DNA of 60,918 nt, from NCBI GenBank assembly GCA_029550925.1, contig JAKPGL010000076.1, positions 1-60,918 of the forward strand. The letters run 5' to 3'. The translations under genes and the position numbers were made by a program. The stretch's first letter is position 1. Every line of letters starts with the position of its first letter. This DNA is from Planctomycetota bacterium. Lineage in GTDB: Bacteria > Planctomycetota > Planctomycetia > Pirellulales > Thermoguttaceae. Positions 1 to 60,918 of the stretch are shown here, piece by piece. Under the pieces are notes generated by a model, which saw only the letters and a program-made list of their open reading frames with translations, made no database searches and was not told where the DNA came from.

Positions 1-1
1 C

Positions 2-2050
2 TGGTTCCAACTCATGCGCCTCATCAAGCGCATCGGCATGAAGATCATCGAGTTTCTGGCCCAGATTGAAGACTTCCAAAAGATGCTCTGGGAGAAGAAG
101 AAGTTCGTCACCGAGACCTTCTACGTGATCACTGTGGGCAAGATCTCCGAAGCCTTTTACCCCGAAATTGCCGAATGCGAAGCCCAGTGGGACGAATGGA
201 AGAAACTTCTCCACATTGAAGAGGAGCAATCCGACCTCTTCACAGCAGGCAGAAGCAAGAAGGAGAAGCGCCTTGCGTATCTCAAGGCCCATCCCACCCT
301 GCCGCTGGACACACGCCACTTTTCGCCGGATTTTGTGGACCGCCTGCTGGCCTCCTTTGAGAACCTAGACGAGATGACCGACGGCCTGCTGATACACTCC
401 GAAAACTGGCAGGCGCTGAATTTGCTGCAGGAAAAGTACCGCGAGCGGGTAAAGTGCATTTACATTGACCCGCCGTATAACACGGGCAGTGACGGGTTCG
501 TTTACAAAGACAGCTATCAGCACTCAAGCTGGTTGGCAATGGTTGACCAAGTTGTAATGCGCGCTCGATCTTTGATGAATTCTGCATCAGTCTTTTTTAC
601 GAGCTGTGACGACAACGAGAATAGCCGATTCAGACAATTGCTCGATAGTCTTTTTGGTATAGATAGTTTTGAGTCGCAGATCATCATTCAATCAAATAAA
701 CGTGGGCAAACATACAAATCGGTTGCGAAAACACACGAGTATCTGCTTGTTTATGACGGTGGTGAACTGACTGAACTTAATGGCCTACCGAGAGACATTG
801 AAGAGGGTGAAAAAGATGAATATGGTTACTTTGAACTTTGGGAGTTGCGCAACAGAAATCCAAAGTTTGGCCGATTCAATCGACCGAATCTGTATTTTCC
901 TATCTACGTCTCCCCAAAACAGTATGATGAGCTTGGTTATTCATGTGTCTCTGTAATACCAACAAGAGATTTCAAAACCGCCGTGTTCCCGAAGAATAGC
1001 GAAGGTGATGACTCTTGCTGGCGCTGGTCAGTGAAGAAAGTTGAGGCAGCAAGCCAATCTGGTGACCGAATACTCATCGCAAAACAAACACGATCCGGCG
1101 AATGGAGGATTTTCGAAAAGGCGAGAAAATCAATCAAAGCACCAAAGTCGATTTGGCTTGATAACGGCATGATCAACGAGAAAGGGACTGTAGAAGTCGG
1201 AAGTTTGGGTCTGAAAGACTTTGGCTTTCCCAAGCCCCTAGAATTGCTTATAACCGTTGCTCAAATTGGAACCTCGGAGACAGATACTATCCTTGACTTC
1301 TTCGCCGGCTCCGGCACCACCGGCCACGCGGTGATCAATCTCAATCGCGAGGACGGCGGGCAGCGCAAGTTTATTCTGGTGGAGATGGCGCACTATTTCG
1401 ATACGGTGCTCCTGCCGCGGATCAAGAAGGTTACCTTCGCGCCGGAGTGGAAGGACGGCAAGCCGAAGCGCATGGCCACCACCGAGGAAGCCGCACGCTC
1501 CCCACGCATCGTCAAGGTTATCCGCCTGGAATCCTACGAGGACGCCCTCAATAACCTTAGTTTTGATGACGCCCGCGGCCAGCAGGCGCTGGAGTTCTTC
1601 GGAGAGCAGTACCTGCTATCCTACATGCTCCGCTGGGAGACGCGCAAAAGCGAAACCCTGCTCAACGTGGAGAAGTTGCAATCGCCGTTTTCTTACAAAC
1701 TCTATATCCACCGGGACGGCCAGACGCACGAACGCCTGGTGGACCTGCCCGAAACGTTCAACTACCTGCTGGGACTGGACGTCCAAACGCGGCGGGTCTA
1801 TGACAACAATGGGCGGCGCTATTTGGTCTATCGGGGCGCGCTGCGCAACGGGCGCACCGTCGTTGTGCTCTGGCGCGAAACGACGGGTTGGAAACTGGAA
1901 GATTACCAGCACGAGGCCGACTTTGTGGCCCAACAGAAACTGGCCGAGGGAGCGGACGAAATCTACGTCAACGGCGACTGCCGCATCCCCGGTGCACGGT
2001 CCCTGGACCCGATCTTCAAGGAACGCATGTTTGCCCCCGTGGAGGTCTGA
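2..2050 (+). CDS. mod: Type III restriction-modification methyltransferase (Mod), 5'-truncated by window edge
   Basis: DNA N6-adenine methyltransferase subunit, which with Res forms a Type III restriction-modification enzyme and carries sequence recognition. Numbering from the first ATG in the window (position 14), the catalytic motif DPPYNTG is at residues 152-158 and the AdoMet-binding motif [10 protein letters not shown] at about 428-437. This catalytic-first order is that of beta-class methyltransferases. The frame is open to the window edge (codons for WFQL precede the ATG), so the true start lies outside. The segment between the two motifs (about 500-1290) is clearly more AT-rich than the GC-rich DNA on either side; this is where the target-recognition domain of Type III Mod proteins sits. 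The stop lies 2 bases before the MntA start, so the genes are co-transcribed. Family assignment is firm; specificity cannot be read. Confidence 0.93.
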
Positions 2051-2052
2051 GC

Positions 2053-2358
2053 ATGGGCGAGAAGATACGCCTTCCGAAGGAGAAGCTAGCAGAATTCTGC
2101 CGGCGGTATCATATCCGACGGCTGGCCCTGTTTGGATCCGCCCTGCACGGGCAGTTGGGTCCAGAAAGCGATCTTGACCTCCTGGTGGAGTTCGAGCCGG
2201 GACACGTTCCGGGACTTTTGGGCATTGCCCGCATGGAACGGGAACTATCGGCGCTTCTGGGCGGGCGCAAGGTGGACCTGCGCACGCCGGAGGACTTGAG
2301 CCGCTACTTTCGCCAAGAAGTTCTCCAGGAAGCCGAGGTGCAATATGCGGAAGGATGA
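2053..2358 (+). CDS. mntA: MntA-like minimal nucleotidyltransferase antitoxin
   Basis: Small (101 aa) MNT-family nucleotidyltransferase. It shows the GSx10DxD active-site signature exactly: G28-S29, ten residues, then D40-x-D42, followed by a downstream VDL segment near residue 76 that could give the third acidic residue. In the characterised MntA/HepT pairs the nucleotidyltransferase neutralises the HEPN toxin by AMPylating a tyrosine; that role is inferred here from the intact motif and the adjoining hepT. I chose the ATG two bases after the mod stop because the same frame has no better-placed start; longer readings would overlap mod extensively. Its 3' end overlaps hepT by 14 bases, which implies translational coupling. 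Confidence 0.9.
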
Positions 2359-2683
2359 CAGGATCCGTCTGCAACACATGCTCGATGCGGCCCGCGAAGC
2401 CTGCGAGTTTGCCCGCGGCGCTTGCCGCGAGGACCTGGATCAGGACCGCAAACTGACGCTGGCCCTGGTCAAGGCGATCGAGATTGTCGGCGAGGCTGCC
2501 TATCAGATTTCCGACCAGACGCGCCGCCTGCTGCCGGAACTCCCCTGGGACGATATAGTCGGCATGCGCCACCGACTGGTCCATGCGTACTTTGACATCA
2601 ACCTGGAGATTCTCTGGAACACCGTGCAGAAGGATTTGCCGCCGCTAGTGGCCCTTTTGGAACAAGTCCTGAAGGAACAATAA
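2345..2683 (+). CDS. hepT: HepT-like HEPN-domain toxin (DUF86)
   Basis: 112-residue all-alpha HEPN (DUF86) protein. It carries the Rx4HxY ribonuclease signature: R75, H80 and Y82 in RHRLVHAYF. In HepT the Arg/His pair is the RNase centre and the Tyr is the residue AMPylated by MntA. All three key residues are present, so the toxin looks intact. It overlaps mntA by 14 bases and ends 4 bases before the start of res, so the pair is embedded inside the restriction-modification operon and is not next to it. Function is inferred from motif and partner. Confidence 0.9.
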
Positions 2684-2687
2684 AACC

Positions 2688-5600
2688 ATGCAGAAGGGCA
2701 TCCTGCAACTGGAAAACCGCCTCATCCTGGTGGCCTGGCTGAACCATCTGCTAGGCTATCCCAGCAACCAGGAGATGCTGGGAAATATTGAAAAACACGT
2801 TGCCGAAGGCTTCGCCGCGGACGGCCACAGCCACCTCTACCACCACCTGATCGCCCAGGGCGATAAGGTAAAAATCCCTGCCGCCGACCTGGAACGCTAC
2901 GACGCAAACATCCGCCAACACTTGGAGCAAATCAACCGCGGCCGCACCGAAAAAATCACCCTCCGATACTTCCAACACTTGGCCGCCCTGTGTACGGAAA
3001 TCGTTCTGGACCGCCTTTTCCACAAGAAGGCGGAGTTGCTCCAAGAGCTCAATCAGTTCGTAGCCCAACGGAACGCCCAGCGCCTGCCGGGAGAACCAAA
3101 GGAAAACCCCTTCTGCGAAGAGGACCTGACGAAACTTGCCTACTGGATGGCCACCGGCAGCGGCAAAACGCTCATCCTCCACCTGAACTATTACCAGTTT
3201 CGCCACTATAACCGTGAACCACTCGATAACATTCTGCTCATCACCCCCAACGAAGGCCTCAGTGAACAACATCTGGCGGAACTAGCCGCTTCGGGCATCC
3301 CGGCGGTGCGATTCGACCTGAACACCGGCGGCCTATACCGAGGCGACCGAGACGTGGTGCAAGTCATCGAGATCACCAAACTGGTGGGCGAAAAGCGGGG
3401 TAGCGGGGTGAGCGTACCGGTAGAAGCCTTCGAGGGCCAAAACCTTATCTTCGTTGATGAAGGCCACAAAGGCTCCGGCGGCGAAGCCTGGCGCAAATAC
3501 CGCGACGCCCTGGGCGAACCGGCTTTACGTTCGAGTATAGCGCCACCTTCGGACAAGCCCTCTCCGCCGCACGGAACGATCCCCTAACGGCCGAATATGG
3601 CAAAGCGATTGTCTTCGACTACTCCTACCGGTACTTCTACAGAGATGGCTTCGGCAAAGACTTCCGCATCCTCAACCTGAAAGAAGAAACAACCTCGGAA
3701 AAAACCGATCTTTTGCTTCTGGGCAACCTGCTTTCGTTCTACCAACAACTGCGGCTCTATGAAGAGCAGTTCGATGCCCTTCGCAGCTACAACCTGGAAA
3801 AGCCGTTGTGGGTCTTTGTCGGAAGCACCGTCAACGCCGTCTATACGGAGAACAAAAAGCCGCGCAGCGACGTCCTGACCGTCATCCGCTTTCTCCACCG
3901 CTTCCTGAACGAACGTGCCTGGGCGGTCGAGACACTGGAAGCGGTTCTAAAGGGCAAAACAGGGCTGGTCTCACCGGATGGCAGGGACGTGTTTGCAGAA
4001 CAATTCCCTTTCCTACGCGAACAGGCCGTTTCTGCCAACGACCTCTACGAGGACATGTTGAGGCGTATTTTCCATGCTCCGGGAAGCGGGGGGCTGCATC
4101 TATGCGAAATCAAAAACAGCCCCGACGAACTGGGGCTAAAAGCCGCTGGCGTGGGCCAATACTTCGGAGTGGTTTACATCGGCGACGTACCGGAATTCAA
4201 AAAACTGATCGAAGCTAGCGCCCCAGAGCTCACTCTGGAACAGGACGCGATTGCCCGTTCGCTCTTCGAGCGGATCAATCGCCCGGATTCTGGCCTCCAC
4301 GTGCTGATCGGCGCTCGGAAATTTATGGAGGGCTGGAATTCCTGGCGGGTCTCCAGCATGGGACTGCTAAACATCGGACGCCAAGAAGGCTCGCAAATCA
4401 TTCAACTGTTCGGCCGAGGAGTCCGACTGAAGGGCAAAGACCTAAGCCTCAAACGAAGCACACCGAAGGACGATCCTCCTCGCCCCCAACACCTGCCCCT
4501 GCTGGAGACGCTTAACATCTTCGCAGTACGAGCTGACTACATGGCCCAATTCCGCAACTACCTAGAGCACGAAGGCATAGAAACCGATACCCTGGAACTG
4601 TCGCTACCCGTTCAAATCAACAGGGAATTCCTTTCCCGAGGTTTGCTGACGCCTCGCCTACCAGCAGAGGCAGATTTTATCCGCCAGACAACCCTGCTCT
4701 TGGAACCCGACCTATTCGACCGCCGCCCCTCTTTATCCGCCATCAAGCTCGATCTATCCCTTCGGCTTCAGGTCCTGAAAAGCGTCAAACCAGAACCAGA
4801 AACAAAACCAGAATTCCAACAAGCGGAACTGTCCGGCGGCCGGGAACAACATATTCCAAAATCGATCCTACCGTGGATCTGCTGGGAAGAGGCCTACTTT
4901 GAACTCCTCAACTTCAAACAACGCAAAGGTTGGACCAATCTGATTATCCGACCGGAAACGCCGCAACAGATCATCGAGCGACTCAGCGATTCAAACCATT
5001 GCTGGGTAGTAGTAGATATCGACTTGCAGAAACCTCTTTGCTCGTGGGCCGACCGCAACCAAATCCAAGAGATCCGCAAACGAATCCAAGAGATCATTCT
5101 GGCGGTGCTTTGCCGCTACACAGAAAAATTCTACCACACCTACCGAGAGGAGTGGGAAGAAGAGAACTTGGTGTACCAACCACTCGACGAAAACGACCCC
5201 AACCTCACCTTCCACCCCAGCGCACGGCCTGAAACCAAAAGGGCCTATGTACTCAAACTCTCCCGATCCGAAACCCAATTGGTCAACGCCGTCCTAAAAC
5301 TGCTGGAAAACCGAAAAGCACTCTACGAGGAAGAAAACCACAACCTCCCACGACTCCAGTTTGCACGCCATTTGTATCAACCGCTGTTGATCGAAACACA
5401 AAACCAGCGGCGCCTAAATCAAAGTCTCCAGGTCGTTCCTCCGGCCCTGGTGGAAAGCGAACAACGATTTGTAGCCGATCTCCGGGAATATTGGGAAGCA
5501 GAAAAAAACGGAACCTTGGCGGGAAAAGAGATTTTCCTCCTTCGCAATCTGAGCCGGGGCAAAGGAATCAGCTTTTTTGCCCAAAGAAACTTCTATCCCG

Positions 5601-5947
5601 ATTTCATTCTCTGGATCATCGACAAACAAACACAACGCATTGTCTTCATCGAACCCCACGGCATGTTGCACGCCAAAGCCTATATTTACGATGAAAAAGC
5701 TCGGCTCCATGAACGATTACCCGCGCTGGCAAAAAAAATCGGAGACCGCAGTAACCGCACCGACGTCCTTCTGGATTCTTTCATCATCTCGGCTACACCC
5801 TACGACGAACTCAAACCCTATTACGGGGATGGAAACTGGTCGCGAAAAGATTTTGCGGAAAAACATATCTTGTTCCAAGAAAAAACAAACGATTATCACT
5901 ACCTGGAATATCTCTTCCGATGCGCCACGAAGGGGAAAACAGGATAA
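2688..5947 (+). pseudogene. res: Type III restriction endonuclease (Res) helicase-nuclease, interrupted by a one-base frameshift
   Basis: ATP-dependent translocase/endonuclease subunit of the Type III system. The first frame (2688-3587) contains the Walker A motif ATGSGKT and the DEGH box of helicase motif II, then stops early. From about 3521 the reading continues without stops in the next frame to 5947. That part opens with GFTFEYSATFGQA and carries helicase motif VI (QLFGRGVRL) and a C-terminal PD-(D/E)xK-like segment (PDFILW...FIEPHG). The expected reading through position 3517-3522 is restored by adding one base, so this is a single-base deletion or a sequencing error. Restored length is about 1086 residues, normal for Res. 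In the nuclease motif the usual lysine position reads His. The start ATG follows an AAGGA-type site inside the end of hepT. If the frameshift is real, cleavage is probably lost while methylation and HEPN/MNT remain. Confidence 0.85.
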
Positions 5948-6774
5948 CTTACGGCTTTGAAACCACTTTCCGCCCTGGGAAAACTTCCCACCCAATCCAA
6001 AGGGATATTTCTCCCACCATTCTTCCCCCCATCCGGTTAGACCAACCGAGCACTCAGAAGAGCGGCATCCCGCAAGCAGCCCCCCTAGTAGCTACTGGTC
6101 TTCCCATCGGAGTCCCGTGAGGGGGGCTGCCCCCCGGTAAAGGGGGCACTCCAGCCCAAAAACGGGTTTGAGTTCTTCTATCACCATCTTGTCCCGAGGT
6201 TTTCTTCCGTCCATCCTGCTTGGCCCCCTCCACGGAATGCTCTTTGATTTCCTACCGGGATGGTCTCGCATTCTTTTGCACTGCTATAGGTTGGGCCTTT
6301 TCCGTGAAATGCTTTTCGGTTTCCTACGGTTTCCAGCCCCGTAGGAAAACCGAATCCCTTGATGCGACAAGGAGTTAGGCAGTACTTTCCAAGTTTCCCT
6401 GCAAAACAAAGGGGACACCTGCAGAACTTTAATGGGTAGATTGGCGGAGGGGACCCCTGCTGGGAAAGCCAAGAGAAGATGGAACCCAAGGCCTTTCCTG
6501 AAGACCTGCTCCGGGGGGCCAATGGGCCAGGCCCATCCTTTGCCCACAGATAGGCTTGGCCTTGGACCCGATCAGCCTCTTGTCCGGAGGGATCGGGCCA
6601 ATCGTACTCCGGCATGATCCCGGACGGCCTGCTAAGGGCCAATCGAGGACCCATCTCTGTTTGCTCCTCACGGGCTAGGATTGGAGAGGTTGGCCTTGCT
6701 CATGGAGGAGGTTTATCAGGCTTTACCATAAGCGGGGTTCTGTTGGAGGTCCATGCGAGAGGTTGGTCTTTTGC
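5948..6774. other. Region without a convincing gene downstream of the defence operon
   Basis: No open frame here looks protein-like: no domain motif, and no plausible Shine-Dalgarno with a credible N-terminus. The segment contains imperfect internal repetition, for example two copies of a GGAATGCTCTTTGATTTCCTA-like block near 6235-6265 and 6303-6335, and two copies of GAGAGGTTGGCCTTGCTCATGG-like sequence near 6685 and 6760. It looks like decayed accessory DNA. No terminator with a poly-T tract was seen after the res stop. Confidence 0.4.
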
Positions 6775-7128
6775 TCATGGCTTGGGTGGCTCAGGCCTTT
6801 GGGATTGGCTCATAAGCCAGGCCAAGAGGGCCTGCCTTTGGGCTTCGGTCAAGTTTTGGAGAATGCTGGCAACCTCCATGGGGAGAGGTTCGTTCTTTTG
6901 GATTTCCGAGGCAAGAGGTTCGGTCTGTTGGCCTTCCGGGGGGAGAGGTTGGGCCTCCTGGCCTTCCAAGGGCAGAGGTCCAGCCTCTTGAGCCGCCGAG
7001 GCCGCCGGATTGGCAAAGGCAGATGTATCCCTTAGATCGGCTATGGGAGGAAGGCTACCCCCTGGATCGGCTGTAGCAGGAATGCCGCCAGCTCTTGCCG
7101 CGGAGGCCTCCCCGTTTTCAGGGAGCAA
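6775..7128 (-). CDS. Uncertain repeat-containing reading frame (possible gene remnant)
   Basis: A reverse-strand frame whose product has four consecutive 10-residue repeats (consensus xEPLPxEGQx, from a 30-bp DNA repeat at about 6880-6990), then a plausible helical tail (LTEAQRQALLAWLM). The only start in frame is a TTG at 7128. The frame actually stays open upstream to about 7398, through the antisense of the tRNA fragment and into the end of the neighbouring inverted-repeat element, with no ATG or GTG. The 30-bp repeat makes the opposite strand look periodic too, so strand assignment is weak. It may be the tail of a decayed gene, conceivably an integrase whose end overlapped the tRNA attachment site. 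Not recognised. Confidence 0.22.
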   Translation of the reverse strand: MLPENGEASAARAGGIPATADPGGSLPPIADLRDTSAFANPAASAAQEAGPLPLEGQEAQPLPPEGQQTEPLASEIQKNEPLPMEVASILQNLTEAQRQALLAWLMSQSQRPEPPKP

Positions 7129-7219
7129 GGGAGTCCTACTTGCGTCAACCTTGACGGATTTCTTGACGCCGCCCCTTTCGGTTTTGACGCAAATCCTTAT
7201 ACTGCTGGAGGTTACATCA

Positions 7220-7244
7220 GCGGGTTCGAGTCCCGCCTCGGCCA
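7220..7244 (+). other. tRNA 3'-end fragment (T-arm plus acceptor 3' strand)
   Basis: The segment has a perfect 5-bp T-stem (GCGGG 7220-7224 with CCCGC 7232-7236), a canonical TTCGAGT T-loop (7225-7231), a seven-base acceptor-like strand CTCGGCC and a discriminator A at 7244. I looked upstream for the matching GGCCGAG acceptor 5' strand, D-arm and anticodon arm in the preceding 100-200 bases and found none, so this is not a whole tRNA. Such 3' fragments are typical attachment-site leftovers of elements that integrate into tRNA genes. Here it lies 1.3 kb from the defence cluster. The att interpretation is an inference. Confidence 0.6.
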
Positions 7245-7373
7245 GTAAACTTTGGAACCCCTCCGTCGAATGGAGAAGAATATCGTCTCTCCCATTGGAG
7301 GGAATGACAAAAACCGCCGACAGAAGGGGATAAGAAAAGCGTCTCCCTCGAAAGGCTGTCGTATTAGTAACAT

Positions 7374-7495
7374 CTGAAGTTTTGCAAAATGGGCTTGTTC
7401 AGGGGGGGCCACTAAACAACCCCTAAAAAATCTCGAGATTTTTGAGGGTCGGTAGGAACAAAATCGGACGAAATCTCCGATTTGCAAAACTTCAG
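7374..7495. repeat. Family A inverted-repeat element, copy 1
   Basis: A 122-bp element bounded by inverted repeats CTGAAGTTTTGCAAA and TTTGCAAAACTTCAG, with a palindromic centre (CCCTAAAAAATCTCGAGATT). The hexamer TAACAT directly precedes and follows it, consistent with a target duplication. The right-hand TAACAT is also the outer end of the adjoining family B element, so this copy may have inserted into that element's terminus. No coding capacity; MITE-like. Related copies are at 54653 and 54946. Confidence 0.75.
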
Positions 7496-7689
7496 TAACA
7501 TTTTAGCCGAGTGCAGTATCTTGTCACTGCCGCGCAATCGCCCCATCTAGGCTTCTTGCAGCCGCTACTTGGGAGGAATAACAACGGAGTCGCCTCACAG
7601 GACCCTGGATTCCCGCTAGAGCGGCAGTGACAATACAGGGCAAATTTCGCCCTAAAATAAGCCACCTTTGCATTCGGCTGAAATGTTAC
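7495..7689. repeat. Family B inverted-repeat element, copy 1
   Basis: A 195-bp non-coding element with ends GTAACATTTTAGCCGAGTGC and GCATTCGGCTGAAATGTTAC. Most of its length matches, in inverted orientation, the element at 26811-27019, including the internal palindromic GATTCCCGCTAGAGCGG type REP segment. A third, diverged copy lies at 57904-58065. Confidence 0.75.
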
Positions 7690-7807
7690 AACTATTATTC
7701 TGTTCCTTTGCAATTTTTTCGGAGCATGTTGACCCCAAAGGGGAGGGGATTTACTATAGGAAGAAGAGGCCGATTGGGTTTTGGGGTTCTGGCGAAAGGA
7801 GCAATAG

Positions 7808-8812
7808 ATGAACATTCATGCCCTTTTCAGATTCCATCCGGCGATTGGGACGCTTGCGCAAAGAGGCGGAAACCACCGCTGCTGGCAATGGGCTTTCCGG
7901 CGGGTGGTTTCCAGCATGATTGTTCTGCTCGCCAGCGGCGTCTTTCTCTACGCCGAACAGGCCAAAGAAACTCCCAAAATCCCCCCCCCTAAAGACATCG
8001 ACTTGGATACGCGAGACGGCGTGCTTCTGAAAGCCACCTACTATGCCAGCACCCTAGGGAAAGAGGCCGCCGTGGTCTTAATGCTCCATGACTCTGATGG
8101 AAACCGCAACGAACTTGCCCCGCTTGCCTTGGTCCTTCAGAGTGCAGGTTATGCCGTGTTGACCCTCGATCTGCGAGGCCACGGAGAAAGCGTCTCCCTG
8201 AAAGGCTCGAATCGCCAGTTAAGCGCCAGTCAATTGACCAATCGGGATTTCCAAGCCATGGTGACCGAAGACGTCGAACGGGCCAAACGGTTTCTCCTGG
8301 AACGAAATAATCAGGGAGAACTCAATATCGAAAAACTCTGCGTCCTCGGCGTCGGCATGGGCGCAGTCGTTGCGATGGAATGGGCCTTCGTGGATTGGAG
8401 TTGGCCTCAACTGCTCACCCACAAACAAGGCCGCGACGTCAAAGCCCTTATTCTTATCTCGCCGGAGTTTACGTTCCGGAATTTATCGACGGCTAATTTT
8501 TTCAAACATCCCGAGGCCTCGCGTCGAATTTCTGGCCTGATCATTGTGGGAGACGGAAAGCCCAAATCCCTTCAAGACGCCAAACGGATCCACGGCATGT
8601 TTGAGCGATCTCGTCCCAAAACGGTAGAAAGGCCCGAACAACGCGACTTGTTCTTCATCCCACTGAAAACGAACCTCCAGGGGGGGAGACTGGTGGACGA
8701 AAAAAACCTCCGCGCCTTTAAGATCGACCAGATCGTGCTCAATTTCCTCAAAATTCGGCTGGCCGAACAATCCTATCCCTGGACAGACCGTCGCAGCCCC
8801 TTGGAAAAGTAA
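7808..8812 (+). CDS. Secreted or membrane-anchored alpha/beta-hydrolase-like protein lacking the catalytic serine
   Basis: 334 residues, with an N-terminal hydrophobic segment at about residues 33-49 and then an alpha/beta-hydrolase fold. The oxyanion-region strand VVLMLHDSDGNRNE and the LDLRGHGES motif are clear. The nucleophile elbow that should read GxSxG is GVGMG, with Gly183 where the serine belongs, so the protein is unlikely to be a classical serine hydrolase. The start has a good AAAGGAGC ribosome site 6 bases upstream. Neighbours give no pathway. It could be a non-catalytic binding or scaffold member of the fold; that is inference. Confidence 0.72.
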   Translation: MNIHALFRFHPAIGTLAQRGGNHRCWQWAFRRVVSSMIVLLASGVFLYAEQAKETPKIPPPKDIDLDTRDGVLLKATYYASTLGKEAAVVLMLHDSDGNRNELAPLALVLQSAGYAVLTLDLRGHGESVSLKGSNRQLSASQLTNRDFQAMVTEDVERAKRFLLERNNQGELNIEKLCVLGVGMGAVVAMEWAFVDWSWPQLLTHKQGRDVKALILISPEFTFRNLSTANFFKHPEASRRISGLIIVGDGKPKSLQDAKRIHGMFERSRPKTVERPEQRDLFFIPLKTNLQGGRLVDEKNLRAFKIDQIVLNFLKIRLAEQSYPWTDRRSPLEK

Positions 8813-9103
8813 TCCCACAAATAAAGACATTAGGGGGCTTCTTGAAGTCCTTTACAGGTCTCTATTTTGCCCAGATTCCCCAGTTGATATTTCTCTCTTG
8901 ACCCTTAAATTTTATCTCTTTTCTGCCGATACTCTTTGAAGCGGAGGCGATCCGAAAGAGCCCCTCTGCGCGGCAGCTTTTTCGCGAACTACTCGATAGG
9001 AACAGCAACTCCACACCCTTTTTCGAGGAAAAAGGGGAGGAGCGGCCTGGCTGTTCGAGCTATTCCTCCGTCCGAGCGGCCGACAAGGAAGGAGAACAAG
9101 ACC

Positions 9104-9811
9104 GTGAAGACGCCCATGCTGGGTCTGATCGTGGGGGTTTTGCTGATTGGGGACTCGGGAGTGCTCTTGGCTCAAAACGCTTCTGTAGCTTCCCAACAAT
9201 CTATGCCTCTCCACCAAGACGTCTTCGTCCAACCTGCTCCGGAGGAATCGCCCCCGCCAAAGAGAAGTTGTCCCGAGTTGGCCCGATCGACGTTCATCCG
9301 ATTCCTGATGATTCTAAGGCCGCCTCCCACCTTAGAAAATGTTTCTATTTCCCAGCCCCAACATCCACGTTCTCTTCCTCGCCGAGGGGATTCCACCTCG
9401 GGTAGCAGCGTCCAAGAGCCGTCCAATGCGTTGGTCAGGCCTTACTCGCAGAGACCTGGCGCTATTGATGGACGCCCCACGTACGTCCCCAACGTTCCAG
9501 GTGGACAAGCATCACCGTACTATTTTCCCCGACCTATACGAGAACCCGCTCCGCTTGGCCGCTATGCTTCTGGGGTGTGCGGCCCCGTTTACCAGCCTGG
9601 TCTCCTAACGCCCTTATTCAGATTCGCTTATTGTTATCCTCCCCGATGTGCGTCTCCTCCGATGTGTACGTCGTGCTCTTGTCCGCAAGGGGAACCTCCC
9701 AGTGCACAGGGCGAGACTGTTGCTCGGCAGAAGACGGCTATTTCTTCTTCTACCCGGCATCGGGGCTATTACGGCGACCTATACCTGTGGGCGATCACCC
9801 AACCCCGATAA
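9104..9811 (+). CDS. Secreted proline-rich protein of unknown function
   Basis: About 235 residues. I chose the GTG at 9104 because it is preceded by AAGGAAGGAG and opens directly into a signal peptide (KTPMLGLIVGVLLIGDSGVLLAQ). An upstream ATG in the same frame would put 56 low-complexity residues before the signal. The mature part is rich in Pro, Ser, Arg and Tyr, with a cysteine cluster near the end (CASPPMCTSCSC). There is no recognisable domain. The overall style resembles the secreted protein at 18702. Probably exported and possibly a surface component. Confidence 0.55.
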   Translation: MKTPMLGLIVGVLLIGDSGVLLAQNASVASQQSMPLHQDVFVQPAPEESPPPKRSCPELARSTFIRFLMILRPPPTLENVSISQPQHPRSLPRRGDSTSGSSVQEPSNALVRPYSQRPGAIDGRPTYVPNVPGGQASPYYFPRPIREPAPLGRYASGVCGPVYQPGLLTPLFRFAYCYPPRCASPPMCTSCSCPQGEPPSAQGETVARQKTAISSSTRHRGYYGDLYLWAITQPR

Positions 9812-9944
9812 ACCCTCTGCCATCCGGCAGAAGACAACCGTCAACCCTATATTGCCTTTTCGGACGATCCTATCTTATCCTTCTGTCGCACACCGGGCGG
9901 TGTCTCTCCGCGCCAATGGGGCCGTCTCACAAAGGCACCTTGGT

Positions 9945-11249
9945 TCATTTTCCCCGGAGGTGTTTGTCGGCAAACTGGAGATATTGTTCCCAGTCGTAGT
10001 CGGTTACATCGTGTTTGCCGCGGCGGATGTGGTAGCCGATTCGGCTCATCACCGGCTTATCTACTTCCGGCATCTCTTCGGCAGCCAGGCCGTCGGTCCC
10101 CAGCAGCCGATAGACCGGATCGGCCCCCTTGGCCGATAAAAATTCACCTCTTGGATCGGCCCACAGGTCTTCCTGGGCGCTGGCCACATAGACCGGACGC
10201 GGTGCGATCAGGGCGATGAGCATATGTTGATCTATGGGCAACTCGTCTTCCCGACCCCCATATTTCTTGAAATTGTCGCAGAACCAATGGGGGAATACTC
10301 TGTTGATTCGTTCGACGGTTTCGCCGAAATTGCGTCGGCTCAGGGCCGCTCCGCCGCAACCGGAATTGTTGGAAATCACCAGAGCAAACCGCTGGTCTTG
10401 CGCCCCGGCCCACAGGGCGGTTTTGCCAAGCCGGGAATGCCCCATCACGGCCACCCGTTTGGCGTCCACATCGGAATCGGTCTCCAGGTAATCCAACGCT
10501 CGGCTCAATCCCCAGGCCCAGGCGCCGATGGCGCCCCACTGGTTCGGTTCAGGCCGGGTCTGCCCCGGTCGATAAAATAGCGGATGCACCCCGTTTTGGA
10601 ATCCGTCGTCGTAGTCCGGGTCCAGGTCGCCGTAGTAGATGGTGGCCAGGCCGTAGCCTCGCTTCAGGATTTTTTCTACCGGCCATCGGCGGGCCATGCT
10701 CCCCCGGCCTTCCGGACTGGCCCGATTATTCTTCGCTCCAGTGGCCGGATCGTTCCAAACCCAGGATTCGGTAATGCTAATACCCGGATCGGGATGGATT
10801 GTGTGATTGCCTTGGAAATTCGTGCCCAAAAAGACCGGCACCGGCCGAGACGCCCCGTTGGGCAGATAGAGCAACAGATCCATTTTCGGCCCTTTCGGAT
10901 CGGCCGAGAAATAGACCCTGATTTCTTTTCGGGTGGCCAGGCCATCCAGGGCTTTCGGTTCCACGGAGCGGACCTCAAACTTCATGTCTTTGGGTCGGCC
11001 GGGCGATTTGCCGTACATATGTTCCTCAAAGAGTTTTAGAATCTCCGGCCGGCGCTTCTCCCACCACAGCTTCGGATCGGTAATCTTGGCGCCGTCCAGA
11101 CACACCAAGGGGTCCGGCAAGGTATAAGCCCGAACCTTGCTTTCGTCGTAGTTGGCCGGTTCGGCCGACCAGGCCGCCCCAGCCGCCAGCAACCCACCAC
11201 CAACCGCCCAAACTGCCGCCATTGCCAAAAATGCTTGCCAGCGTCTCAT
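9945..11249 (-). CDS. CE15-like glucuronoyl esterase (secreted alpha/beta hydrolase)
   Basis: 434 residues with an N-terminal signal peptide ending near AAWSA. Members of carbohydrate esterase family 15 cleave ester bonds between glucuronic acid on xylan and lignin alcohols. The signature nucleophile elbow GHSRLGK is present, with Ser272. It is followed by the family-typical [13 protein letters not shown] stretch, and near the C-terminus by the KHDVTDYDW motif that provides the catalytic His. I chose the ATG at 11249 because an excellent GAAAGGAGG site lies 6 bases upstream; an in-frame TTG further up overlaps that site. It sits 45 bases downstream of the GH20-like gene on the same strand, so both are probably one transcript dedicated to extracellular glycan breakdown. 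Confidence 0.85.
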
Positions 11250-11294
11250 GGTAAACCTCCTTTCCAAAATGGACCACAGGAATTTGCAGCAGGG

Positions 11295-14200
11295 TTACGG
11301 TCTGCTTTGCAGGCTGTAGAGGATCACCTCCGGCGGGCTGCGGAAGTCCAGGGTCTGGTGGAGCCAGCTCATCACGGTTTTGGGTTCTTCTTCCAGCAGG
11401 CCGGCAAAGGTAACGAAATGGCTGGCCGGAGGCGATTGTTCAATACCCACGCCGCCGGCGCCGCCGCCGGGGGCCACCTTCATCTGTACAGGTATTTCTG
11501 GCGAAACCATACCCAGGGCCAGTTTTTGCTGGTTGAATTTGATGGCCCAATGGGCGCCCGGAGCAGCCACCTGAGCCTGCACGCCGTCGGCCTGTCGGCC
11601 TACCGGGCCGGTCTGGCCGGTGGAAAAAAGATATTGGCCCGGGGTCGGCCCGTCGGCGGCAAAGTTCTTCGGATCGTCAAAATCCCAATAATATCGCACC
11701 GGCTCGCTCAGCACCACCTCCACCCAACTTGTGCCGGCAAACAAGCTGATGGTTTTCTCCTGCCCGTCCGGGGCGACCGCTCGGTACTGCACCAAGGCCG
11801 GCCCGGAGGCCTCTAGCTGCAACTGATGCCGGGCCGATCGGTTCGGTTCGCCCACGTCGCCAAAGCCTGTCCAGCCCTGCTCGCCCGGATAGGTCATATC
11901 CCGGCCACCGAGGGCTTTCGGTTCCCAGCGGTAAAGATGTGCGCCTTCCGGCCCTAGGAGCACTCGAATCCGGCTATTTTCCATCCAGACGGCGCCATTC
12001 GGTCCTGGATACATTCGCACACCTTCCAGATAGGGATCAGCCTGCAGGGCTGCCTTGGACGGGGAGGGATTGGGAGGCGACGGCTTTTCCGCCCAGCCCG
12101 ACAGAGCCGCCGCATGGGCCGACTTTTCTGCCTTTGCTGCGGTTTTTGCCGACCCCTCCTGGCCCCTGGGCAAACCCAGATAGACCCACAGCCGGGCCTC
12201 TCCGCCCTGGGGAATAGGTCCCGGCAAAAGCATGGTCAACCGGACCTGCCCGGTCGTTTCAGGGATGGGATCCAGTTGGGCGGGGATTTCCCGGATGCCA
12301 GAATCGGCAGCGGCGGGGCTGGACCCGGCCGGCTTTGCCGGGCCAACCAACGCAAAGGCCCGAACCGCTCCGTTGGCCAATTCGGCCGGCAGGAGCAAAT
12401 CGACCTGCACCGGCAACTGGCGGCGAGCAGCCCGGCCTGCCCCAATGCGGAGACCCATTCGATGGCTTGCCTCCGGCACAAGCCAGGCCGATTCTGCTTC
12501 CAACGCCTGGGCTTCCACCCGGTGCGGCCGGGTTCGGCGGGAATCTGTCGGCGGACGCAAAATGCCGATCGTCTCCGGCGAAGGCAACGCTCGACCTTCT
12601 TGGGCCGCCTTTTGGGCCTCGGCCAATTTGGTCAAAAGTTCATCATACCACCGCACCATCTGCTGGTACCGTTTCATCGTCCAATCCAGGGCGTAGGGTT
12701 TGCAATCGGCAAGCCAAAGCCGAGAGAATTCTTCGCCCAACGCCTGATGGGCGTCCCGATTCCGCCGTACCAGATGCTCGACCTTTTCCAGCAGAGCAAG
12801 CCTTTCCTGTACCGCATCGGCTGGGGCGGTGTAGGCTTTTTCATACAACTGGGCCGCCTCCAAGCCGTCGAGCATCCGCTGACCAATCCGTTCCATGCGC
12901 CGGGCGCCGTGCAGAAAGCTATCCAATAGGTCGGCGTTTGCGGTCGCCTCCTTTCGGCAGGCTTGCAGGTGCTCGATGGCGGGCCGAACCAGGGCCAAAA
13001 GCCGATCGGCCGATTTACGGATTGCCGCCGGTTGTCGGGCCGGTGGAAAATCGTTCTGCCAAAACCGCCGATTGTTCATGCCGTCCATGCCCGGCAGCCG
13101 ATGCGTCTGGGCCAGAAGCGTGATGGCCTGGCCGAAATGATCGCCCCGCTCGCCGAAAAGCACCGCACCGATTCGGCGCTGGAAATCTTCCGGCCGGGTG
13201 ACGCCGGCGTTCCAGGCGCATTCGCCGCCCCAGGCGTGACCATGCCAGCGGTAGCCCTGCAGCGCTTCGCCGTCGTCCTCCCAGTCCGTGTTGAGCATTC
13301 CCAGGGCGCCGTGTTTGGCCCCATCCCGGACGAAGTTTTGGATGTTTTTCACGGCCACATCGAAATCCGGCAGGATACGGCTCCAATTGCTAATGCCGGG
13401 ACAGACGAAGAACTCGTAGCCTGCCTTTTGGAACGGGATGATCTGATGTTCAAAACTCTCGGCCGGGCCGTACCCCCAGGTGAGCATGACGACATCCTTG
13501 GGAATTTGTTCGAGTTGGTCGGGGTGCTGGAGGATGATGTCGCCCCACATCATCATGCGTTTTTTGTATTTGTCGCGCAGGATGGCGTGGATGCGGCGGA
13601 TATGCTGGACATAGACACCGCCGACGCCGATCTTCTCGGCCAGTTCCTTCGAAGGTCCCTTGCCCAGTCCCCAGGTCTCGTCGCAGCAAACGTTGAACAT
13701 CTCAAACGGAAGCAGCGGACAGACTTCCGAGTAAAGATCATCCAGCAGTTGATAAGTTTCTTCCCGGACCGGCGTGAGCACATCGGGCGTTTCCCGCAGA
13801 TGGGCGTATTTTTCGTGTCGCAAAATCCAACCGAAGTGGCCGAACGACTGCTGATTGCCAAGAATATCTGTATAGTATTTCTTGGCAGAGGCTGCCAGGT
13901 CTTTGAGTTCTTCCGGACGCAGCGATCCGTCGGGCGGGCCAATGTCGGGGTCTTTTCGGAAGGCGTACTGATATTCCATATAGTATGTCCAGAGATTGTG
14001 CTTAAAATACGCTCCGAGTTGGAGGCTGCGTTGGAGGGAGGGCAGTTTGGTGCTGGGGCCTCGGGTCATGTCGTCTTGGAAGCACCGCCACCGCAAACTG
14101 GGCCAGTCCTCGATCACCAGGCAGGCCATCCGATCCTCCGACGACCGGTTGGCCCGCAGCAGTTGGCAGAGCGTCTGCCCGGCATAGAAAAGCCCGGCCG

Positions 14201-14702
14201 GTCCCTTGGCCCAGGCCAGGATCTGGTCCGGCCGAACGTGCAGATGGTAGTCTTCTTCGGTGGCTTGCGCCCGGAATGGGGGCGGCGGTGGAAACGCCGG
14301 TTGGTCGCCCTCCGGAACGAGGCGGAACTTCCAAAGGACATTTTGCCTATGCTCCGCCCGGCCTTCCGGTGGGAGAGAGGGTTTCGGCCCAGGTTGACCT
14401 TCTGTCGGCCCAGGTTGACCTTCTGTTGGGAGAGAAACTATCCGGGGTTTGGCCAGGCCGGCCCGGAGCATTTCTTCGCTTATCTGGTGGGCCAGGGCAT
14501 CCATCTCGGCGGGCAGTTCCAACCGCCAGGGCTGTTGCAGCGGCAGGCTGCCATCGACCAGGGTAACCTTTTTCGGAAACGGGACCAACCGAAGCCGGGC
14601 CGCCGCTTCAGCCGGTTCGGCCGCCTGAACCTTTCCCCAAACTAGCCAGGGGAACACCCCCAGAAACACCACGATCCCCATCTGCCAGAATGATCGCTTC
14701 AT
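11295..14702 (-). CDS. Large secreted GH20-like beta-N-acetylhexosaminidase
   Basis: 1135 residues from the ATG at 14702, which follows GGGAGGAAAAACCC and opens into a signal peptide (residues 1-28). An N-terminal GH20b-like alpha/beta domain (about 35-190) leads into a barrel whose catalytic Asp-Glu pair is seen at D341-E342 in NVCCDETWGLG. In GH20 enzymes this pair drives substrate-assisted hydrolysis of terminal N-acetylhexosamine. The remaining ~500 residues comprise a helical segment and a C-terminal beta-rich region I do not recognise. Near residue 95 a short in-frame duplication encodes two PTEGQPG copies. It leads a likely two-gene operon with the CE15-like esterase. The GH20 label is supported by the motif and domain order; substrate is unknown. 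Confidence 0.78.
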   Translation of the reverse strand: MKRSFWQMGIVVFLGVFPWLVWGKVQAAEPAEAAARLRLVPFPKKVTLVDGSLPLQQPWRLELPAEMDALAHQISEEMLRAGLAKPRIVSLPTEGQPGPTEGQPGPKPSLPPEGRAEHRQNVLWKFRLVPEGDQPAFPPPPPFRAQATEEDYHLHVRPDQILAWAKGPAGLFYAGQTLCQLLRANRSSEDRMACLVIEDWPSLRWRCFQDDMTRGPSTKLPSLQRSLQLGAYFKHNLWTYYMEYQYAFRKDPDIGPPDGSLRPEELKDLAASAKKYYTDILGNQQSFGHFGWILRHEKYAHLRETPDVLTPVREETYQLLDDLYSEVCPLLPFEMFNVCCDETWGLGKGPSKELAEKIGVGGVYVQHIRRIHAILRDKYKKRMMMWGDIILQHPDQLEQIPKDVVMLTWGYGPAESFEHQIIPFQKAGYEFFVCPGISNWSRILPDFDVAVKNIQNFVRDGAKHGALGMLNTDWEDDGEALQGYRWHGHAWGGECAWNAGVTRPEDFQRRIGAVLFGERGDHFGQAITLLAQTHRLPGMDGMNNRRFWQNDFPPARQPAAIRKSADRLLALVRPAIEHLQACRKEATANADLLDSFLHGARRMERIGQRMLDGLEAAQLYEKAYTAPADAVQERLALLEKVEHLVRRNRDAHQALGEEFSRLWLADCKPYALDWTMKRYQQMVRWYDELLTKLAEAQKAAQEGRALPSPETIGILRPPTDSRRTRPHRVEAQALEAESAWLVPEASHRMGLRIGAGRAARRQLPVQVDLLLPAELANGAVRAFALVGPAKPAGSSPAAADSGIREIPAQLDPIPETTGQVRLTMLLPGPIPQGGEARLWVYLGLPRGQEGSAKTAAKAEKSAHAAALSGWAEKPSPPNPSPSKAALQADPYLEGVRMYPGPNGAVWMENSRIRVLLGPEGAHLYRWEPKALGGRDMTYPGEQGWTGFGDVGEPNRSARHQLQLEASGPALVQYRAVAPDGQEKTISLFAGTSWVEVVLSEPVRYYWDFDDPKNFAADGPTPGQYLFSTGQTGPVGRQADGVQAQVAAPGAHWAIKFNQQKLALGMVSPEIPVQMKVAPGGGAGGVGIEQSPPASHFVTFAGLLEEEPKTVMSWLHQTLDFRSPPEVILYSLQSRP

Positions 14703-14814
14703 GGGTTTTTCCTCCCGGAAAGCATGGTAACGCCAGACTGCCTGAACGCCTCTACGCTCCTTCCTCTGTTTGGCCAGCATACGGTAGCGGCTAGCAGAAT
14801 GCAACAACGCCGCC

Positions 14815-14994
14815 GTAACGCCGGCTGTTAGCCGGCGAATGACTCAGGCTGGACAGCCTAAGCTACGTAACGTCGGCTGTTAGCGGGCGATTGACTCAGG
14901 CTGGACAGCCTAAGCTACGTAACGCCCGCTGTTAGCGGGCGAATGACTCAGGCTGGACAGCCTAAGTTACGTAACGTCGGCTGTTGGCCGGCGC
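14815..14994. repeat. Family C hairpin array, 52-bp units
   Basis: Three complete 52-bp tandem units (14815, 14867, 14919) and half of a fourth. Each unit holds two hairpins: GCCGGC-TGTTA-GCCGGC type, then AGGCTGGACAGCCT, followed by the linker AAGCTAC. The first stem changes between units (GCCCGC pairs with GCGGGC in unit 3) while the TGTTA loop is kept; in unit 2 the arms are only partly complementary. It lies in the gap before the GH20-like gene's upstream side. Related arrays are at 51216 and 59016. Confidence 0.85.
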
Positions 14995-15043
14995 ACAACC
15001 AGGCTCCCAGACTGAATGCCGGGCCGAGGTGGGCAAGACCTGC

Positions 15044-16657
15044 TCAGGGGGCTTTTTTCCAGCGGGCCAGCAGCGTTTGGCCGTCTTTCCAGAGCACCTC
15101 GCAGCGGGGATGCAGCTCCAAGGCGGCGGCAAGCCGGGGGTTGTCGTGCCGGTGGACAATAAGAGAGTCCAACTGATATTTGTCAGCCAGTTGGGGCCAA
15201 TGTGGACTTGCCCGCTCGAAGGCCAAAAAGTCCTCCCACACTTCTGGCGGGATCAAATGAACATGGCAGTGCACCAGGGGAACGATCGCCCCTTCGGTTC
15301 GCCAAACCAGGTAGTCGGCCCACTGCATGGGGGCATAGATGCGTCCCCGGATATTGTGCTCCAGCAGGAATTGGGCAAGCGGCTCGGGAGTATCCTTGGA
15401 AAGGATGTTTTCTGGTTGGCGAGGATGGCCGGTTAAAAGTGCGTGCATCGGCGGCGACCACCATAAGCACAACAGGACCACTGCCGCAGCCACCGTCCAT
15501 CGGCGGGCCAGTTGATCGCCGCCAGGGGCCTCTTTTGGCGGCCGGGCTTTGCCGTAAAGCAGAACCACCGCGGCCAGATGAGGCGCCGCCAACCACGGCC
15601 AAACGATCGCCCACCAGGCCAGCATCCGAATCGCTGTCAAGGCTCCAACGCCGAAGACCAAGCCCAGGAGCACTTCACTGGCCCACAATCGCCGCGGACT
15701 CCATCGCAAAAGCACTCCGGTAGCCAGCACCGAACAGAGCATCAACAGGCCGCTAAGGCTCTGGAGGGTCATGGGCCGCCATTCGGAGATGGTTCGCAGC
15801 GGCGGATGGGAGGAGAAGGCGGCCACGGTGGCAAACAGTTTCGGCCCTTCGGGATTCAGGCAACTGGCAGCGGCGGCCACCGCCAAAGCAACCACAGCTC
15901 GCCAAACCGCCTTATCCCGAACCAACCGAGACCATCGGCCCACTGCCCCAGCCGACTCGTCGGACGATTCCCGCAGGCCCCAAAACCGATCCCAGACAGT
16001 GCCCAGCAGGTGGCAAGCCAAAACTACCAGGCCCACCAGGAACGATCCGTGCAGATTGGCCCAAAGGGCAAAAAGCGGCCCAAGCCAAACAAGCGGCGTC
16101 CATCGTTCCGTCATCCGGGCGACGGCCCACAGCGCGGCCGCAAAAGCCGCCATGCCGAACAGTTGCGGCCGGATCACCCCGAGAATCGGGCTGGCTAAAA
16201 TGCATCCGGTTACCCCGGCAACGGTTGCCCAACCCAACGGCACTCCCCGAGCTGCCGTCGCCCCAATCAGCAGGCCCACCATCGCAGTAACCAGCAAGGC
16301 ATGGCCGGCCACCAAACCTTCCAGCCCCAAAAGCCGATACCAACCATAGCCAACGACCTGACTCAACCACCAGGTGGGCACAAACGGTTCGGAGGGCAGA
16401 TCAGGCCGAAAGGGGTCGGTCGCCGGAAGTCGGCCGTTTTGGACGATCCACCGGCCGAAGCTGAGATGGCCCCAAAGATCGGTCGGATGCAACCGGTGGA
16501 TCGAAGCGAGCAAAAAGACCGAACACAAAACAACCCAAAGCCCCAGCGTTTGAGGTCCGATCCGGAGGAGTCGAGCAAACCGACCTTCCAGGCCGATCGG
16601 ACCGCCGCCTTCTCCCGCCGCCCAGTGCAAGGCAAACCTCAGTTTCATTTTTTCCAC
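15044..16657 (-). CDS. Multi-spanning membrane protein, GT-C glycosyltransferase-like
   Basis: Up to 537 residues with roughly ten hydrophobic helices and a soluble C-terminal tail of about 100 residues. The N-terminal LHPTDLWGHLSFGRWIV and LPATDPFRPD segments (an acidic residue in the first periplasmic loop) and the tail (RIYAPMQWADYLVW) resemble integral-membrane GT-C-type glycosyltransferases or related planctomycete membrane proteins. No specific family can be named. The start is GTG at 16657 or ATG three codons on; neither has a strong ribosome site. It begins 14 bases after the sigma-54 regulator's stop, so it is almost certainly co-transcribed with it. Confidence 0.65.
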   Translation of the reverse strand: MEKMKLRFALHWAAGEGGGPIGLEGRFARLLRIGPQTLGLWVVLCSVFLLASIHRLHPTDLWGHLSFGRWIVQNGRLPATDPFRPDLPSEPFVPTWWLSQVVGYGWYRLLGLEGLVAGHALLVTAMVGLLIGATAARGVPLGWATVAGVTGCILASPILGVIRPQLFGMAAFAAALWAVARMTERWTPLVWLGPLFALWANLHGSFLVGLVVLACHLLGTVWDRFWGLRESSDESAGAVGRWSRLVRDKAVWRAVVALAVAAAASCLNPEGPKLFATVAAFSSHPPLRTISEWRPMTLQSLSGLLMLCSVLATGVLLRWSPRRLWASEVLLGLVFGVGALTAIRMLAWWAIVWPWLAAPHLAAVVLLYGKARPPKEAPGGDQLARRWTVAAAVVLLCLWWSPPMHALLTGHPRQPENILSKDTPEPLAQFLLEHNIRGRIYAPMQWADYLVWRTEGAIVPLVHCHVHLIPPEVWEDFLAFERASPHWPQLADKYQLDSLIVHRHDNPRLAAALELHPRCEVLWKDGQTLLARWKKAP

Positions 16658-16671
16658 CCGGTTCGGTCGGC

Positions 16672-18057
16672 TCAGAGGGCATGCAACATGCCGAGCTTTT
16701 TCATTTTGTTATAGAGGGTAACCCGACTGATGCCCAGTTCCCGGGCGGTTTCGCTGCGGCGGTAATTGTTTCGTTGGAGGGTTTCTTCGATAATGCGGCG
16801 TTCCACCTGACTGAGACGTTCTTCGAGACTCAAAGGTCGCTGCCGATCAGAACCCTGCGCCGATCGATTTCCCCCGGCCGGTCGCATCGCACTGGGCAGG
16901 TCGGCCAGAGTCAACACGCCATCCCGACAGTAAAGCACCGCCCGACGGATCACATTTTCCAATTCCCGGATATTGCCCGGCCAAGGATATTGTCGCAAGG
17001 CGGCCAAAAAGTCCGGTTCAATGTGTTTGAGTTCGATCTGATGGCTCCGGCTCTGTTCGACGGCAAATCGGCGGGCCAAATACTCGATGTCCCAAGGCCG
17101 TTCCCGCAACGGCGGCAAATGAAAACTCAACGTGTTTAGCCGATAATACAAGTCCATGCGGAACTTGTCCGCTTTGACCAGTTTTTCCAAGTCGATATTC
17201 GAGGCGGCAATGAGCCGGGCGTGCGAAATCCGCGTGTCGTTGGAGCCGACCGGTTCATACTCGCCCGTTTCGATCACCCGCAACAGCTTGGCCTGCTGTT
17301 TGGGCGCCAACACGTCGATTTCGTCCAGAAGCAAGGTGCCGCGGTCCGCAGCGGCGAACTTGCCCGGCTTGTCCGTATCCGCACCGGTAAAGGCGCCTTT
17401 GACATAGCCGAAAAGCTCGCTTTCGATCAGGTCCGGCGGTAACGCCCCACAGGCAACGGTCAAACACCGATGATTCCGCCGAGGCGATAGCTCGTGAATC
17501 AGCTGGGCCAAATACGTCTTGCCGCTGCCCGTCTCGCCGATAAGCAGGATGGTTACCTCATGGGCGGCGGCCACCTTCAACTCCTCGAACATCTCAAACA
17601 TCGAAGGAGCAAAGGTAACCAACGAGCGGGTCGTGCCGCGCAATACCCGATAGGGTAAACCGGCAAAATGGCTCAACAACTCCGAATCCAGCCCCAAATC
17701 GTCCTCCACCAAGAGCCGATCCAGCCGAGTAAATTCCTCCGGAAGATACAACACTTCACGAACCCACCGCGAAAGATGCTCCACGGTTTCCGGAGGGCAT
17801 TCCGGTTCGACCAAACCATAGATGGGGGCGGTGGCCACCGAGCGGCGAATCTGAGCCAACCATTTATTGCTGGTGTGCCCGTTGCCCACGGCCCGATCCA
17901 AATGCACCAAGACCGCCCGAATGGGGGTGTCTGCCAACTTGGCTTCTAGGTTCTCGATTCCGTCCAGTGGCATCAGCTCGAACTGAGCTTCAAACCGAGT
18001 CCGAAGTTGAGCAATCAAGGCGTCATTTCGACTGAGTACTACCAGATAGGGGTTCAT
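16672..18057 (-). CDS. Sigma-54-dependent transcriptional activator with atypical N-terminal domain
   Basis: 461-residue enhancer-binding protein. An N-terminal receiver-like domain of about 140 residues lacks a convincing phosphorylation-site context. The central AAA+ domain has Walker A GETGSGKT, the sigma-54 contact loop GAFTGAD, Walker B LLLDEID and the arginine region DLYYRLN. The C-terminal Fis-type helix-turn-helix reads RRSETARELGISRVTLYNK. It therefore activates RNA polymerase carrying sigma-54. The ATG has a GAGGAAA site upstream. No histidine kinase adjoins it, so the signal may be sensed through the N-terminal domain. It leads an operon with the membrane protein 14 bases downstream. 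Confidence 0.9.
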   Translation of the reverse strand: MNPYLVVLSRNDALIAQLRTRFEAQFELMPLDGIENLEAKLADTPIRAVLVHLDRAVGNGHTSNKWLAQIRRSVATAPIYGLVEPECPPETVEHLSRWVREVLYLPEEFTRLDRLLVEDDLGLDSELLSHFAGLPYRVLRGTTRSLVTFAPSMFEMFEELKVAAAHEVTILLIGETGSGKTYLAQLIHELSPRRNHRCLTVACGALPPDLIESELFGYVKGAFTGADTDKPGKFAAADRGTLLLDEIDVLAPKQQAKLLRVIETGEYEPVGSNDTRISHARLIAASNIDLEKLVKADKFRMDLYYRLNTLSFHLPPLRERPWDIEYLARRFAVEQSRSHQIELKHIEPDFLAALRQYPWPGNIRELENVIRRAVLYCRDGVLTLADLPSAMRPAGGNRSAQGSDRQRPLSLEERLSQVERRIIEETLQRNNYRRSETARELGISRVTLYNKMKKLGMLHAL

Positions 18058-18701
18058 CCGGATTTCCTCGCTTAGAAGGAATCATCAGGGAAGCACTACC
18101 CGAACGATTTCTGCCGGACAAGCCCACCTTGGCAGAAATAAGGATAATGAAACGAGCCTTTAGAGATTGTGTAGATGACTTATTTTCTCTAAATGCCCTA
18201 TACACTCCAGTTTAATAAGCCTGACCAAAAACTCAAGAGAAAACCATCTGAGTGTTTATGTTTTCTTGCCCCTTTGGAAAAAAAGAGAAACAGAAGAACT
18301 TTCCAGTAAGCGATCTTAAACACCGGAGTTTGGAGATTGGAACAAGACTGTTTTTCTCGGATATTTTAAGGGATTCCCCCCGATGTGGGGAGGGGGCCTC
18401 AAGAACTATTTGTGTCTATCTTCACCCCCCCTATTAGAGGTGTACTGGCATTGGGAAAATACTTACTCTCCCCATCTCCCAGGAGACGCATAAGAAAAAG
18501 GATTCTCAAATGGTTTTTCCAATTTTTTGAGAATTTGTTCCGAAGGAAGTGGATAGGTGGGACTTCATTAGCCGATCCCCAATAAGGGAAATATTGACCT
18601 TATGGAGGCAGCAGAATAACTCTAAAGTGGTATTCCGACCCACCGTTACAAAGGTTTCCTGGAAATTTCCCAAAAAAGCCAAATAAAGAAAGGCAGATTC
18701 G
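18058..18701. other. AT-rich intergenic region between divergent genes
   Basis: About 640 bases separating the divergently transcribed sigma-54 activator and the secreted protein at 18702. It is noticeably more AT-rich than the genes, and must hold the promoters for both sides. I could not assign a confident -24/-12 or -35/-10 pair, and saw no gene or member of the repeat families. Confidence 0.4.
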
Positions 18702-19253
18702 ATGAATGTGCTCGTCTTCAGTATGGTATTAGTCCTAGGGCAACCTCCGCAGCCAGGCCAAACTGTTAGTCCAGGACCTCAGACGGTCGAAAGCAATTGC
18801 GATACCTGCCCTTCTGCCTACTGCGACCCTGGTTGTGCCCTGCGAAGTGGGGTGAAATCTTTGCGTACGTTGGCCTGGGATTGGTTCGGCCCGATGCCGC
18901 AGACCTGTTATCAGCCGCGGTTCGGCTGTTATCCCGGCAATGCCCGAGACATTCATCGCTACCCGGCCTTTCATGGCTACTATTACCGGCAGCCTTACAA
19001 CTATCGCCACTATTTTGAATATCCTTGGCACGCCCAGCCGCACGAACCTTTGGGCTATTTCGCATATCCTCAGGTAGGGGAAGGCGTGCAGGAACAAGCC
19101 TCGCCGATCGAAGCTCCCCCTGTACCGTCAGGAAATCCGGGCGGTAAACCCCAGGGTTCCAGCGCCCAGTCCTTTCCAGGCGCTCCCCGGACGCTTCCGG
19201 TAGGAACTCTCAGCAACCCCTGGCAACCCATCCGGTCCACGCCGATCCGGTAA
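18702..19253 (+). CDS. Small secreted tyrosine/proline-rich protein
   Basis: 183 residues with a short signal peptide (MNVLVFSMVLVLG). The mature N-terminus carries four cysteines (C-x2-C-x4-C-x3-C), then a region dense in Tyr, His and Arg (RQPYNYRHYFEYPW), then a Pro/Gly-rich tail. A purine-rich AAAGAAAGG site lies upstream of the ATG. No domain is recognised. It is similar in style to 9104-9811. Terminator hairpins follow from 19350. Probably an exported envelope or spore-coat-like structural protein, but that is a guess from composition. Confidence 0.65.
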   Translation: MNVLVFSMVLVLGQPPQPGQTVSPGPQTVESNCDTCPSAYCDPGCALRSGVKSLRTLAWDWFGPMPQTCYQPRFGCYPGNARDIHRYPAFHGYYYRQPYNYRHYFEYPWHAQPHEPLGYFAYPQVGEGVQEQASPIEAPPVPSGNPGGKPQGSSAQSFPGAPRTLPVGTLSNPWQPIRSTPIR

Positions 19254-19349
19254 ACGAAGAGATATTTTGTTCATGCATAGGCCGGCCGATAACAAACCTT
19301 GATAAAATACGGCCTTTTCGGCGTCTCCGCGGCGGCCTCCTCCAAGAGG

Positions 19350-19372
19350 TCCTCCATTACGGAGGATTTTTC
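19350..19372 (+). terminator. Rho-independent terminator
   Basis: Hairpin TCCTCC-ATTAC-GGAGGA (19350-19366) followed at once by a run of T. It lies about 95 bases after the stop of the secreted-protein gene and probably ends its transcript. Confidence 0.7.
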
Positions 19373-19422
19373 TTCCGCCATTAAAACCCATTCTCGAGAC
19401 AGGGATTCTGCCGTACTACTGG

Positions 19423-19462
19423 AACCTTCTGGTCCTGCGCGACCGGGAGGTTTTCTTTTTTT
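19423..19462 (+). terminator. Second, stronger rho-independent terminator
   Basis: A 12-bp stem (AACCTTCTGGTC 19423-19434 with GACCGGGAGGTT 19441-19452, three G-T pairs) with a 6-base loop, then TTCTTTTTTT. Only about 50 bases separate it from the first terminator, with no gene between. It could be a back-up terminator or the 3' end of a short RNA. Confidence 0.7.
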
Positions 19463-19808
19463 GTACTCGGTTGGGCGATTCTGGGGGATTTTATAGGCGG
19501 ATGGACTTGGGCCGGTTGCGTTGTGGGACTTCAACCACTGTGGCTTGAGGATGCGATCGCAAGCGGTTGTAAGTCGGAGGCGACAACGCAACCGACTCGA
19601 GGGGCTTGGATTGTCCGAGAGACAGTTTTCTCCCTTCATGGCACGGGGCCGTCGGGATCGACCAAAAAAGTCAACTATTTTGACAAAATATGTCCTTGAC
19701 GAGATTCCGGGGCGGGGTCAAGGTAAAGGGAAACGTTCGGCGGCTTTTTATGGTATTGCTGGGAGAAGATGGCCAAAGGGGCCGGGCCGGGGAGATACTG
19801 TATTGTAC

Positions 19809-19827
19809 GCCAGTCTGTTAGACTGGC
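19809..19827 (+). repeat. Solitary family C-type hairpin in the 5' leader of the glycosidase gene
   Basis: A perfect 7-bp stem GCCAGTC-TGTTA-GACTGGC, 68 bases before the start codon at 19895. It has the same loop as the family C array hairpins and is followed, as at 51401, by a GAGTAACAACC-like sequence. It may be a solitary remnant of the repeat or a leader structure. Confidence 0.6.
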
Positions 19828-19894
19828 TTGGTCCCCTGGCGGAGTAACAACCTACCGTTGGACAGACGACGTTTGGGTACAAGGAGACTTTCCT

Positions 19895-21880
19895 ATGCAG
19901 AAACAGCAAACGATGCGGGAGAACGGGGGGTGCGATGGGCAAAGGGGACGCGGCGGAGTCGTGCAGGGGCTGTGGGTTGGGTTGGCAATTTTAGGCTTGT
20001 TCGGGGTTTCTGCCTGGGCCGAACAGTCCAAGCCGACCAAATCGAAGCCGCCCCGGTGGTTTGCCTATCGGTGTCCCTATACGGAATCCGAACCCGAGAC
20101 GACCCGTCGGTTCGGGCAGATCGGCGTGCATATGGTTCATATCAGCCCTTTGAATACGTTGTGTTCCTTGGGGGTTCCCTACAGTCCTTATCCACCCAGT
20201 TGGATCGGGCCGGGCAAGTATGATTTTGCCTCGTTGGATCAGTATATTGCGGAGGTGCTTCAGGCCAATCCGAAGGCCCAATTGATGTGCGGGATCGACT
20301 TGAATCCGCCGGCCTGGTGGGTGCGGATGAATCATCGGCCGGATAGTTTTTGGGAGTTGGGCCGAGCAGCCGCCGACGAAAAATGGCGGCAAGACACCCG
20401 AGCCTATTTGCAAGCCTTCCTCCGCCACACCGAATCCCGGTATAAGGACCGGATCGTCGCCTATACGCTTTTTTGCGGCGGCACGTTGGAATGGATCGAT
20501 CATTGCCAGGGGCAAGAAAGTTCCAGTCGTCTGGCGGCATGGAGGAAATGGATGACAGGCCAGGGCAAGCCCGATCCGGTGGATATTCCGCCGTTTTCGA
20601 TCCGGGTGCGGGCCACCCACGGGCTGCTTCGGGACCCCGAGGCCGACGGATTGGCGGCGGCCTATTGGCGGTTCAGTAATTGGCTGGTGGGGGATACGAT
20701 TTTATACTATGCGCAGGCGGCCCAGGAAGTATTGCAGCATCGGGTTCCGGTAGGGATTTTCTACGGCTATCTGAATGAACTTGCCGGCGCCGCCTACGGA
20801 CATCTGGATTTCGACCGGGTGTGCCGATCGGACCTGGTGGACTTTTTCATGGCGCCGGCCTCGTATCAGGATCGGCCGGTGGGCGGAGCGGGGGGATTTA
20901 TGGTCCCTATCGGCTCGGTCCTTCATCACGGTAAAGGATTTATCCAGGAGTTGGATCATCGGACGCATACCTGCCCTGGACGGAAACTTTCAGGAGTTGG
21001 GACGCCCCCGCCGCTTTATGACGCAGGTTTTCCCACCCAGCAGGCCAGTATCGCGGGACTACGCCGGGAGTTTGCCATCGCCCTGATCCAGGGGACTTCC
21101 CTTTGGTGGTTCAACATCTTCGGCCATATTTACGACGATCCAAAGCTGCTGGAAGCGATTGGCCAGATGCGGGAGCTGTGGGATCGTTTTTCTACGGAGG
21201 AAACTCCACCTGCTGCTCAGATTGCCGTGTTCGTGGACGCGGAGAGCATTTTGTACCTCGACGGCCGATCGCCGAAGTTCCTCGATTTTCTCTATCGCCA
21301 GCGCATGGGGCTGGGCCGAATGGGCGCTCCGTATGATATGTACAGTATGGCCGATCTGCCGGACGTCGATCTGAGCCGGTATAAGATGATCTTTTTCCCC
21401 AATCTGTTCGTGGTGGACAAGGCGAAGTTGCAGATTTTGAAAGAAAAGGTCTGTACCGGGGGAAGAACCGTCGTCTGGGTCCATGCACCGGGGATCATTG
21501 CCGAGGGACGTTATGACCCGGCCAACGTGGAGCGGCTGTGCGGGATTCCGTATGGCAGCAAGGAACTGACCGTCCGGGCGATGGACGGTTGGACGTCGGT
21601 CTTGGCCCCAGCGCCGAACTTGTCGGCCTTGGTGCTCCGGGAACAGGCCCAAAAGGCTGGGGTACATCTTTATTGCGAGAAAGACTGGCCGATCTACGCC
21701 AATGGGCGGCTTTTGGCCGTGCATACCGGAACCGGCGGCCCCTGCACGATCCGGCTTCCTCGGCGTGCTCGGCAAGTCCGAGAACTATTCAGCGACCGGG
21801 TGGTCGCCGAAAATACCGACCGGTTTGAAGACCGCCTCCAGGGACCAGATACGGTCTTGTATCTGATCCAGTGGGAGTGA
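19895..21880 (+). CDS. Secreted beta-galactosidase-like glycoside hydrolase (GH42-like)
   Basis: 661 residues from the ATG at 19895, chosen for its AAGGAG site and because a signal-anchor/peptide (VGLAILGLFGVSAWA) follows. The N-terminal two-thirds looks like a TIM barrel of GH42-type glycosidases: a conserved Glu in GGTLEW after strand 4, and a second candidate Glu in FIQELDHRTH. The C-terminal part resembles a beta-galactosidase trimerisation-like domain (the MYSMADLPDVDLSRYKMIFFPN stretch). Exact family and substrate are not certain. It stands alone, with a family C-type hairpin in its leader and terminators upstream. Confidence 0.68.
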   Translation: MQKQQTMRENGGCDGQRGRGGVVQGLWVGLAILGLFGVSAWAEQSKPTKSKPPRWFAYRCPYTESEPETTRRFGQIGVHMVHISPLNTLCSLGVPYSPYPPSWIGPGKYDFASLDQYIAEVLQANPKAQLMCGIDLNPPAWWVRMNHRPDSFWELGRAAADEKWRQDTRAYLQAFLRHTESRYKDRIVAYTLFCGGTLEWIDHCQGQESSSRLAAWRKWMTGQGKPDPVDIPPFSIRVRATHGLLRDPEADGLAAAYWRFSNWLVGDTILYYAQAAQEVLQHRVPVGIFYGYLNELAGAAYGHLDFDRVCRSDLVDFFMAPASYQDRPVGGAGGFMVPIGSVLHHGKGFIQELDHRTHTCPGRKLSGVGTPPPLYDAGFPTQQASIAGLRREFAIALIQGTSLWWFNIFGHIYDDPKLLEAIGQMRELWDRFSTEETPPAAQIAVFVDAESILYLDGRSPKFLDFLYRQRMGLGRMGAPYDMYSMADLPDVDLSRYKMIFFPNLFVVDKAKLQILKEKVCTGGRTVVWVHAPGIIAEGRYDPANVERLCGIPYGSKELTVRAMDGWTSVLAPAPNLSALVLREQAQKAGVHLYCEKDWPIYANGRLLAVHTGTGGPCTIRLPRRARQVRELFSDRVVAENTDRFEDRLQGPDTVLYLIQWE

Positions 21881-22411
21881 AGGGGTATGGGGAGGGCGGA
21901 GGGCGGCGCCTCGGACGCTAGGCCCAAGACTAGGCCGTGGAGCGTAGGGGGTGGAGAATAGAAAGTAGGCAGAGAACCTCGCCCGCAAGGGCGGCGGGGG
22001 GACTGTGGGGGGAATGGCGTCTGTTAAAGGGTACTCGATACCGCTTCCTTAGGGATGGGCAGTGGTCGGTACGTGGTAGTCTGGAGGATTTGAGGAAGAT
22101 GGGGAAGGTTCGCGAGGGGGATGTTTTGGGGAGGGGGGATAGAGAAGTTGGGAAAATTGAAAAGCTTGGGCCGATCCGGTTGATTTTGCGGATTTGGATA
22201 AAGTGTAATTGCTTTACTGCCGATTCTGAAAAAAACCCTTTTGTGGGAGGGGTGAGGTATGCGCCCGATCCTTCGGCGCCTTGATCATGGACCCTGTTCA
22301 AAGTGGGGTATGGCCCAAGATGGTAAGTTAGTTGTGTATGACAGGGTGTCCTGTGCGGCGGCTGGCCGAGGATAGGGGGAAATACCTAGGCAAACAGGGA
22401 CAGTTCCCACG
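21881..22411. other. Intergenic region, nothing recognised
   Basis: About 530 bases between the glycosidase and the HEAT-repeat gene. It contains GGGGA-rich runs and no credible gene, hairpin terminator or member of the window's repeat families. The promoter for the HEAT gene is presumably here. Confidence 0.35.
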
Positions 22412-24052
22412 GTGCAGGGATGCTGCGGGATGAGCCAGTCGAAGAGTCCAGGACTTTCTACCACATTGGAGATGTTGGCCAGCACCTCCAATGAGGCGGC
22501 GACGCCGGTGTTGGTCTGGGCGTTGGACAGTCCGCACGAGGCCATTCGGGAGGGAGCGTTCCTCACTCTTTTAGAGCGGTCGAGTCGGCAGGGGCATCGG
22601 GAGTTGTTGGCTCGGCTGCACAGGTTTCCGTTTGGTTGGCTGGAGCGGTTGCGGGAGTATGGGGACCGGCTTCGGCCTGCTCTTCGGGAGGCGATTGTTT
22701 CGGAAGACGACCAACTTCGCCGCAACGGCTGCCAGGCGGCTGTTTGGCTCGCTCAGTATGAGACGATTCCCACCTTGCTAACTGCCCTGGAAAACACGGA
22801 CAGGGCCGACTCCGGGCCGATCCTGGCCGCTTTGTCCGATCTGGTGGAACAACTCCGAGAACAACTTTCCGGGGCTGCCCCGAGAGGAGATCGGGATGAC
22901 GTGGCGCTTCGCAGTCAGGTGTTAGCGGCCTTGGAAGGCGCCTTGGAACGATGGCCGAATCATCGTCGTGTGGAAGTTTTGGAACTATTTTTACATCTTG
23001 CGCCTCGCAATCATCCCCTACTGTTCCAGATTTTGCAAAGCCTCCATCATCCATTGCACTTGCCGCTGGTTGAGGTGTTGTCCAAAAGCCGTTCTGCCGT
23101 GGTTAAGGAATTCCTTCTAGGCTATTTGGAGGAACCGCAACTGCCGCAGGGGCTTCTTTCGGTTTTCACGAAGCGATCGGACCCGAAATTCATCCGGCAA
23201 TGGTTGCGAAAGATTGGTCGATCTCAGTCGGCGATGATAGGTCAGAATCTGAAACGGCTCCGGAATATCAGTTGGCTTCGCGGGGGGCCGGGGGTGTTTC
23301 AGGGGTTGGACATGTGGGCGGAACTTGGGTTGGTGCGGCTGGCAGTCCTGTCGAGCATTCCCCGGACGGCGGCGTTTGCGTTGGTGGAATACGTATTGCG
23401 TTATGGGAAACCGGCGGGCCGACGCGCCGCGGCCGAAGCACTGGCAGGGTTTGACGGAGCGGCGGCCAACGCTCTGGCCCTGCAAGCCCTGGATGACCCC
23501 GATCCTTATGTCCAGGCGGCCGTGGCAGGGCATATCCGACGCCGACGGATTCCAGGCGTTTTGCCTCGTTTGTTGGCCCTGTTGGATAGCCCCCATGCCG
23601 TGGTTCGGCAGGCGGTGAGAAGAAGTTTGAGCGAATTTAATTTTCGGCGATTCCTCCACACTTTTGATCTCCTGGAGGAGCCGGTTCGCCGACAGACAGG
23701 ACTGATGGTGAAAAAGATCGACCCGGAAACGATTCCCATCCTGCGTCAGGAGCTTGCTTCGTCGATTCGGTCTCGGCGATTGCGGGCCATTGCCATTACA
23801 CGCGCCATCGAAGCGGTCGAACCGTTGGAAACGATTTTAAACCGGATGGCCCAGGAGGATGCGGATCCCCAGGTTCGGCAAGAGGCGGCGTCGGCCTTGG
23901 CAGAGCGAGGGATCGCCCTTGGGCCGATCGCTCAGGAAGTTTCCGAACCTGTCGCCTCCCAAACCCAAGGAAAACGCCGATCTTCCACGCCGGCGGGACG
24001 TCCGGATCCTTTGACTCAGTATCGGAGCAAGTTTTGGGACCCGCGGGATTAG
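22412..24052 (+). CDS. HEAT-repeat scaffold protein
   Basis: 546 residues composed almost entirely of paired helices with HEAT-repeat character (for example DDPDPYVQAAVAGHIRRRR and DSPHAVVRQAVRRSLSEF, with conserved D-x-V-R positions). It is probably a protein-interaction scaffold in the cytoplasm; no signal peptide or membrane segment. The C-terminal 45 residues are polar and probably disordered. The start is either the GTG given or the ATG six codons later (MSQSKSPG); neither has a strong ribosome site. The following small membrane protein begins 54 bases after the stop, suggesting an operon. Confidence 0.75.
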   Translation: MQGCCGMSQSKSPGLSTTLEMLASTSNEAATPVLVWALDSPHEAIREGAFLTLLERSSRQGHRELLARLHRFPFGWLERLREYGDRLRPALREAIVSEDDQLRRNGCQAAVWLAQYETIPTLLTALENTDRADSGPILAALSDLVEQLREQLSGAAPRGDRDDVALRSQVLAALEGALERWPNHRRVEVLELFLHLAPRNHPLLFQILQSLHHPLHLPLVEVLSKSRSAVVKEFLLGYLEEPQLPQGLLSVFTKRSDPKFIRQWLRKIGRSQSAMIGQNLKRLRNISWLRGGPGVFQGLDMWAELGLVRLAVLSSIPRTAAFALVEYVLRYGKPAGRRAAAEALAGFDGAAANALALQALDDPDPYVQAAVAGHIRRRRIPGVLPRLLALLDSPHAVVRQAVRRSLSEFNFRRFLHTFDLLEEPVRRQTGLMVKKIDPETIPILRQELASSIRSRRLRAIAITRAIEAVEPLETILNRMAQEDADPQVRQEAASALAERGIALGPIAQEVSEPVASQTQGKRRSSTPAGRPDPLTQYRSKFWDPRD

Positions 24053-24106
24053 ATTGACTGTATCCAGTCGGCCAAACGCCGCCCTTTAGGTGAGAAAGGG
24101 GTTTTT

Positions 24107-24784
24107 ATGGAGTGTATCGGCCTAGGGGCGATCCCTCCTACGGGCCAAGATCGGTTGGACGGATTGCTCCAGTACTTTCAGGATCCGCCGAGCAGAGAGC
24201 TTGGGACCGGCTTTTGGGTGGCGGTTTTGATTGGGGCGGCGGTGATTGCGGCGCTTTGGCTGGCGACGAGGTGGCTACGGTCTGGGCAGCAGAGGAAGAA
24301 AAGCCGTCCGTGGGGGCTCTTCTTTACGTTATGCCGTCGCCATCGGCTGACCTACTCCGAACGATGGCTGCTCTGGAACCTGGCCCGCAGTAGGACTCCC
24401 GACGCGCCGGCTCGGATATTTTTAGATCCGGATCTATTTCGGGCGGATCACTTACCCGCCGGGATGGGTGGGAAAGCGGACGTGCTCGAGGGACTTCGGT
24501 CAAGGCTTTTTGGCGACCTGCGGACGCTCAAGACCGAAAAGCCCTTGCCCTCTACCGATCAACAAACCCCTGCGGACTCGGGCAATGCTTCCGGTTCTGT
24601 GGGGCCTTGTGCGGCGATGGTGGGATTTCCCACGGCCCAATCGCCTAGTCTGGACTTGCCCCCATGGACCGGAGCGAGCAATCTCACCCCGACGCTCTCG
24701 GCAAACAGCCCGCTCCTTGCAGGGAATGATCGAGGGAAAAGCCAACTACGCCGTGCGCCAGAACCTGACGCGTCGGAACTATGA
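24107..24784 (+). CDS. Small single-spanning membrane protein
   Basis: 225 residues with one strong transmembrane helix at about 37-55 (VAVLIGAAVIAALWLATRW) followed by a basic stop-transfer segment. The cytoplasmic part up to about residue 140 looks folded (CRRHRLTYSERWLLWNLAR...FLDPDLF). The last 80 residues are Pro/Ser-rich and likely disordered. A GAAAGGGG site precedes the ATG. The position after the HEAT-repeat gene suggests the two act together, perhaps one anchoring the other. No family name recognised. Confidence 0.65.
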   Translation: MECIGLGAIPPTGQDRLDGLLQYFQDPPSRELGTGFWVAVLIGAAVIAALWLATRWLRSGQQRKKSRPWGLFFTLCRRHRLTYSERWLLWNLARSRTPDAPARIFLDPDLFRADHLPAGMGGKADVLEGLRSRLFGDLRTLKTEKPLPSTDQQTPADSGNASGSVGPCAAMVGFPTAQSPSLDLPPWTGASNLTPTLSANSPLLAGNDRGKSQLRRAPEPDASEL

Positions 24785-24815
24785 CAGCAGAGCCGCCTGT
24801 GCGTCGCTGGGAGGC

Positions 24816-26261
24816 TTATTTTTCGGGTTTCGATTTCGGTGCCGGCGGGCGACGCTCTTGGAACAACTGGCTCACATTGCCGCCCGAAACAGGACGAAGT
24901 CCTTCCTGAGGCTTGGGGCGGAAATGAGCGGGATTGGCGCCCGGTCCATAGGTGATGACCGGGTTGGTTTCCCGCCAGCCCATCTGGGAGAGGAGTTCTT
25001 TCAAGGAGATTTCTTTAATTCGGAATCGCCGGGCTTCGGTGAGCATTCGGGAGTATGCATCCAGGCGTTCCCGGCCTCCGGTTCCTTCAGGGGCCTTCCC
25101 GACGACTACATAACGAGTGTTCAGGGTTATCTTGCCGCCCGGTTTCCCCTCGCCGGTGAGGATGTTTGGAGACTTGTCGTCCAAATAACAGTCGATCACG
25201 CCGCCGTTGAGGGTAATGAGGCTAATCACTTTTTGGAGATCGCTTTTGCCGTCGTCATCCAGGTCCATATCGCCCACTAAAGCGAAACGACGTCGTTCGC
25301 CCGGAGTCCAGATGGGCGTATGGACTTTATCGCCGGGGATGATGGGATTGGAGACTTGATCCTCGATGATGCGGGCCTCAGCCAGGTGATCGTCCCAGAT
25401 TTCCGTAACTTCGATGCTTCCCTTTTTGCCGGCTTTGGTTACATCGTTCGTATCGGCGTCATAGACGGCGAAGGAAGTTTGGCGCTGAAGCCCATCGGCC
25501 CAACCGAGATTGATCCAGACGGTTCGTTGCCGTTGATTGACCCAGGTGATCTGCCCGTCGGCGACTTCAAAGGTTTCTTTGACCAGGTCTTCCAGTTTTT
25601 TGGACTGATCGGAGGTCAGTTGGGCCAGTTTCTGGATTTGCTGAGCGGCCGAATCCAATTGTTTTTGGAGTTGGGCTAGGGCGGCTTCCTTTTCTTTGCG
25701 GGCGTTTTCCAGGTCCGTGCGGAGCGTTTCTTCCCGATCGGTAAACTCCTTGTGCGCCTGGGCGAACTTGTCGCGTTCTTGTTTCAGGTCTGCGCCGGCT
25801 TGGTCTCGGGCGGCGTTGGCTTGGGTAATCTGGACTTTCACCTCGTCGTCCCGCCGTTCGTTGTAGTTTTTAAACTCTTGGACTTTTTCCTGTTCGGCGT
25901 TGTAGAGTTTGTTCAGCTCGGCAATCTGCTCGTGAAGAAGTTTGAGCAGTTGGCGATAGGTCCGCTGTTCTTCCGGGAATTTGTCGCCGTAGGTAGTAAA
26001 ATCTTTTCGACACTCTTCTTCGATCGTCTCGATCTTTTCCGTCTCCGGAAATCCTCCGAGGAACTTCAGCAGCTTGATCTTTTGGGCCTGTTCGGTCTCT
26101 GCCTGGCTTCGGGCTTGTTGGGCGGCGCTGGTTTGAGTGTTCAGTTCGGCGACCGTTTCGTCGTACCGCCGGAAGAAGATAAACGTAGTAACCCCTAGAA
26201 TCAGGGTCAACATGACAAAAATGATCAACGCAATCTGAAGACCTTGATGTTCCCGAGCCAT
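24816..26261 (-). CDS. Membrane-anchored coiled-coil protein with C-terminal BRCT-like segment
   Basis: 481 residues: an N-terminal transmembrane helix (about 8-30), a long coiled coil (about 33-225, heptads rich in Ala, Gln, Glu and Lys), then a beta-rich segment (QITWVNQRQRTVWINLG). After that comes a region that may resemble a BRCT-type fold (FALVGDMDLDDDGKSDLQK ... ITLNGGVIDCYLDD). The tail is Pro/Lys-rich. The ATG is preceded by GAGGAG. Function is unknown; the layout suggests an envelope-spanning structural or tethering protein. It converges with the preceding gene, their ends being 31 bases apart. Confidence 0.7.
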   Translation of the reverse strand: MAREHQGLQIALIIFVMLTLILGVTTFIFFRRYDETVAELNTQTSAAQQARSQAETEQAQKIKLLKFLGGFPETEKIETIEEECRKDFTTYGDKFPEEQRTYRQLLKLLHEQIAELNKLYNAEQEKVQEFKNYNERRDDEVKVQITQANAARDQAGADLKQERDKFAQAHKEFTDREETLRTDLENARKEKEAALAQLQKQLDSAAQQIQKLAQLTSDQSKKLEDLVKETFEVADGQITWVNQRQRTVWINLGWADGLQRQTSFAVYDADTNDVTKAGKKGSIEVTEIWDDHLAEARIIEDQVSNPIIPGDKVHTPIWTPGERRRFALVGDMDLDDDGKSDLQKVISLITLNGGVIDCYLDDKSPNILTGEGKPGGKITLNTRYVVVGKAPEGTGGRERLDAYSRMLTEARRFRIKEISLKELLSQMGWRETNPVITYGPGANPAHFRPKPQEGLRPVSGGNVSQLFQERRPPAPKSKPEK

Positions 26262-26810
26262 ACTTCACTGCTCCTCAAAAAAGCCCGTCCCCGTGGCTTG
26301 CACGTGGTTGCCAGAACTGGGCCTTTCCGGAAAAGAAAAGGCATTGACGGCCGACGCCCCTTGAGCGGCCATTTCGCCCACCAAGGGCTTATCTTCGATT
26401 CTAAATCGCCTCCTGGCGGGTGTCAATCAAAAACCCCCCAGGCGGTGCATCTTTCCTGGTTTCTCTTCCCCCCCGTCCGTCGGAGGAGACCCTCTCGACC
26501 TGCCCTGGTCAGCCCCTAGAGTAAATTTCCGGCTATTTTTTACTTAACTCTATATAAAATAAAGAGTTAAGTTCGATTTTCCAGGAAAGGGCGATCCTGG
26601 AATCGGTTGGCCGACCTCTTTATTTCCCGGGCAGTGAAGAGAATCGCCTTTTGCCCCATTTTTGGGGGAGAATCCAGGAAGAAAAATCAACGCAACCCCT
26701 TGTAATATAAAAAGTTACGTAATATTTCATCGAAATAAAGCAACTTCCTGTTTTTGCCGGGATAAGGCCGGATTATCGTTCCCACCCAAGCGGGAACCTA
26801 GTGGTCGAGG
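26262..26810. other. Intergenic region with an AT-rich palindrome
   Basis: No gene is seen. A 9-bp inverted repeat (ACTTAACTC 26542-26550 and GAGTTAAGT 26564-26572) with an AT-only spacer of 13 bases lies 280 bases upstream of the coiled-coil gene. No T-run follows on either strand, so it is more like an operator or a small cruciform than a terminator. Confidence 0.4.
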
Positions 26811-27019
26811 TAATTATTCAGCCGAGTGCAGAAGTACCAGGATTTTCTTAGCCAAACCGGGATTTTCCGGCAAATATGTCCCTGCCGCTCTAGCGGGAAT
26901 CCAGGGTCCTGTGAGGCGGCTACGTTGGTATTTCTCCCAAGTAGAGGCCGCAAGAAGCCTAGGTTGGGCGCTTGCGCGGCGGTGACAAGAAAAGGTACTT
27001 CCCTCGGCTGAAATGTTAT
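26811..27019. repeat. Family B inverted-repeat element, copy 2
   Basis: About 209 bp, starting TAATTATTCAGCCGAGTGCA and ending CTCGGCTGAAATGTTATG. It shares most of its interior with 7495-7689 in opposite orientation, including GCTCTAGCGGGAATCCAGGG. It lies immediately downstream of the glnE stop (22 bases). Confidence 0.78.
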
Positions 27020-27041
27020 GAGCCCACAATATTGGATAGGT

Positions 27042-30000
27042 TTAGCCCGCTTCTGCGGTAAAAATCCGGTCAAAGCGGGCCCGGGTTTCTCGCCGGAATT
27101 CCTCCAGTCGGACCAATAGTTCTCCGGACGAGGGCAACCCCATCAGATGGGCCAGTTTGATCAGTTCCTTGGGATCGTCGGACAAGGTGGTTCGTCGTGT
27201 AGCCGACAAAAGTCGAACTTTCAACTGCATGGTCCGAAGGAACCGATAACTTCGCGTAAAAAAGCCGAAGTCTTCGTCGGCCAGATGGCCTGCTTGGTGC
27301 AAGGCAGCCAGAGCTTCCAGGGTGTTGGGGATTCGGAGTCTGGGATCGCGTCGGCCATGTTTGAGTTGGAGCATTTGGATCAAGAATTCGATGTCCATCA
27401 GGCCGCCGCGGGCGCGTTTGATGTCCGAATCCGGCGCCGACTGCTCGATCCGAGCACGCATCTGACGAATTTCCAGGGCATCTTTTTTTTGCCAGGGCGG
27501 ATCGAAGACCGCGTGGGCCACCGTTTGCAGGACAAGGGGTTCCACCCGTTCATTGCCATAGACGATCCTGGCTCGGCAGAGGGCTTGGCGTTCCCACAAT
27601 TCCGCTTGGCCTTCTCGATAGTACCGCAAGAATTCGTCCAGGCTACAGGCCAACGTGCCGCTCCGCCCGGTGGGCCGAAGCCGAGGGTCCATCTCGTAAA
27701 GTCGTCCATAAGGTCCCGAGGCGGTGGTGGTTTGGATAATGCGGCGAACCAGTTCGGAGAAGAAGTGCTGATTGGAAGTTTTTTCTCGTTTGCCGGGCGG
27801 CGGTTGGGTTTGGCCTTCCGCCTCGTAGAGAAAGATGACATCCAGATCGCTGGAGTAGCTCATTTCGCGGCCGCCGAGTTTACCGAGTCCCAGCACAACC
27901 AATTCGCACTCTTGGCCGGCCCGCCGACCTTGGCCGACCATCGGTCGGCCCCATTGGGCCGCCAGCTTCTTCCACTCCCGTAGGATGACTTGTTCGAGGC
28001 ACGTTTCGGCGATTTCGGTCAGTGCACGGACCGTATGTTGGATGTCCTCTTTGCCCAGCAGATCCCGAACGCCTACGCGGAGATGTTGTTCGTTTTTGAA
28101 GCTGTGGAGGATCGGTTCGAGGTCTTCGGCGCCGTGGCAGAGTTCGGCCAGGGTGTGGCGGAGGAAATCCCGCCGGGGCAATTTGTCCAACACCAGACTA
28201 TCCATCAGTCCGTCGATCATCCCCGGCTGACTGGTCAAAATCCCCGCCAGGTACGGACTATACGCGCAGAGCCGGACGAATAGTTGCAACGTGGGCGGAT
28301 TGAAACTAAATAGCTCCCACAGCACCGCCTTACCGCCCAGCGAGTCGCTCACCTGACTTAATTGCACCAGCGTGGAATCCGGGTCCGGCGTGGCGGCGAT
28401 TTCTTCCAGCAGTTTAGGAGCAATGGCGGCCAAAAAATGTCGGCATCGGCGCGTGGAAAGAAAAGGCGCTTTCTCCTCAGCCAGGCCCATCAGGTTCCGA
28501 TACGCCTGTTTGACATCCCGAAAAGGATATTTGCCCAAGACTTCCTGAATCCGTTGATCGGGCGGGTCGGGGTCCAACACCAAATCCGCTTCGTTTTCCG
28601 CGGACGACTGGTCGGGGAATGCGTCATGGAGCAAGTGGTCCAGGATGCGGCGATTCAGGTCGGTGCGGGTTTGGTAGTCCTGTTGGAAGTCGGCCAGAGC
28701 GTCGTTGGACGGGCTGTCGGCGTAGCCAAGCCGAAGAGCAAGTTTCCGGAGTTCCACCGGCGTTTCCGGCATGGTATGGGTCTGCAAGTCGAACATCACC
28801 TGGAGGCGATGTTCGATCCGGCGCAAGAAGGTATAGTTTTCTTCGAGGATGGCGCGTTCCTGATCGCTCAGGCAACCGGCGGCCGCTAGTTGCCGGATGG
28901 CTTCCAGGGTGTTGCCGGTGCGCACCTGCGGCAATTCGGCGCCGTTGAGCAATTGGAGGAACTGGATGACAAACTCGATGTCCCGGATGCCGCCGCGCCC
29001 GGTCTTGACGTTTCGCTGGTCCGCCCCTTCCAAGTGCGCCCGCTGTTCGATCCGACGTTTCAGGGCCTTAATGCCGGTAATATCCGCCCGGCTGAGATAC
29101 CTTCGGTAAATCCACGGTTGGAGTCGGTCTAAGAATTCCCGACCTAGGTCAATGTCGCCGGCTGCGGGACGGGCTTTGATATACGCCTGACGTTCCCAGG
29201 TGCGGCCGCGAGTTTCATAATAGGCCCACGCGCTAGGGCAACTGGCCGCCATCGGTCCGTAACGCCCTTCCGGTCGGAGTCGCAGATCGACCCGATAGGG
29301 AGCGCCCAGTTCCGTCGGCGCGGTCAGGATGTGTACTATTTCCTGGGCCAAACGCTCGAAAAACTCCCGATTGCTGAGCGGGGTAGGGCCATCGGTCTGT
29401 CCCTCCTCGTCGTAGAGGAACACCAGATCAATATCGCTGGAATAATTCAGTTCATTGCCGCCCAACTTTCCCAGAGCCAAGACGACAAAGCGTGCTCGGC
29501 GTCCTTGAGGCGTCAGGGGCCAGCCCCATCGCTGCCCCAATTTGCGCCAAGCCGACCGCAACGCCCCTTCGACCATCGCATCGGCCAGATACGAAAGCTG
29601 CAAGGTAACCGTCTGCAAAGTCTGTTGCCGGATAATGTCCCCGTAGGCAATCCGCAGGATTTCCCGCCGTTTGAATCGCCGCAACGTGCGCAATACGGCC
29701 GCTTCGTGCTCCAGCACCGAGACCTCCGCGGTCAATTCCTCGATCAGCTCCTCCCGACTTACGGGTTGCCCCTCCGTCAGACGCAACAGATCGAAACTCT
29801 CCGGATCGCTGATCAAAAGATCGCTGAAGTGCTGACTGCTGGAGAATAGCTGGAGCAGAGGCGGCATGGCTTCCGGGTCCCGCTCGAACAATCCGCCCAT
29901 CGAAAGCGGATTTCGCGCCCGGGCCACAAAACAAGCGAAGTTCCTCAGCGCCATATCAGGATCGGCGCATTGGGGCAGATGCTCGGCCAATTGGTTCCAC

Positions 30001-30155
30001 AGGATCGCCGCCAGGTCCACGGTCAATCCCGAACGGGCAATCTGCAACAACTCCTCCTGCGCCCGCCGGGGATCGCTCAGGCCCCAGCGTTTCAAATACC
30101 TAACGGCTCGTTCCGGTTCCGATAAAATCGCTGTGAGCTCGGAAATAGGCCTCAT
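27042..30155 (-). CDS. glnE: Bifunctional glutamine synthetase adenylyltransferase/adenylyl-removing enzyme
   Basis: 1037 residues; regulates glutamine synthetase by adding or removing AMP on a tyrosine in response to nitrogen status via PII. Both nucleotidyltransferase domains are present: GKLGGNELNYSSDIDLVFLY near residue 235 (N-terminal, removing activity in the known enzymes) and GKLGGREMSYSSDLDVIFLY near residue 760 (C-terminal, adenylylating). Both GSxxDxD-type Asp pairs are intact. Length is slightly above the ~950 of E. coli GlnE. Neither glnA nor glnB is in the window. The start is 61 bases after the DUF1570 gene's stop on the same strand, so they may share a transcript. Confidence 0.95.
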   Translation of the reverse strand: MRPISELTAILSEPERAVRYLKRWGLSDPRRAQEELLQIARSGLTVDLAAILWNQLAEHLPQCADPDMALRNFACFVARARNPLSMGGLFERDPEAMPPLLQLFSSSQHFSDLLISDPESFDLLRLTEGQPVSREELIEELTAEVSVLEHEAAVLRTLRRFKRREILRIAYGDIIRQQTLQTVTLQLSYLADAMVEGALRSAWRKLGQRWGWPLTPQGRRARFVVLALGKLGGNELNYSSDIDLVFLYDEEGQTDGPTPLSNREFFERLAQEIVHILTAPTELGAPYRVDLRLRPEGRYGPMAASCPSAWAYYETRGRTWERQAYIKARPAAGDIDLGREFLDRLQPWIYRRYLSRADITGIKALKRRIEQRAHLEGADQRNVKTGRGGIRDIEFVIQFLQLLNGAELPQVRTGNTLEAIRQLAAAGCLSDQERAILEENYTFLRRIEHRLQVMFDLQTHTMPETPVELRKLALRLGYADSPSNDALADFQQDYQTRTDLNRRILDHLLHDAFPDQSSAENEADLVLDPDPPDQRIQEVLGKYPFRDVKQAYRNLMGLAEEKAPFLSTRRCRHFLAAIAPKLLEEIAATPDPDSTLVQLSQVSDSLGGKAVLWELFSFNPPTLQLFVRLCAYSPYLAGILTSQPGMIDGLMDSLVLDKLPRRDFLRHTLAELCHGAEDLEPILHSFKNEQHLRVGVRDLLGKEDIQHTVRALTEIAETCLEQVILREWKKLAAQWGRPMVGQGRRAGQECELVVLGLGKLGGREMSYSSDLDVIFLYEAEGQTQPPPGKREKTSNQHFFSELVRRIIQTTTASGPYGRLYEMDPRLRPTGRSGTLACSLDEFLRYYREGQAELWERQALCRARIVYGNERVEPLVLQTVAHAVFDPPWQKKDALEIRQMRARIEQSAPDSDIKRARGGLMDIEFLIQMLQLKHGRRDPRLRIPNTLEALAALHQAGHLADEDFGFFTRSYRFLRTMQLKVRLLSATRRTTLSDDPKELIKLAHLMGLPSSGELLVRLEEFRRETRARFDRIFTAEAG

Positions 30156-30216
30156 TTCCGTCGTCTCCAGGCCGACCTAACACTCGCCCGGGTTTCCACG
30201 CCGCCGAGCGCTCCGG

Positions 30217-31914
30217 TTACAAACTCCGGAGAAAGTTTTGCCAGTCCCGTTCCCATTCTTCCACGTTCTTTCCGACCAGGCGGCGAAATCGTTCCCCGGC
30301 AGGCAACGCCTGGCTGGCAGGACTCAGATAGGACTCCAATCCTTCGAGACGGAGTCGTCCCGTTTGACACAAATAATAGACGCCCGCCCATGCATACGCA
30401 TAATACCGATTCGGGGCGGCCGAAGTTTGCCCCGGGGTTTGGAGGAATTCCGCCGGCCCTGCCTCCAGAAGTTGGCCGAGAGACATCGTTTGTCCTCGGC
30501 GTCGATCCAGGCGGATCGCCGTCGCCGCCTCCTCGCTCGGAGCGTCGATGCGCAGGGTATCCGCCTCCAGGACGCCTTCCTGAAACAGCATGGCCAATCC
30601 TTCCTGAAGCCACAGCGGCGTTTGGTACTCCTTGCTGGGGAAAAGGTAATTTTCCATATATGCATGAAAGGCTTCGTGATAAAGTTGTCGGAGGGTCTGT
30701 TGCATGATCTTGGAGAACAATTCGGCGTTTTTTCGATCCACCCGTTGGATTTCGTTCATTTTTTGCGAGATTTGGTTCTCCAAGAGGGCTCGTTCTCGTT
30801 GGAGGGTTTTGGCGGCTTCCTGGCGAGGGACTCCTTCCTGCCGAAGTTTTCGGCCCAGCTCTTCTAGTTTTTTCGCCGCCTGGCGTCGAAGCTGGCTCAA
30901 TTCCTGACGAAGCCGGCCGTGTTCCTGGTTCAGTTGATTTAGTTGGGCGGCGAATTGGCCCAGATCGGCCCCCGCAAGCACCCAATTCTCTTTGGGTAAA
31001 AAGACCGCGGGGTTCGCTAACCGAACGTCATATCGCCGCAGCGCGTCCTCATACTCCATCCGAGAAGAAAATATCCTGATCCGCAGCGCCCGTGGACGCT
31101 CCCTTCGAGGGGGCAACAATTGCCGATACGCCGAAAACACCTGCTCCAGCCGAACCACCACGCGCCGCGTGATCTCCTCCGGAAGGTCCGTCTCCAACTG
31201 GAACCATCGGCCAGAATAGGAAAAGGTGGTAATACTATTTTGAATACGTTTGTCTAAGCCGATGGCTTCCATTTGAGCCGCCTCGATCTGCGCACGAAAG
31301 GCCAGCGCCGCCGTCCGCTCTTGAAGCTGCTCCCGTTCCGACTCCGGAAGCCGAACCATTCCCGCCACTGCCGACCGCTCAATAGGCCGAACCACCAGAG
31401 ACGCTGGTCGGCCCGGACGCCGCTTGATCTCCACCAGATGCACCCATTGCTCATCCACCGATTCGATCAAGCCGAACCGACTTTCCCCGTTGGTTAGGTC
31501 CACCCGTTCCATCGGCCAGGCGCCGTCCGGCCAAGGGGCGCCGTCTGTTTCTGTCGGCGAAGGACCGAGCCGATCTCCCGAAGCCCCACCCGACGAAGTA
31601 CGTTCCGAACCTCCCTTTGCCGCAGCGGTAGGAGCAGGCGCCATCGACGCCCCTTTGACCTGGCGACTGTTCCCATCGCTGAGGATCGGCCCGGCAATCG
31701 CCCCGATCAGAACCAGCCAAACCACGGCCTGCGTCCAGCCCCCCCACGAGAACCTCGCTCCGCTGGCGGCAGCCGCAGGGCGTCGGCGTCCTCGCTCCAA
31801 CCGAGGAAAACTCCACTTCCAAAGGAGTTGCCCGCCCCCCAGGCTAACCTTGGGGTATAGACCTCCCTGCCCATTGTCTGGAGAAATCTCTGGCCGACCC
31901 ACCATGCGGAACAT
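30217..31914 (-). CDS. DUF1570-like membrane-anchored putative metalloprotease
   Basis: 565 residues with an uncleaved-looking hydrophobic segment at about 59-77, a linker, a coiled-coil region (about 325-390), then a zinc-metallopeptidase-like centre: HEAFH at residues 413-417 followed by WLQEGLAMLF, whose Glu would be the third zinc ligand (gluzincin arrangement HExxH...E). The family (DUF1570) is especially common in planctomycetes. An extracytoplasmic peptidase role is inferred from the anchor and the motif. AGGAG sits 5 bases before the ATG. It lies upstream of glnE on the same strand, a surprising pairing that may only reflect proximity. Confidence 0.75.
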   Translation of the reverse strand: MFRMVGRPEISPDNGQGGLYPKVSLGGGQLLWKWSFPRLERGRRRPAAAASGARFSWGGWTQAVVWLVLIGAIAGPILSDGNSRQVKGASMAPAPTAAAKGGSERTSSGGASGDRLGPSPTETDGAPWPDGAWPMERVDLTNGESRFGLIESVDEQWVHLVEIKRRPGRPASLVVRPIERSAVAGMVRLPESEREQLQERTAALAFRAQIEAAQMEAIGLDKRIQNSITTFSYSGRWFQLETDLPEEITRRVVVRLEQVFSAYRQLLPPRRERPRALRIRIFSSRMEYEDALRRYDVRLANPAVFLPKENWVLAGADLGQFAAQLNQLNQEHGRLRQELSQLRRQAAKKLEELGRKLRQEGVPRQEAAKTLQRERALLENQISQKMNEIQRVDRKNAELFSKIMQQTLRQLYHEAFHAYMENYLFPSKEYQTPLWLQEGLAMLFQEGVLEADTLRIDAPSEEAATAIRLDRRRGQTMSLGQLLEAGPAEFLQTPGQTSAAPNRYYAYAWAGVYYLCQTGRLRLEGLESYLSPASQALPAGERFRRLVGKNVEEWERDWQNFLRSL

Positions 31915-32251
31915 AACATCTCCTGCTCCGGGGGAGATGCGAGTTTAAAATGTTACGAGAAGTTTTTTCCCGATGTCAGACGGTTGGTTACTTGGTTCCT
32001 AATGGAATTGTACCTTCCTGCAAGCCGACTGCCTACAGCGAACAAAGGGTTTCCATCTGGCGCCGGTCTTGAGTGAGTTTTTGTAGGCCCTCCCAAGCGT
32101 TGGCAGAATCCGCCTTTTGTGGGGCTAGACCCGCTCGGTGGGAACCGATAGGATAAACCTTAGGCGTTTGCTTGGCAGGTTTGTCCACCCGGAAGGGGGG
32201 CGGCCGTTATCCGTAGAACAGGAACTCCATCGACCTTGACGGCTTTTTCCA
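31915..32251. other. Divergent promoter region between DUF1570 and moxR genes
   Basis: 337 bases between divergent genes; nothing beyond ordinary sequence was recognised. Promoters for both transcripts should be here, but no confident boxes can be assigned. Confidence 0.35.
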
Positions 32252-33376
32252 ATGTCCACGAGTGGAACCCCATCGAGGCCCATGTCGGCGCCGCAGCAAT
32301 CCGTCCGCTCCTTGCCGCCTGAACGGTCCCAATCGGCCGGTTCTGGGCCGAGCAAGTCTGGGGATCCGCTTCGGTTGGTTAGCGAGAGTCCCGCTCCCTA
32401 CGAGGAGCAGTCTCTTGCCGGCGGAGGTGCGACTCCGTCGGAAGAACTGATCGGTTGGGTGGCCCGCCTGGAGGCCAACATCAATCAGGTGGTCCTAGGC
32501 AAGCCGGACACAGTGCGCTTGTGCGTCCTGGCCTTGCTGGCCGGCGAACATCTGTTGTTGGAGGATGTGCCGGGAGTGGGCAAAACCCTGTTGGGCAAGG
32601 CCCTGGCCCGCAGCGTTTCGGGCGTCTTCCGCCGGATTCAGTTTACGCCAGACCTTTTGCCGGCCGACATAACCGGCAGCAACCTCTATGAGTCCCACAC
32701 CGGCACGTTTCGCTTTTGTGAAGGCCCGGTGTTTGCCAATATCCTGCTGGCCGACGAAATCAACCGCACGACCCCCCGCACACAAAGTGCGCTGTTGGAA
32801 GCGATGAGCGAACGGCAAGTGTCGGTCGATGGACAAAGTTATCCATTGCCCCAGCCCTTCCTGGTCATCGCCACCCAAAACCCGATGGAGTTTGAAGGCA
32901 CCTATCCGTTGCCGGAAAGCCAGATGGATCGGTTTTTGATCCGCATTTCTGTCGGGTATCCCGGCCGGGAGGAACAATTGGAGGTGCTGCAAACCCACCG
33001 CCAAGGTGAACCGGTCGATCAGCTCCAGCCGGTGTTGACCTGCCAACAGGTGTTCCAGTTGCAGGCCGCCGTTCGCCAAGTCCATGTGGAAGATTCGGTA
33101 GCCCATTATTTGTTGGACATCGTCGAGGCCACCCGGCAGTGCGAAGAACTCTTTGTGGGGGTGAGTATGCGGGGGGTGTTGGCCTACTATCGGGCTTGCC
33201 AGGCGTTGGCCTTTCTGGAAGGCAGAGGATATGTCGTCCCCGACGATGTGAAGCGTTTGGCCGTCCCCGTGTTGGCCCATCGGGTGATCCCCAAAGGGTA
33301 TCTCCACGGAGGCCAACGCTCAGCCGTCGAAGCCCTTATCCAACGTCTGGTCGAGGAAACACCCACGCCGACATAA
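32252..33376 (+). CDS. MoxR-family AAA+ ATPase
   Basis: 374 residues. After a ~65-residue disordered Pro/Ser-rich N-terminus come Walker A (EDVPGVGKT), the FTPDLLPADITGSNLY signature of MoxR proteins, Walker B (ILLADEINRTTPRTQSALLEAM), sensor 1 (VIATQNPMEFEGTYPLPE) and the helical lid. MoxR ATPases act as chaperones for assembling or activating partner complexes and are usually encoded beside DUF58 and transglutaminase-domain membrane proteins, exactly as here. The first ATG gives an unusually long N-terminus; ATG codons further in (MSAPQQ) are alternatives. Confidence 0.92.
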   Translation: MSTSGTPSRPMSAPQQSVRSLPPERSQSAGSGPSKSGDPLRLVSESPAPYEEQSLAGGGATPSEELIGWVARLEANINQVVLGKPDTVRLCVLALLAGEHLLLEDVPGVGKTLLGKALARSVSGVFRRIQFTPDLLPADITGSNLYESHTGTFRFCEGPVFANILLADEINRTTPRTQSALLEAMSERQVSVDGQSYPLPQPFLVIATQNPMEFEGTYPLPESQMDRFLIRISVGYPGREEQLEVLQTHRQGEPVDQLQPVLTCQQVFQLQAAVRQVHVEDSVAHYLLDIVEATRQCEELFVGVSMRGVLAYYRACQALAFLEGRGYVVPDDVKRLAVPVLAHRVIPKGYLHGGQRSAVEALIQRLVEETPTPT

Positions 33377-33494
33377 CCTTCGGAGCAACCGAGGAGGGGA
33401 TCCTTCCTATTCTGGGTAAGTCGCCGCGTCTGGTCCAAGACCGTTCTCCCCCTGCTGCTCTTGGCCGCGGGAAGAGGAATCGAAAACGGAAACG

Positions 33495-34679
33495 ATGTTC
33501 GGTCGAAAACAATCTCCCGTGCAGACCAGTTGGTGTTGGGAAGGCTTGGCCTATTTGGCGGTAGTTATCGCCATCTTGGCCGGCGCCTTGGTCCGGGAGA
33601 TCAATCTGCTTTTCATGGCGGCGGGGCTGATGGCTGGGCCGTTGCTTTGGAGTTGGTGGTGGGGCAGGGGGTTGCTGCGCCATGTTACGGTCCGTCGTCG
33701 GTTACCCCGCTCGGTATGCGCCGGGGACCTGTTGGTGGTCGAACTGGAACTGGCCAATCACCGTTCTCGAGGCGGTTGTTGGGCCTTGGTGGTCGAAGAG
33801 AGTTTCTCCCACGAAAAGGACCGGCAGGCGTGTTCCTCGGCAAAAATCTACATTCCTTTTCTGCCGGCCGGCGGCCGACAGACGGCCAGTTACCGAGGGC
33901 GATTGACAGAGCGGGGGCGATACCAGATGGCACCGGTGCGACTGAGCACCCGATTTCCTTTCGGGTTGTTCCGGCACTCCATCCAACTGGGGCAGACGGA
34001 GCAGTTGGTGGTCTATCCACGGATAGGTCGTCTGACCCAACGGTGGACGGCTCGCCAGCAGCAGGCTTTCGAAGGCGCCCAACGCCGTGAGCAACACAGC
34101 GGCCGAGCAGAAGGAGATTTTTACGGAGTCCGCCCCTGGCGCACCGGCGACAGCCAGCGGTGGATCCACTGGCGCGCTTCCGCTCGCCATCAATCCCTGG
34201 TGGTTCGCCAATTTGAACAGTATCGGAATCGGGACTTGGCCGTTCTGTTGGACCTCTGGCAACCTACGGAGTCCGGTCCTCAAGACCAAGAACATGTCGA
34301 ATGGGCGGTCAGTTTCGCTGCCGCCCTTATCGCGCAGGCGTGCCGAAAAGGCGTGAACCGACTGGGCCTGGCGATTGTCGGTCAACAGGGGGTTTGGCTG
34401 ACCGGGCCTGCTTCCACCGGACTTTTGGACGACGCCCTGGAGCATCTGGCCCTGGCCCAGCCGTCCGCCGAGGATTCCCTTTCCAAGGTTTTGGACCCCT
34501 TGGCCCAAACTTTCCGCAAAGGCGCAGAGATCGTGGTGATCCGCGCCTATCCCGCCGGGCCGACAGAGACCTCTTTGCCGGAACGAAAACCCCAACTTCT
34601 CCGACGCCTGGCGGGCGCCCAAATCTTGTGGGTCGATGTTACCGATCCTCAATTTACAGACTATTTCTTGCCCCCGTAG
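33495..34679 (+). CDS. DUF58-domain membrane protein
   Basis: 394 residues: two N-terminal transmembrane helices (about 17-34 and 38-54), a beta-rich domain, then the DUF58 core with its hallmark GDFYGVRPWRTGDSQRWIHWRASARH at about 207-232 and a following von Willebrand A-like fold (LAVLLDLWQP). Partner of the MoxR ATPase 118 bases upstream; the transglutaminase gene begins 40 bases downstream. Known role of the set: poorly defined envelope functions. The ATG follows AGAGGAA at about 12 bases. Confidence 0.9.
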   Translation: MFGRKQSPVQTSWCWEGLAYLAVVIAILAGALVREINLLFMAAGLMAGPLLWSWWWGRGLLRHVTVRRRLPRSVCAGDLLVVELELANHRSRGGCWALVVEESFSHEKDRQACSSAKIYIPFLPAGGRQTASYRGRLTERGRYQMAPVRLSTRFPFGLFRHSIQLGQTEQLVVYPRIGRLTQRWTARQQQAFEGAQRREQHSGRAEGDFYGVRPWRTGDSQRWIHWRASARHQSLVVRQFEQYRNRDLAVLLDLWQPTESGPQDQEHVEWAVSFAAALIAQACRKGVNRLGLAIVGQQGVWLTGPASTGLLDDALEHLALAQPSAEDSLSKVLDPLAQTFRKGAEIVVIRAYPAGPTETSLPERKPQLLRRLAGAQILWVDVTDPQFTDYFLPP

Positions 34680-34719
34680 GACGACGGCTCCTATCTATCG
34701 GAGAGACGAGAAAGCCTCT

Positions 34720-37341
34720 ATGGACGCAATCGCCCTGGCAAAAAAACGCGGTCAGCGCTTGTTGCAGGTTCTCATTGGGGGCCTGGCGGCTCTGGCAACG
34801 CTCATGTTGGGACTGGGCCAGGGCGATCTCTTGATGCCGCTAGGAATGACCCTGGCCGTGGTCGTCTCGCTTTGGTTGACCGACATTACGGGCTACTTCC
34901 AGTTGCCTCGAACCGCCGCCAATCTGATCGCACTGGGCGCGGTCCTATGGATTCTAAAAGACCTTCGCCAATGGTTCGGCGTCGGCCAGGTGCTGGTCAT
35001 CGCCAAATTGCTGGTCTATTTGCAGGCGATCCTCCTGTTTCAGCGAAAGGACGCCCGCGCCTACTGGCAACTGGCCATGATCAGTCTGTTGCAGGTGGTC
35101 GTGGCCGCCGCCTTTCAGCAAGGCGTGCTCTTCGGCCTCCTGCTGATGATCTACTTTCTGTTGGCCCTATGGACGATGATCCTCTTTTTCCTCTATCGGG
35201 AATGGGAACAGTACGACCGCTCCGGAGGAATGTCCCTTTGGGCTCGGCAAGTTTGGCGGCGGTTAGAAACATTTCCGCCGTTAAAAAAATTGCTCCGTGC
35301 GTTTTCATCGCAGAGGGCGCCCTCCGGGGCTGTCGCAGCCGGGGATGGTTCGACGGCTCAGGCCGACCACTCCGCATCGCTCTCCGAAGACACGCCTCAG
35401 TCGCCGTCTGTTTCCCGGCCCGTGGTAGTTCGGCGTTGGCCTCTTGCCGGTCAACCCTCCACCCTCCAAGGCGGCGTGGCGCCTACTGCCGCCGGCCTGG
35501 GTTGGTCCATGGCCGGGCCGATCGCCAAAATCGCCTTGGCCACCTGGACTCTGACGCTGCTGTTGTTTTTCGTCATCCCACGCACCGGCGCAGGTTCCTG
35601 GCGAGGCGTCGCTTTCTCGCTGCGGAGCGCCGTCGGTTTTACCGATCAAGTTACCCTCGGCGAACTGGGCCGAATCATCCAAAAAAACGACGAAGTCCTC
35701 CGCATTCGCTTTTCCGACTCGGAGGGTCTGCCCTATTTCGTGGATGGGCCGCTCTATTTGCGAGGCGCTTTGCTCCATCACTATCAAGACGGCCAGTGGC
35801 GATTCGCGCGGTATCCAAGGCCCCCTTTAGCGGCGCCGTTACGGATGTATCCTTTGCCTCCCTATCGGCCGCTTATCCGGCAACAGATCACCATCGAACC
35901 GATGGATCGTCAGGAACTGTTTTGTCTGTGGCCTTTCGCCGCCGTAGAATCCGATCCGTCGCTGTTTGTCGATGTGGTCCGCCATCGGCTTTTAAGGCCG
36001 GAGGAAGTCTGTCGAGAACGTTTTTCCTATACCCTATGGACCACCGCATTGGAACAGGGCGTTCAGGACCCTCTCAATCCCGCCCCGTTTCCCCAGGACA
36101 TCCAAGAGCTTCTCCAATTGCCGCGCCGCGAGGGCCAAATCGCCGTCCCTTCGTTGAAAGCCCTTGCCCAGCAATGGGTCCAACAGGCAGGTCTCCCCCC
36201 GGAAAACCGGATGAACATAGCCCGACTGCTCGAAGCCCGACTGAAATTCTCCGGTCGATTTAAGTACAGCCTCCAAGGCCAACCCCGCAATCCCGAGCTG
36301 GACCCTGTCGAAGACTTCCTCACCGAGCACCCGGCAGGCCATTGTGAATACTTCGCCACCGCCTTGGCCCTGATGCTCCGAAGTGTGGGCATCCCTAGCC
36401 GGGTGGTCGTCGGCTATCTGTGCGACGAATGGAATCCCGCCGGGCAGTTTTTCCAAGTCCGGCAATGGCACGCCCATATGTGGGTCGAAGCCTACTTGGA
36501 ACGCCGGCATCTGCCCGATTTCCTGACCACGGGGCCGCACCGTTCCGTATGGGCCTCCGGGGCCTGGCTTCGGCTGGACCCCACGCCGCAGGCCGATCCT
36601 CTTCAAGATCAGCCCTTCTATATGCGATGGCTATACAAGGTTCATACCGTCTGGGCCAACTACGTGTTGGAATTGGACCGATTCCGCCAAACCGAGACCA
36701 TTTACAAACCGATCCAGGAGGCCCTCCGCACCATAGCCGACCGAGTCCAAGACCCTGCCTGGTGGGCGGGGTTGGTTTCTGAAGCCTGGCAATGGCTCCA
36801 GCGTTTTTTCGCCGAATGGCGCCGCAGCGGCTGGTTCAGTTGGCAGGGGTTCGTCGTCAGCTTTTTGTTGGGGTTGGTGTTGGGCGGCCTGATCCTGCTG
36901 CTCCAAAAGCTGAACCGTCGTCTTCGGCAACAGGTCGCCGAGAAACACGCCTCCCGTCAAGGCCGACGGATCGTCGAGTTCTACCAGCGGATGGAAACTC
37001 TGTTCCAGGCCCACGGGTTGCGTCGATTGCCCGGCCAAACCCCGCTGGAGTTTGCTCTCCAGGCAGGGGCGGTTTTGGCCGACCGACTCCAAGCCCCCCA
37101 ATGGCGTCCCTTGCCCGTCCTGGTGGTCGATGCCTTTTACCGGGTCCGTTTCGGCGCCCAGGAGCTAGACGCCGTCCAGACCCAACAGGTAGAACATACC
37201 TTAGACCGCCTGAAAAAAGCCCTTGCCGACTACAGAGCCTCTGCCGCTGGCAAAAACCTCCTGAACGTTTGGCGAGAAAAAATCGGCGCCGTCTTTCGCA
37301 AATCTGCTGAAAAGGACCAATTCCCAGCCCAAAACCCCTGA
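34720..37341 (+). CDS. TgpA-like membrane transglutaminase
   Basis: 873 residues from the ATG at 34720, preceded by GGAGAGACGAG. It has about six N-terminal transmembrane helices, a large periplasmic domain with a transglutaminase core, one further helix (about 715-735) and a cytoplasmic DUF4129-like tail. The catalytic triad is visible: Cys542 in GHCEYFA, His586 in WHAHMWVEAY, and Asp in WLRLDPTP. Between helices there is an extra Ser/Pro-rich insertion (about 200-260). It completes the MoxR-DUF58-TgpA set and is probably co-transcribed with it. Substrates unknown. Confidence 0.9.
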   Translation: MDAIALAKKRGQRLLQVLIGGLAALATLMLGLGQGDLLMPLGMTLAVVVSLWLTDITGYFQLPRTAANLIALGAVLWILKDLRQWFGVGQVLVIAKLLVYLQAILLFQRKDARAYWQLAMISLLQVVVAAAFQQGVLFGLLLMIYFLLALWTMILFFLYREWEQYDRSGGMSLWARQVWRRLETFPPLKKLLRAFSSQRAPSGAVAAGDGSTAQADHSASLSEDTPQSPSVSRPVVVRRWPLAGQPSTLQGGVAPTAAGLGWSMAGPIAKIALATWTLTLLLFFVIPRTGAGSWRGVAFSLRSAVGFTDQVTLGELGRIIQKNDEVLRIRFSDSEGLPYFVDGPLYLRGALLHHYQDGQWRFARYPRPPLAAPLRMYPLPPYRPLIRQQITIEPMDRQELFCLWPFAAVESDPSLFVDVVRHRLLRPEEVCRERFSYTLWTTALEQGVQDPLNPAPFPQDIQELLQLPRREGQIAVPSLKALAQQWVQQAGLPPENRMNIARLLEARLKFSGRFKYSLQGQPRNPELDPVEDFLTEHPAGHCEYFATALALMLRSVGIPSRVVVGYLCDEWNPAGQFFQVRQWHAHMWVEAYLERRHLPDFLTTGPHRSVWASGAWLRLDPTPQADPLQDQPFYMRWLYKVHTVWANYVLELDRFRQTETIYKPIQEALRTIADRVQDPAWWAGLVSEAWQWLQRFFAEWRRSGWFSWQGFVVSFLLGLVLGGLILLLQKLNRRLRQQVAEKHASRQGRRIVEFYQRMETLFQAHGLRRLPGQTPLEFALQAGAVLADRLQAPQWRPLPVLVVDAFYRVRFGAQELDAVQTQQVEHTLDRLKKALADYRASAAGKNLLNVWREKIGAVFRKSAEKDQFPAQNP

Positions 37342-37390
37342 ACCAATTCAAACCCCTGCACCAAAAAAACTACCCAAGGAGCCGTCTCCC

Positions 37391-38431
37391 ATGTCCTTGA
37401 AAATCGGACTGGTCGGATATCAAGGTTCGGGCAAAACGACGTTGTTTCAGTGGCTGACCGGCGTCCCGGCCGATCCCAGTTTGACCCATCGCGGCCAAAC
37501 CGCCGTGGTCCCTCTGCCTGAACCGCGCTTAGAAAAGCTGGCCGAAATCTACCATTCCAAGAAGATTACTCCGGCTGGCCTGGAAATCGTCGATACCCCC
37601 GGCTTGAGCCGATCTCATCAGGGCAATCCCGCCCGGCTGGCCGTGATCCGGGAAGCCGATTGCCTAGTGCTCGTCTTGGCCGCCTACAATGACGCCGATC
37701 CCTGGGCCGATTATCGCAGTCTGGAAGAAGATTTCCTCCTGGCCGACATGGAAATCGTCTCCGGGCGCATCCACCGGATCGAAGAATCGCTCAAAAAACC
37801 GCTCCCGAAAACCGAAAAAGAACAGCTCCTCCATGAACAGAGCGTGCTTCAGCATGTGCTGAAGGCGATGGAATCGGGCCAACCGTTGCAAGAGTCCCAC
37901 ATGACCGATGCAGAGCGCCGCGCCACCCGCGCCTTCCGACTGCTCACCGAAAAACCTCGTTTCTTGCTGGTGAACACCTCGGACGACGAACCGGACCCCC
38001 AGCGATTTGTCCAGGCTGCTCCGGCGCAGCAGCCGTGCTGGGCCGTTCCGCTGGACCTGGAATGGGAGTTGTCGCAAATGACCGCCGAAGACCGGGAAGC
38101 CTTCGAGAAAGAGATGGGCCTCCAGGGAACCGATAAGGCGCATCTTTTGCGGGCCTTGGTGGAGGCCTCCGGACAGGTGCTCTTTTTTACGGTCAACGAG
38201 CGAGAAGTGCGGGCTTGGTTATTGCGAAAAGGCGCATCCGCCCTCGACGCCGCCGCCGAAATCCACACGGATATGGCCCGCGGCTTCATCCGCGCCGATG
38301 TCATGCAGGCCGACGATCTGCTGCGTATGGGCAGCGAACGCGAAATGAAAGCCCACCACCTGGTCCGCTCCGAACACAAAGACTATCCCGTCCAAGACGG
38401 CGACATCCTCTACATCCACTTCAACGTGTAA
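37391..38431 (+). CDS. YchF/Obg-like P-loop NTPase with C-terminal TGS domain
   Basis: 346 residues. The G1 loop is GYQGSGKTT (residues 8-16), not the GLPNVGKS form of canonical YchF; switch/G3 is DTPGLS; a helical coiled insertion follows; and the C-terminal ~85 residues form a TGS-type domain (MARGFIRADVMQADDLLRMG ... VQDGDILYIHFNV) as in YchF. The region expected to give nucleotide specificity reads LVNTSDDE. It is probably a divergent paralogue of YchF, not the housekeeping copy. The ATG has AAGGAG at good spacing and lies 49 bases after the transglutaminase gene. Confidence 0.8.
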   Translation: MSLKIGLVGYQGSGKTTLFQWLTGVPADPSLTHRGQTAVVPLPEPRLEKLAEIYHSKKITPAGLEIVDTPGLSRSHQGNPARLAVIREADCLVLVLAAYNDADPWADYRSLEEDFLLADMEIVSGRIHRIEESLKKPLPKTEKEQLLHEQSVLQHVLKAMESGQPLQESHMTDAERRATRAFRLLTEKPRFLLVNTSDDEPDPQRFVQAAPAQQPCWAVPLDLEWELSQMTAEDREAFEKEMGLQGTDKAHLLRALVEASGQVLFFTVNEREVRAWLLRKGASALDAAAEIHTDMARGFIRADVMQADDLLRMGSEREMKAHHLVRSEHKDYPVQDGDILYIHFNV

Positions 38432-38547
38432 CCCTCTGAGAAGACGTTCCGTCAAGTCCTGATCGGCTTCTGTTGGTGGCTCAATCGCCCATATTGGGTC
38501 AATCGGCCATATTTTGTCCTTCCCGCCCTAGCGGCCCTCCCGGCGTC

Positions 38548-38652
38548 TGCTGAATTGTCCTTCCCGCACAAGCAGCAGTGCAGGCGCCCGCTGAATTGTC
38601 ATCCCCGCGCAGACGGCAGTGGAGGAATCTGCTGAATTGTCATTCCCGTACC
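38548..38652. repeat. 41-bp tandem repeat
   Basis: Two full 41-bp units starting at 38548 and 38589 and a partial third at 38630, each beginning TGCTGAATTGTC(A/C)TTCCCG. It lies in the 960-base gene-poor gap after the YchF-like gene; the rest of this gap (38432-39170) has no recognisable gene. Confidence 0.6.
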
Positions 38653-38707
38653 TCCCCTACTGTCATTCCCCAGTAGTTCCAAGTCGGGTTGTCCAAAGAA
38701 AATAGTT

Positions 38708-39085
38708 CTAAGTTCTTATTTTTAAAGGACTTATATCACCTCATCATCGCCCCACTTTAGGGGGATGGGAGTTAAATGAATTGGACCATGGATGCTCGGC
38801 TTGCCCTAACCCTGTGGAGGGGTTCGGAACGCCTGCCTGGGTTCGGGCCATAGCAAGACGGTAAAAGTTTGCCCTAACATAGGGAATAATCCTAAGTTAT
38901 GGCAATTTCTAAATTAAGTGGTATTTGATATACCTCTAAAGAGTTATTTTTTGGAAGCCCGTTTGCCGCCTGCCCCCTGGAATTGGGGAGATTTCCGAGA
39001 AACAGCCTTTGGAAATTTTCTCCGGAAGGTTTTCGGGTCGAAGGGGAGAGGATTTTCATAAGTTCTTATAAATTAAGGACTTAGA
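38708..39085. repeat. Paired imperfect palindromes flanking a short gene-free block
   Basis: Two similar ~28-bp sequences in direct orientation (38708-38735 and 39058-39085), each an imperfect inverted repeat of the form TAAGTTCTTA...AAGGACTTA. They bracket about 320 bases of AT-rich DNA with no gene. A half-site TAAGTTCTTAAGG also occurs near 47822. Confidence 0.45.
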
Positions 39086-39170
39086 GATAAACATTATCCG
39101 TTCAGTAGACTTGGAACTACTTTTCCCGCGAAAGCGGGAATCCAGGCTTCCCTTGTGCTGCCTCCTTGGT

Positions 39171-39292
39171 CCCCCTCACCCGGCTAGCCTGACGGCTAGC
39201 CGGCCTCTCCCGCCAGGGGAGAGGCAAATATTCACCCTCGCCCCTTCGCGGGAGAGGGTGGCCGAGGCGAAGCCGAGGCCGGGTGAGGGGGG
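39171..39292. repeat. Family D inverted repeat (CCCTCACCC type), copy 1
   Basis: Starts CCCCCTCACCCGGCTAGCC and ends GCCGGGTGAGGGGGG, with nested hairpins (GGCTAGCC-TGAC-GGCTAGCC; CTCTCCCGCCAGGGGAGAG; CGCGGGAGAGGGTGGCC). It is REP/BIME-like and lies just upstream of the kinase gene. Confidence 0.7.
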
Positions 39293-39394
39293 GCCGCCGC
39301 CTCCCACTACCCACAGCTTGGCCCATGTGGTTTAATATACCGTACTTACTCTGGCGGTTGGGAAAGTCTCTACGTTTCCATAGGAGGCGGGACA

Positions 39395-41047
39395 ATGGAC
39401 GCCGTCGTGCAGCAGGTGCTGGAAACCGAGCATGGCCTGAAGCTGGTTCGGCGGATTGGCGGCGGCGGGTTTGCCGAGGTCTGGGAAGCACGAACCAGCC
39501 AAGATGTGCCTTGCGCGGTGAAAGTTTCCCTGCGCCCGCTGGACGGCGAAACTGCGCAGATCCAAAAAGAACTCCAGACACTGGAGTTTCTCAAAGGTCT
39601 GGTCGGGCATCCCAACGTGGTAAGCCTGATGGATGTCTGGCAGATCGGCGGCTACTTGGTTACCCGTTGGGAGTTGGCTCCGGATGAAAAGGCCCGCTCG
39701 TTGGAGGACCTGTTGCAGTACTATCAGGCCGAGGGCAAGCGAGGCATCCCGCTCAAGGAATTGCTTCGGTATATCTACGATGCGGCCCAGGGGATCGATT
39801 TTTTGAATAACCAGGGGATTGTGCATCGGGACATTAAGCCGGGGAATCTCTTGCTGTTTTGGGGCAGGGTGAAGGTGGGGGATTTGGGGCTGGCGAAGTT
39901 TGTGGGTGCTTCGACCGCTTCGCACACGGGGGCGGGCACCTGGGGCTACCTGCCGCCGGAGGCCTACCAGGGCCGAATCGGCCCTGCGGTAGATCTTTAC
40001 AGTCTGGCGGCCACGTATGTCCGGCTCCGCACCGGCCGGGAGCCGTTCGGAACCGATCCGGTGGAAATCCTGGATCGGCAACGGGCAGGCCAGCCGATTC
40101 TGGACGGTCTTAGCCAAGCGGAAGTTCCAGTAGTGTTGGAGGCGTTAGCCCCTCGGCCGGAAGATCGGCCCCAGAAGGGCGCTTGCGACTGGGTGCGGAG
40201 GCTCTACCGGGCCTTACAAGGGCCGCGGGTGGGCTCTGGGCAACCGGGGCCGCCGCCTCCTCTCCAGACACAACCCCAGGCGGAGCCAGCCAGCTTGCCG
40301 GAAAAAATCGTTCGGGCCTGGGAAGATACCGGCGCCCAGGTCGGGTGGATGGGCAGAACGAGGTTCGGCATGTCTGCGTTCGGGGCCACCCAAGAAGAAG
40401 TGCTCCAAGGACTACAGGAACTATCCGACTTTTTGAAACCGGAAGAGGTGCAGTTTCTCCCGGCGTTTCGATTCCGCAGTTGGCAGGAAGGCCTGATCTG
40501 GACTCTGCCTGAGCCAACCGTACCTTTTGGAATGGATCTTTCCACAAGCGGGATTACCGATACGGGTCTGCAGGACCTGGCCGGACTGAAAAACTTGCAG
40601 GTGCTGGTCCTTCGGGGAACCCAGATCACGGATGCGGGCATGGTGCACCTAGCCGGGTTGAAAAACTTGCAGGGGCTGGACCTTTCGCACACCCAGATTA
40701 CTGGTGCAAGGCTGAAAAAGCTAGCCCGGCTGACGAACTTGCAGGAGCTGGATCTTCAGGGAACCGAAATCACGGATGGGGGCCTGGAGAAGCTGGCCGG
40801 GCTGAAAAACTTGCAGCGGCTGGACCTTGGTCTGACAAAGATTACAGATGCTGGTTTGGAGCACCTGTACGAGATGAAAAACTTACAATGGCTAAGCCTT
40901 TTGGGCACAGAGATTACAGATGTGGCCTTAGTGCACCTAATGGGGATGAAAAACTTGCAGGTTCTGAATCTCTGGAGTACCCTGATCACGGATGCAGGTC
41001 TGGAGAAGCTCCGAAAGGCATTGCCGGGGTGTGAGATTGTAAAGTAA
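39395..41047 (+). CDS. Serine/threonine protein kinase fused to leucine-rich repeats
   Basis: 550 residues. An N-terminal Hanks-type kinase (about 15-270) has the glycine loop GGGGFAEVW, Lys43 in CAVKV, the catalytic loop HRDIKPGN with Asp146, and a metal-binding motif DLG replacing DFG. A Pro-rich linker and a ~60-residue linking domain follow, then about seven 24-residue leucine-rich repeats (about 385-545; consensus LxxLKNLQxLxLxxTxITDAGLxxL). No transmembrane helix is visible, unlike many bacterial receptor kinases, so it should be cytoplasmic. AGGAGG precedes the ATG. The repeats presumably recruit a partner or sense a ligand. Confidence 0.9.
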   Translation: MDAVVQQVLETEHGLKLVRRIGGGGFAEVWEARTSQDVPCAVKVSLRPLDGETAQIQKELQTLEFLKGLVGHPNVVSLMDVWQIGGYLVTRWELAPDEKARSLEDLLQYYQAEGKRGIPLKELLRYIYDAAQGIDFLNNQGIVHRDIKPGNLLLFWGRVKVGDLGLAKFVGASTASHTGAGTWGYLPPEAYQGRIGPAVDLYSLAATYVRLRTGREPFGTDPVEILDRQRAGQPILDGLSQAEVPVVLEALAPRPEDRPQKGACDWVRRLYRALQGPRVGSGQPGPPPPLQTQPQAEPASLPEKIVRAWEDTGAQVGWMGRTRFGMSAFGATQEEVLQGLQELSDFLKPEEVQFLPAFRFRSWQEGLIWTLPEPTVPFGMDLSTSGITDTGLQDLAGLKNLQVLVLRGTQITDAGMVHLAGLKNLQGLDLSHTQITGARLKKLARLTNLQELDLQGTEITDGGLEKLAGLKNLQRLDLGLTKITDAGLEHLYEMKNLQWLSLLGTEITDVALVHLMGMKNLQVLNLWSTLITDAGLEKLRKALPGCEIVK

Positions 41048-41131
41048 GGCGGGGCTATGTCTGGAGAAGGGCGGGGGCCGAGGGATGCTTTCGGGGAATG
41101 AGCAGAGGGGATGCGCGGCGGGGGCAAAGGG

Positions 41132-41250
41132 CCCCCTCACCCGGCCTGCTAGCGCAGGCCCCCTCTCCCGCGGAGGGGCGAGGGTGGGTCCCCCCCTCAC
41201 CCGGCCTGCTAACGCAGGCCACCCTCTCCCACCGCGGGAAAGGGTGGCGG
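41132..41250. repeat. Family D repeat, copy 2 (tandem)
   Basis: Two consecutive units (near 41132 and 41194), each CCCCTCACCCGGCCTGCTA-CGCAGGCC followed by a CCCTCTCCC...GGGA stem, in the 212-base gap between convergent kinase and alpha-2-macroglobulin genes. It may serve as a bidirectional 3'-end structure. Confidence 0.7.
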
Positions 41251-41259
41251 AGCGAGGCG

Positions 41260-44200
41260 TTATTTCACCTCCAGGACGAGGCTTTCCGAGTGGCTGTTGA
41301 ACTCGGGGGCGTACATGCACTGGATCGAAGCGAAGCCGGTCTGGTATCGGCCTCGATGCTGCACCCGGACCGAGTACTCAAACACATAGGTGCCCTTGGG
41401 CAGGTAGTCGATGAAGAAGTGGCTGGCCGTGTCCCGGGTGGATTCATAGTACCCGAGGCCGTCCCGGTATTTGTACTGCGAGAGCACATTGACCGGTTCG
41501 GTGCCGCTGCCCCGGTAATCCTTCAGATGTACGTACTCCATGTCGCGATCCACCCGGATGACGATTCGGCAGACCAGCTCGTCGCCCACCTGCACCGGCC
41601 CCTGGACCGGCTCCAAGACCGGCCCTTTCTTGGTGAGCTGCTTGGTGTAGAGACGCTTTTCCACCTTGAGCGGCGTTTCCGTGTGGGCGGTTACTTTGGT
41701 CATATCTTCCAGGTATTGCCAGTGGAGGCTGCCCCAGGCAACGCCCGGATCGGTCTTTTTGACCACCACTTCGCCCATTTCGGGCTTGATCTCGGCCCGG
41801 ACAAACCGCTTTTCATAGAAGCCGGTGCCCGCCTCGACCTTTTCCGGCTGGATCACCTGGCCGGCCAGGCTCACCTCGACCAGGGCCTCGGAAGCCAGCA
41901 GGTTTTCGCCCCGTAGGAGCAGGGCATACACGGCGTCGGCCGTGGCCTTGGTGGTCTTCCAGTCCTGGGTCTGTTTTTGTTTCAGCAGCCAGACCTTGCA
42001 CTCTTCGACGGCCTTTTGATCATTCATCACTTCGTCGAAGGCCTCGATCATCATGGCCTGGGTTTCAATGGGCGCCCGGAACCACCACCAGGAAAGTTCC
42101 AGGTCCCGCCAGAACATGCCCAGTTCCTCGTCGGTCACGCTGCGTTCTTTGATCGAACGCATGATGGCCTGGGCCTTTTCGGCGTCGCCAAACCGTTTCA
42201 GGGCGATGGCCAAGTGGGCCTGCGATTGCCGATTGGCCAACTCAAGCCAGTATTTGCGGGCCTGGTCCAGGAAGTAATCGACCGCCTCTTTATACTGCGG
42301 CTGAATCTTTTGGTCTTCCAGGAAGAAGCTGCGGCCATACAAGTACAGGGCAATCGTTGGCGAGAGGTTGTTTTTGTCCTTATGGCCCCACCGGAGGATG
42401 TCCCGGTAAATGCGGTCGATCCAGCCGTCCAGCCGGTTCAACGACTTAATGGCCGGGCCAATGTCGATGTTCTTCACCCCGAGGTGGCGGAGCCGACCGA
42501 AACCGGTCGTTATGTACAGGGTGATATAATCGTTCGGCGGGCCGCCGGGGAACCACGGCCAGGCGCCGTCGGACAATTGCATCTCGGCCAGTTTCTGCAA
42601 GGTGCGGGTAATTTCGCTGTCCAGCCGATTCTGGTCGAACAGGATACCCACATTCCGGCGAGCCTGGCTTTCAGCCTGGGCCTGGCGGAGCCACGGCGTC
42701 TCTTCCAAGATCACCGCTTTGAGGTCCTGGTTCTTTTCCAGGGGGCTGTCCAGGGCCGGGGTGCCTTTCCACTGGTCGAAGATACGCTGAATCTTCGGAT
42801 CGGAATTGGCGATGTGCCGGGCCAGGGCGTTCGCATACAGGCGGTTGAACACCTGTTCGCTGCACTCGTAGGGGAACTCCATCAGGTACGGCAAAGCCAT
42901 CACCGCATACCAGGCCGGATTGGACACCATCTGCACGGTGAGCGTCTCGCTGCGCAGGGTGTCGGAGCGGCCAGACTCCAAGAGCTTCTTGAACTGGAAT
43001 TTCTTGGTCTGCGCGCCGCGGATCGGCAGCGGCAACGACTCGGTTACCAGCACCCGACGACTGAGCACCGGGAGCATCGCCTCCTCGCCGTCGGAGAGCC
43101 GACCGGTGGAACCGACCGCTTTGTAGATGATCGGTCCCTGCCCGTCCGGCACGCTGAGCCGCCAGGAGAAACTCCGGGACTCCTTGGCCGGGATTTCAAA
43201 CGGCTGGTCGGTCGTGGTGTTGCCCATTTGGGCATCGACCGACTTTTCCGTTCGGGCGTCGGCCAGGGTCAGGCGAACCACACCCTTCTGCACGGTGGCC
43301 GACTGGTTGGTTACCTTGACGGTAAACTCCAGGACGTCGCCTTCTCGCAAGAATCGCGGCGGATTCGGCTGGACCATCAGGTCCTTGGCCGTTACCGCGC
43401 TATCCTGCAAAAGTCCTGCCCGAAGCTGCTGGTCGTGGGCAAAGCCAAGGAATTTCCACTGGGTTAGCGCCTCCGGCATGGTGAACTCGATCCGCACCCG
43501 GCCTTCCTGATCGGAGACTAGATGCGGGAAGAAGAAGGCGGTTTCGTTCAAATTTTTGCGGGCGGAGACCTGTGCCAGATCGGGTCCAGCACCGGGCGCA
43601 GCGCCTGGGCCGCCGGTACCTTGGGGTTCACCGGGTTCGGCGGCTTTACGGAGATGACCGGCCTGTTTGTCTTCGCCGGCAGCAGCCCGATCGCCTAGTT
43701 CGCGTTCGGCCACGGCGTTTTGTGCTAACATGCGGCGGTTGGCAGGTGCGCCATCCATCATGGGCGCTCCGGGTGGGGCAGCGGCAGCAGGAGCCGCCTC
43801 CATCATCATACCCGGTCGGCCTACACCGCCTAAACCTTTGCCTCGGCCGAAGAACATATAGCCCCAGAGGTTCGCCACGATTTCCGGGGCAAACTCCCGG
43901 TAGGTCATGGTGGTATCTTTGTAGTCGATCGGCCAGCCGCCATACCAATGGCCCAGAGGCTTCCAGACGTTCTCAAACCGGCTAGACAAGTTGGAGTAGT
44001 CGTGGCGAAACACTCCAAAGCCGCCCATCCAGCCGTGCGGCAGGTAGGCGTCCAGCGACTGGTCATACAGAGCGGCGACCATCTCGGCCACTGCCCGCTT
44101 GGCGTCCGGGCCGGTGATGACGGCGGTCCAGGTTTCCTTCTGTCCCGGCTGGAGCTTGGAGACGAACCGCTCCCAGGAGAGCGAGAGGTTTTTATTGCTC

Positions 44201-47200
44201 CAAGGGACATTCACCTGGCGTTGGGTCAGATAGGCGCGGTTTTCCTGGACATGGGTAATCCGGACCGTAAAGCCGCCGCGCATGGCCTCGGTAACCGCCT
44301 GTTTGACGGCTTGCTGGGTAGCGCCCAGTTCGGTCCAGAAGGCCTGAATGACTTTACGGCGGTGTTCGATTTCGATGAAGGCCCGCCCCTTTTCATAACC
44401 GGTGCCCCACAGGGCCATGAACTCTTCGCCGGGTTCCAGGGTCCATTTAGGCCCCCCGGTAAACGAGGGGATTTTGATCGGGAACTTTTTAGCGTCCGGA
44501 TCCAGAACCTGGATCGGCAACAGGGCGGTTACCTTTTTGCCGAAGCGATCCTGGGTCTCCAGCACCGCCCGATAAGCGCCCGGTTTAAGTTGGAAGGTGC
44601 GGGTGGCTTTGCCTTGGGCGTCGGTGGTGATGCCCTCCTCGGCGACTACGTCGCCCAATTCCCAACTGTTGGGGTTGGATAGATCGGGCGGGGGCTGCAT
44701 TTTGTCTTTGGCAGCGGCCGGTTGAATGGGCCGACCGCGGCGAATGGGCATCGGAACGAAATCGCCGCCCAGTTTGGCCCGGTGGACCTTTTCCGGCTGT
44801 TTGAGGGCGTGGATTTTCAGCTTGCAATCGGCTTTTTGGCCTTCGCCGTCCAGGGTGGTCGTGCGGATGGTGATTTCGACCGGTTTTTGGGCGGTTAGCC
44901 AATCCGGTGCGGACATGGAGGCGGCCAGGGCCGTATAACCCACCTGCGTGGTCCGCTGAGCGGAGCGGGTCTCGCCAGCCGTATCCGTTACATCGGCGGA
45001 AACCGAGAAGACAAAGATCGGCTCGTCCTTTTCGGAGACGGAAAGGTCTGGCCGGGCCACAAACTCGATGGTAAAAGTGCCGTCTTGCTTGGTCGTGGTT
45101 ACGCCGTGGGCGATTTCCTGGCTGCCGGAGATCGGCTCTCGCCACCAGAAGCACCAATACCACCAGGGCGGAAACCGCACTTGGCGAACCACCCGCCAAC
45201 GGACTTTGGCCCCGTCGATGGCCGCCCCGGTATAAGCCATCGCTTTGCCTTCCATCGAGACCTTTTCGTTGAGTTTCGGGGCGGTTTTGGGGGCCTCCAG
45301 GGTAACCTGGAACTTTGGCCGTTTGTATTCTTCCACCCGTACGCCGGCCCCGCCGGGCGGCCCGTTTTCTACGCGAAATTGCATGTGGCCGGTCAGCCGA
45401 TCCCGCGGCGCAGTAAACGCTCCGTTGAACGACCCGTAGTCGTTCGTCTTGTGCTGACGCCGTTCAATCTCTTTGCCGTTGGTGTCCACAAAGACGACGG
45501 TGAGCGTCTCGTTGGGCAGGACCGAATAATCATCCTGGTTGGGGTCGGCGCGGAGGCAAATGCCTTTGTAGTAGATGGTCTGCCCCGGCCGATAGAGCGA
45601 CCGATCCGTGAAGAAGATGGTGCGTTTGTAGGGATCGTGCCGCTCCTGACCAATATGGACCCAGTATTCGTTGGCCGAGGACAATTGCTGGTCTTTATAG
45701 CGGGCAAACAGGAGATGCTGCTTCTGATGGACGCCGGGCACACTGAATAGGCCGTTGGCGTCGGTTTTGCCGGTTTGTCCCGGCTGCCAGGGCTGGTTCC
45801 AATCGGGCCGGAACCAAACCTGCACCTCAGCCCCTTCGAGCGGCTGGCCGGATTGAGCGTCCAGGACAAAGCCTTCGATCTTCTCCTCGCCGCCGCGGGT
45901 CCGAACCACCAGGGCCAGGGTGCTGACCCAGAAATCGGTCCCGTGCACCACATGATTGGGTTGCTGCGGCCCAACCATCGGAATCTGCACAGGCACGGGG
46001 AACTTCGGATCGTCGCTGGCCAGCAGCACATAAAAGCCGGGTTTCAGGTCCGAATTGACCGGCAGTTCTTCGACTCGCTCCTGGTAATCGGGTGTGGGCG
46101 GCAGATTGACCGACCATTCTAAGACCGGTTTTTGCTTCAGGAGTGCCCGCCGCTCGTTATCGTCGAAAAATTCTGGTCGCTGTTTGCTGCCCCGAATCGC
46201 CTGTTCCCAATCTACCGAAACCACCCGGAAATAGACCTTATTCAGGTTCCTATACCGGACCTGGATCGTCGGCCAGGGTTGGTTCCAGACCCGTTCGGTG
46301 GCGATCTGGAGGCTCTTGGCTTCGATTTCCTGCACTAGGTTATGGCACATCCGGCCGCCGATACTTTCTGGGAAAGCCTGGGCGCCCTGGAGGGCGATTT
46401 TGCGAGCTTCCACCAGATCGCCTGCGTCCCGGAGCACCTGCGCCCAATAGAACCGGGCACGGGCCGAAATCTCGTGATCGCCGTTTTTATCGATATAGTG
46501 TTTCAGGGCGGCCTTGTACCGCTCGTTTTTGTTCTCGCCGACCGCTTTGTTATAACCGAAATGCAGCCGCCACAGGTCGGCGTCTAAAAATGCCGCCGAG
46601 TTTTTGTCGTTTTTGTGGAAACTGAGCAGAGCCTGGTAGAGCATGATCGCTTTGACCACCGGAGAATCGGCGTCGGTGGTCTGGAACTTCCACTCCATGA
46701 ACTTTTCGGCCGGGTCGAAGATGGGGCTGTCGGCCAGCAGTTCAAAGGCATCCTCCGGCTTGGCAGCGGCCTGTTCGCCCGAGGTGTAAAACTCCAGGGC
46801 CTCATAGGCGATAAAATCGAACATGGTGGGCCGATACGTATCGGGCACATTGCCTTTGACAAGCAGGGCGTCGTACTCGCTGACCGGCGTTTTCCGCAAA
46901 ATCTCCTGCTGGACCAGGGCGTTCATGAAATGCTTGTCGATCTCGGCAAAGATGCGGGGCAGGTCCCAGGTGAGGATGTCGTCGCCGGGCGGCTGAGCGG
47001 TGGCTGTCCGCTCCATGAACCTCCACCGGTTCTGCTGGAAGAAGTGCCAATACCAATGGGCCAGAACGGCCTCCATGACATCTCGCATGGGTTTTGGGGC
47101 ATTTTGGAGCTCTTTTTCAAGCCGGCGGATCTTTTCCTCCGGCTTGTTACCCTGGATATTGGCCTCCAGGGCGATTTTGGTGCAGACGGCCCGGATGGCT

Positions 47201-47412
47201 TCCGGATACTTCTTTTCTTTAAGGGCGGCCTGAATGATCGGCTCCAGGCGCTCAATGGCCGTCTTAGGCAGCCCCTGCTTCATGGCCTCTTCGACCCCCT
47301 TCCATCCTTCGGAAAGCTGAGGGCCTTCTTGAGGCCGGGGAGCAGCCGCAAATCCGCCCCACGCCACCATCAACCCTAGAACCACCAATCCCACCACCTT
47401 GACCCGACTCAT
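41260..47412 (-). CDS. Giant bacterial alpha-2-macroglobulin with intact thioester motif
   Basis: 2050 residues, larger than the ~1500-1650 of typical bacterial alpha-2-macroglobulins. It has a signal peptide (1-23), then about 350 residues of extra helical, TPR-like N-terminal sequence. Macroglobulin (MG) beta-domains follow, including an MG2-type stretch (RSLYRPGQTIYYKGI). A low-complexity Met/Ala/Pro-rich bait-like segment lies at about 1180-1260. The thioester domain carries CSEQ (Cys1517 in ECSEQVFNRLY), matching the CxEQ motif that forms the covalent trap, and a C-terminal receptor-like domain follows. Role by family: trapping foreign proteases in the periplasm. No lipobox and no adjacent pbpC is seen. 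AAGGAG precedes the ATG. Confidence 0.92.
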   Translation of the reverse strand: MSRVKVVGLVVLGLMVAWGGFAAAPRPQEGPQLSEGWKGVEEAMKQGLPKTAIERLEPIIQAALKEKKYPEAIRAVCTKIALEANIQGNKPEEKIRRLEKELQNAPKPMRDVMEAVLAHWYWHFFQQNRWRFMERTATAQPPGDDILTWDLPRIFAEIDKHFMNALVQQEILRKTPVSEYDALLVKGNVPDTYRPTMFDFIAYEALEFYTSGEQAAAKPEDAFELLADSPIFDPAEKFMEWKFQTTDADSPVVKAIMLYQALLSFHKNDKNSAAFLDADLWRLHFGYNKAVGENKNERYKAALKHYIDKNGDHEISARARFYWAQVLRDAGDLVEARKIALQGAQAFPESIGGRMCHNLVQEIEAKSLQIATERVWNQPWPTIQVRYRNLNKVYFRVVSVDWEQAIRGSKQRPEFFDDNERRALLKQKPVLEWSVNLPPTPDYQERVEELPVNSDLKPGFYVLLASDDPKFPVPVQIPMVGPQQPNHVVHGTDFWVSTLALVVRTRGGEEKIEGFVLDAQSGQPLEGAEVQVWFRPDWNQPWQPGQTGKTDANGLFSVPGVHQKQHLLFARYKDQQLSSANEYWVHIGQERHDPYKRTIFFTDRSLYRPGQTIYYKGICLRADPNQDDYSVLPNETLTVVFVDTNGKEIERRQHKTNDYGSFNGAFTAPRDRLTGHMQFRVENGPPGGAGVRVEEYKRPKFQVTLEAPKTAPKLNEKVSMEGKAMAYTGAAIDGAKVRWRVVRQVRFPPWWYWCFWWREPISGSQEIAHGVTTTKQDGTFTIEFVARPDLSVSEKDEPIFVFSVSADVTDTAGETRSAQRTTQVGYTALAASMSAPDWLTAQKPVEITIRTTTLDGEGQKADCKLKIHALKQPEKVHRAKLGGDFVPMPIRRGRPIQPAAAKDKMQPPPDLSNPNSWELGDVVAEEGITTDAQGKATRTFQLKPGAYRAVLETQDRFGKKVTALLPIQVLDPDAKKFPIKIPSFTGGPKWTLEPGEEFMALWGTGYEKGRAFIEIEHRRKVIQAFWTELGATQQAVKQAVTEAMRGGFTVRITHVQENRAYLTQRQVNVPWSNKNLSLSWERFVSKLQPGQKETWTAVITGPDAKRAVAEMVAALYDQSLDAYLPHGWMGGFGVFRHDYSNLSSRFENVWKPLGHWYGGWPIDYKDTTMTYREFAPEIVANLWGYMFFGRGKGLGGVGRPGMMMEAAPAAAAPPGAPMMDGAPANRRMLAQNAVAERELGDRAAAGEDKQAGHLRKAAEPGEPQGTGGPGAAPGAGPDLAQVSARKNLNETAFFFPHLVSDQEGRVRIEFTMPEALTQWKFLGFAHDQQLRAGLLQDSAVTAKDLMVQPNPPRFLREGDVLEFTVKVTNQSATVQKGVVRLTLADARTEKSVDAQMGNTTTDQPFEIPAKESRSFSWRLSVPDGQGPIIYKAVGSTGRLSDGEEAMLPVLSRRVLVTESLPLPIRGAQTKKFQFKKLLESGRSDTLRSETLTVQMVSNPAWYAVMALPYLMEFPYECSEQVFNRLYANALARHIANSDPKIQRIFDQWKGTPALDSPLEKNQDLKAVILEETPWLRQAQAESQARRNVGILFDQNRLDSEITRTLQKLAEMQLSDGAWPWFPGGPPNDYITLYITTGFGRLRHLGVKNIDIGPAIKSLNRLDGWIDRIYRDILRWGHKDKNNLSPTIALYLYGRSFFLEDQKIQPQYKEAVDYFLDQARKYWLELANRQSQAHLAIALKRFGDAEKAQAIMRSIKERSVTDEELGMFWRDLELSWWWFRAPIETQAMMIEAFDEVMNDQKAVEECKVWLLKQKQTQDWKTTKATADAVYALLLRGENLLASEALVEVSLAGQVIQPEKVEAGTGFYEKRFVRAEIKPEMGEVVVKKTDPGVAWGSLHWQYLEDMTKVTAHTETPLKVEKRLYTKQLTKKGPVLEPVQGPVQVGDELVCRIVIRVDRDMEYVHLKDYRGSGTEPVNVLSQYKYRDGLGYYESTRDTASHFFIDYLPKGTYVFEYSVRVQHRGRYQTGFASIQCMYAPEFNSHSESLVLEVK

Positions 47413-48237
47413 GTTGGACTCCTTCGTTCAAAAGCCATGTACTACGGGATATTGGTCAAGCAGGAAAACACGACTCTCAACGATTTTTCTTTAGGACCTG
47501 TGGAAAACCAATCTCCATTTTTGGACCCCTCTGATGGGAGGCGATTTGACCAGCCTAGACGGTTTCCCTAGATACTTGAAAAGGTTTTGTTGACCTGGAC
47601 ACCGACTCCTTCTGGTCTGTTATCCTCCCAGCTTCCTGGGAACTTGGCAAGGAGAGGACATACCGAAGAGGGGGGCGCCTACAGGGGCACCTCCCAAAGG
47701 GCGTCAAACCTCCCCATAAAATACACCCAAGAAGTGGTCGAGAATACCTTGGTGTAACATTAGACGACCCAGACGATGAAAGAGTTCCTGAAAAATAGAA
47801 CTTTTTTTGAGAGGAAGATTGTAAGTTCTTAAGGCGCAAGGAGTCATAAAAGGTGTGGCCAGTGCGAATCCACCGGAAAGGGCATCCCCTGTTTTCAGGA
47901 AGGGCGGATCATCGTAAAATGATGGCTTTTATAGATTTTTTGGCCTGTCTTTTTACAAAAGCCCTACAGAACAACAGAATCTCCCTCCGATCTTCCCACG
48001 AAATGCTTTGGAGCGGAAGAGCAGGTATGGCAAAGGCCCCCAACTGCCTGATTATTGCGGCAATGAAAGAGGGAAGATGGTGTGACGGGTATCCAGTGGG
48101 CCGAGCAACTCCTCCTATTGTGGGGGGGAAAGTCTCCTTCCGCTAATGGACATGACCTCTCCTAGTTGGCCTATGGAATCCCGTCCGGTGAAGATACGAC
48201 GGTCTTTATTCGGAATCGATCACCAAGGAGAAACAAC
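47413..48237. other. Divergent intergenic region upstream of alpha-2-macroglobulin and fhs genes
   Basis: About 825 bases with no convincing gene (a 97-codon open frame at 47853-48146 has no motif). It must contain both promoters. A long leader for fhs is possible; I searched for recognisable tetrahydrofolate, SAM and cobalamin riboswitch cores and did not see one. Confidence 0.4.
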
Positions 48238-50085
48238 ATGCCGGTCGAAAAGGTGTCTCCGGTACCGAGCGATATAGAAATCGCTCAGGCTGCCAAACTA
48301 TATCCTATCGTGGAAATCGCCAACAAGGTGGGGTTGACGGAGGAGGAGCTGGACCTATATGGCAAGTGGAAGGCCAAGGTGCATTTGGAGGTATTGCACC
48401 GGCTCAAAGATCGGCCGGACGGCAAGTATGTGGATGTAACGGCGATTACACCCACTCCGTTGGGGGAGGGAAAGACGCTTACCACCATTGGTTTGAGCCA
48501 GGCATTGGGCTACATCGGCCAAAAGGTCTTCACCTGTATTCGCCAGCCGTCGATGGGGCCGACCTTCGGGATCAAGGGTGGGGCGGCGGGCGGCGGATAT
48601 TCTCAGGTGGTCCCGATGGAGGACTTCAACCTTCATCTGACCGGGGACATTCATGCGGTCGGGGTGGCCCATAATCTGTTGGCCGCTGCGATCGACGCCC
48701 GCCTCCTCCATGAACGGGAACTGGGCGATGAGGAACTGGCCCGATTGTGTCCGGAGGTTCCCCGGCTCGACATTGATCCCAATTCGATCCTTTGGCCGCG
48801 GGTGGTCGATGTGAGCGATCGGGCTTTGCGGAACATGGTGATTGGGCTGAAGGCTGGGCAGGCCGATGCGCCCTTGCCCGATGGGACCACGCTTCGGCAA
48901 ATCATTGAGCAACTACCCCATAGCACCGACGGCGTGCCTCGGATGACTGGCTACGACATTACGGTAGCCTCCGAGATCATGGCGATTTTGGCCTTGGTGG
49001 ATGGGTATCGGGGCCTGGCCGATCTGCGGGAGCGTCTGGGCCGGATCGTCTGGGGCTTTAGCCGACAGGGCCGCCCGCTGACGGCCGAAGACCTGAAAGC
49101 GGCCGGAGCGATGACCGTGCTGATGAAAGACGCCCTCATGCCGACCTTGATGCAGACCTTAGAGGGCACACCGGTCTTTGTTCATGCCGGGCCGTTCGCC
49201 AATATCGCCCACGGCAATTCCTCGATCATCGCCGATCAGATCGCATTGAAATTGGTCGGTTCGGACGGCTATGTAGTAACCGAATCCGGTTTCGGGGCCG
49301 ACTGCGGCATGGAGAAGTTCTTCAACATCAAATGTCGGTATTCTGGCCTGATCCCCAACTGTGTGGTGTTGGTCTGTTCGGTCCGGGCGATGAAGATGCA
49401 CGGCGGGGGACCGAAGGTAACGCCAGGCCGTCCGCTCGATCCGGCCTACACCCATAAGAACCTGGAACTGCTCCGCCAGGGATTGCCGAATTTGGTCCAA
49501 CACATCGAGAACGTGCGGAAATTCGGCGTACCGGTGGTGGCCGCCATCAACCGTTTCACCACCGATACGGAAGCCGAACTGGAGGTGATCCGCGAGGCCG
49601 CCCTGGCGGCGGGCGCCTTTGATTGTGTGGTGAGCGAAGTATGGGCCAAGGGCGGCGAAGGCGGGGCGGCCCTGGCCGAGGCCGTCGTCAAAGCCTGCAA
49701 AAAACCCAATGGGTTCCGCTTCCTCTATCCGTTGGGTATCCCCATCAAAGAAAAGATCGAGAGGATTGCTCGGGAGATATACCGGGCCGACGGCGTGGAC
49801 TACACATCGGAGGCGGAACGGAAGATAGAACTCTACGCGAAACTAGGCTACGACAAACTGCCTGTCTGTATGGCCAAAACGCATCTGTCGTTTTCGCACG
49901 ATCCGAACCTGAAAGGTGCGCCGCGCGGCTGGCGCCTGCCGATCCGAGATATTCGCGCTAGCGTCGGCGCGGGCTTCCTCTATCCGCTTTGTGGGGCGAT
50001 GCGGACCATGCCGGGCCTGCCAACCCGACCTGCCTTTATCGGCGTGGATATCGACCAAAACGGCCGAGTGGTCGGACTGTTCTAA
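48238..50085 (+). CDS. fhs: Formate-tetrahydrofolate ligase
   Basis: 615 residues. It ligates formate to tetrahydrofolate with ATP to give 10-formyl-THF, feeding one-carbon metabolism. The ATP-binding motif [14 protein letters not shown], the [20 protein letters not shown] loop and the [21 protein letters not shown] segment are all intact. At 615 residues it is longer than the common ~557-residue bacterial form. The ATG at 48238 is chosen for the AAGGAG site 8 bases upstream; an in-frame upstream extension has none. It stands alone, with convergent neighbour 50188-50841. Confidence 0.96.
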
Positions 50086-50187
50086 CGAAAAGCCTTTAAC
50101 AAAATGAGGCCGCGGAAGAATGCGGCGAGTACCCCCTATCGGGGCGTGAAGATCGGAAAAATCGTTTGGTTTGTTTGGTTGGCGTCC

Positions 50188-50841
50188 CTAACTTGCAGGA
50201 CGTTTCCGAGTCTGGGGGTCTAATACGAAGGTGCAACAAGGGTCGCCTTTGTGCCGAGACTGTATCCGTCGGACCGGATGGCCCACAATGGACGAGATTG
50301 TTTCCAAATCTATATAACAGATGTCGCCGGACGCCTCGTACATGCTTAAAAAAGGACAACTTCTTCGATGGACCACCATGCGGCCGTTTCGCTCGGTCAT
50401 TTCCAGTACGCAACCTTCCTGACGCCATAGGTCGATCAATTGGCGGAGACGTTTTTCCGGCTGGCGAGCCGTGATCTTTGCGCTATAATGGGCTGCCAAT
50501 TCTTCGGTAACTTGGGCAATGACCCGTTGGATAAGTTTTTCGCCGCCGATTTTGCGAATGGCCCGCCAAATGGCTGGCACAACTAAATGAACACCGCCAG
50601 GAAACAGCGCAATCAGGGCCGTGCGGGTCAGACTGTACAGATATCGCGGCCGTCCTCGTCCTGACAAGGGTTGGACGGCCCGCTGGACAAAACCAGCCGC
50701 TATCAGCTCGTTGAGTTGTTCTGTAATGGCTGTCCGAGTAACTCCTGTCTTTTTCATTAACTCCGAAACCGTATGCGGTTCATTTCCTACCAAGATTTTA
50801 AGTATCTTCATCCCAGCTGCCGTTACCATTGTGTCTGCCAT
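50188..50841 (-). CDS. SufR-like winged-helix regulator with Fe-S ligand pattern
   Basis: 217 residues. The N-terminal winged helix (LKILVGNEPHTVSELMKKTG...TRTAITEQLNELIAAGFV, basic wing SGRGRPRYLY) is of the ArsR/DeoR type. The C-terminal sensor has C-x12-C-x12-H-x13-CC, close to the C-x12-C-x13-H-x14-C pattern of SufR, the [4Fe-4S]-binding repressor of suf genes. It probably senses Fe-S status or oxidative stress. No suf genes are adjacent, so targets are unknown. An AAGGA-type site lies about 10 bases before the ATG. Confidence 0.78.
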   Translation of the reverse strand: MADTMVTAAGMKILKILVGNEPHTVSELMKKTGVTRTAITEQLNELIAAGFVQRAVQPLSGRGRPRYLYSLTRTALIALFPGGVHLVVPAIWRAIRKIGGEKLIQRVIAQVTEELAAHYSAKITARQPEKRLRQLIDLWRQEGCVLEMTERNGRMVVHRRSCPFLSMYEASGDICYIDLETISSIVGHPVRRIQSRHKGDPCCTFVLDPQTRKRPAS

Positions 50842-52036
50842 CTTCTCAGGTCCTTCCGAAAGTTTGTGACGGAAAAAAATGACCGGTCAAAATGAAAAAA
50901 GATGAATATCATGGATTCCATGATACTTTTTCTACCGACTCAATGCAAACTATACCCCCCCCTTACTAAGGCAATCGTTCAACGTTCCGGACTTCTTTTC
51001 GATTACCCCTCGCAAGGCTACTCCAACAGACCCACGGACGGAACACCTGAAAGTACCGGATTGGCGATGCTCTTCGGCCGTATCCGTGCGAAGATCAATC
51101 CATGAGGGAACAATTCCGCCGGATGAAGCGACGTTTGATTTTCCATCTCCCATGATGGGAGAGAAACGAAAACATACCTCCCGCCATTCGGCGTCTTTGT
51201 CCCAAAGAAACTTATGTAACGCCGTCTGTCAGCCGGCGGCGATGTAACGCCCTCTGTTAGAGGGCGATTGTCTCAGGCTGGACAGCCTAAGCTACGGATT
51301 CTCTCAGGCTGGACAGCCTAAGCTACGTAACGTCGGCTGTCAGCCGGCGGCGTAACACCGTCTGTCAGACGGTCGGTTGCCAGCGTCTCTTTGCTCAAGC
51401 CAGTCAAACAGACTGGGTTACAACCTACTATCAGGAATAGGTTGGAAGAGGAAACGTGGAAAGCGAATCCGTGGTTTTGCCAATCCCCCAAAGAGGGTGG
51501 GGATTTCTTTCCATCCCTCTATAGATTTAATATAGCCCCATCTTTGGATGGATGCGATCCTCTTTTCTCGTTTTTTACCTGAAAAGCCTACATTGCCGCT
51601 CCCTCTCAAATCAGATACAGTGGTGGGAACGTCCGCCGGTTTCGACAAACGGCGCTGGGACGCTAAAAGTTATAACTACTTAAATAGCAATAGGTTAGGA
51701 TAGTTTTCCCTGCCAGTTTTCGGAAAGTCGAACCACAGAAAAAGATCCTGAACAGGTTCACCGGTGGGGGAGATGGTTTCTCTTGTCCCCTCTTTTAGTG
51801 GGGGAATGTATTACAAAATCCCTTTCCGATGCCGGGAGATAAGGATGCCTTCTCAAAAAGTCTTCTTTTTTCCCAGGCGGGCTGGAGAAAGGAGAGGCGA
51901 GAGGATAAGGCTAGGACGCCCAACCTCTCAAGGTTCGTCCCACATGGGCGTCGGCAAAAGGAACATGGCCCTGCTGGGCAGTCTCCGGTACGATTAGATG
52001 ACTTTCTATACTTCATTTCTCTCTATAGGAGGGCTT
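50842..52036. other. 1.2-kb intergenic region holding a family C array
   Basis: No credible gene. Besides the hairpin array at 51216-51424, 51620-51660 contains a GC-rich foldable stretch with GGTTTCGAC, discussed and rejected as tmRNA. The remaining sequence is AT-rich and contains the promoter for the cyclophilin gene. Confidence 0.4.
51216..51424. repeat. Family C hairpin array, second locus
   Basis: About five short hairpins of the GTAACGCC...GGC type with loops TGTCA or TGTTA (stems GTC/GGC-like, GCCCTC with GAGGGC, CCGTC with GACGG). They are interleaved with two AGGCTGGACAGCCTAAGCTAC units and closed by GCCAGTC-AAACA-GACTGG followed by GTTACAACC. It lacks the strict 52-bp period of 14815-14994. 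Confidence 0.8.
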
Positions 52037-53434
52037 ATGCATAGGATAGGGTGGATGATCGGTGGAGGGATATTCTGGCTGGTATTCTGGGGACTTGTGG
52101 CGGCGGGAGTATTTCAGGATTCTTCCGCGTCGGAAGAACCGCTCTCGAAAACGAAATCTCTCTCAGCCGCCGAACAGTTCCAGTCCATTTTCCAGGAGTG
52201 GAAGGACCTCTTGGAGCAGCTTCGGAGGTTGGTGGAAGAATATAGCATCTCGGAACCGGCTCGACGCGCCGAGATCATTCCGCTTTACCGGCAGACTCTT
52301 CAAAAAAGCGAGGCCCTGTTGCCTCGGTTGGTCCAGTCGGCGGAGACGGCTTATCGGCAGTCGCCTCAACCCGATCCGCAAATTCAAGATTTTCTTCTGG
52401 CCTATTTCTATGAACGGGTGGCCCAGGATGATTATGAAATCGCCTATCGGATCGGCGCCTTGTTGCTGAAACGCGGGCACCCAGATCGGCGATTGACCAA
52501 CATGACCGCCTATGCCGCTTTTTGTGTCAATCAATATGACGAAGCCTGGCAACTGTTTCAAAAGGCCAAGGCGGAGGGCCAATTCCAACCGTTGGGCCAA
52601 AAAGATGTGTTAAACGCCGCGGTGGAGGAATTCTTGCGCGATCCGGAACCTTTTCGGCAGGCCTGGCAACGGGAATGCAAACTGCGGGAAGCGGACGCAA
52701 AAGCCGACCTGCCCCGCGTCCGCCTCCGCACCAACCGCGGCGATATTGTGGTGGAACTATTCGAGGACCAGGCCCCGAACACCGTCGCGAATTTCATTTC
52801 GCTCGTGGAGCGGGGGTTTTACAACGGACTGAGCTTCCATCGGGTGATCGATGGCTTCATGGCTCAAGGCGGTTGTCCCCGTGGGGATGGCAGCGGTGGG
52901 CCCGGCTATACAATTGCCTGCGAATGCTATCAGCCCAACCGTCGGCAGCACTTTCGGGGCGTTTTGAGCATGGCCCACCGCGGCCGAGATACCGGCGGCT
53001 CTCAGTTTTTTATTACCTTTGTGCCCACGCCCCATTTGGACTCTCGGATCGACCCGAAAACCGGTCAGCCAGAACTCGATCCGCAAACCGGTCAGCCTTT
53101 GGTGGGCCATACCGTCTTTGGCCGGGTGATCGAAGGAATCGAGGTTCTGGCGAAAATCCAACGTCGAAGTCCCTCCAATCCAGAATCGCCTCCAGCCGAT
53201 AAAATCCTCAAGGCCGTGGTCCTCCGAAAACGCAACCACGATTATGTCCCCAAAAAAATCGAGCCGGATCGCGACGATCTGCCCCTTCCCGACGCCCCGG
53301 CCCAAAATGGGAAACCAGACTCAACTCCCGCCGACGCCGACAAGTCATCGAAGCAAACGCCCCCGGAAGCAGGAAAGGAATCCGACAAGGGCGTCTCACC
53401 TAAAAAAACTCCCGGAGAGCACACCCCTCCATAA
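52037..53434 (+). CDS. Secreted cyclophilin-type peptidyl-prolyl isomerase with helical N-terminal domain
   Basis: 465 residues from the ATG at 52037 (AGGAGG at 5 bases). A signal peptide or anchor (about 5-24) is followed by a helical, TPR-like region of about 200 residues, then a cyclophilin domain (about 224-395). Catalytic [13 protein letters not shown] contains the Arg, and the domain also shows MAHRG...SQFFITF. It has a cyclophilin insertion with a near-perfect internal repeat ([19 protein letters not shown]). The last ~70 residues are a Pro/Lys/Glu-rich disordered tail. It probably folds exported proteins. The antiporter gene begins 59 bases downstream. Confidence 0.9.
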
Positions 53435-53493
53435 GACGGCGTCAGCGATGGAGGCGACTTGTCAGAGCGTTTCCCCTTTTGGCGATCTGTGAT

Positions 53494-54603
53494 ATGTCGG
53501 CAGAACAAGTGATCCACGCTGTGGTTTGGTTTGGTCTTGGGCTTGCCCTGTTGGCGGCAGGCGGCGAACTGTTGGTACACGGGGCGGCCCGATTGGCCCG
53601 GACGCTGGGACTGTCCCCGCTTGTGGTCGGGCTGACTGTCGTCGCCTACGGCACGAGTCTGCCCGAATTGGCCGTTACGGTTCGCGCCGCCTGGACCGGC
53701 GCCGGCGAAGTAGCCTTGGGCAACGTAGTCGGCAGCAATATCGTTAATATACTTTTGGTGTTGGGAGCGTCGGCGGTCATTGCGCCGTTGAGTGTGTCGG
53801 TGCGGCTCATCCGATTCGATACGCCGGTCTTGATCGGCATATCGCTGATCGTTTTTCTCATGGGGTGGGACGGCAAAATCGACCGGATGGAAGGGGCGAT
53901 TCTATTGGCCGGGATTGTCCTTTATACGCTTGTGGTGATCTGGGCGGCCCGTCGAGAGGCCGCACCAGACGTTGCCGAAGAATATACCGCCGCTTTCCCC
54001 GCCCCGTCCAAAACGACCAAGACGCTCCTTGGTTTCTATGCCATTCTCTGCTGTCTGGGGTTGGCCCTTCTAGAAGTGGGTACCCGCTGGATGGTGCAAT
54101 CCGCCGTCCAGATCGCCCAAGCATGGGGCATAGCCGAACTCATCATCGGCTTGACGATCGTGGCGATAGGCACTTCACTGCCGGAGATGGCCACTTCGCT
54201 GATTGCTGCTCTGCGCGGCCAACGGGACATTGCAGTCGGCAATATCGTGGGCAGTTGCATTTTCAATTTGCTGTTGGTGTTAGGGTCGGCGGGCGTTTTG
54301 AGCACTCAGGGGGTGCCCGTACCGGACCAAGCTCGCTGGGTCGATTTGCCCATCATGCTGGCTACTGCCGCCGTATGTCTTCCGATCTTTTTTACCGGCC
54401 ATCGGATCGCTCGATGGGAAGGTGTGGTGCTTGTAGGCTATTACTTGGCCTACACAGCGTATCTCGTGTTAAGGGCGGCCCAGTACGAGGTGGTGATGCA
54501 TTATTTTCGGGAGACAATGTTTCTGTTTGTTTTCCCTCTGACCCTGCTGACGCTCATCGTTACCGTCTGGCAGAGCTTGCGGCGGAGCGATCTTCCAAAA
54601 TAG
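53494..54603 (+). CDS. Calcium/sodium antiporter, CaCA family (YrbG-like)
   Basis: 369 residues, about ten transmembrane helices in two inverted halves. Each half carries the alpha-repeat signature: GTSLPELAVTVRA...GNVVGSNIVN and GTSLPEMATSLIA...GNIVGSCIFN. The cation-binding Glu is present in both. It exchanges Ca2+ for Na+ (or a related cation pair) across the cytoplasmic membrane. An in-frame TTG upstream would extend it by five residues; the ATG was preferred. A family A element starts 49 bases after the stop. Confidence 0.93.
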   Translation: MSAEQVIHAVVWFGLGLALLAAGGELLVHGAARLARTLGLSPLVVGLTVVAYGTSLPELAVTVRAAWTGAGEVALGNVVGSNIVNILLVLGASAVIAPLSVSVRLIRFDTPVLIGISLIVFLMGWDGKIDRMEGAILLAGIVLYTLVVIWAARREAAPDVAEEYTAAFPAPSKTTKTLLGFYAILCCLGLALLEVGTRWMVQSAVQIAQAWGIAELIIGLTIVAIGTSLPEMATSLIAALRGQRDIAVGNIVGSCIFNLLLVLGSAGVLSTQGVPVPDQARWVDLPIMLATAAVCLPIFFTGHRIARWEGVVLVGYYLAYTAYLVLRAAQYEVVMHYFRETMFLFVFPLTLLTLIVTVWQSLRRSDLPK

Positions 54604-54652
54604 GTTTCCCCGATCTCCTCCCGCCTTGTCTTTCCCATCCCCATTGTTATGA

Positions 54653-54778
54653 CTGGAGTTTTGTAAATTTGAGATTTCCACCGATCTTGTACACTACCGA
54701 TCCTTAAAAATCTCGGGATTTTGGGGGGACCTGTTCCGTGTACGAATACCTGAACAATTCCATTTTGCAAAATTCCAG
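54653..54778. repeat. Family A inverted-repeat element, copy 2
   Basis: 126 bp between CTGGAGTTTTGTAAATTTGA and CATTTTGCAAAATTCCAG, with a palindromic core (AAAAATCTCGGGATTTT). It is flanked on both sides by TTATGA, consistent with a 6-bp target duplication. Non-coding. Confidence 0.78.
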
Positions 54779-54945
54779 TTATGAGTTGCATATTGGCCGC
54801 TGGGAGCCGAAAATAGAGAAATTGGTTCTCTATCGGCGTCTTCGGCCAGTTCCAGCAATACTGGCCGAGAACCGAAAAAAAACAGGAAAACCCAGCGATT
54901 TTCCTTCTAAACGAGTTCCATTTTCCTTGCAAAGTATCAACATGA

Positions 54946-55068
54946 CTGGAGTTTTGCAAATTGGGGACTTCGAGGGTTCTTCTACCCTACAGACCCTCAA
55001 AAAACACGGAATTTTTGAGGGGGATTATTCAGGGGCCCCCTGAACAGGTCCATTTTGCAAAACTCCAG
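54946..55068. repeat. Family A inverted-repeat element, copy 3
   Basis: 123 bp between CTGGAGTTTTGCAAATTGG and CCATTTTGCAAAACTCCAG, with a central CCCTCAAAAAA...TTTTTTGAGGG-like stem. Flanked by AACATGA and AACATCA (one mismatch). It ends 10 bases before the ribosome site of the histidine kinase gene, so the gene's leader consists largely of this element. Confidence 0.78.
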
Positions 55069-55090
55069 AACATCAGCTAAAGGAGGTTTG

Positions 55091-56521
55091 ATGCGCTGGC
55101 CGATTCAGGTGCAACTGTTGGGTACGATGCTAGCGGTTTTGCTGGCGGCGATTGGTTTGGCGACCGGAGCGTTAGCCTATGTCAGCTACCACCACGCCCG
55201 CCGTGTTCAGGAGGAAAACTTACGCCGGACGGTAAAGACCCTTTTGGAATCCGCCTTTCCGCTTACCGAACGGGTTTTGGAACAGATGAGCGGACTGTCG
55301 GGGGCGGAGTTTGTGTTGTTCGATTCGGCGGGGCAAAAGCGGATCGGCACGGTCGAATTGCCACCCTTTGCCCAGCAAACAGCGGCCCATTTTCCTTTGG
55401 CCGAGGGGGTGGACTCGCTGGATGCGAAAGATCGGCTCCAGTTGGGGGAACAGGTTTACTTGGGATGTCGGATTCGGACGCCGGCTCGATTTGGCACGGA
55501 TCCGCCGGGGTCGTTGGTGGTTTTGTATCGGGAGGATCGGTGGACGGCTGAGGCCCGGCGGGCGGTTTGGCCGACACTGCTGGCTGGAGCAGGCGCCGCC
55601 TTGCTGGCCACGGTTGCCGCTGCACTTTTGGCCCGTCGAATCGTCCGGCCTCTGCACCAACTGTGCGAGCGGACCGTAGCCATCGCCAACGGCCAACGCG
55701 AACCTATGCCCGTGCCCCGCCGCAACGACGAACTCCGAGACCTGGTCTTGTCGATCAATCGGATGACCGAGCAACTCCAGGCGTATGAGACGGAGATACG
55801 TCGGCATGAACGGCTTCGCACCCTCGACCAACTAGGTGCGTGTCTAGCCCATCAACTGCGAAACGCCGCCACCGGCGCCCGGATGGCCATCCAGCTCCAT
55901 CAACGCTCCTGTCCGGAATCGGTCGAGCAGGAAACCCTCCAGATGGCCCTCAGCCAATTGCACCAGATGGAATCCTACTTGCAACGATTTCTGAGCCATT
56001 CGGACCGGTCGGCGGGACCTTACGAGCCGGTGGATTTAGGCCCCTTGGTCGAAGAGGCGGTCGGGATGGTTCGGCCTGCCTGCCAGCACGCCCAGATTCC
56101 TTTGGAGATCCGACGTCCGGACACTCCGGTGATGGTGCTGGCCCAAAAAGAACCTCTGCGGGAAGTGATCGTGAATCTTCTTTGGAACGCCATCCGGGCG
56201 GTCCAATCTTCTTCATCGTCGCCCCAAATCGAGGTAAAATTGGACCTTCTGCCGCCGCCAGCGGCTCCGCGGCAGGTCCTGCTCGAGGTCCGAGATACCG
56301 GTCCCGGTCCCGCCCCGGCGGTCCAGGATCGGCTTTTTGAGCCTTTTGTTACCGACAGGCCGGAGGGGACCGGATTAGGCCTCTTCATGGCCCAACGGGT
56401 TGTCCAGGCGCATGGCGGCTTGATCCAATGGCGCCGGGAAGACGCCATGACTTGTTTTTCGGTGCAACTGCCTTTTTTCCAGCGAGACCTGGACCATGGC
56501 GCATCTGCTGATCGTGGATGA
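55091..56521 (+). CDS. Sensor histidine kinase (NtrB/AtoS-like)
   Basis: 476 residues from the ATG at 55091 (AAAGGAGG). TM1 at about 11-31, a periplasmic sensor of about 130 residues, TM2 at about 158-182, HAMP (about 183-235), dimerisation/H-box with His254 in LAHQLRNAATGARMA, N-box NLLWNAIRA, G1 DTGPG and G2 GTGLGL. It autophosphorylates and passes phosphate to the adjoining NtrC-type regulator, whose start overlaps this gene by 26 bases, implying coupled translation. The phosphoacceptor context (HQLRN) is typical of kinases paired with sigma-54 regulators. Confidence 0.93.
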   Translation: MRWPIQVQLLGTMLAVLLAAIGLATGALAYVSYHHARRVQEENLRRTVKTLLESAFPLTERVLEQMSGLSGAEFVLFDSAGQKRIGTVELPPFAQQTAAHFPLAEGVDSLDAKDRLQLGEQVYLGCRIRTPARFGTDPPGSLVVLYREDRWTAEARRAVWPTLLAGAGAALLATVAAALLARRIVRPLHQLCERTVAIANGQREPMPVPRRNDELRDLVLSINRMTEQLQAYETEIRRHERLRTLDQLGACLAHQLRNAATGARMAIQLHQRSCPESVEQETLQMALSQLHQMESYLQRFLSHSDRSAGPYEPVDLGPLVEEAVGMVRPACQHAQIPLEIRRPDTPVMVLAQKEPLREVIVNLLWNAIRAVQSSSSSPQIEVKLDLLPPPAAPRQVLLEVRDTGPGPAPAVQDRLFEPFVTDRPEGTGLGLFMAQRVVQAHGGLIQWRREDAMTCFSVQLPFFQRDLDHGASADRG

Positions 56522-57923
56522 CGAACCAAGCATCTGTTGGGGACTCCAGCGGCTGGCCCAACAAATGGGACATACCGCAACCACAGCGGCCTCGGCCGAA
56601 CAGGCGCTGCCGCTAGCCCGCCAACATCGGCCGGATGCGGTCGTCATGGACGTGCGATTGCCGGGTATGGACGGCCTGACGGCCCTGAAAATGCTCCATG
56701 CCGAACTGGGGCCCATGCCGGTCATCGTCATTACCGCCTTCGGCGATTTGGCCGTCGCAGTAGAAGCAGTACGAAGCGGCGCCTTTGACTATCTGACGAA
56801 ACCTTTTGAACTGAAGGCGGCCGAACGCGCCCTCCACCGGGCCTTGGAAAGCGCTCAACGCCCCGCCAAGGCGGACGCTCCCCCCGCCGCCGGTGCGACG
56901 GCTGAAGACCAAATCGTCGGCCGATCGCCCATCATGCAAGAACTTTTCAAACGCATCGCCCTGGTCGCCCCGACCGAGGCCTGCGTCCATCTGCACGGCC
57001 AGAGCGGCACAGGAAAAGAATTGGTGGCCCGGGCGCTGCACCGATATAGCCGACGGAAAGACAGACCTTTTGTCGCCGTGAATCTGGCCGCCCTGAGCCC
57101 TACCTTGATCGAGAGCGAACTTTTCGGCCATACCGAGGGAGCGTTTACCGGAGCAGATCGGCCACGTAAAGGACTTCTGGAGGCGGCCGACGGCGGCACG
57201 CTCTTTCTCGACGAAGTGGCCGACATCCCTCAGGCCGTCCAGACTAAACTCCTTCGCGCCCTCGAATACGGCGAGGTGCTCCCGGTGGGAGCGGATCGGC
57301 CCCGCCGGGTGGATTTCCGTTTGATTACCGCCACCAATCGAGACCTCCGCCGCCGGATGGCCGAGGGAAAGTTCCGCCATGACCTTTACTATCGGATCTG
57401 TACCTTCGACATCGAAATCCCGCCGTTGGCCCAACGTCGGGACGACATTCCGGAACTGGTAGAACATTTCGTGAATCTTCTGTCGGCCAAACACGGCCTG
57501 CCGCGGCCCGCCGTGGCCCCAGAGACGATGCAGGAACTTCTGCGTCGGCCGTGGCACGGCAATGTGCGAGAATTGCGCAATACGATGGAACACGCACTGG
57601 TGCTGGCCCGGGGGAATATCATCTTGCCGGAACATCTGCCGCCGCCGGCCAGTCCCTCGCCGCCCGAACTTTCCCAGGAGGACTCCCTCCAAATGTTGCT
57701 CCGCCAGTGGGCCGAGACAGAACTCGGCCGAACCCCAGAAACAGCAAATGTTTACGAAAAGTTTCTCCAATTAGTGGAGCCGCCCCTCCTGGAGGCGGCC
57801 TTGAAACAGGCCCAGGGCCAATATGCGGCCGCCGCCCGACGATTGGGCCTACACCGAATCACCCTACGGAAAAAACTCCAGCAGTACGGAATCTCGAAAT
57901 CTGGTAACACTTCGGCCGAATGA
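56496..57923 (+). CDS. NtrC-family sigma-54-dependent response regulator
   Basis: 475 residues: a receiver with Asp52 in VVMDVRLPGMDG and conserved Thr/Lys (ITAFGD, YLTKPF), AAA+ domain with Walker A GQSGTGKE, GAFTGAD loop, Walker B LFLDEVAD, and Fis-type HTH (AAARRLGLHRITLRKKLQQYG). It activates sigma-54 promoters when phosphorylated by the overlapping kinase. The last six codons and the stop (from 57904) lie inside a family B repeat terminus, so the natural C-terminus was probably replaced by element sequence; the HTH itself is intact. Confidence 0.94.
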   Translation: MAHLLIVDDEPSICWGLQRLAQQMGHTATTAASAEQALPLARQHRPDAVVMDVRLPGMDGLTALKMLHAELGPMPVIVITAFGDLAVAVEAVRSGAFDYLTKPFELKAAERALHRALESAQRPAKADAPPAAGATAEDQIVGRSPIMQELFKRIALVAPTEACVHLHGQSGTGKELVARALHRYSRRKDRPFVAVNLAALSPTLIESELFGHTEGAFTGADRPRKGLLEAADGGTLFLDEVADIPQAVQTKLLRALEYGEVLPVGADRPRRVDFRLITATNRDLRRRMAEGKFRHDLYYRICTFDIEIPPLAQRRDDIPELVEHFVNLLSAKHGLPRPAVAPETMQELLRRPWHGNVRELRNTMEHALVLARGNIILPEHLPPPASPSPPELSQEDSLQMLLRQWAETELGRTPETANVYEKFLQLVEPPLLEAALKQAQGQYAAAARRLGLHRITLRKKLQQYGISKSGNTSAE

Positions 57924-58065
57924 GGCAACCAGGAATTCCTACGCTAGCAGAAATCCAGTTTTTTCGATGGATTTGTGCTCTCTGGATTCCGCTTACGCAG
58001 GAATGACACTTTGGAGGTACTCTCCCTAGAAAACAGGAACTTACTTCACTCGGCTGAAATGTTGC
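57904..58065. repeat. Family B inverted-repeat element, copy 3, overlapping a gene end
   Basis: 162 bp from GTAACACTTCGGCCGAATGA to CTCGGCTGAAATGTTGC, with an internal TGGATTCCGCTTACGCAGGA REP-like segment. The left end matches the canonical family B terminus at about 17 of 20 positions and contains the TGA stop of the NtrC gene. Confidence 0.72.
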
Positions 58066-58166
58066 GAAATCTACTTCCAGCCCGCCCGAAAGACCGGAAA
58101 CTTCCTAAAACCGCCTGGGTGAATTCACGGGAGCTTTCCCAAGATAAGGCGCCCCATTCCCCCAAT

Positions 58167-58208
58167 AAAAAAACCCCTTCCCCCGGAGGCGGCCGGAGGA
58201 AGGGGGTT
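58167..58208 (-). terminator. Rho-independent terminator of the pilin gene
   Basis: On the reverse strand, a 13-bp GC-rich stem with one mismatch (CCCCTTCCTCCGG pairing with CCGGGGGAAGGGG) is followed by seven T. It lies about 56 bases after the pilin stop codon. Confidence 0.88.
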
Positions 58209-58264
58209 CCCGTCGCGGTCAGCGGGAAAATGGGTTCTGCGTTCTTTATTCTTTTGAAACCCGA

Positions 58265-58744
58265 CTACGGGGTCTCGTAGTATTCCGGATTGTTCGGCCA
58301 GATGGCGCCCGTGGCGGGATCATATTGCCAGCCGCCCGCTGTGCCCGACACTCCCGTGGGTTTCGCACCGTTCAGGTTCACCTGGGTAACCGTGTTTTTC
58401 CCATCAAACGGATTGGGCGGAATATCGCCGTCCAGATAAGGACCGTAGGGGAAATTGGGACCCGGGTCGCCAGTGTTTCCATTGACATCGGTCGCATGGG
58501 TCAACTGGGGTAGATACCCGTTCGTGGCGTCTCCGATTTGATCCGGATATTTGCCCAGGTGGTGGAGCTTGTAAAGCTCGATCTGCGATCGCAAGGTGTG
58601 CATATTGAACTTGAGCGAACTGAGTTTGGCGTCCTCGGTGGACGAGGAGAACATCGGGATGATCGTAGCGGCCAACACGGCCATGATCACCACCACAATA
58701 AGCACTTCAATCAGGGTAAAACCGCGACGGACTTTCTGGGACAT
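58265..58744 (-). CDS. GspG/type IV-like pseudopilin
   Basis: 159 residues. The prepilin-peptidase site RRG^FTLIEV with Glu5 of the mature protein and the hydrophobic helix VLIVVVIMAVLAATIIPMF are classic. The globular part matches major pseudopilins (SSLKFNMHTLRSQIELYKLHHLGKYP; NPFDGKN; GWQYDPATGAIWPN). It is a subunit of a type II secretion pseudopilus or type IV pilus; no other assembly genes are in the window, so it is an isolated gene. AAGGAGAAGGAGG precedes the ATG and a strong terminator follows, indicating high monocistronic expression. Confidence 0.92.
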   Translation of the reverse strand: MSQKVRRGFTLIEVLIVVVIMAVLAATIIPMFSSSTEDAKLSSLKFNMHTLRSQIELYKLHHLGKYPDQIGDATNGYLPQLTHATDVNGNTGDPGPNFPYGPYLDGDIPPNPFDGKNTVTQVNLNGAKPTGVSGTAGGWQYDPATGAIWPNNPEYYETP

Positions 58745-59015
58745 CCTCCTTCTCCTTTAAGGCAAAGAAATTGCGTTAGGACCCGATGGAACCACAGTTT
58801 GCTGGCCTGAACGTCCATGAGGGGCTTTCAGGCCCCGGAGATTTCACTAGCTCCTACAAAGTACCTAGGTTGTAGTTTTTCCCTGTCAAGAGCCAAGCAA
58901 GGTAATCCGTATTTTTTCTAGCCTAGAAGAGGGGCGGACGTCGGTAGGGTCGATAAAACCGGTATTTTAGGAACTGAGGAGGGGCCTGTGTGCAGGAGAA
59001 ATGCCTTGTCTGTCC

Positions 59016-59244
59016 CGGCGGCTGTCAAGCCGGTAGCGTCGGCTGTTAGCCGGCGACTCAGCCTAGACAGGCTAAGCTACGTAACGCCGGCTGTCAGCCG
59101 GCGATGTAATGCCCTCTGTTAGAGAGCGAATGGCTCAGGCTAGACAGCCTAAGCTACGGATTGGCTCAGCCTGGACAGGCTAAGTTACGTAGCGTCGACC
59201 GTCAGCCGGTTGACAGGCCAATCTAACAGATTGAGTTACAAGAT
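59016..59244. repeat. Family C hairpin array, third locus
   Basis: Short hairpins as at 14815 and 51216, with changed stems: GTCGGCTGTTAGCCGGC, GCCGGCTGTCAGCCGGC, and second hairpins that appear as AGCCTAGACAGGCT, AGGCTAGACAGCCT and AGCCTGGACAGGCT. It closes with CCAATC-TAACA-GATTG and GAGTTACAAG. Confidence 0.82.
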
Positions 59245-59783
59245 CACCAGTTCCGGGGCGAGAACTGCCTAGTCTTTTCCCCGTTCCTCCTTTCCAACCC
59301 CACCCATTCGTGGTTTCCTTCCAGTCCGGCCCTCACCTTTTGGATTCCCTCTTCCTACCTGCTCTGCAAGGTTTTTCTGTCTTTTCCTTTTTACTCCATC
59401 CCCCTAGATGGGCTATATTCCTTCCTGGATCAGGCTTTGATGGACCTTTCCGGTAACCGCAAAAGAAAGTGCCTGAAAAGGTTATTGGGTCTGGTTCTAT
59501 CGCATTTTTTGTCTTATTTTGCCTATACGCATAAATTTTCTCATTTTATCTATATTTGCCGTTCATAAGGATAACTGAGTTAGACGATGTTGAAGATGGC
59601 ATATAGGACGATCAGATCGTATGCGGCGTTTACGTTGTCGCAAGAAAATCAATGTTTTGGGTATTTTTGGAGGTTCAGTTAATCTACGTCGTATAAGTTG
59701 GCCGAAGATACCAAAGACGGACTAAGGTCCGTCCGACCAGGCCTTACGTATTGTTCCCTGACGTCTTGAAGGAGGCATAAATC
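59245..59783. other. Long AT-rich leader upstream of the YTV protein gene
   Basis: About 540 bases between the hairpin array and the YTV start. The stretch 59490-59620 is strongly AT-rich and is the likely promoter region. A small palindrome CGATCAGATCG is at about 59609. No gene seen. A long untranslated leader would fit a highly expressed surface protein. Confidence 0.4.
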
Positions 59784-60918
59784 ATGAGAGTCCCGTTAGG
59801 TGTGCCTATCTTGGCTGCCATACTGACAGTTCTGTCAGTCCAGGCAGCCGATGCTGCCTATTGTGGGGCGGCCCGCTACCGGTGCGGCAAACCCGTCTGT
59901 TGCGAAACCCAATGCTGCACCGTCATGAAGACCTGCAAACAGATCGTTTGGGAAAAACAGCAGGTCACTTGCTACAAGACGGTTTCCGAACCCGTCGTTG
60001 TACCCAAACAGGTTACTTGCACCAAGTGGGTACCCGAAACCCAGTACCGAGAATGCACCTACACCGTGATGAAGCCGGTCTGGGAAACCCGGACCAAAGA
60101 AATCTGCTACACGGTCTGCAAACCGGTCTGGGAAACCCGGACGAAGACCTACACCGTGATGAAACCGGTTTGGGAAACCCGGACCAAGGAAATCTGCTAC
60201 ACGGTGATGAAGCCGGTCTATGAGACCCGGACGAAGACCTACACGGTGATGAAGCCGGTCTGGGAAACCCGGACCAAGGAAATCTGCTACACCGTCTGCA
60301 AGCCGGTCTGGGAAACCCGAACCAAGGAAATCTGCTACACGGTGATGAAGCCGGTCTATGAGACCCGCGAGCGCGAGGTTTGCTATACGGTCTGCAAGCC
60401 GGTCAAATACACCAAGAAGGTCCAGGTGTGCAGCGGCCGGTGGGAGACCCAGGTGATTGAAAAACCCGGTCCGGTGGTGAAAAAGTGCATCCAAGAGCCG
60501 GGCACGTGGGTGTGGGATCCGTGTACTTGTCGGGCTGTGTATTGCCCCGGCGAAACGAAGGTCGTCGAGGTTCAGTGCCCGCCCATTCGATGCGTGAAAA
60601 AAGTCTGGGTCCCCGAAGTGGTCGAAAAAGAGATCGAATGCGTTAAATATGTGGCCGAGACCTGTGTAAAGAAAGTTCCTTATACGGTCTGCAAGATGGT
60701 ACCCGAGCAACGGGTCAAGACCTGCACCTACCAGGTGTGCAAGATGGTGCCGGAAGAGCGGACCTGCACCTATACGGTCTGCAAGATGGTGCCTGAGCAG
60801 CGGGTCAAGACCTGCACCTACCAGGTGTGCAAGATGGTGCCGGAAGAACGGACCTGCACCTACACGGTCTGCAAGATGGTGCCCGAGCAACGGGTCAAGA
60901 CCTGCACCTACCAGGTGT
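59784..60918 (+). CDS. YTV-repeat cysteine-rich secreted surface protein, 3'-truncated by window edge
   Basis: 378 residues visible; the frame is open to the last base. The ATG has GAAGGAGG upstream and opens into a signal peptide (about 1-24). The rest is built of short repeats centred on YTV: YTVMKPVWETRTK / CYTVCKPVYETR units (about 95-210), a cysteine-rich central segment, then a 30-residue repeat (90-bp DNA period at 60681, 60771, 60861) reading YTVCKMVPEQRVKTCTYQVCK. Cys, Val, Lys and Thr dominate. YTV-domain proteins were described from Rhodopirellula baltica as insoluble cell-wall proteins, so a disulfide-linked envelope role is inferred. Confidence 0.9.
   Translation, partial: MRVPLGVPILAAILTVLSVQAADAAYCGAARYRCGKPVCCETQCCTVMKTCKQIVWEKQQVTCYKTVSEPVVVPKQVTCTKWVPETQYRECTYTVMKPVWETRTKEICYTVCKPVWETRTKTYTVMKPVWETRTKEICYTVMKPVYETRTKTYTVMKPVWETRTKEICYTVCKPVWETRTKEICYTVMKPVYETREREVCYTVCKPVKYTKKVQVCSGRWETQVIEKPGPVVKKCIQEPGTWVWDPCTCRAVYCPGETKVVEVQCPPIRCVKKVWVPEVVEKEIECVKYVAETCVKKVPYTVCKMVPEQRVKTCTYQVCKMVPEERTCTYTVCKMVPEQRVKTCTYQVCKMVPEERTCTYTVCKMVPEQRVKTCTYQV

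Follow-up and report, generated by a model that had tools for sequence, protein, structure and literature searches.

The window analysed here, a stretch of 60,918 nucleotides from a Planctomycetota bacterium, carries three arrays of short hairpins, at 14815, 51216 and 59016, and a solitary copy at 19805–19827. These had been listed in an earlier note, and both the sites and the stems quoted there were found as described. All hairpins follow one grammar on both strands: the tag GTA[AG]C is followed by a 6-nt arm with C as its last letter, by a loop, the returning arm and usually G. The loop is mostly TGTYA or TGTYYA, and a few copies have a different tag or loop; it is nearly constant across copies, as had been remarked, and so is the tag. 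The H1 form reads GTAAC GCCGGC TGTTA GCCGGC G and the H2 form GTARC TTAGGC TGTCCA GCCTGA G. Each hairpin measures 23–24 nt, with a 7-bp stem and a 5–6-nt loop, and lies within the 20–40 bp of the short palindromes of REP/BIME elements. In a tally of 150 hairpins the tag was GTAAC in 87, GTAGC in 51 and another sequence in 12.

In the first array, Tandem Repeats Finder reports a repeat at 14814–14993 with a period of 52, 3.5 copies and 91% matches, and the 52-bp doublet consists of the hairpin at 14815..14837 (+) with that at 14843..14866 (−). The separate "second hairpin" of the earlier note is present, but it represents the same element read from the other strand (H2); its flip in both arms is real, yet confined to pair 5, a single base pair. 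In the solitary copy GTACG replaces the GTARC tag, and this copy was not reported by covariance model R1 at E≤1; a degenerate inverted partner is visible by eye at about 19851–19880. Diverged hairpins resembling CCAGTC/GACTGG terminate two of the arrays (51399–51421, 59217–59239), and the solitary copy has the same stem type. Model R1 was built from hairpins selected for pairing, and its pair counts were excluded as evidence; its genome counts are lower bounds (132–150 candidates scored per genome).

Table 1. Hairpins of the window, with strand and means of recognition (R1, match of the covariance model).
Feature	Position	Strand	Basis
H1 hairpin, tag GTAAC, arms GCCGGC/GCCGGC, loop TGTTA	14815..14837	+	sequence, R1 match
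H2 hairpin, tag GTAGC, arms TTAGGC/GCCTGA, loop TGTCCA	14843..14866	−	sequence, R1, DNA folding
H1 hairpin, arm-swap copy, two arm types GTCGGC + GCGGGC, one mismatch	14867..14889	+	sequence, R1
H2 hairpin	14895..14918	−	sequence, R1
H1 hairpin, arms GCCCGC/GCGGGC	14919..14941	+	sequence, R1
H2 hairpin, tag GTAAC	14947..14970	−	sequence, R1
H1 hairpin, loop TGTTG, last in array	14971..14993	+	sequence, R1
Solitary decayed copy, tag GTACG, stem GCCAGTC/GACTGGC	19805..19827	+	read by eye
H1 hairpin, arms GCCGTC/GCCGGC, arm-swap copy	51216..51238	+	sequence, R1
H1 hairpin, arms GCCCTC/GAGGGC	51244..51266	+	sequence, R1
H2 hairpin	51272..51295	−	sequence, R1
H2 hairpin	51303..51326	−	sequence, R1
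H1 hairpin, head to head with preceding H2	51327..51349	+	sequence, R1
H1 hairpin, arms ACCGTC/GACGGT	51352..51374	+	sequence, R1
Diverged hairpin, CCAGTC/GACTGG type, array end	51399..51421	−	R1 (E 0.12), by eye
H1 hairpin	59033..59055	+	sequence, R1
H2 hairpin, arms TTAGCC/GGCTGA, pair 5 flipped	59057..59080	−	sequence, R1
H1 hairpin, loop TGTCA	59081..59103	+	sequence, R1
H1-like hairpin, tag GTAAT, arms GCCCTC/GAGAGC	59106..59128	+	sequence; below R1 reporting (E≤1)
H2 hairpin	59134..59157	−	sequence, R1
H2 hairpin, arms TTAGCC/GGCTGA	59165..59188	−	sequence, R1
Diverged hairpin, TCAATC/GATTGG, array end	59217..59239	−	sequence; below R1 reporting (E≤1)

Copies were counted with a pairing-blind pattern, GTARCNNNNNCTGTN{1,3}AG, which comprises the tag, the arm end and half of the loop and demands no pairing; the reversed pattern served as control. 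This genome (4.9 Mb, 97.5% complete) gave 486 matches, compared with 10 for the control, and thus holds about 480 hairpin copies. The two other genomes of the genus gave 69 matches (G001; control 16) and 24 matches (G002; control 17), the latter only modestly above its own control, though above the other relatives and with good hairpins at a shared site. None of 96 further relatives exceeded 14 matches, and none of 391 further genomes from the phylum exceeded 25; judged by eye, these genomes were mostly below their own controls, with few small exceptions such as G235 (12 vs 3). Within the genomes searched, the family appears confined to one genus. An exact H2 hairpin had no match in a wider collection of genome contigs, a result that says little because this collection may omit this genome and near ones, and the sister species have other stems.

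For detailed analysis, 67 segments (281 kb) containing 367 sites in 87 clusters were fetched, after removal of the duplicate loci L019–L022; 119 of the 486 pattern matches lie outside these sites, and some matches share a start. In 86 of the 87 clusters there was no overlap of more than 30 bp with genes predicted by our own codon-usage calls, so that the copies are both numerous and extragenic, as REP/BIME elements are. Arrays are also found close (a few hundred bases at most) to the starts of contigs C16, C57, C78, C145 and C148 of this genome (G000) and to the ends of its contigs C70, C140, C145, C173 and C181; some were therefore probably cut, and the copy number is probably underestimated. 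As read from the sequences, the genes between neighbouring clusters are differing, unrelated host genes, among them what we take to be CTP synthase and SAICAR synthase. An insertion sequence bounded by the arrays was considered and is not supported, given these differing host genes and no mobile family among the commonest 25 of the 228 Pfam families found beside the clusters.

Neighbouring hairpins are arranged in a strict manner. Among the fetched sites, 92 tail-to-tail pairs lie within 10 nt of each other, 91 of them joining H1 to H2 and one joining H2 to an unclassed hairpin, with a spacer of 4–6 nt in 84 of the 92; among close neighbours, hairpins of the same kind (H1 or H2) never faced each other. 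Doublets in turn abut head to head, at a distance of 0 nt, in 58 contacts, which produces the 52-bp period, and the result is a mosaic of alternating orientation, as in BIMEs. Doublet members had fewer mismatches per hairpin than the rest, that is, all hairpins outside tail-to-tail doublets and not strict singles (mean 0.13 vs 0.38, p=0.003), and all six pairs were formed in 164 of 184 doublet members, compared with 143 of 183 of the rest. Thus, the inverted doublet behaves as the unit and decays less, as in REPINs. Identical hairpins were commoner within arrays than between them (H1, 0.191 vs 0.036; H2, 0.246 vs 0.168), and one H2 arm pair is common to 115 of the 367 copies; with so many copies sharing the same arms, the expansion looks recent. 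The common tag, the common loop and the fixed pairing of H1 with H2 argue against independent insertion of palindromes, the outcome that the earlier note had set against its own reading.

All six stem pairs were formed in 307 of the 367 pairing-blind sites, counting G.T as a pair and with the innermost pair fixed by the pattern. We then compared pairing with that obtained by shuffling the 3′ arms within H1 and within H2 (1000 shuffles, one row per array and sequence). In H1 (n=136), pair 4 was paired in 129 rows compared with 73.5 after shuffling (maximum 94), and pair 5 in 123 compared with 76.0 (maximum 92); in H2 (n=163), pair 5 was paired in 146 compared with 93.6 (maximum 110). Pairs 1–3 of H1 and pairs 1–4 of H2 showed no excess over shuffling because they are nearly invariant. 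When only unique sequences were counted, pairs 4 and 5 of H1 (n=66) still lay beyond all shuffles, and H2 (n=40) did not exceed the best shuffle (pair 5, 29 vs maximum 29; whole stem, 154 vs maximum 155). Since the copies are related by descent, these shuffles overstate significance. The compensatory changes reported earlier therefore stand beyond shuffling, clearly in H1 but in H2 only with copies of different arrays included; the statement that structure is conserved over sequence holds for the loop-proximal pairs only, the remaining pairs being conserved in sequence. In H1, both G and C at pair 4 occur together with each of A, C, G and T at pair 5, eight combinations in all, and with matching partners. 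On the other hand, among 54 hairpins that have one mismatch or two, 26 combine two arms of standard type, including the window copies at 14867 and 51216, so that mispairing often looks like arm exchange between copies. Part of the covariation may thus have been made by arm exchange or arm copying and not by selection on single mutations.

The hairpins recur in both other genomes of the genus examined, with other stems; recurrence in related species was one of the points on which the earlier note had said its claim could fail. The gap that holds the 14815 array is syntenic in G001 and G002 (genes 76–84% identical) and contains hairpins in both; R1 matches there have E values of 1.5e-4 and 0.67 in G001 and of 6.6e-6, 0.0013, 0.012 and 0.29 in G002. 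In the gaps matching the 51216 and 59016 arrays there was no R1 match at E≤1 in either sister, nor was there one upstream of the gene that follows the 19809 copy, whose left neighbour is not shared in G001. As far as seen, one of the four window sites appears to be shared across the genus and three appear private to this genome. The inner stems also differ between species. A GTC/GAC inner stem occurs in 34 of 50 sites of G001 (13 of 17 H1-like and 21 of 30 H2-like) and in 12 of 367 sites here (9 of 168 H1-like, 1 of 196 H2-like and 2 of 3 others), where GGC/GCC, CGC/GCG and GCC/GGC are usual; in G002 it was found in only 5 of 18. Fisher's test of G001 against this genome gives p of about 1e-28 (on 10/367), a value that is too small, as copies are not independent; the G001 sites were partly picked by the model built on this genome, a bias that works against the reported difference. 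A difference in the same inner stem of both H1 and H2 would be predicted by a single trans-acting factor that reads the two kinds, or by conversion between their cores. Two of the three diverged window hairpins carry loop-proximal GTC/GAC, which is today common in G001, a picture that would fit replacement of an older REP class.

RAYT/TnpA-REP transposases are members of the Y1 family (Pfam Y1_Tnp). No Y1_Tnp (PF01797) match was found in this genome, G001 or G002 at E≤0.001 or at E≤10, the first-pass filter of the loose search letting through 1–3 candidates per genome. Nor did a profile made from the Y1 proteins of relatives (11 sequences) match any of the three, although this profile is imperfectly sensitive and also missed G026, where PF01797 matches weakly. 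A Pfam search of the proteins adjoining the clusters (144 of the 145 neighbour genes of at least 240 bp, long proteins cut at 800 aa) revealed no transposase among the commonest 25 of 228 families. The Y1 family is present in 47 of 57 relatives outside the genus and absent from 10, so its absence is not rare; the three genus genomes are 92–97.5% complete, and at 97.5% for this genome a missed gene is possible. Looking for a Y1/RAYT gene flanked by REPs, the mark of a RAYT-mobilised REP (REPtron), yielded none, and the elements are for this reason filed as REP/BIME and not as RAYT-mobilised REPs.

The hairpins are a new population of the REP/BIME/REPIN kind and not an undescribed class of RNA. 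They are probably REP/BIME-type elements whose doublets were copied by an enzyme of the RAYT/TnpA-REP sort. In this mechanism, the doublets would be moved or copied as single-stranded DNA by the trans-acting enzyme, which would read the tag, the lower stem and the loop and so keep those parts fixed; loop-proximal pairs would change only when pairing is restored, and slippage or recombination would then lengthen the arrays and swap their arms. Since the genus yielded no Y1 transposase, this enzyme has probably disappeared recently, or else its gene sits in the few per cent of the genome that are missing from the assembly.

That the arrays are instead a structured RNA, transcribed from the flanks of genes, bound or processed when folded, and changing so as to keep the RNA fold, is very unlikely in our estimate. 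The compensatory changes would suit it, and so would the wobble at pair 2: among 361 copies counted, 221 show T.G there when read on the tag strand and one shows A.C (in G001, T.G at 27 of 30 H2-like sites); these counts omit hairpins with more than two mismatches (6 of 367 here, 4 of 50 in G001, 8 of 18 in G002). At the other pairs G.T and A.C were not clearly unequal (25 vs 13 copies; 17 vs 13 distinct arm pairs), so the choice of strand rests mainly on pair 2, and strand-specific wobble was dropped as a general test. H1 and H2, however, lie on opposite strands of one array, each with T.G on its own tag strand, and a single transcript would favour only one kind: in DNA folding, the tag strand of the H2 at 14843 gives 8 pairs (−4.5 kcal/mol) and the other strand, which is the H1 strand, 5 pairs (−3.6), and the two strands of the perfect H1 at 14815 are about equal (−11.2 and −10.6). 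Counted for the RNA reading are the co-directional gaps, where H1 pointed with the genes in 28 cases and against them in 15, which is not significant (p=0.066), and the position of clusters nearer to the end of the upstream gene (median 51 bp) than to the start of the next (111 bp). The 22 clusters in divergent and 8 in convergent gaps of the fetched segments are proportional to the space there (18.4 and 7.1 kb), and hence show no preference for gene ends; an apparent excess of divergent over convergent (p=0.016) was dropped, as divergent gaps have 2.6 times the space. No Rfam match at the gathering score was found in the window, and three of the four window sites were not found in the sister species. 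For the opposite strands, the lack of gene-end preference and the lack of an Rfam match, an undescribed RNA family is not favoured, and the "possibly undescribed structured repeat" of the earlier note must give way: a tag, a palindrome, an inverted doublet and an intergenic mosaic make up the described anatomy of REP/BIME/REPIN elements.

Neutral quasi-palindromes, multiplied by slippage and template switching that copy one arm onto the other with neither recognition nor selection, are an unlikely source. Such a process would account for the tandem arrays, for identical hairpins being commoner within than between arrays, for the arm-swap copies among nearly half of the mismatched hairpins (26/54), and for no transposase having been found. 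It leaves unexplained the dispersal of the same doublet over 87 fetched clusters, the conservation of the loop and of a tag that lies outside the stem, and the common T.G at pair 2; the better preservation of doublet members also speaks against it. Quite unlikely, too, is the bolder reading that this is a large, recently expanded REPIN-like population of a genus that has no Y1 at all, copied by another enzyme that reads the GTA[AG]-tagged hairpin and whose loop-proximal stem preference switched between species. Movement of the REP population by an enzyme outside the Y1 family we hold to be very improbable. Y1 was not found in 3 of 3 genus genomes against its presence in most other relatives (47 of 57), and among the genomes searched only that genus has the REP family. 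Against this, 10 of the 57 other relatives also have no Y1, there is no candidate gene beside the clusters among the commonest 25 of 228 Pfam families, and leftover REPs in genomes where the transposase is missing are already described in passages of PMC8049555 and PMC3686654.

In its anatomy the family stands next to several described systems, which we compare here by the passages of the cited papers that treat them. Tagged palindromes, inverted doublets and GT pairs are described for REPs (PMC3733652, PMC3116915, PMC2817692, PMC8266576, PMC6006769, PMC3686654, PMC8049555), and complementary stem variants of REP elements are in print in section 5 of PMC3733652 and a passage of PMC2817692. Closest are the GTAG-tagged REPs, a superfamily reported also from Planctomycetes (Di Nocera 2013, PMC3733652): in the passages on them they too are palindromes of 20–40 bp tagged at one end, intergenic, of high copy number, in oppositely oriented clusters, with stem sub-families that differ by complementary changes and with G.T pairs. 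Degeneracy of the GTAG tag is described there at positions 2 and 3 (PMC3733652), whereas here position 4 varies, the tag being GTAA or GTAG followed by C, with GTAA the commoner; our elements further differ from that account in the loop, mostly TGTYA/TGTYYA, in showing no gene-end preference and in their restriction to one genus among the genomes searched. REPs that have no partner enzyme are not new in kind, since the CGTC-tagged superfamily is reported without a dedicated transposase (PMC3733652); it differs in its tag, and some CGTC species are said there to have tyrosine transposase genes, which the repeats do not flank.

With REPINs and RAYT/TnpA-REP systems, as portrayed in parts of PMC3116915, PMC2817692 and PMC8266576, the family shares the outside-tagged inverted doublet, the better-kept doublets, the mosaic arrays and the complementary changes; it differs in that no RAYT/Y1 was detected in the genus and in its doublet, which is only 52 bp long and consists of two different hairpins. 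As in the BIMEs of E. coli (Y/Z REPs), two REP kinds alternate in inverted orientation. Unlike the E. coli REPs with their mismatch bulge (in a passage of PMC8266576), the stem here has mostly a single T.G or none. The sister REP classes in related genomes and the decay of replaced classes resemble the REP "orthoswitch" of Pseudomonas/Stenotrophomonas, as outlined in part of PMC3686654; here a switch would be deduced from the sister species and the diverged copies at array ends, with no RAYT to follow. Among papers searched by title or start of abstract, which left most subscription papers outside, none describes this GTA[AG]-tagged hairpin family. Two things are unusual: the GTAA-or-GTAG tag, and no detectable Y1 (RAYT-type) transposase in three genomes of the genus. 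The hairpins extend the known REPs by a well-sampled population of a planctomycete genus, and its three genomes allow shared sites, stem switches and decay to be traced. In sections of PMC3686654 and PMC8049555 the REPs that remain in RAYT-less genomes are thought to decay, and in the model given in the former, REPs are multiplied by their own active RAYT and by nothing else; the present population, which is large and seems young in a genus with no Y1 detected, is a natural test of that model (PMC3686654).

Other repeats and motifs lie in the same window. A stretch of ~170 bp at about 57897–58071 has more than 30 matches in G001 (73–82% identity) and several shorter ones in G002 (70–97%), and on sequence similarity it appears to be a separate dispersed repeat of the genus. 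The stretches at about 57003–57340 and 17240–17457 match other places in G001 and G002 several times, though more weakly, and may be domains of gene families. Just after the 51216 array, at about 51630–51660, there is a GGTTTCGACA stretch, which resembles a tmRNA motif; neither ARAGORN nor Rfam reported anything at this stretch near 51635. Tandem repeats at 41132–41247 and 38514–38648 (60-bp and 41-bp units) look unrelated to the hairpin family, and those at the window end, 60057–60404 and 60681–60918, have 48/90-bp units and probably code for a repetitive protein.
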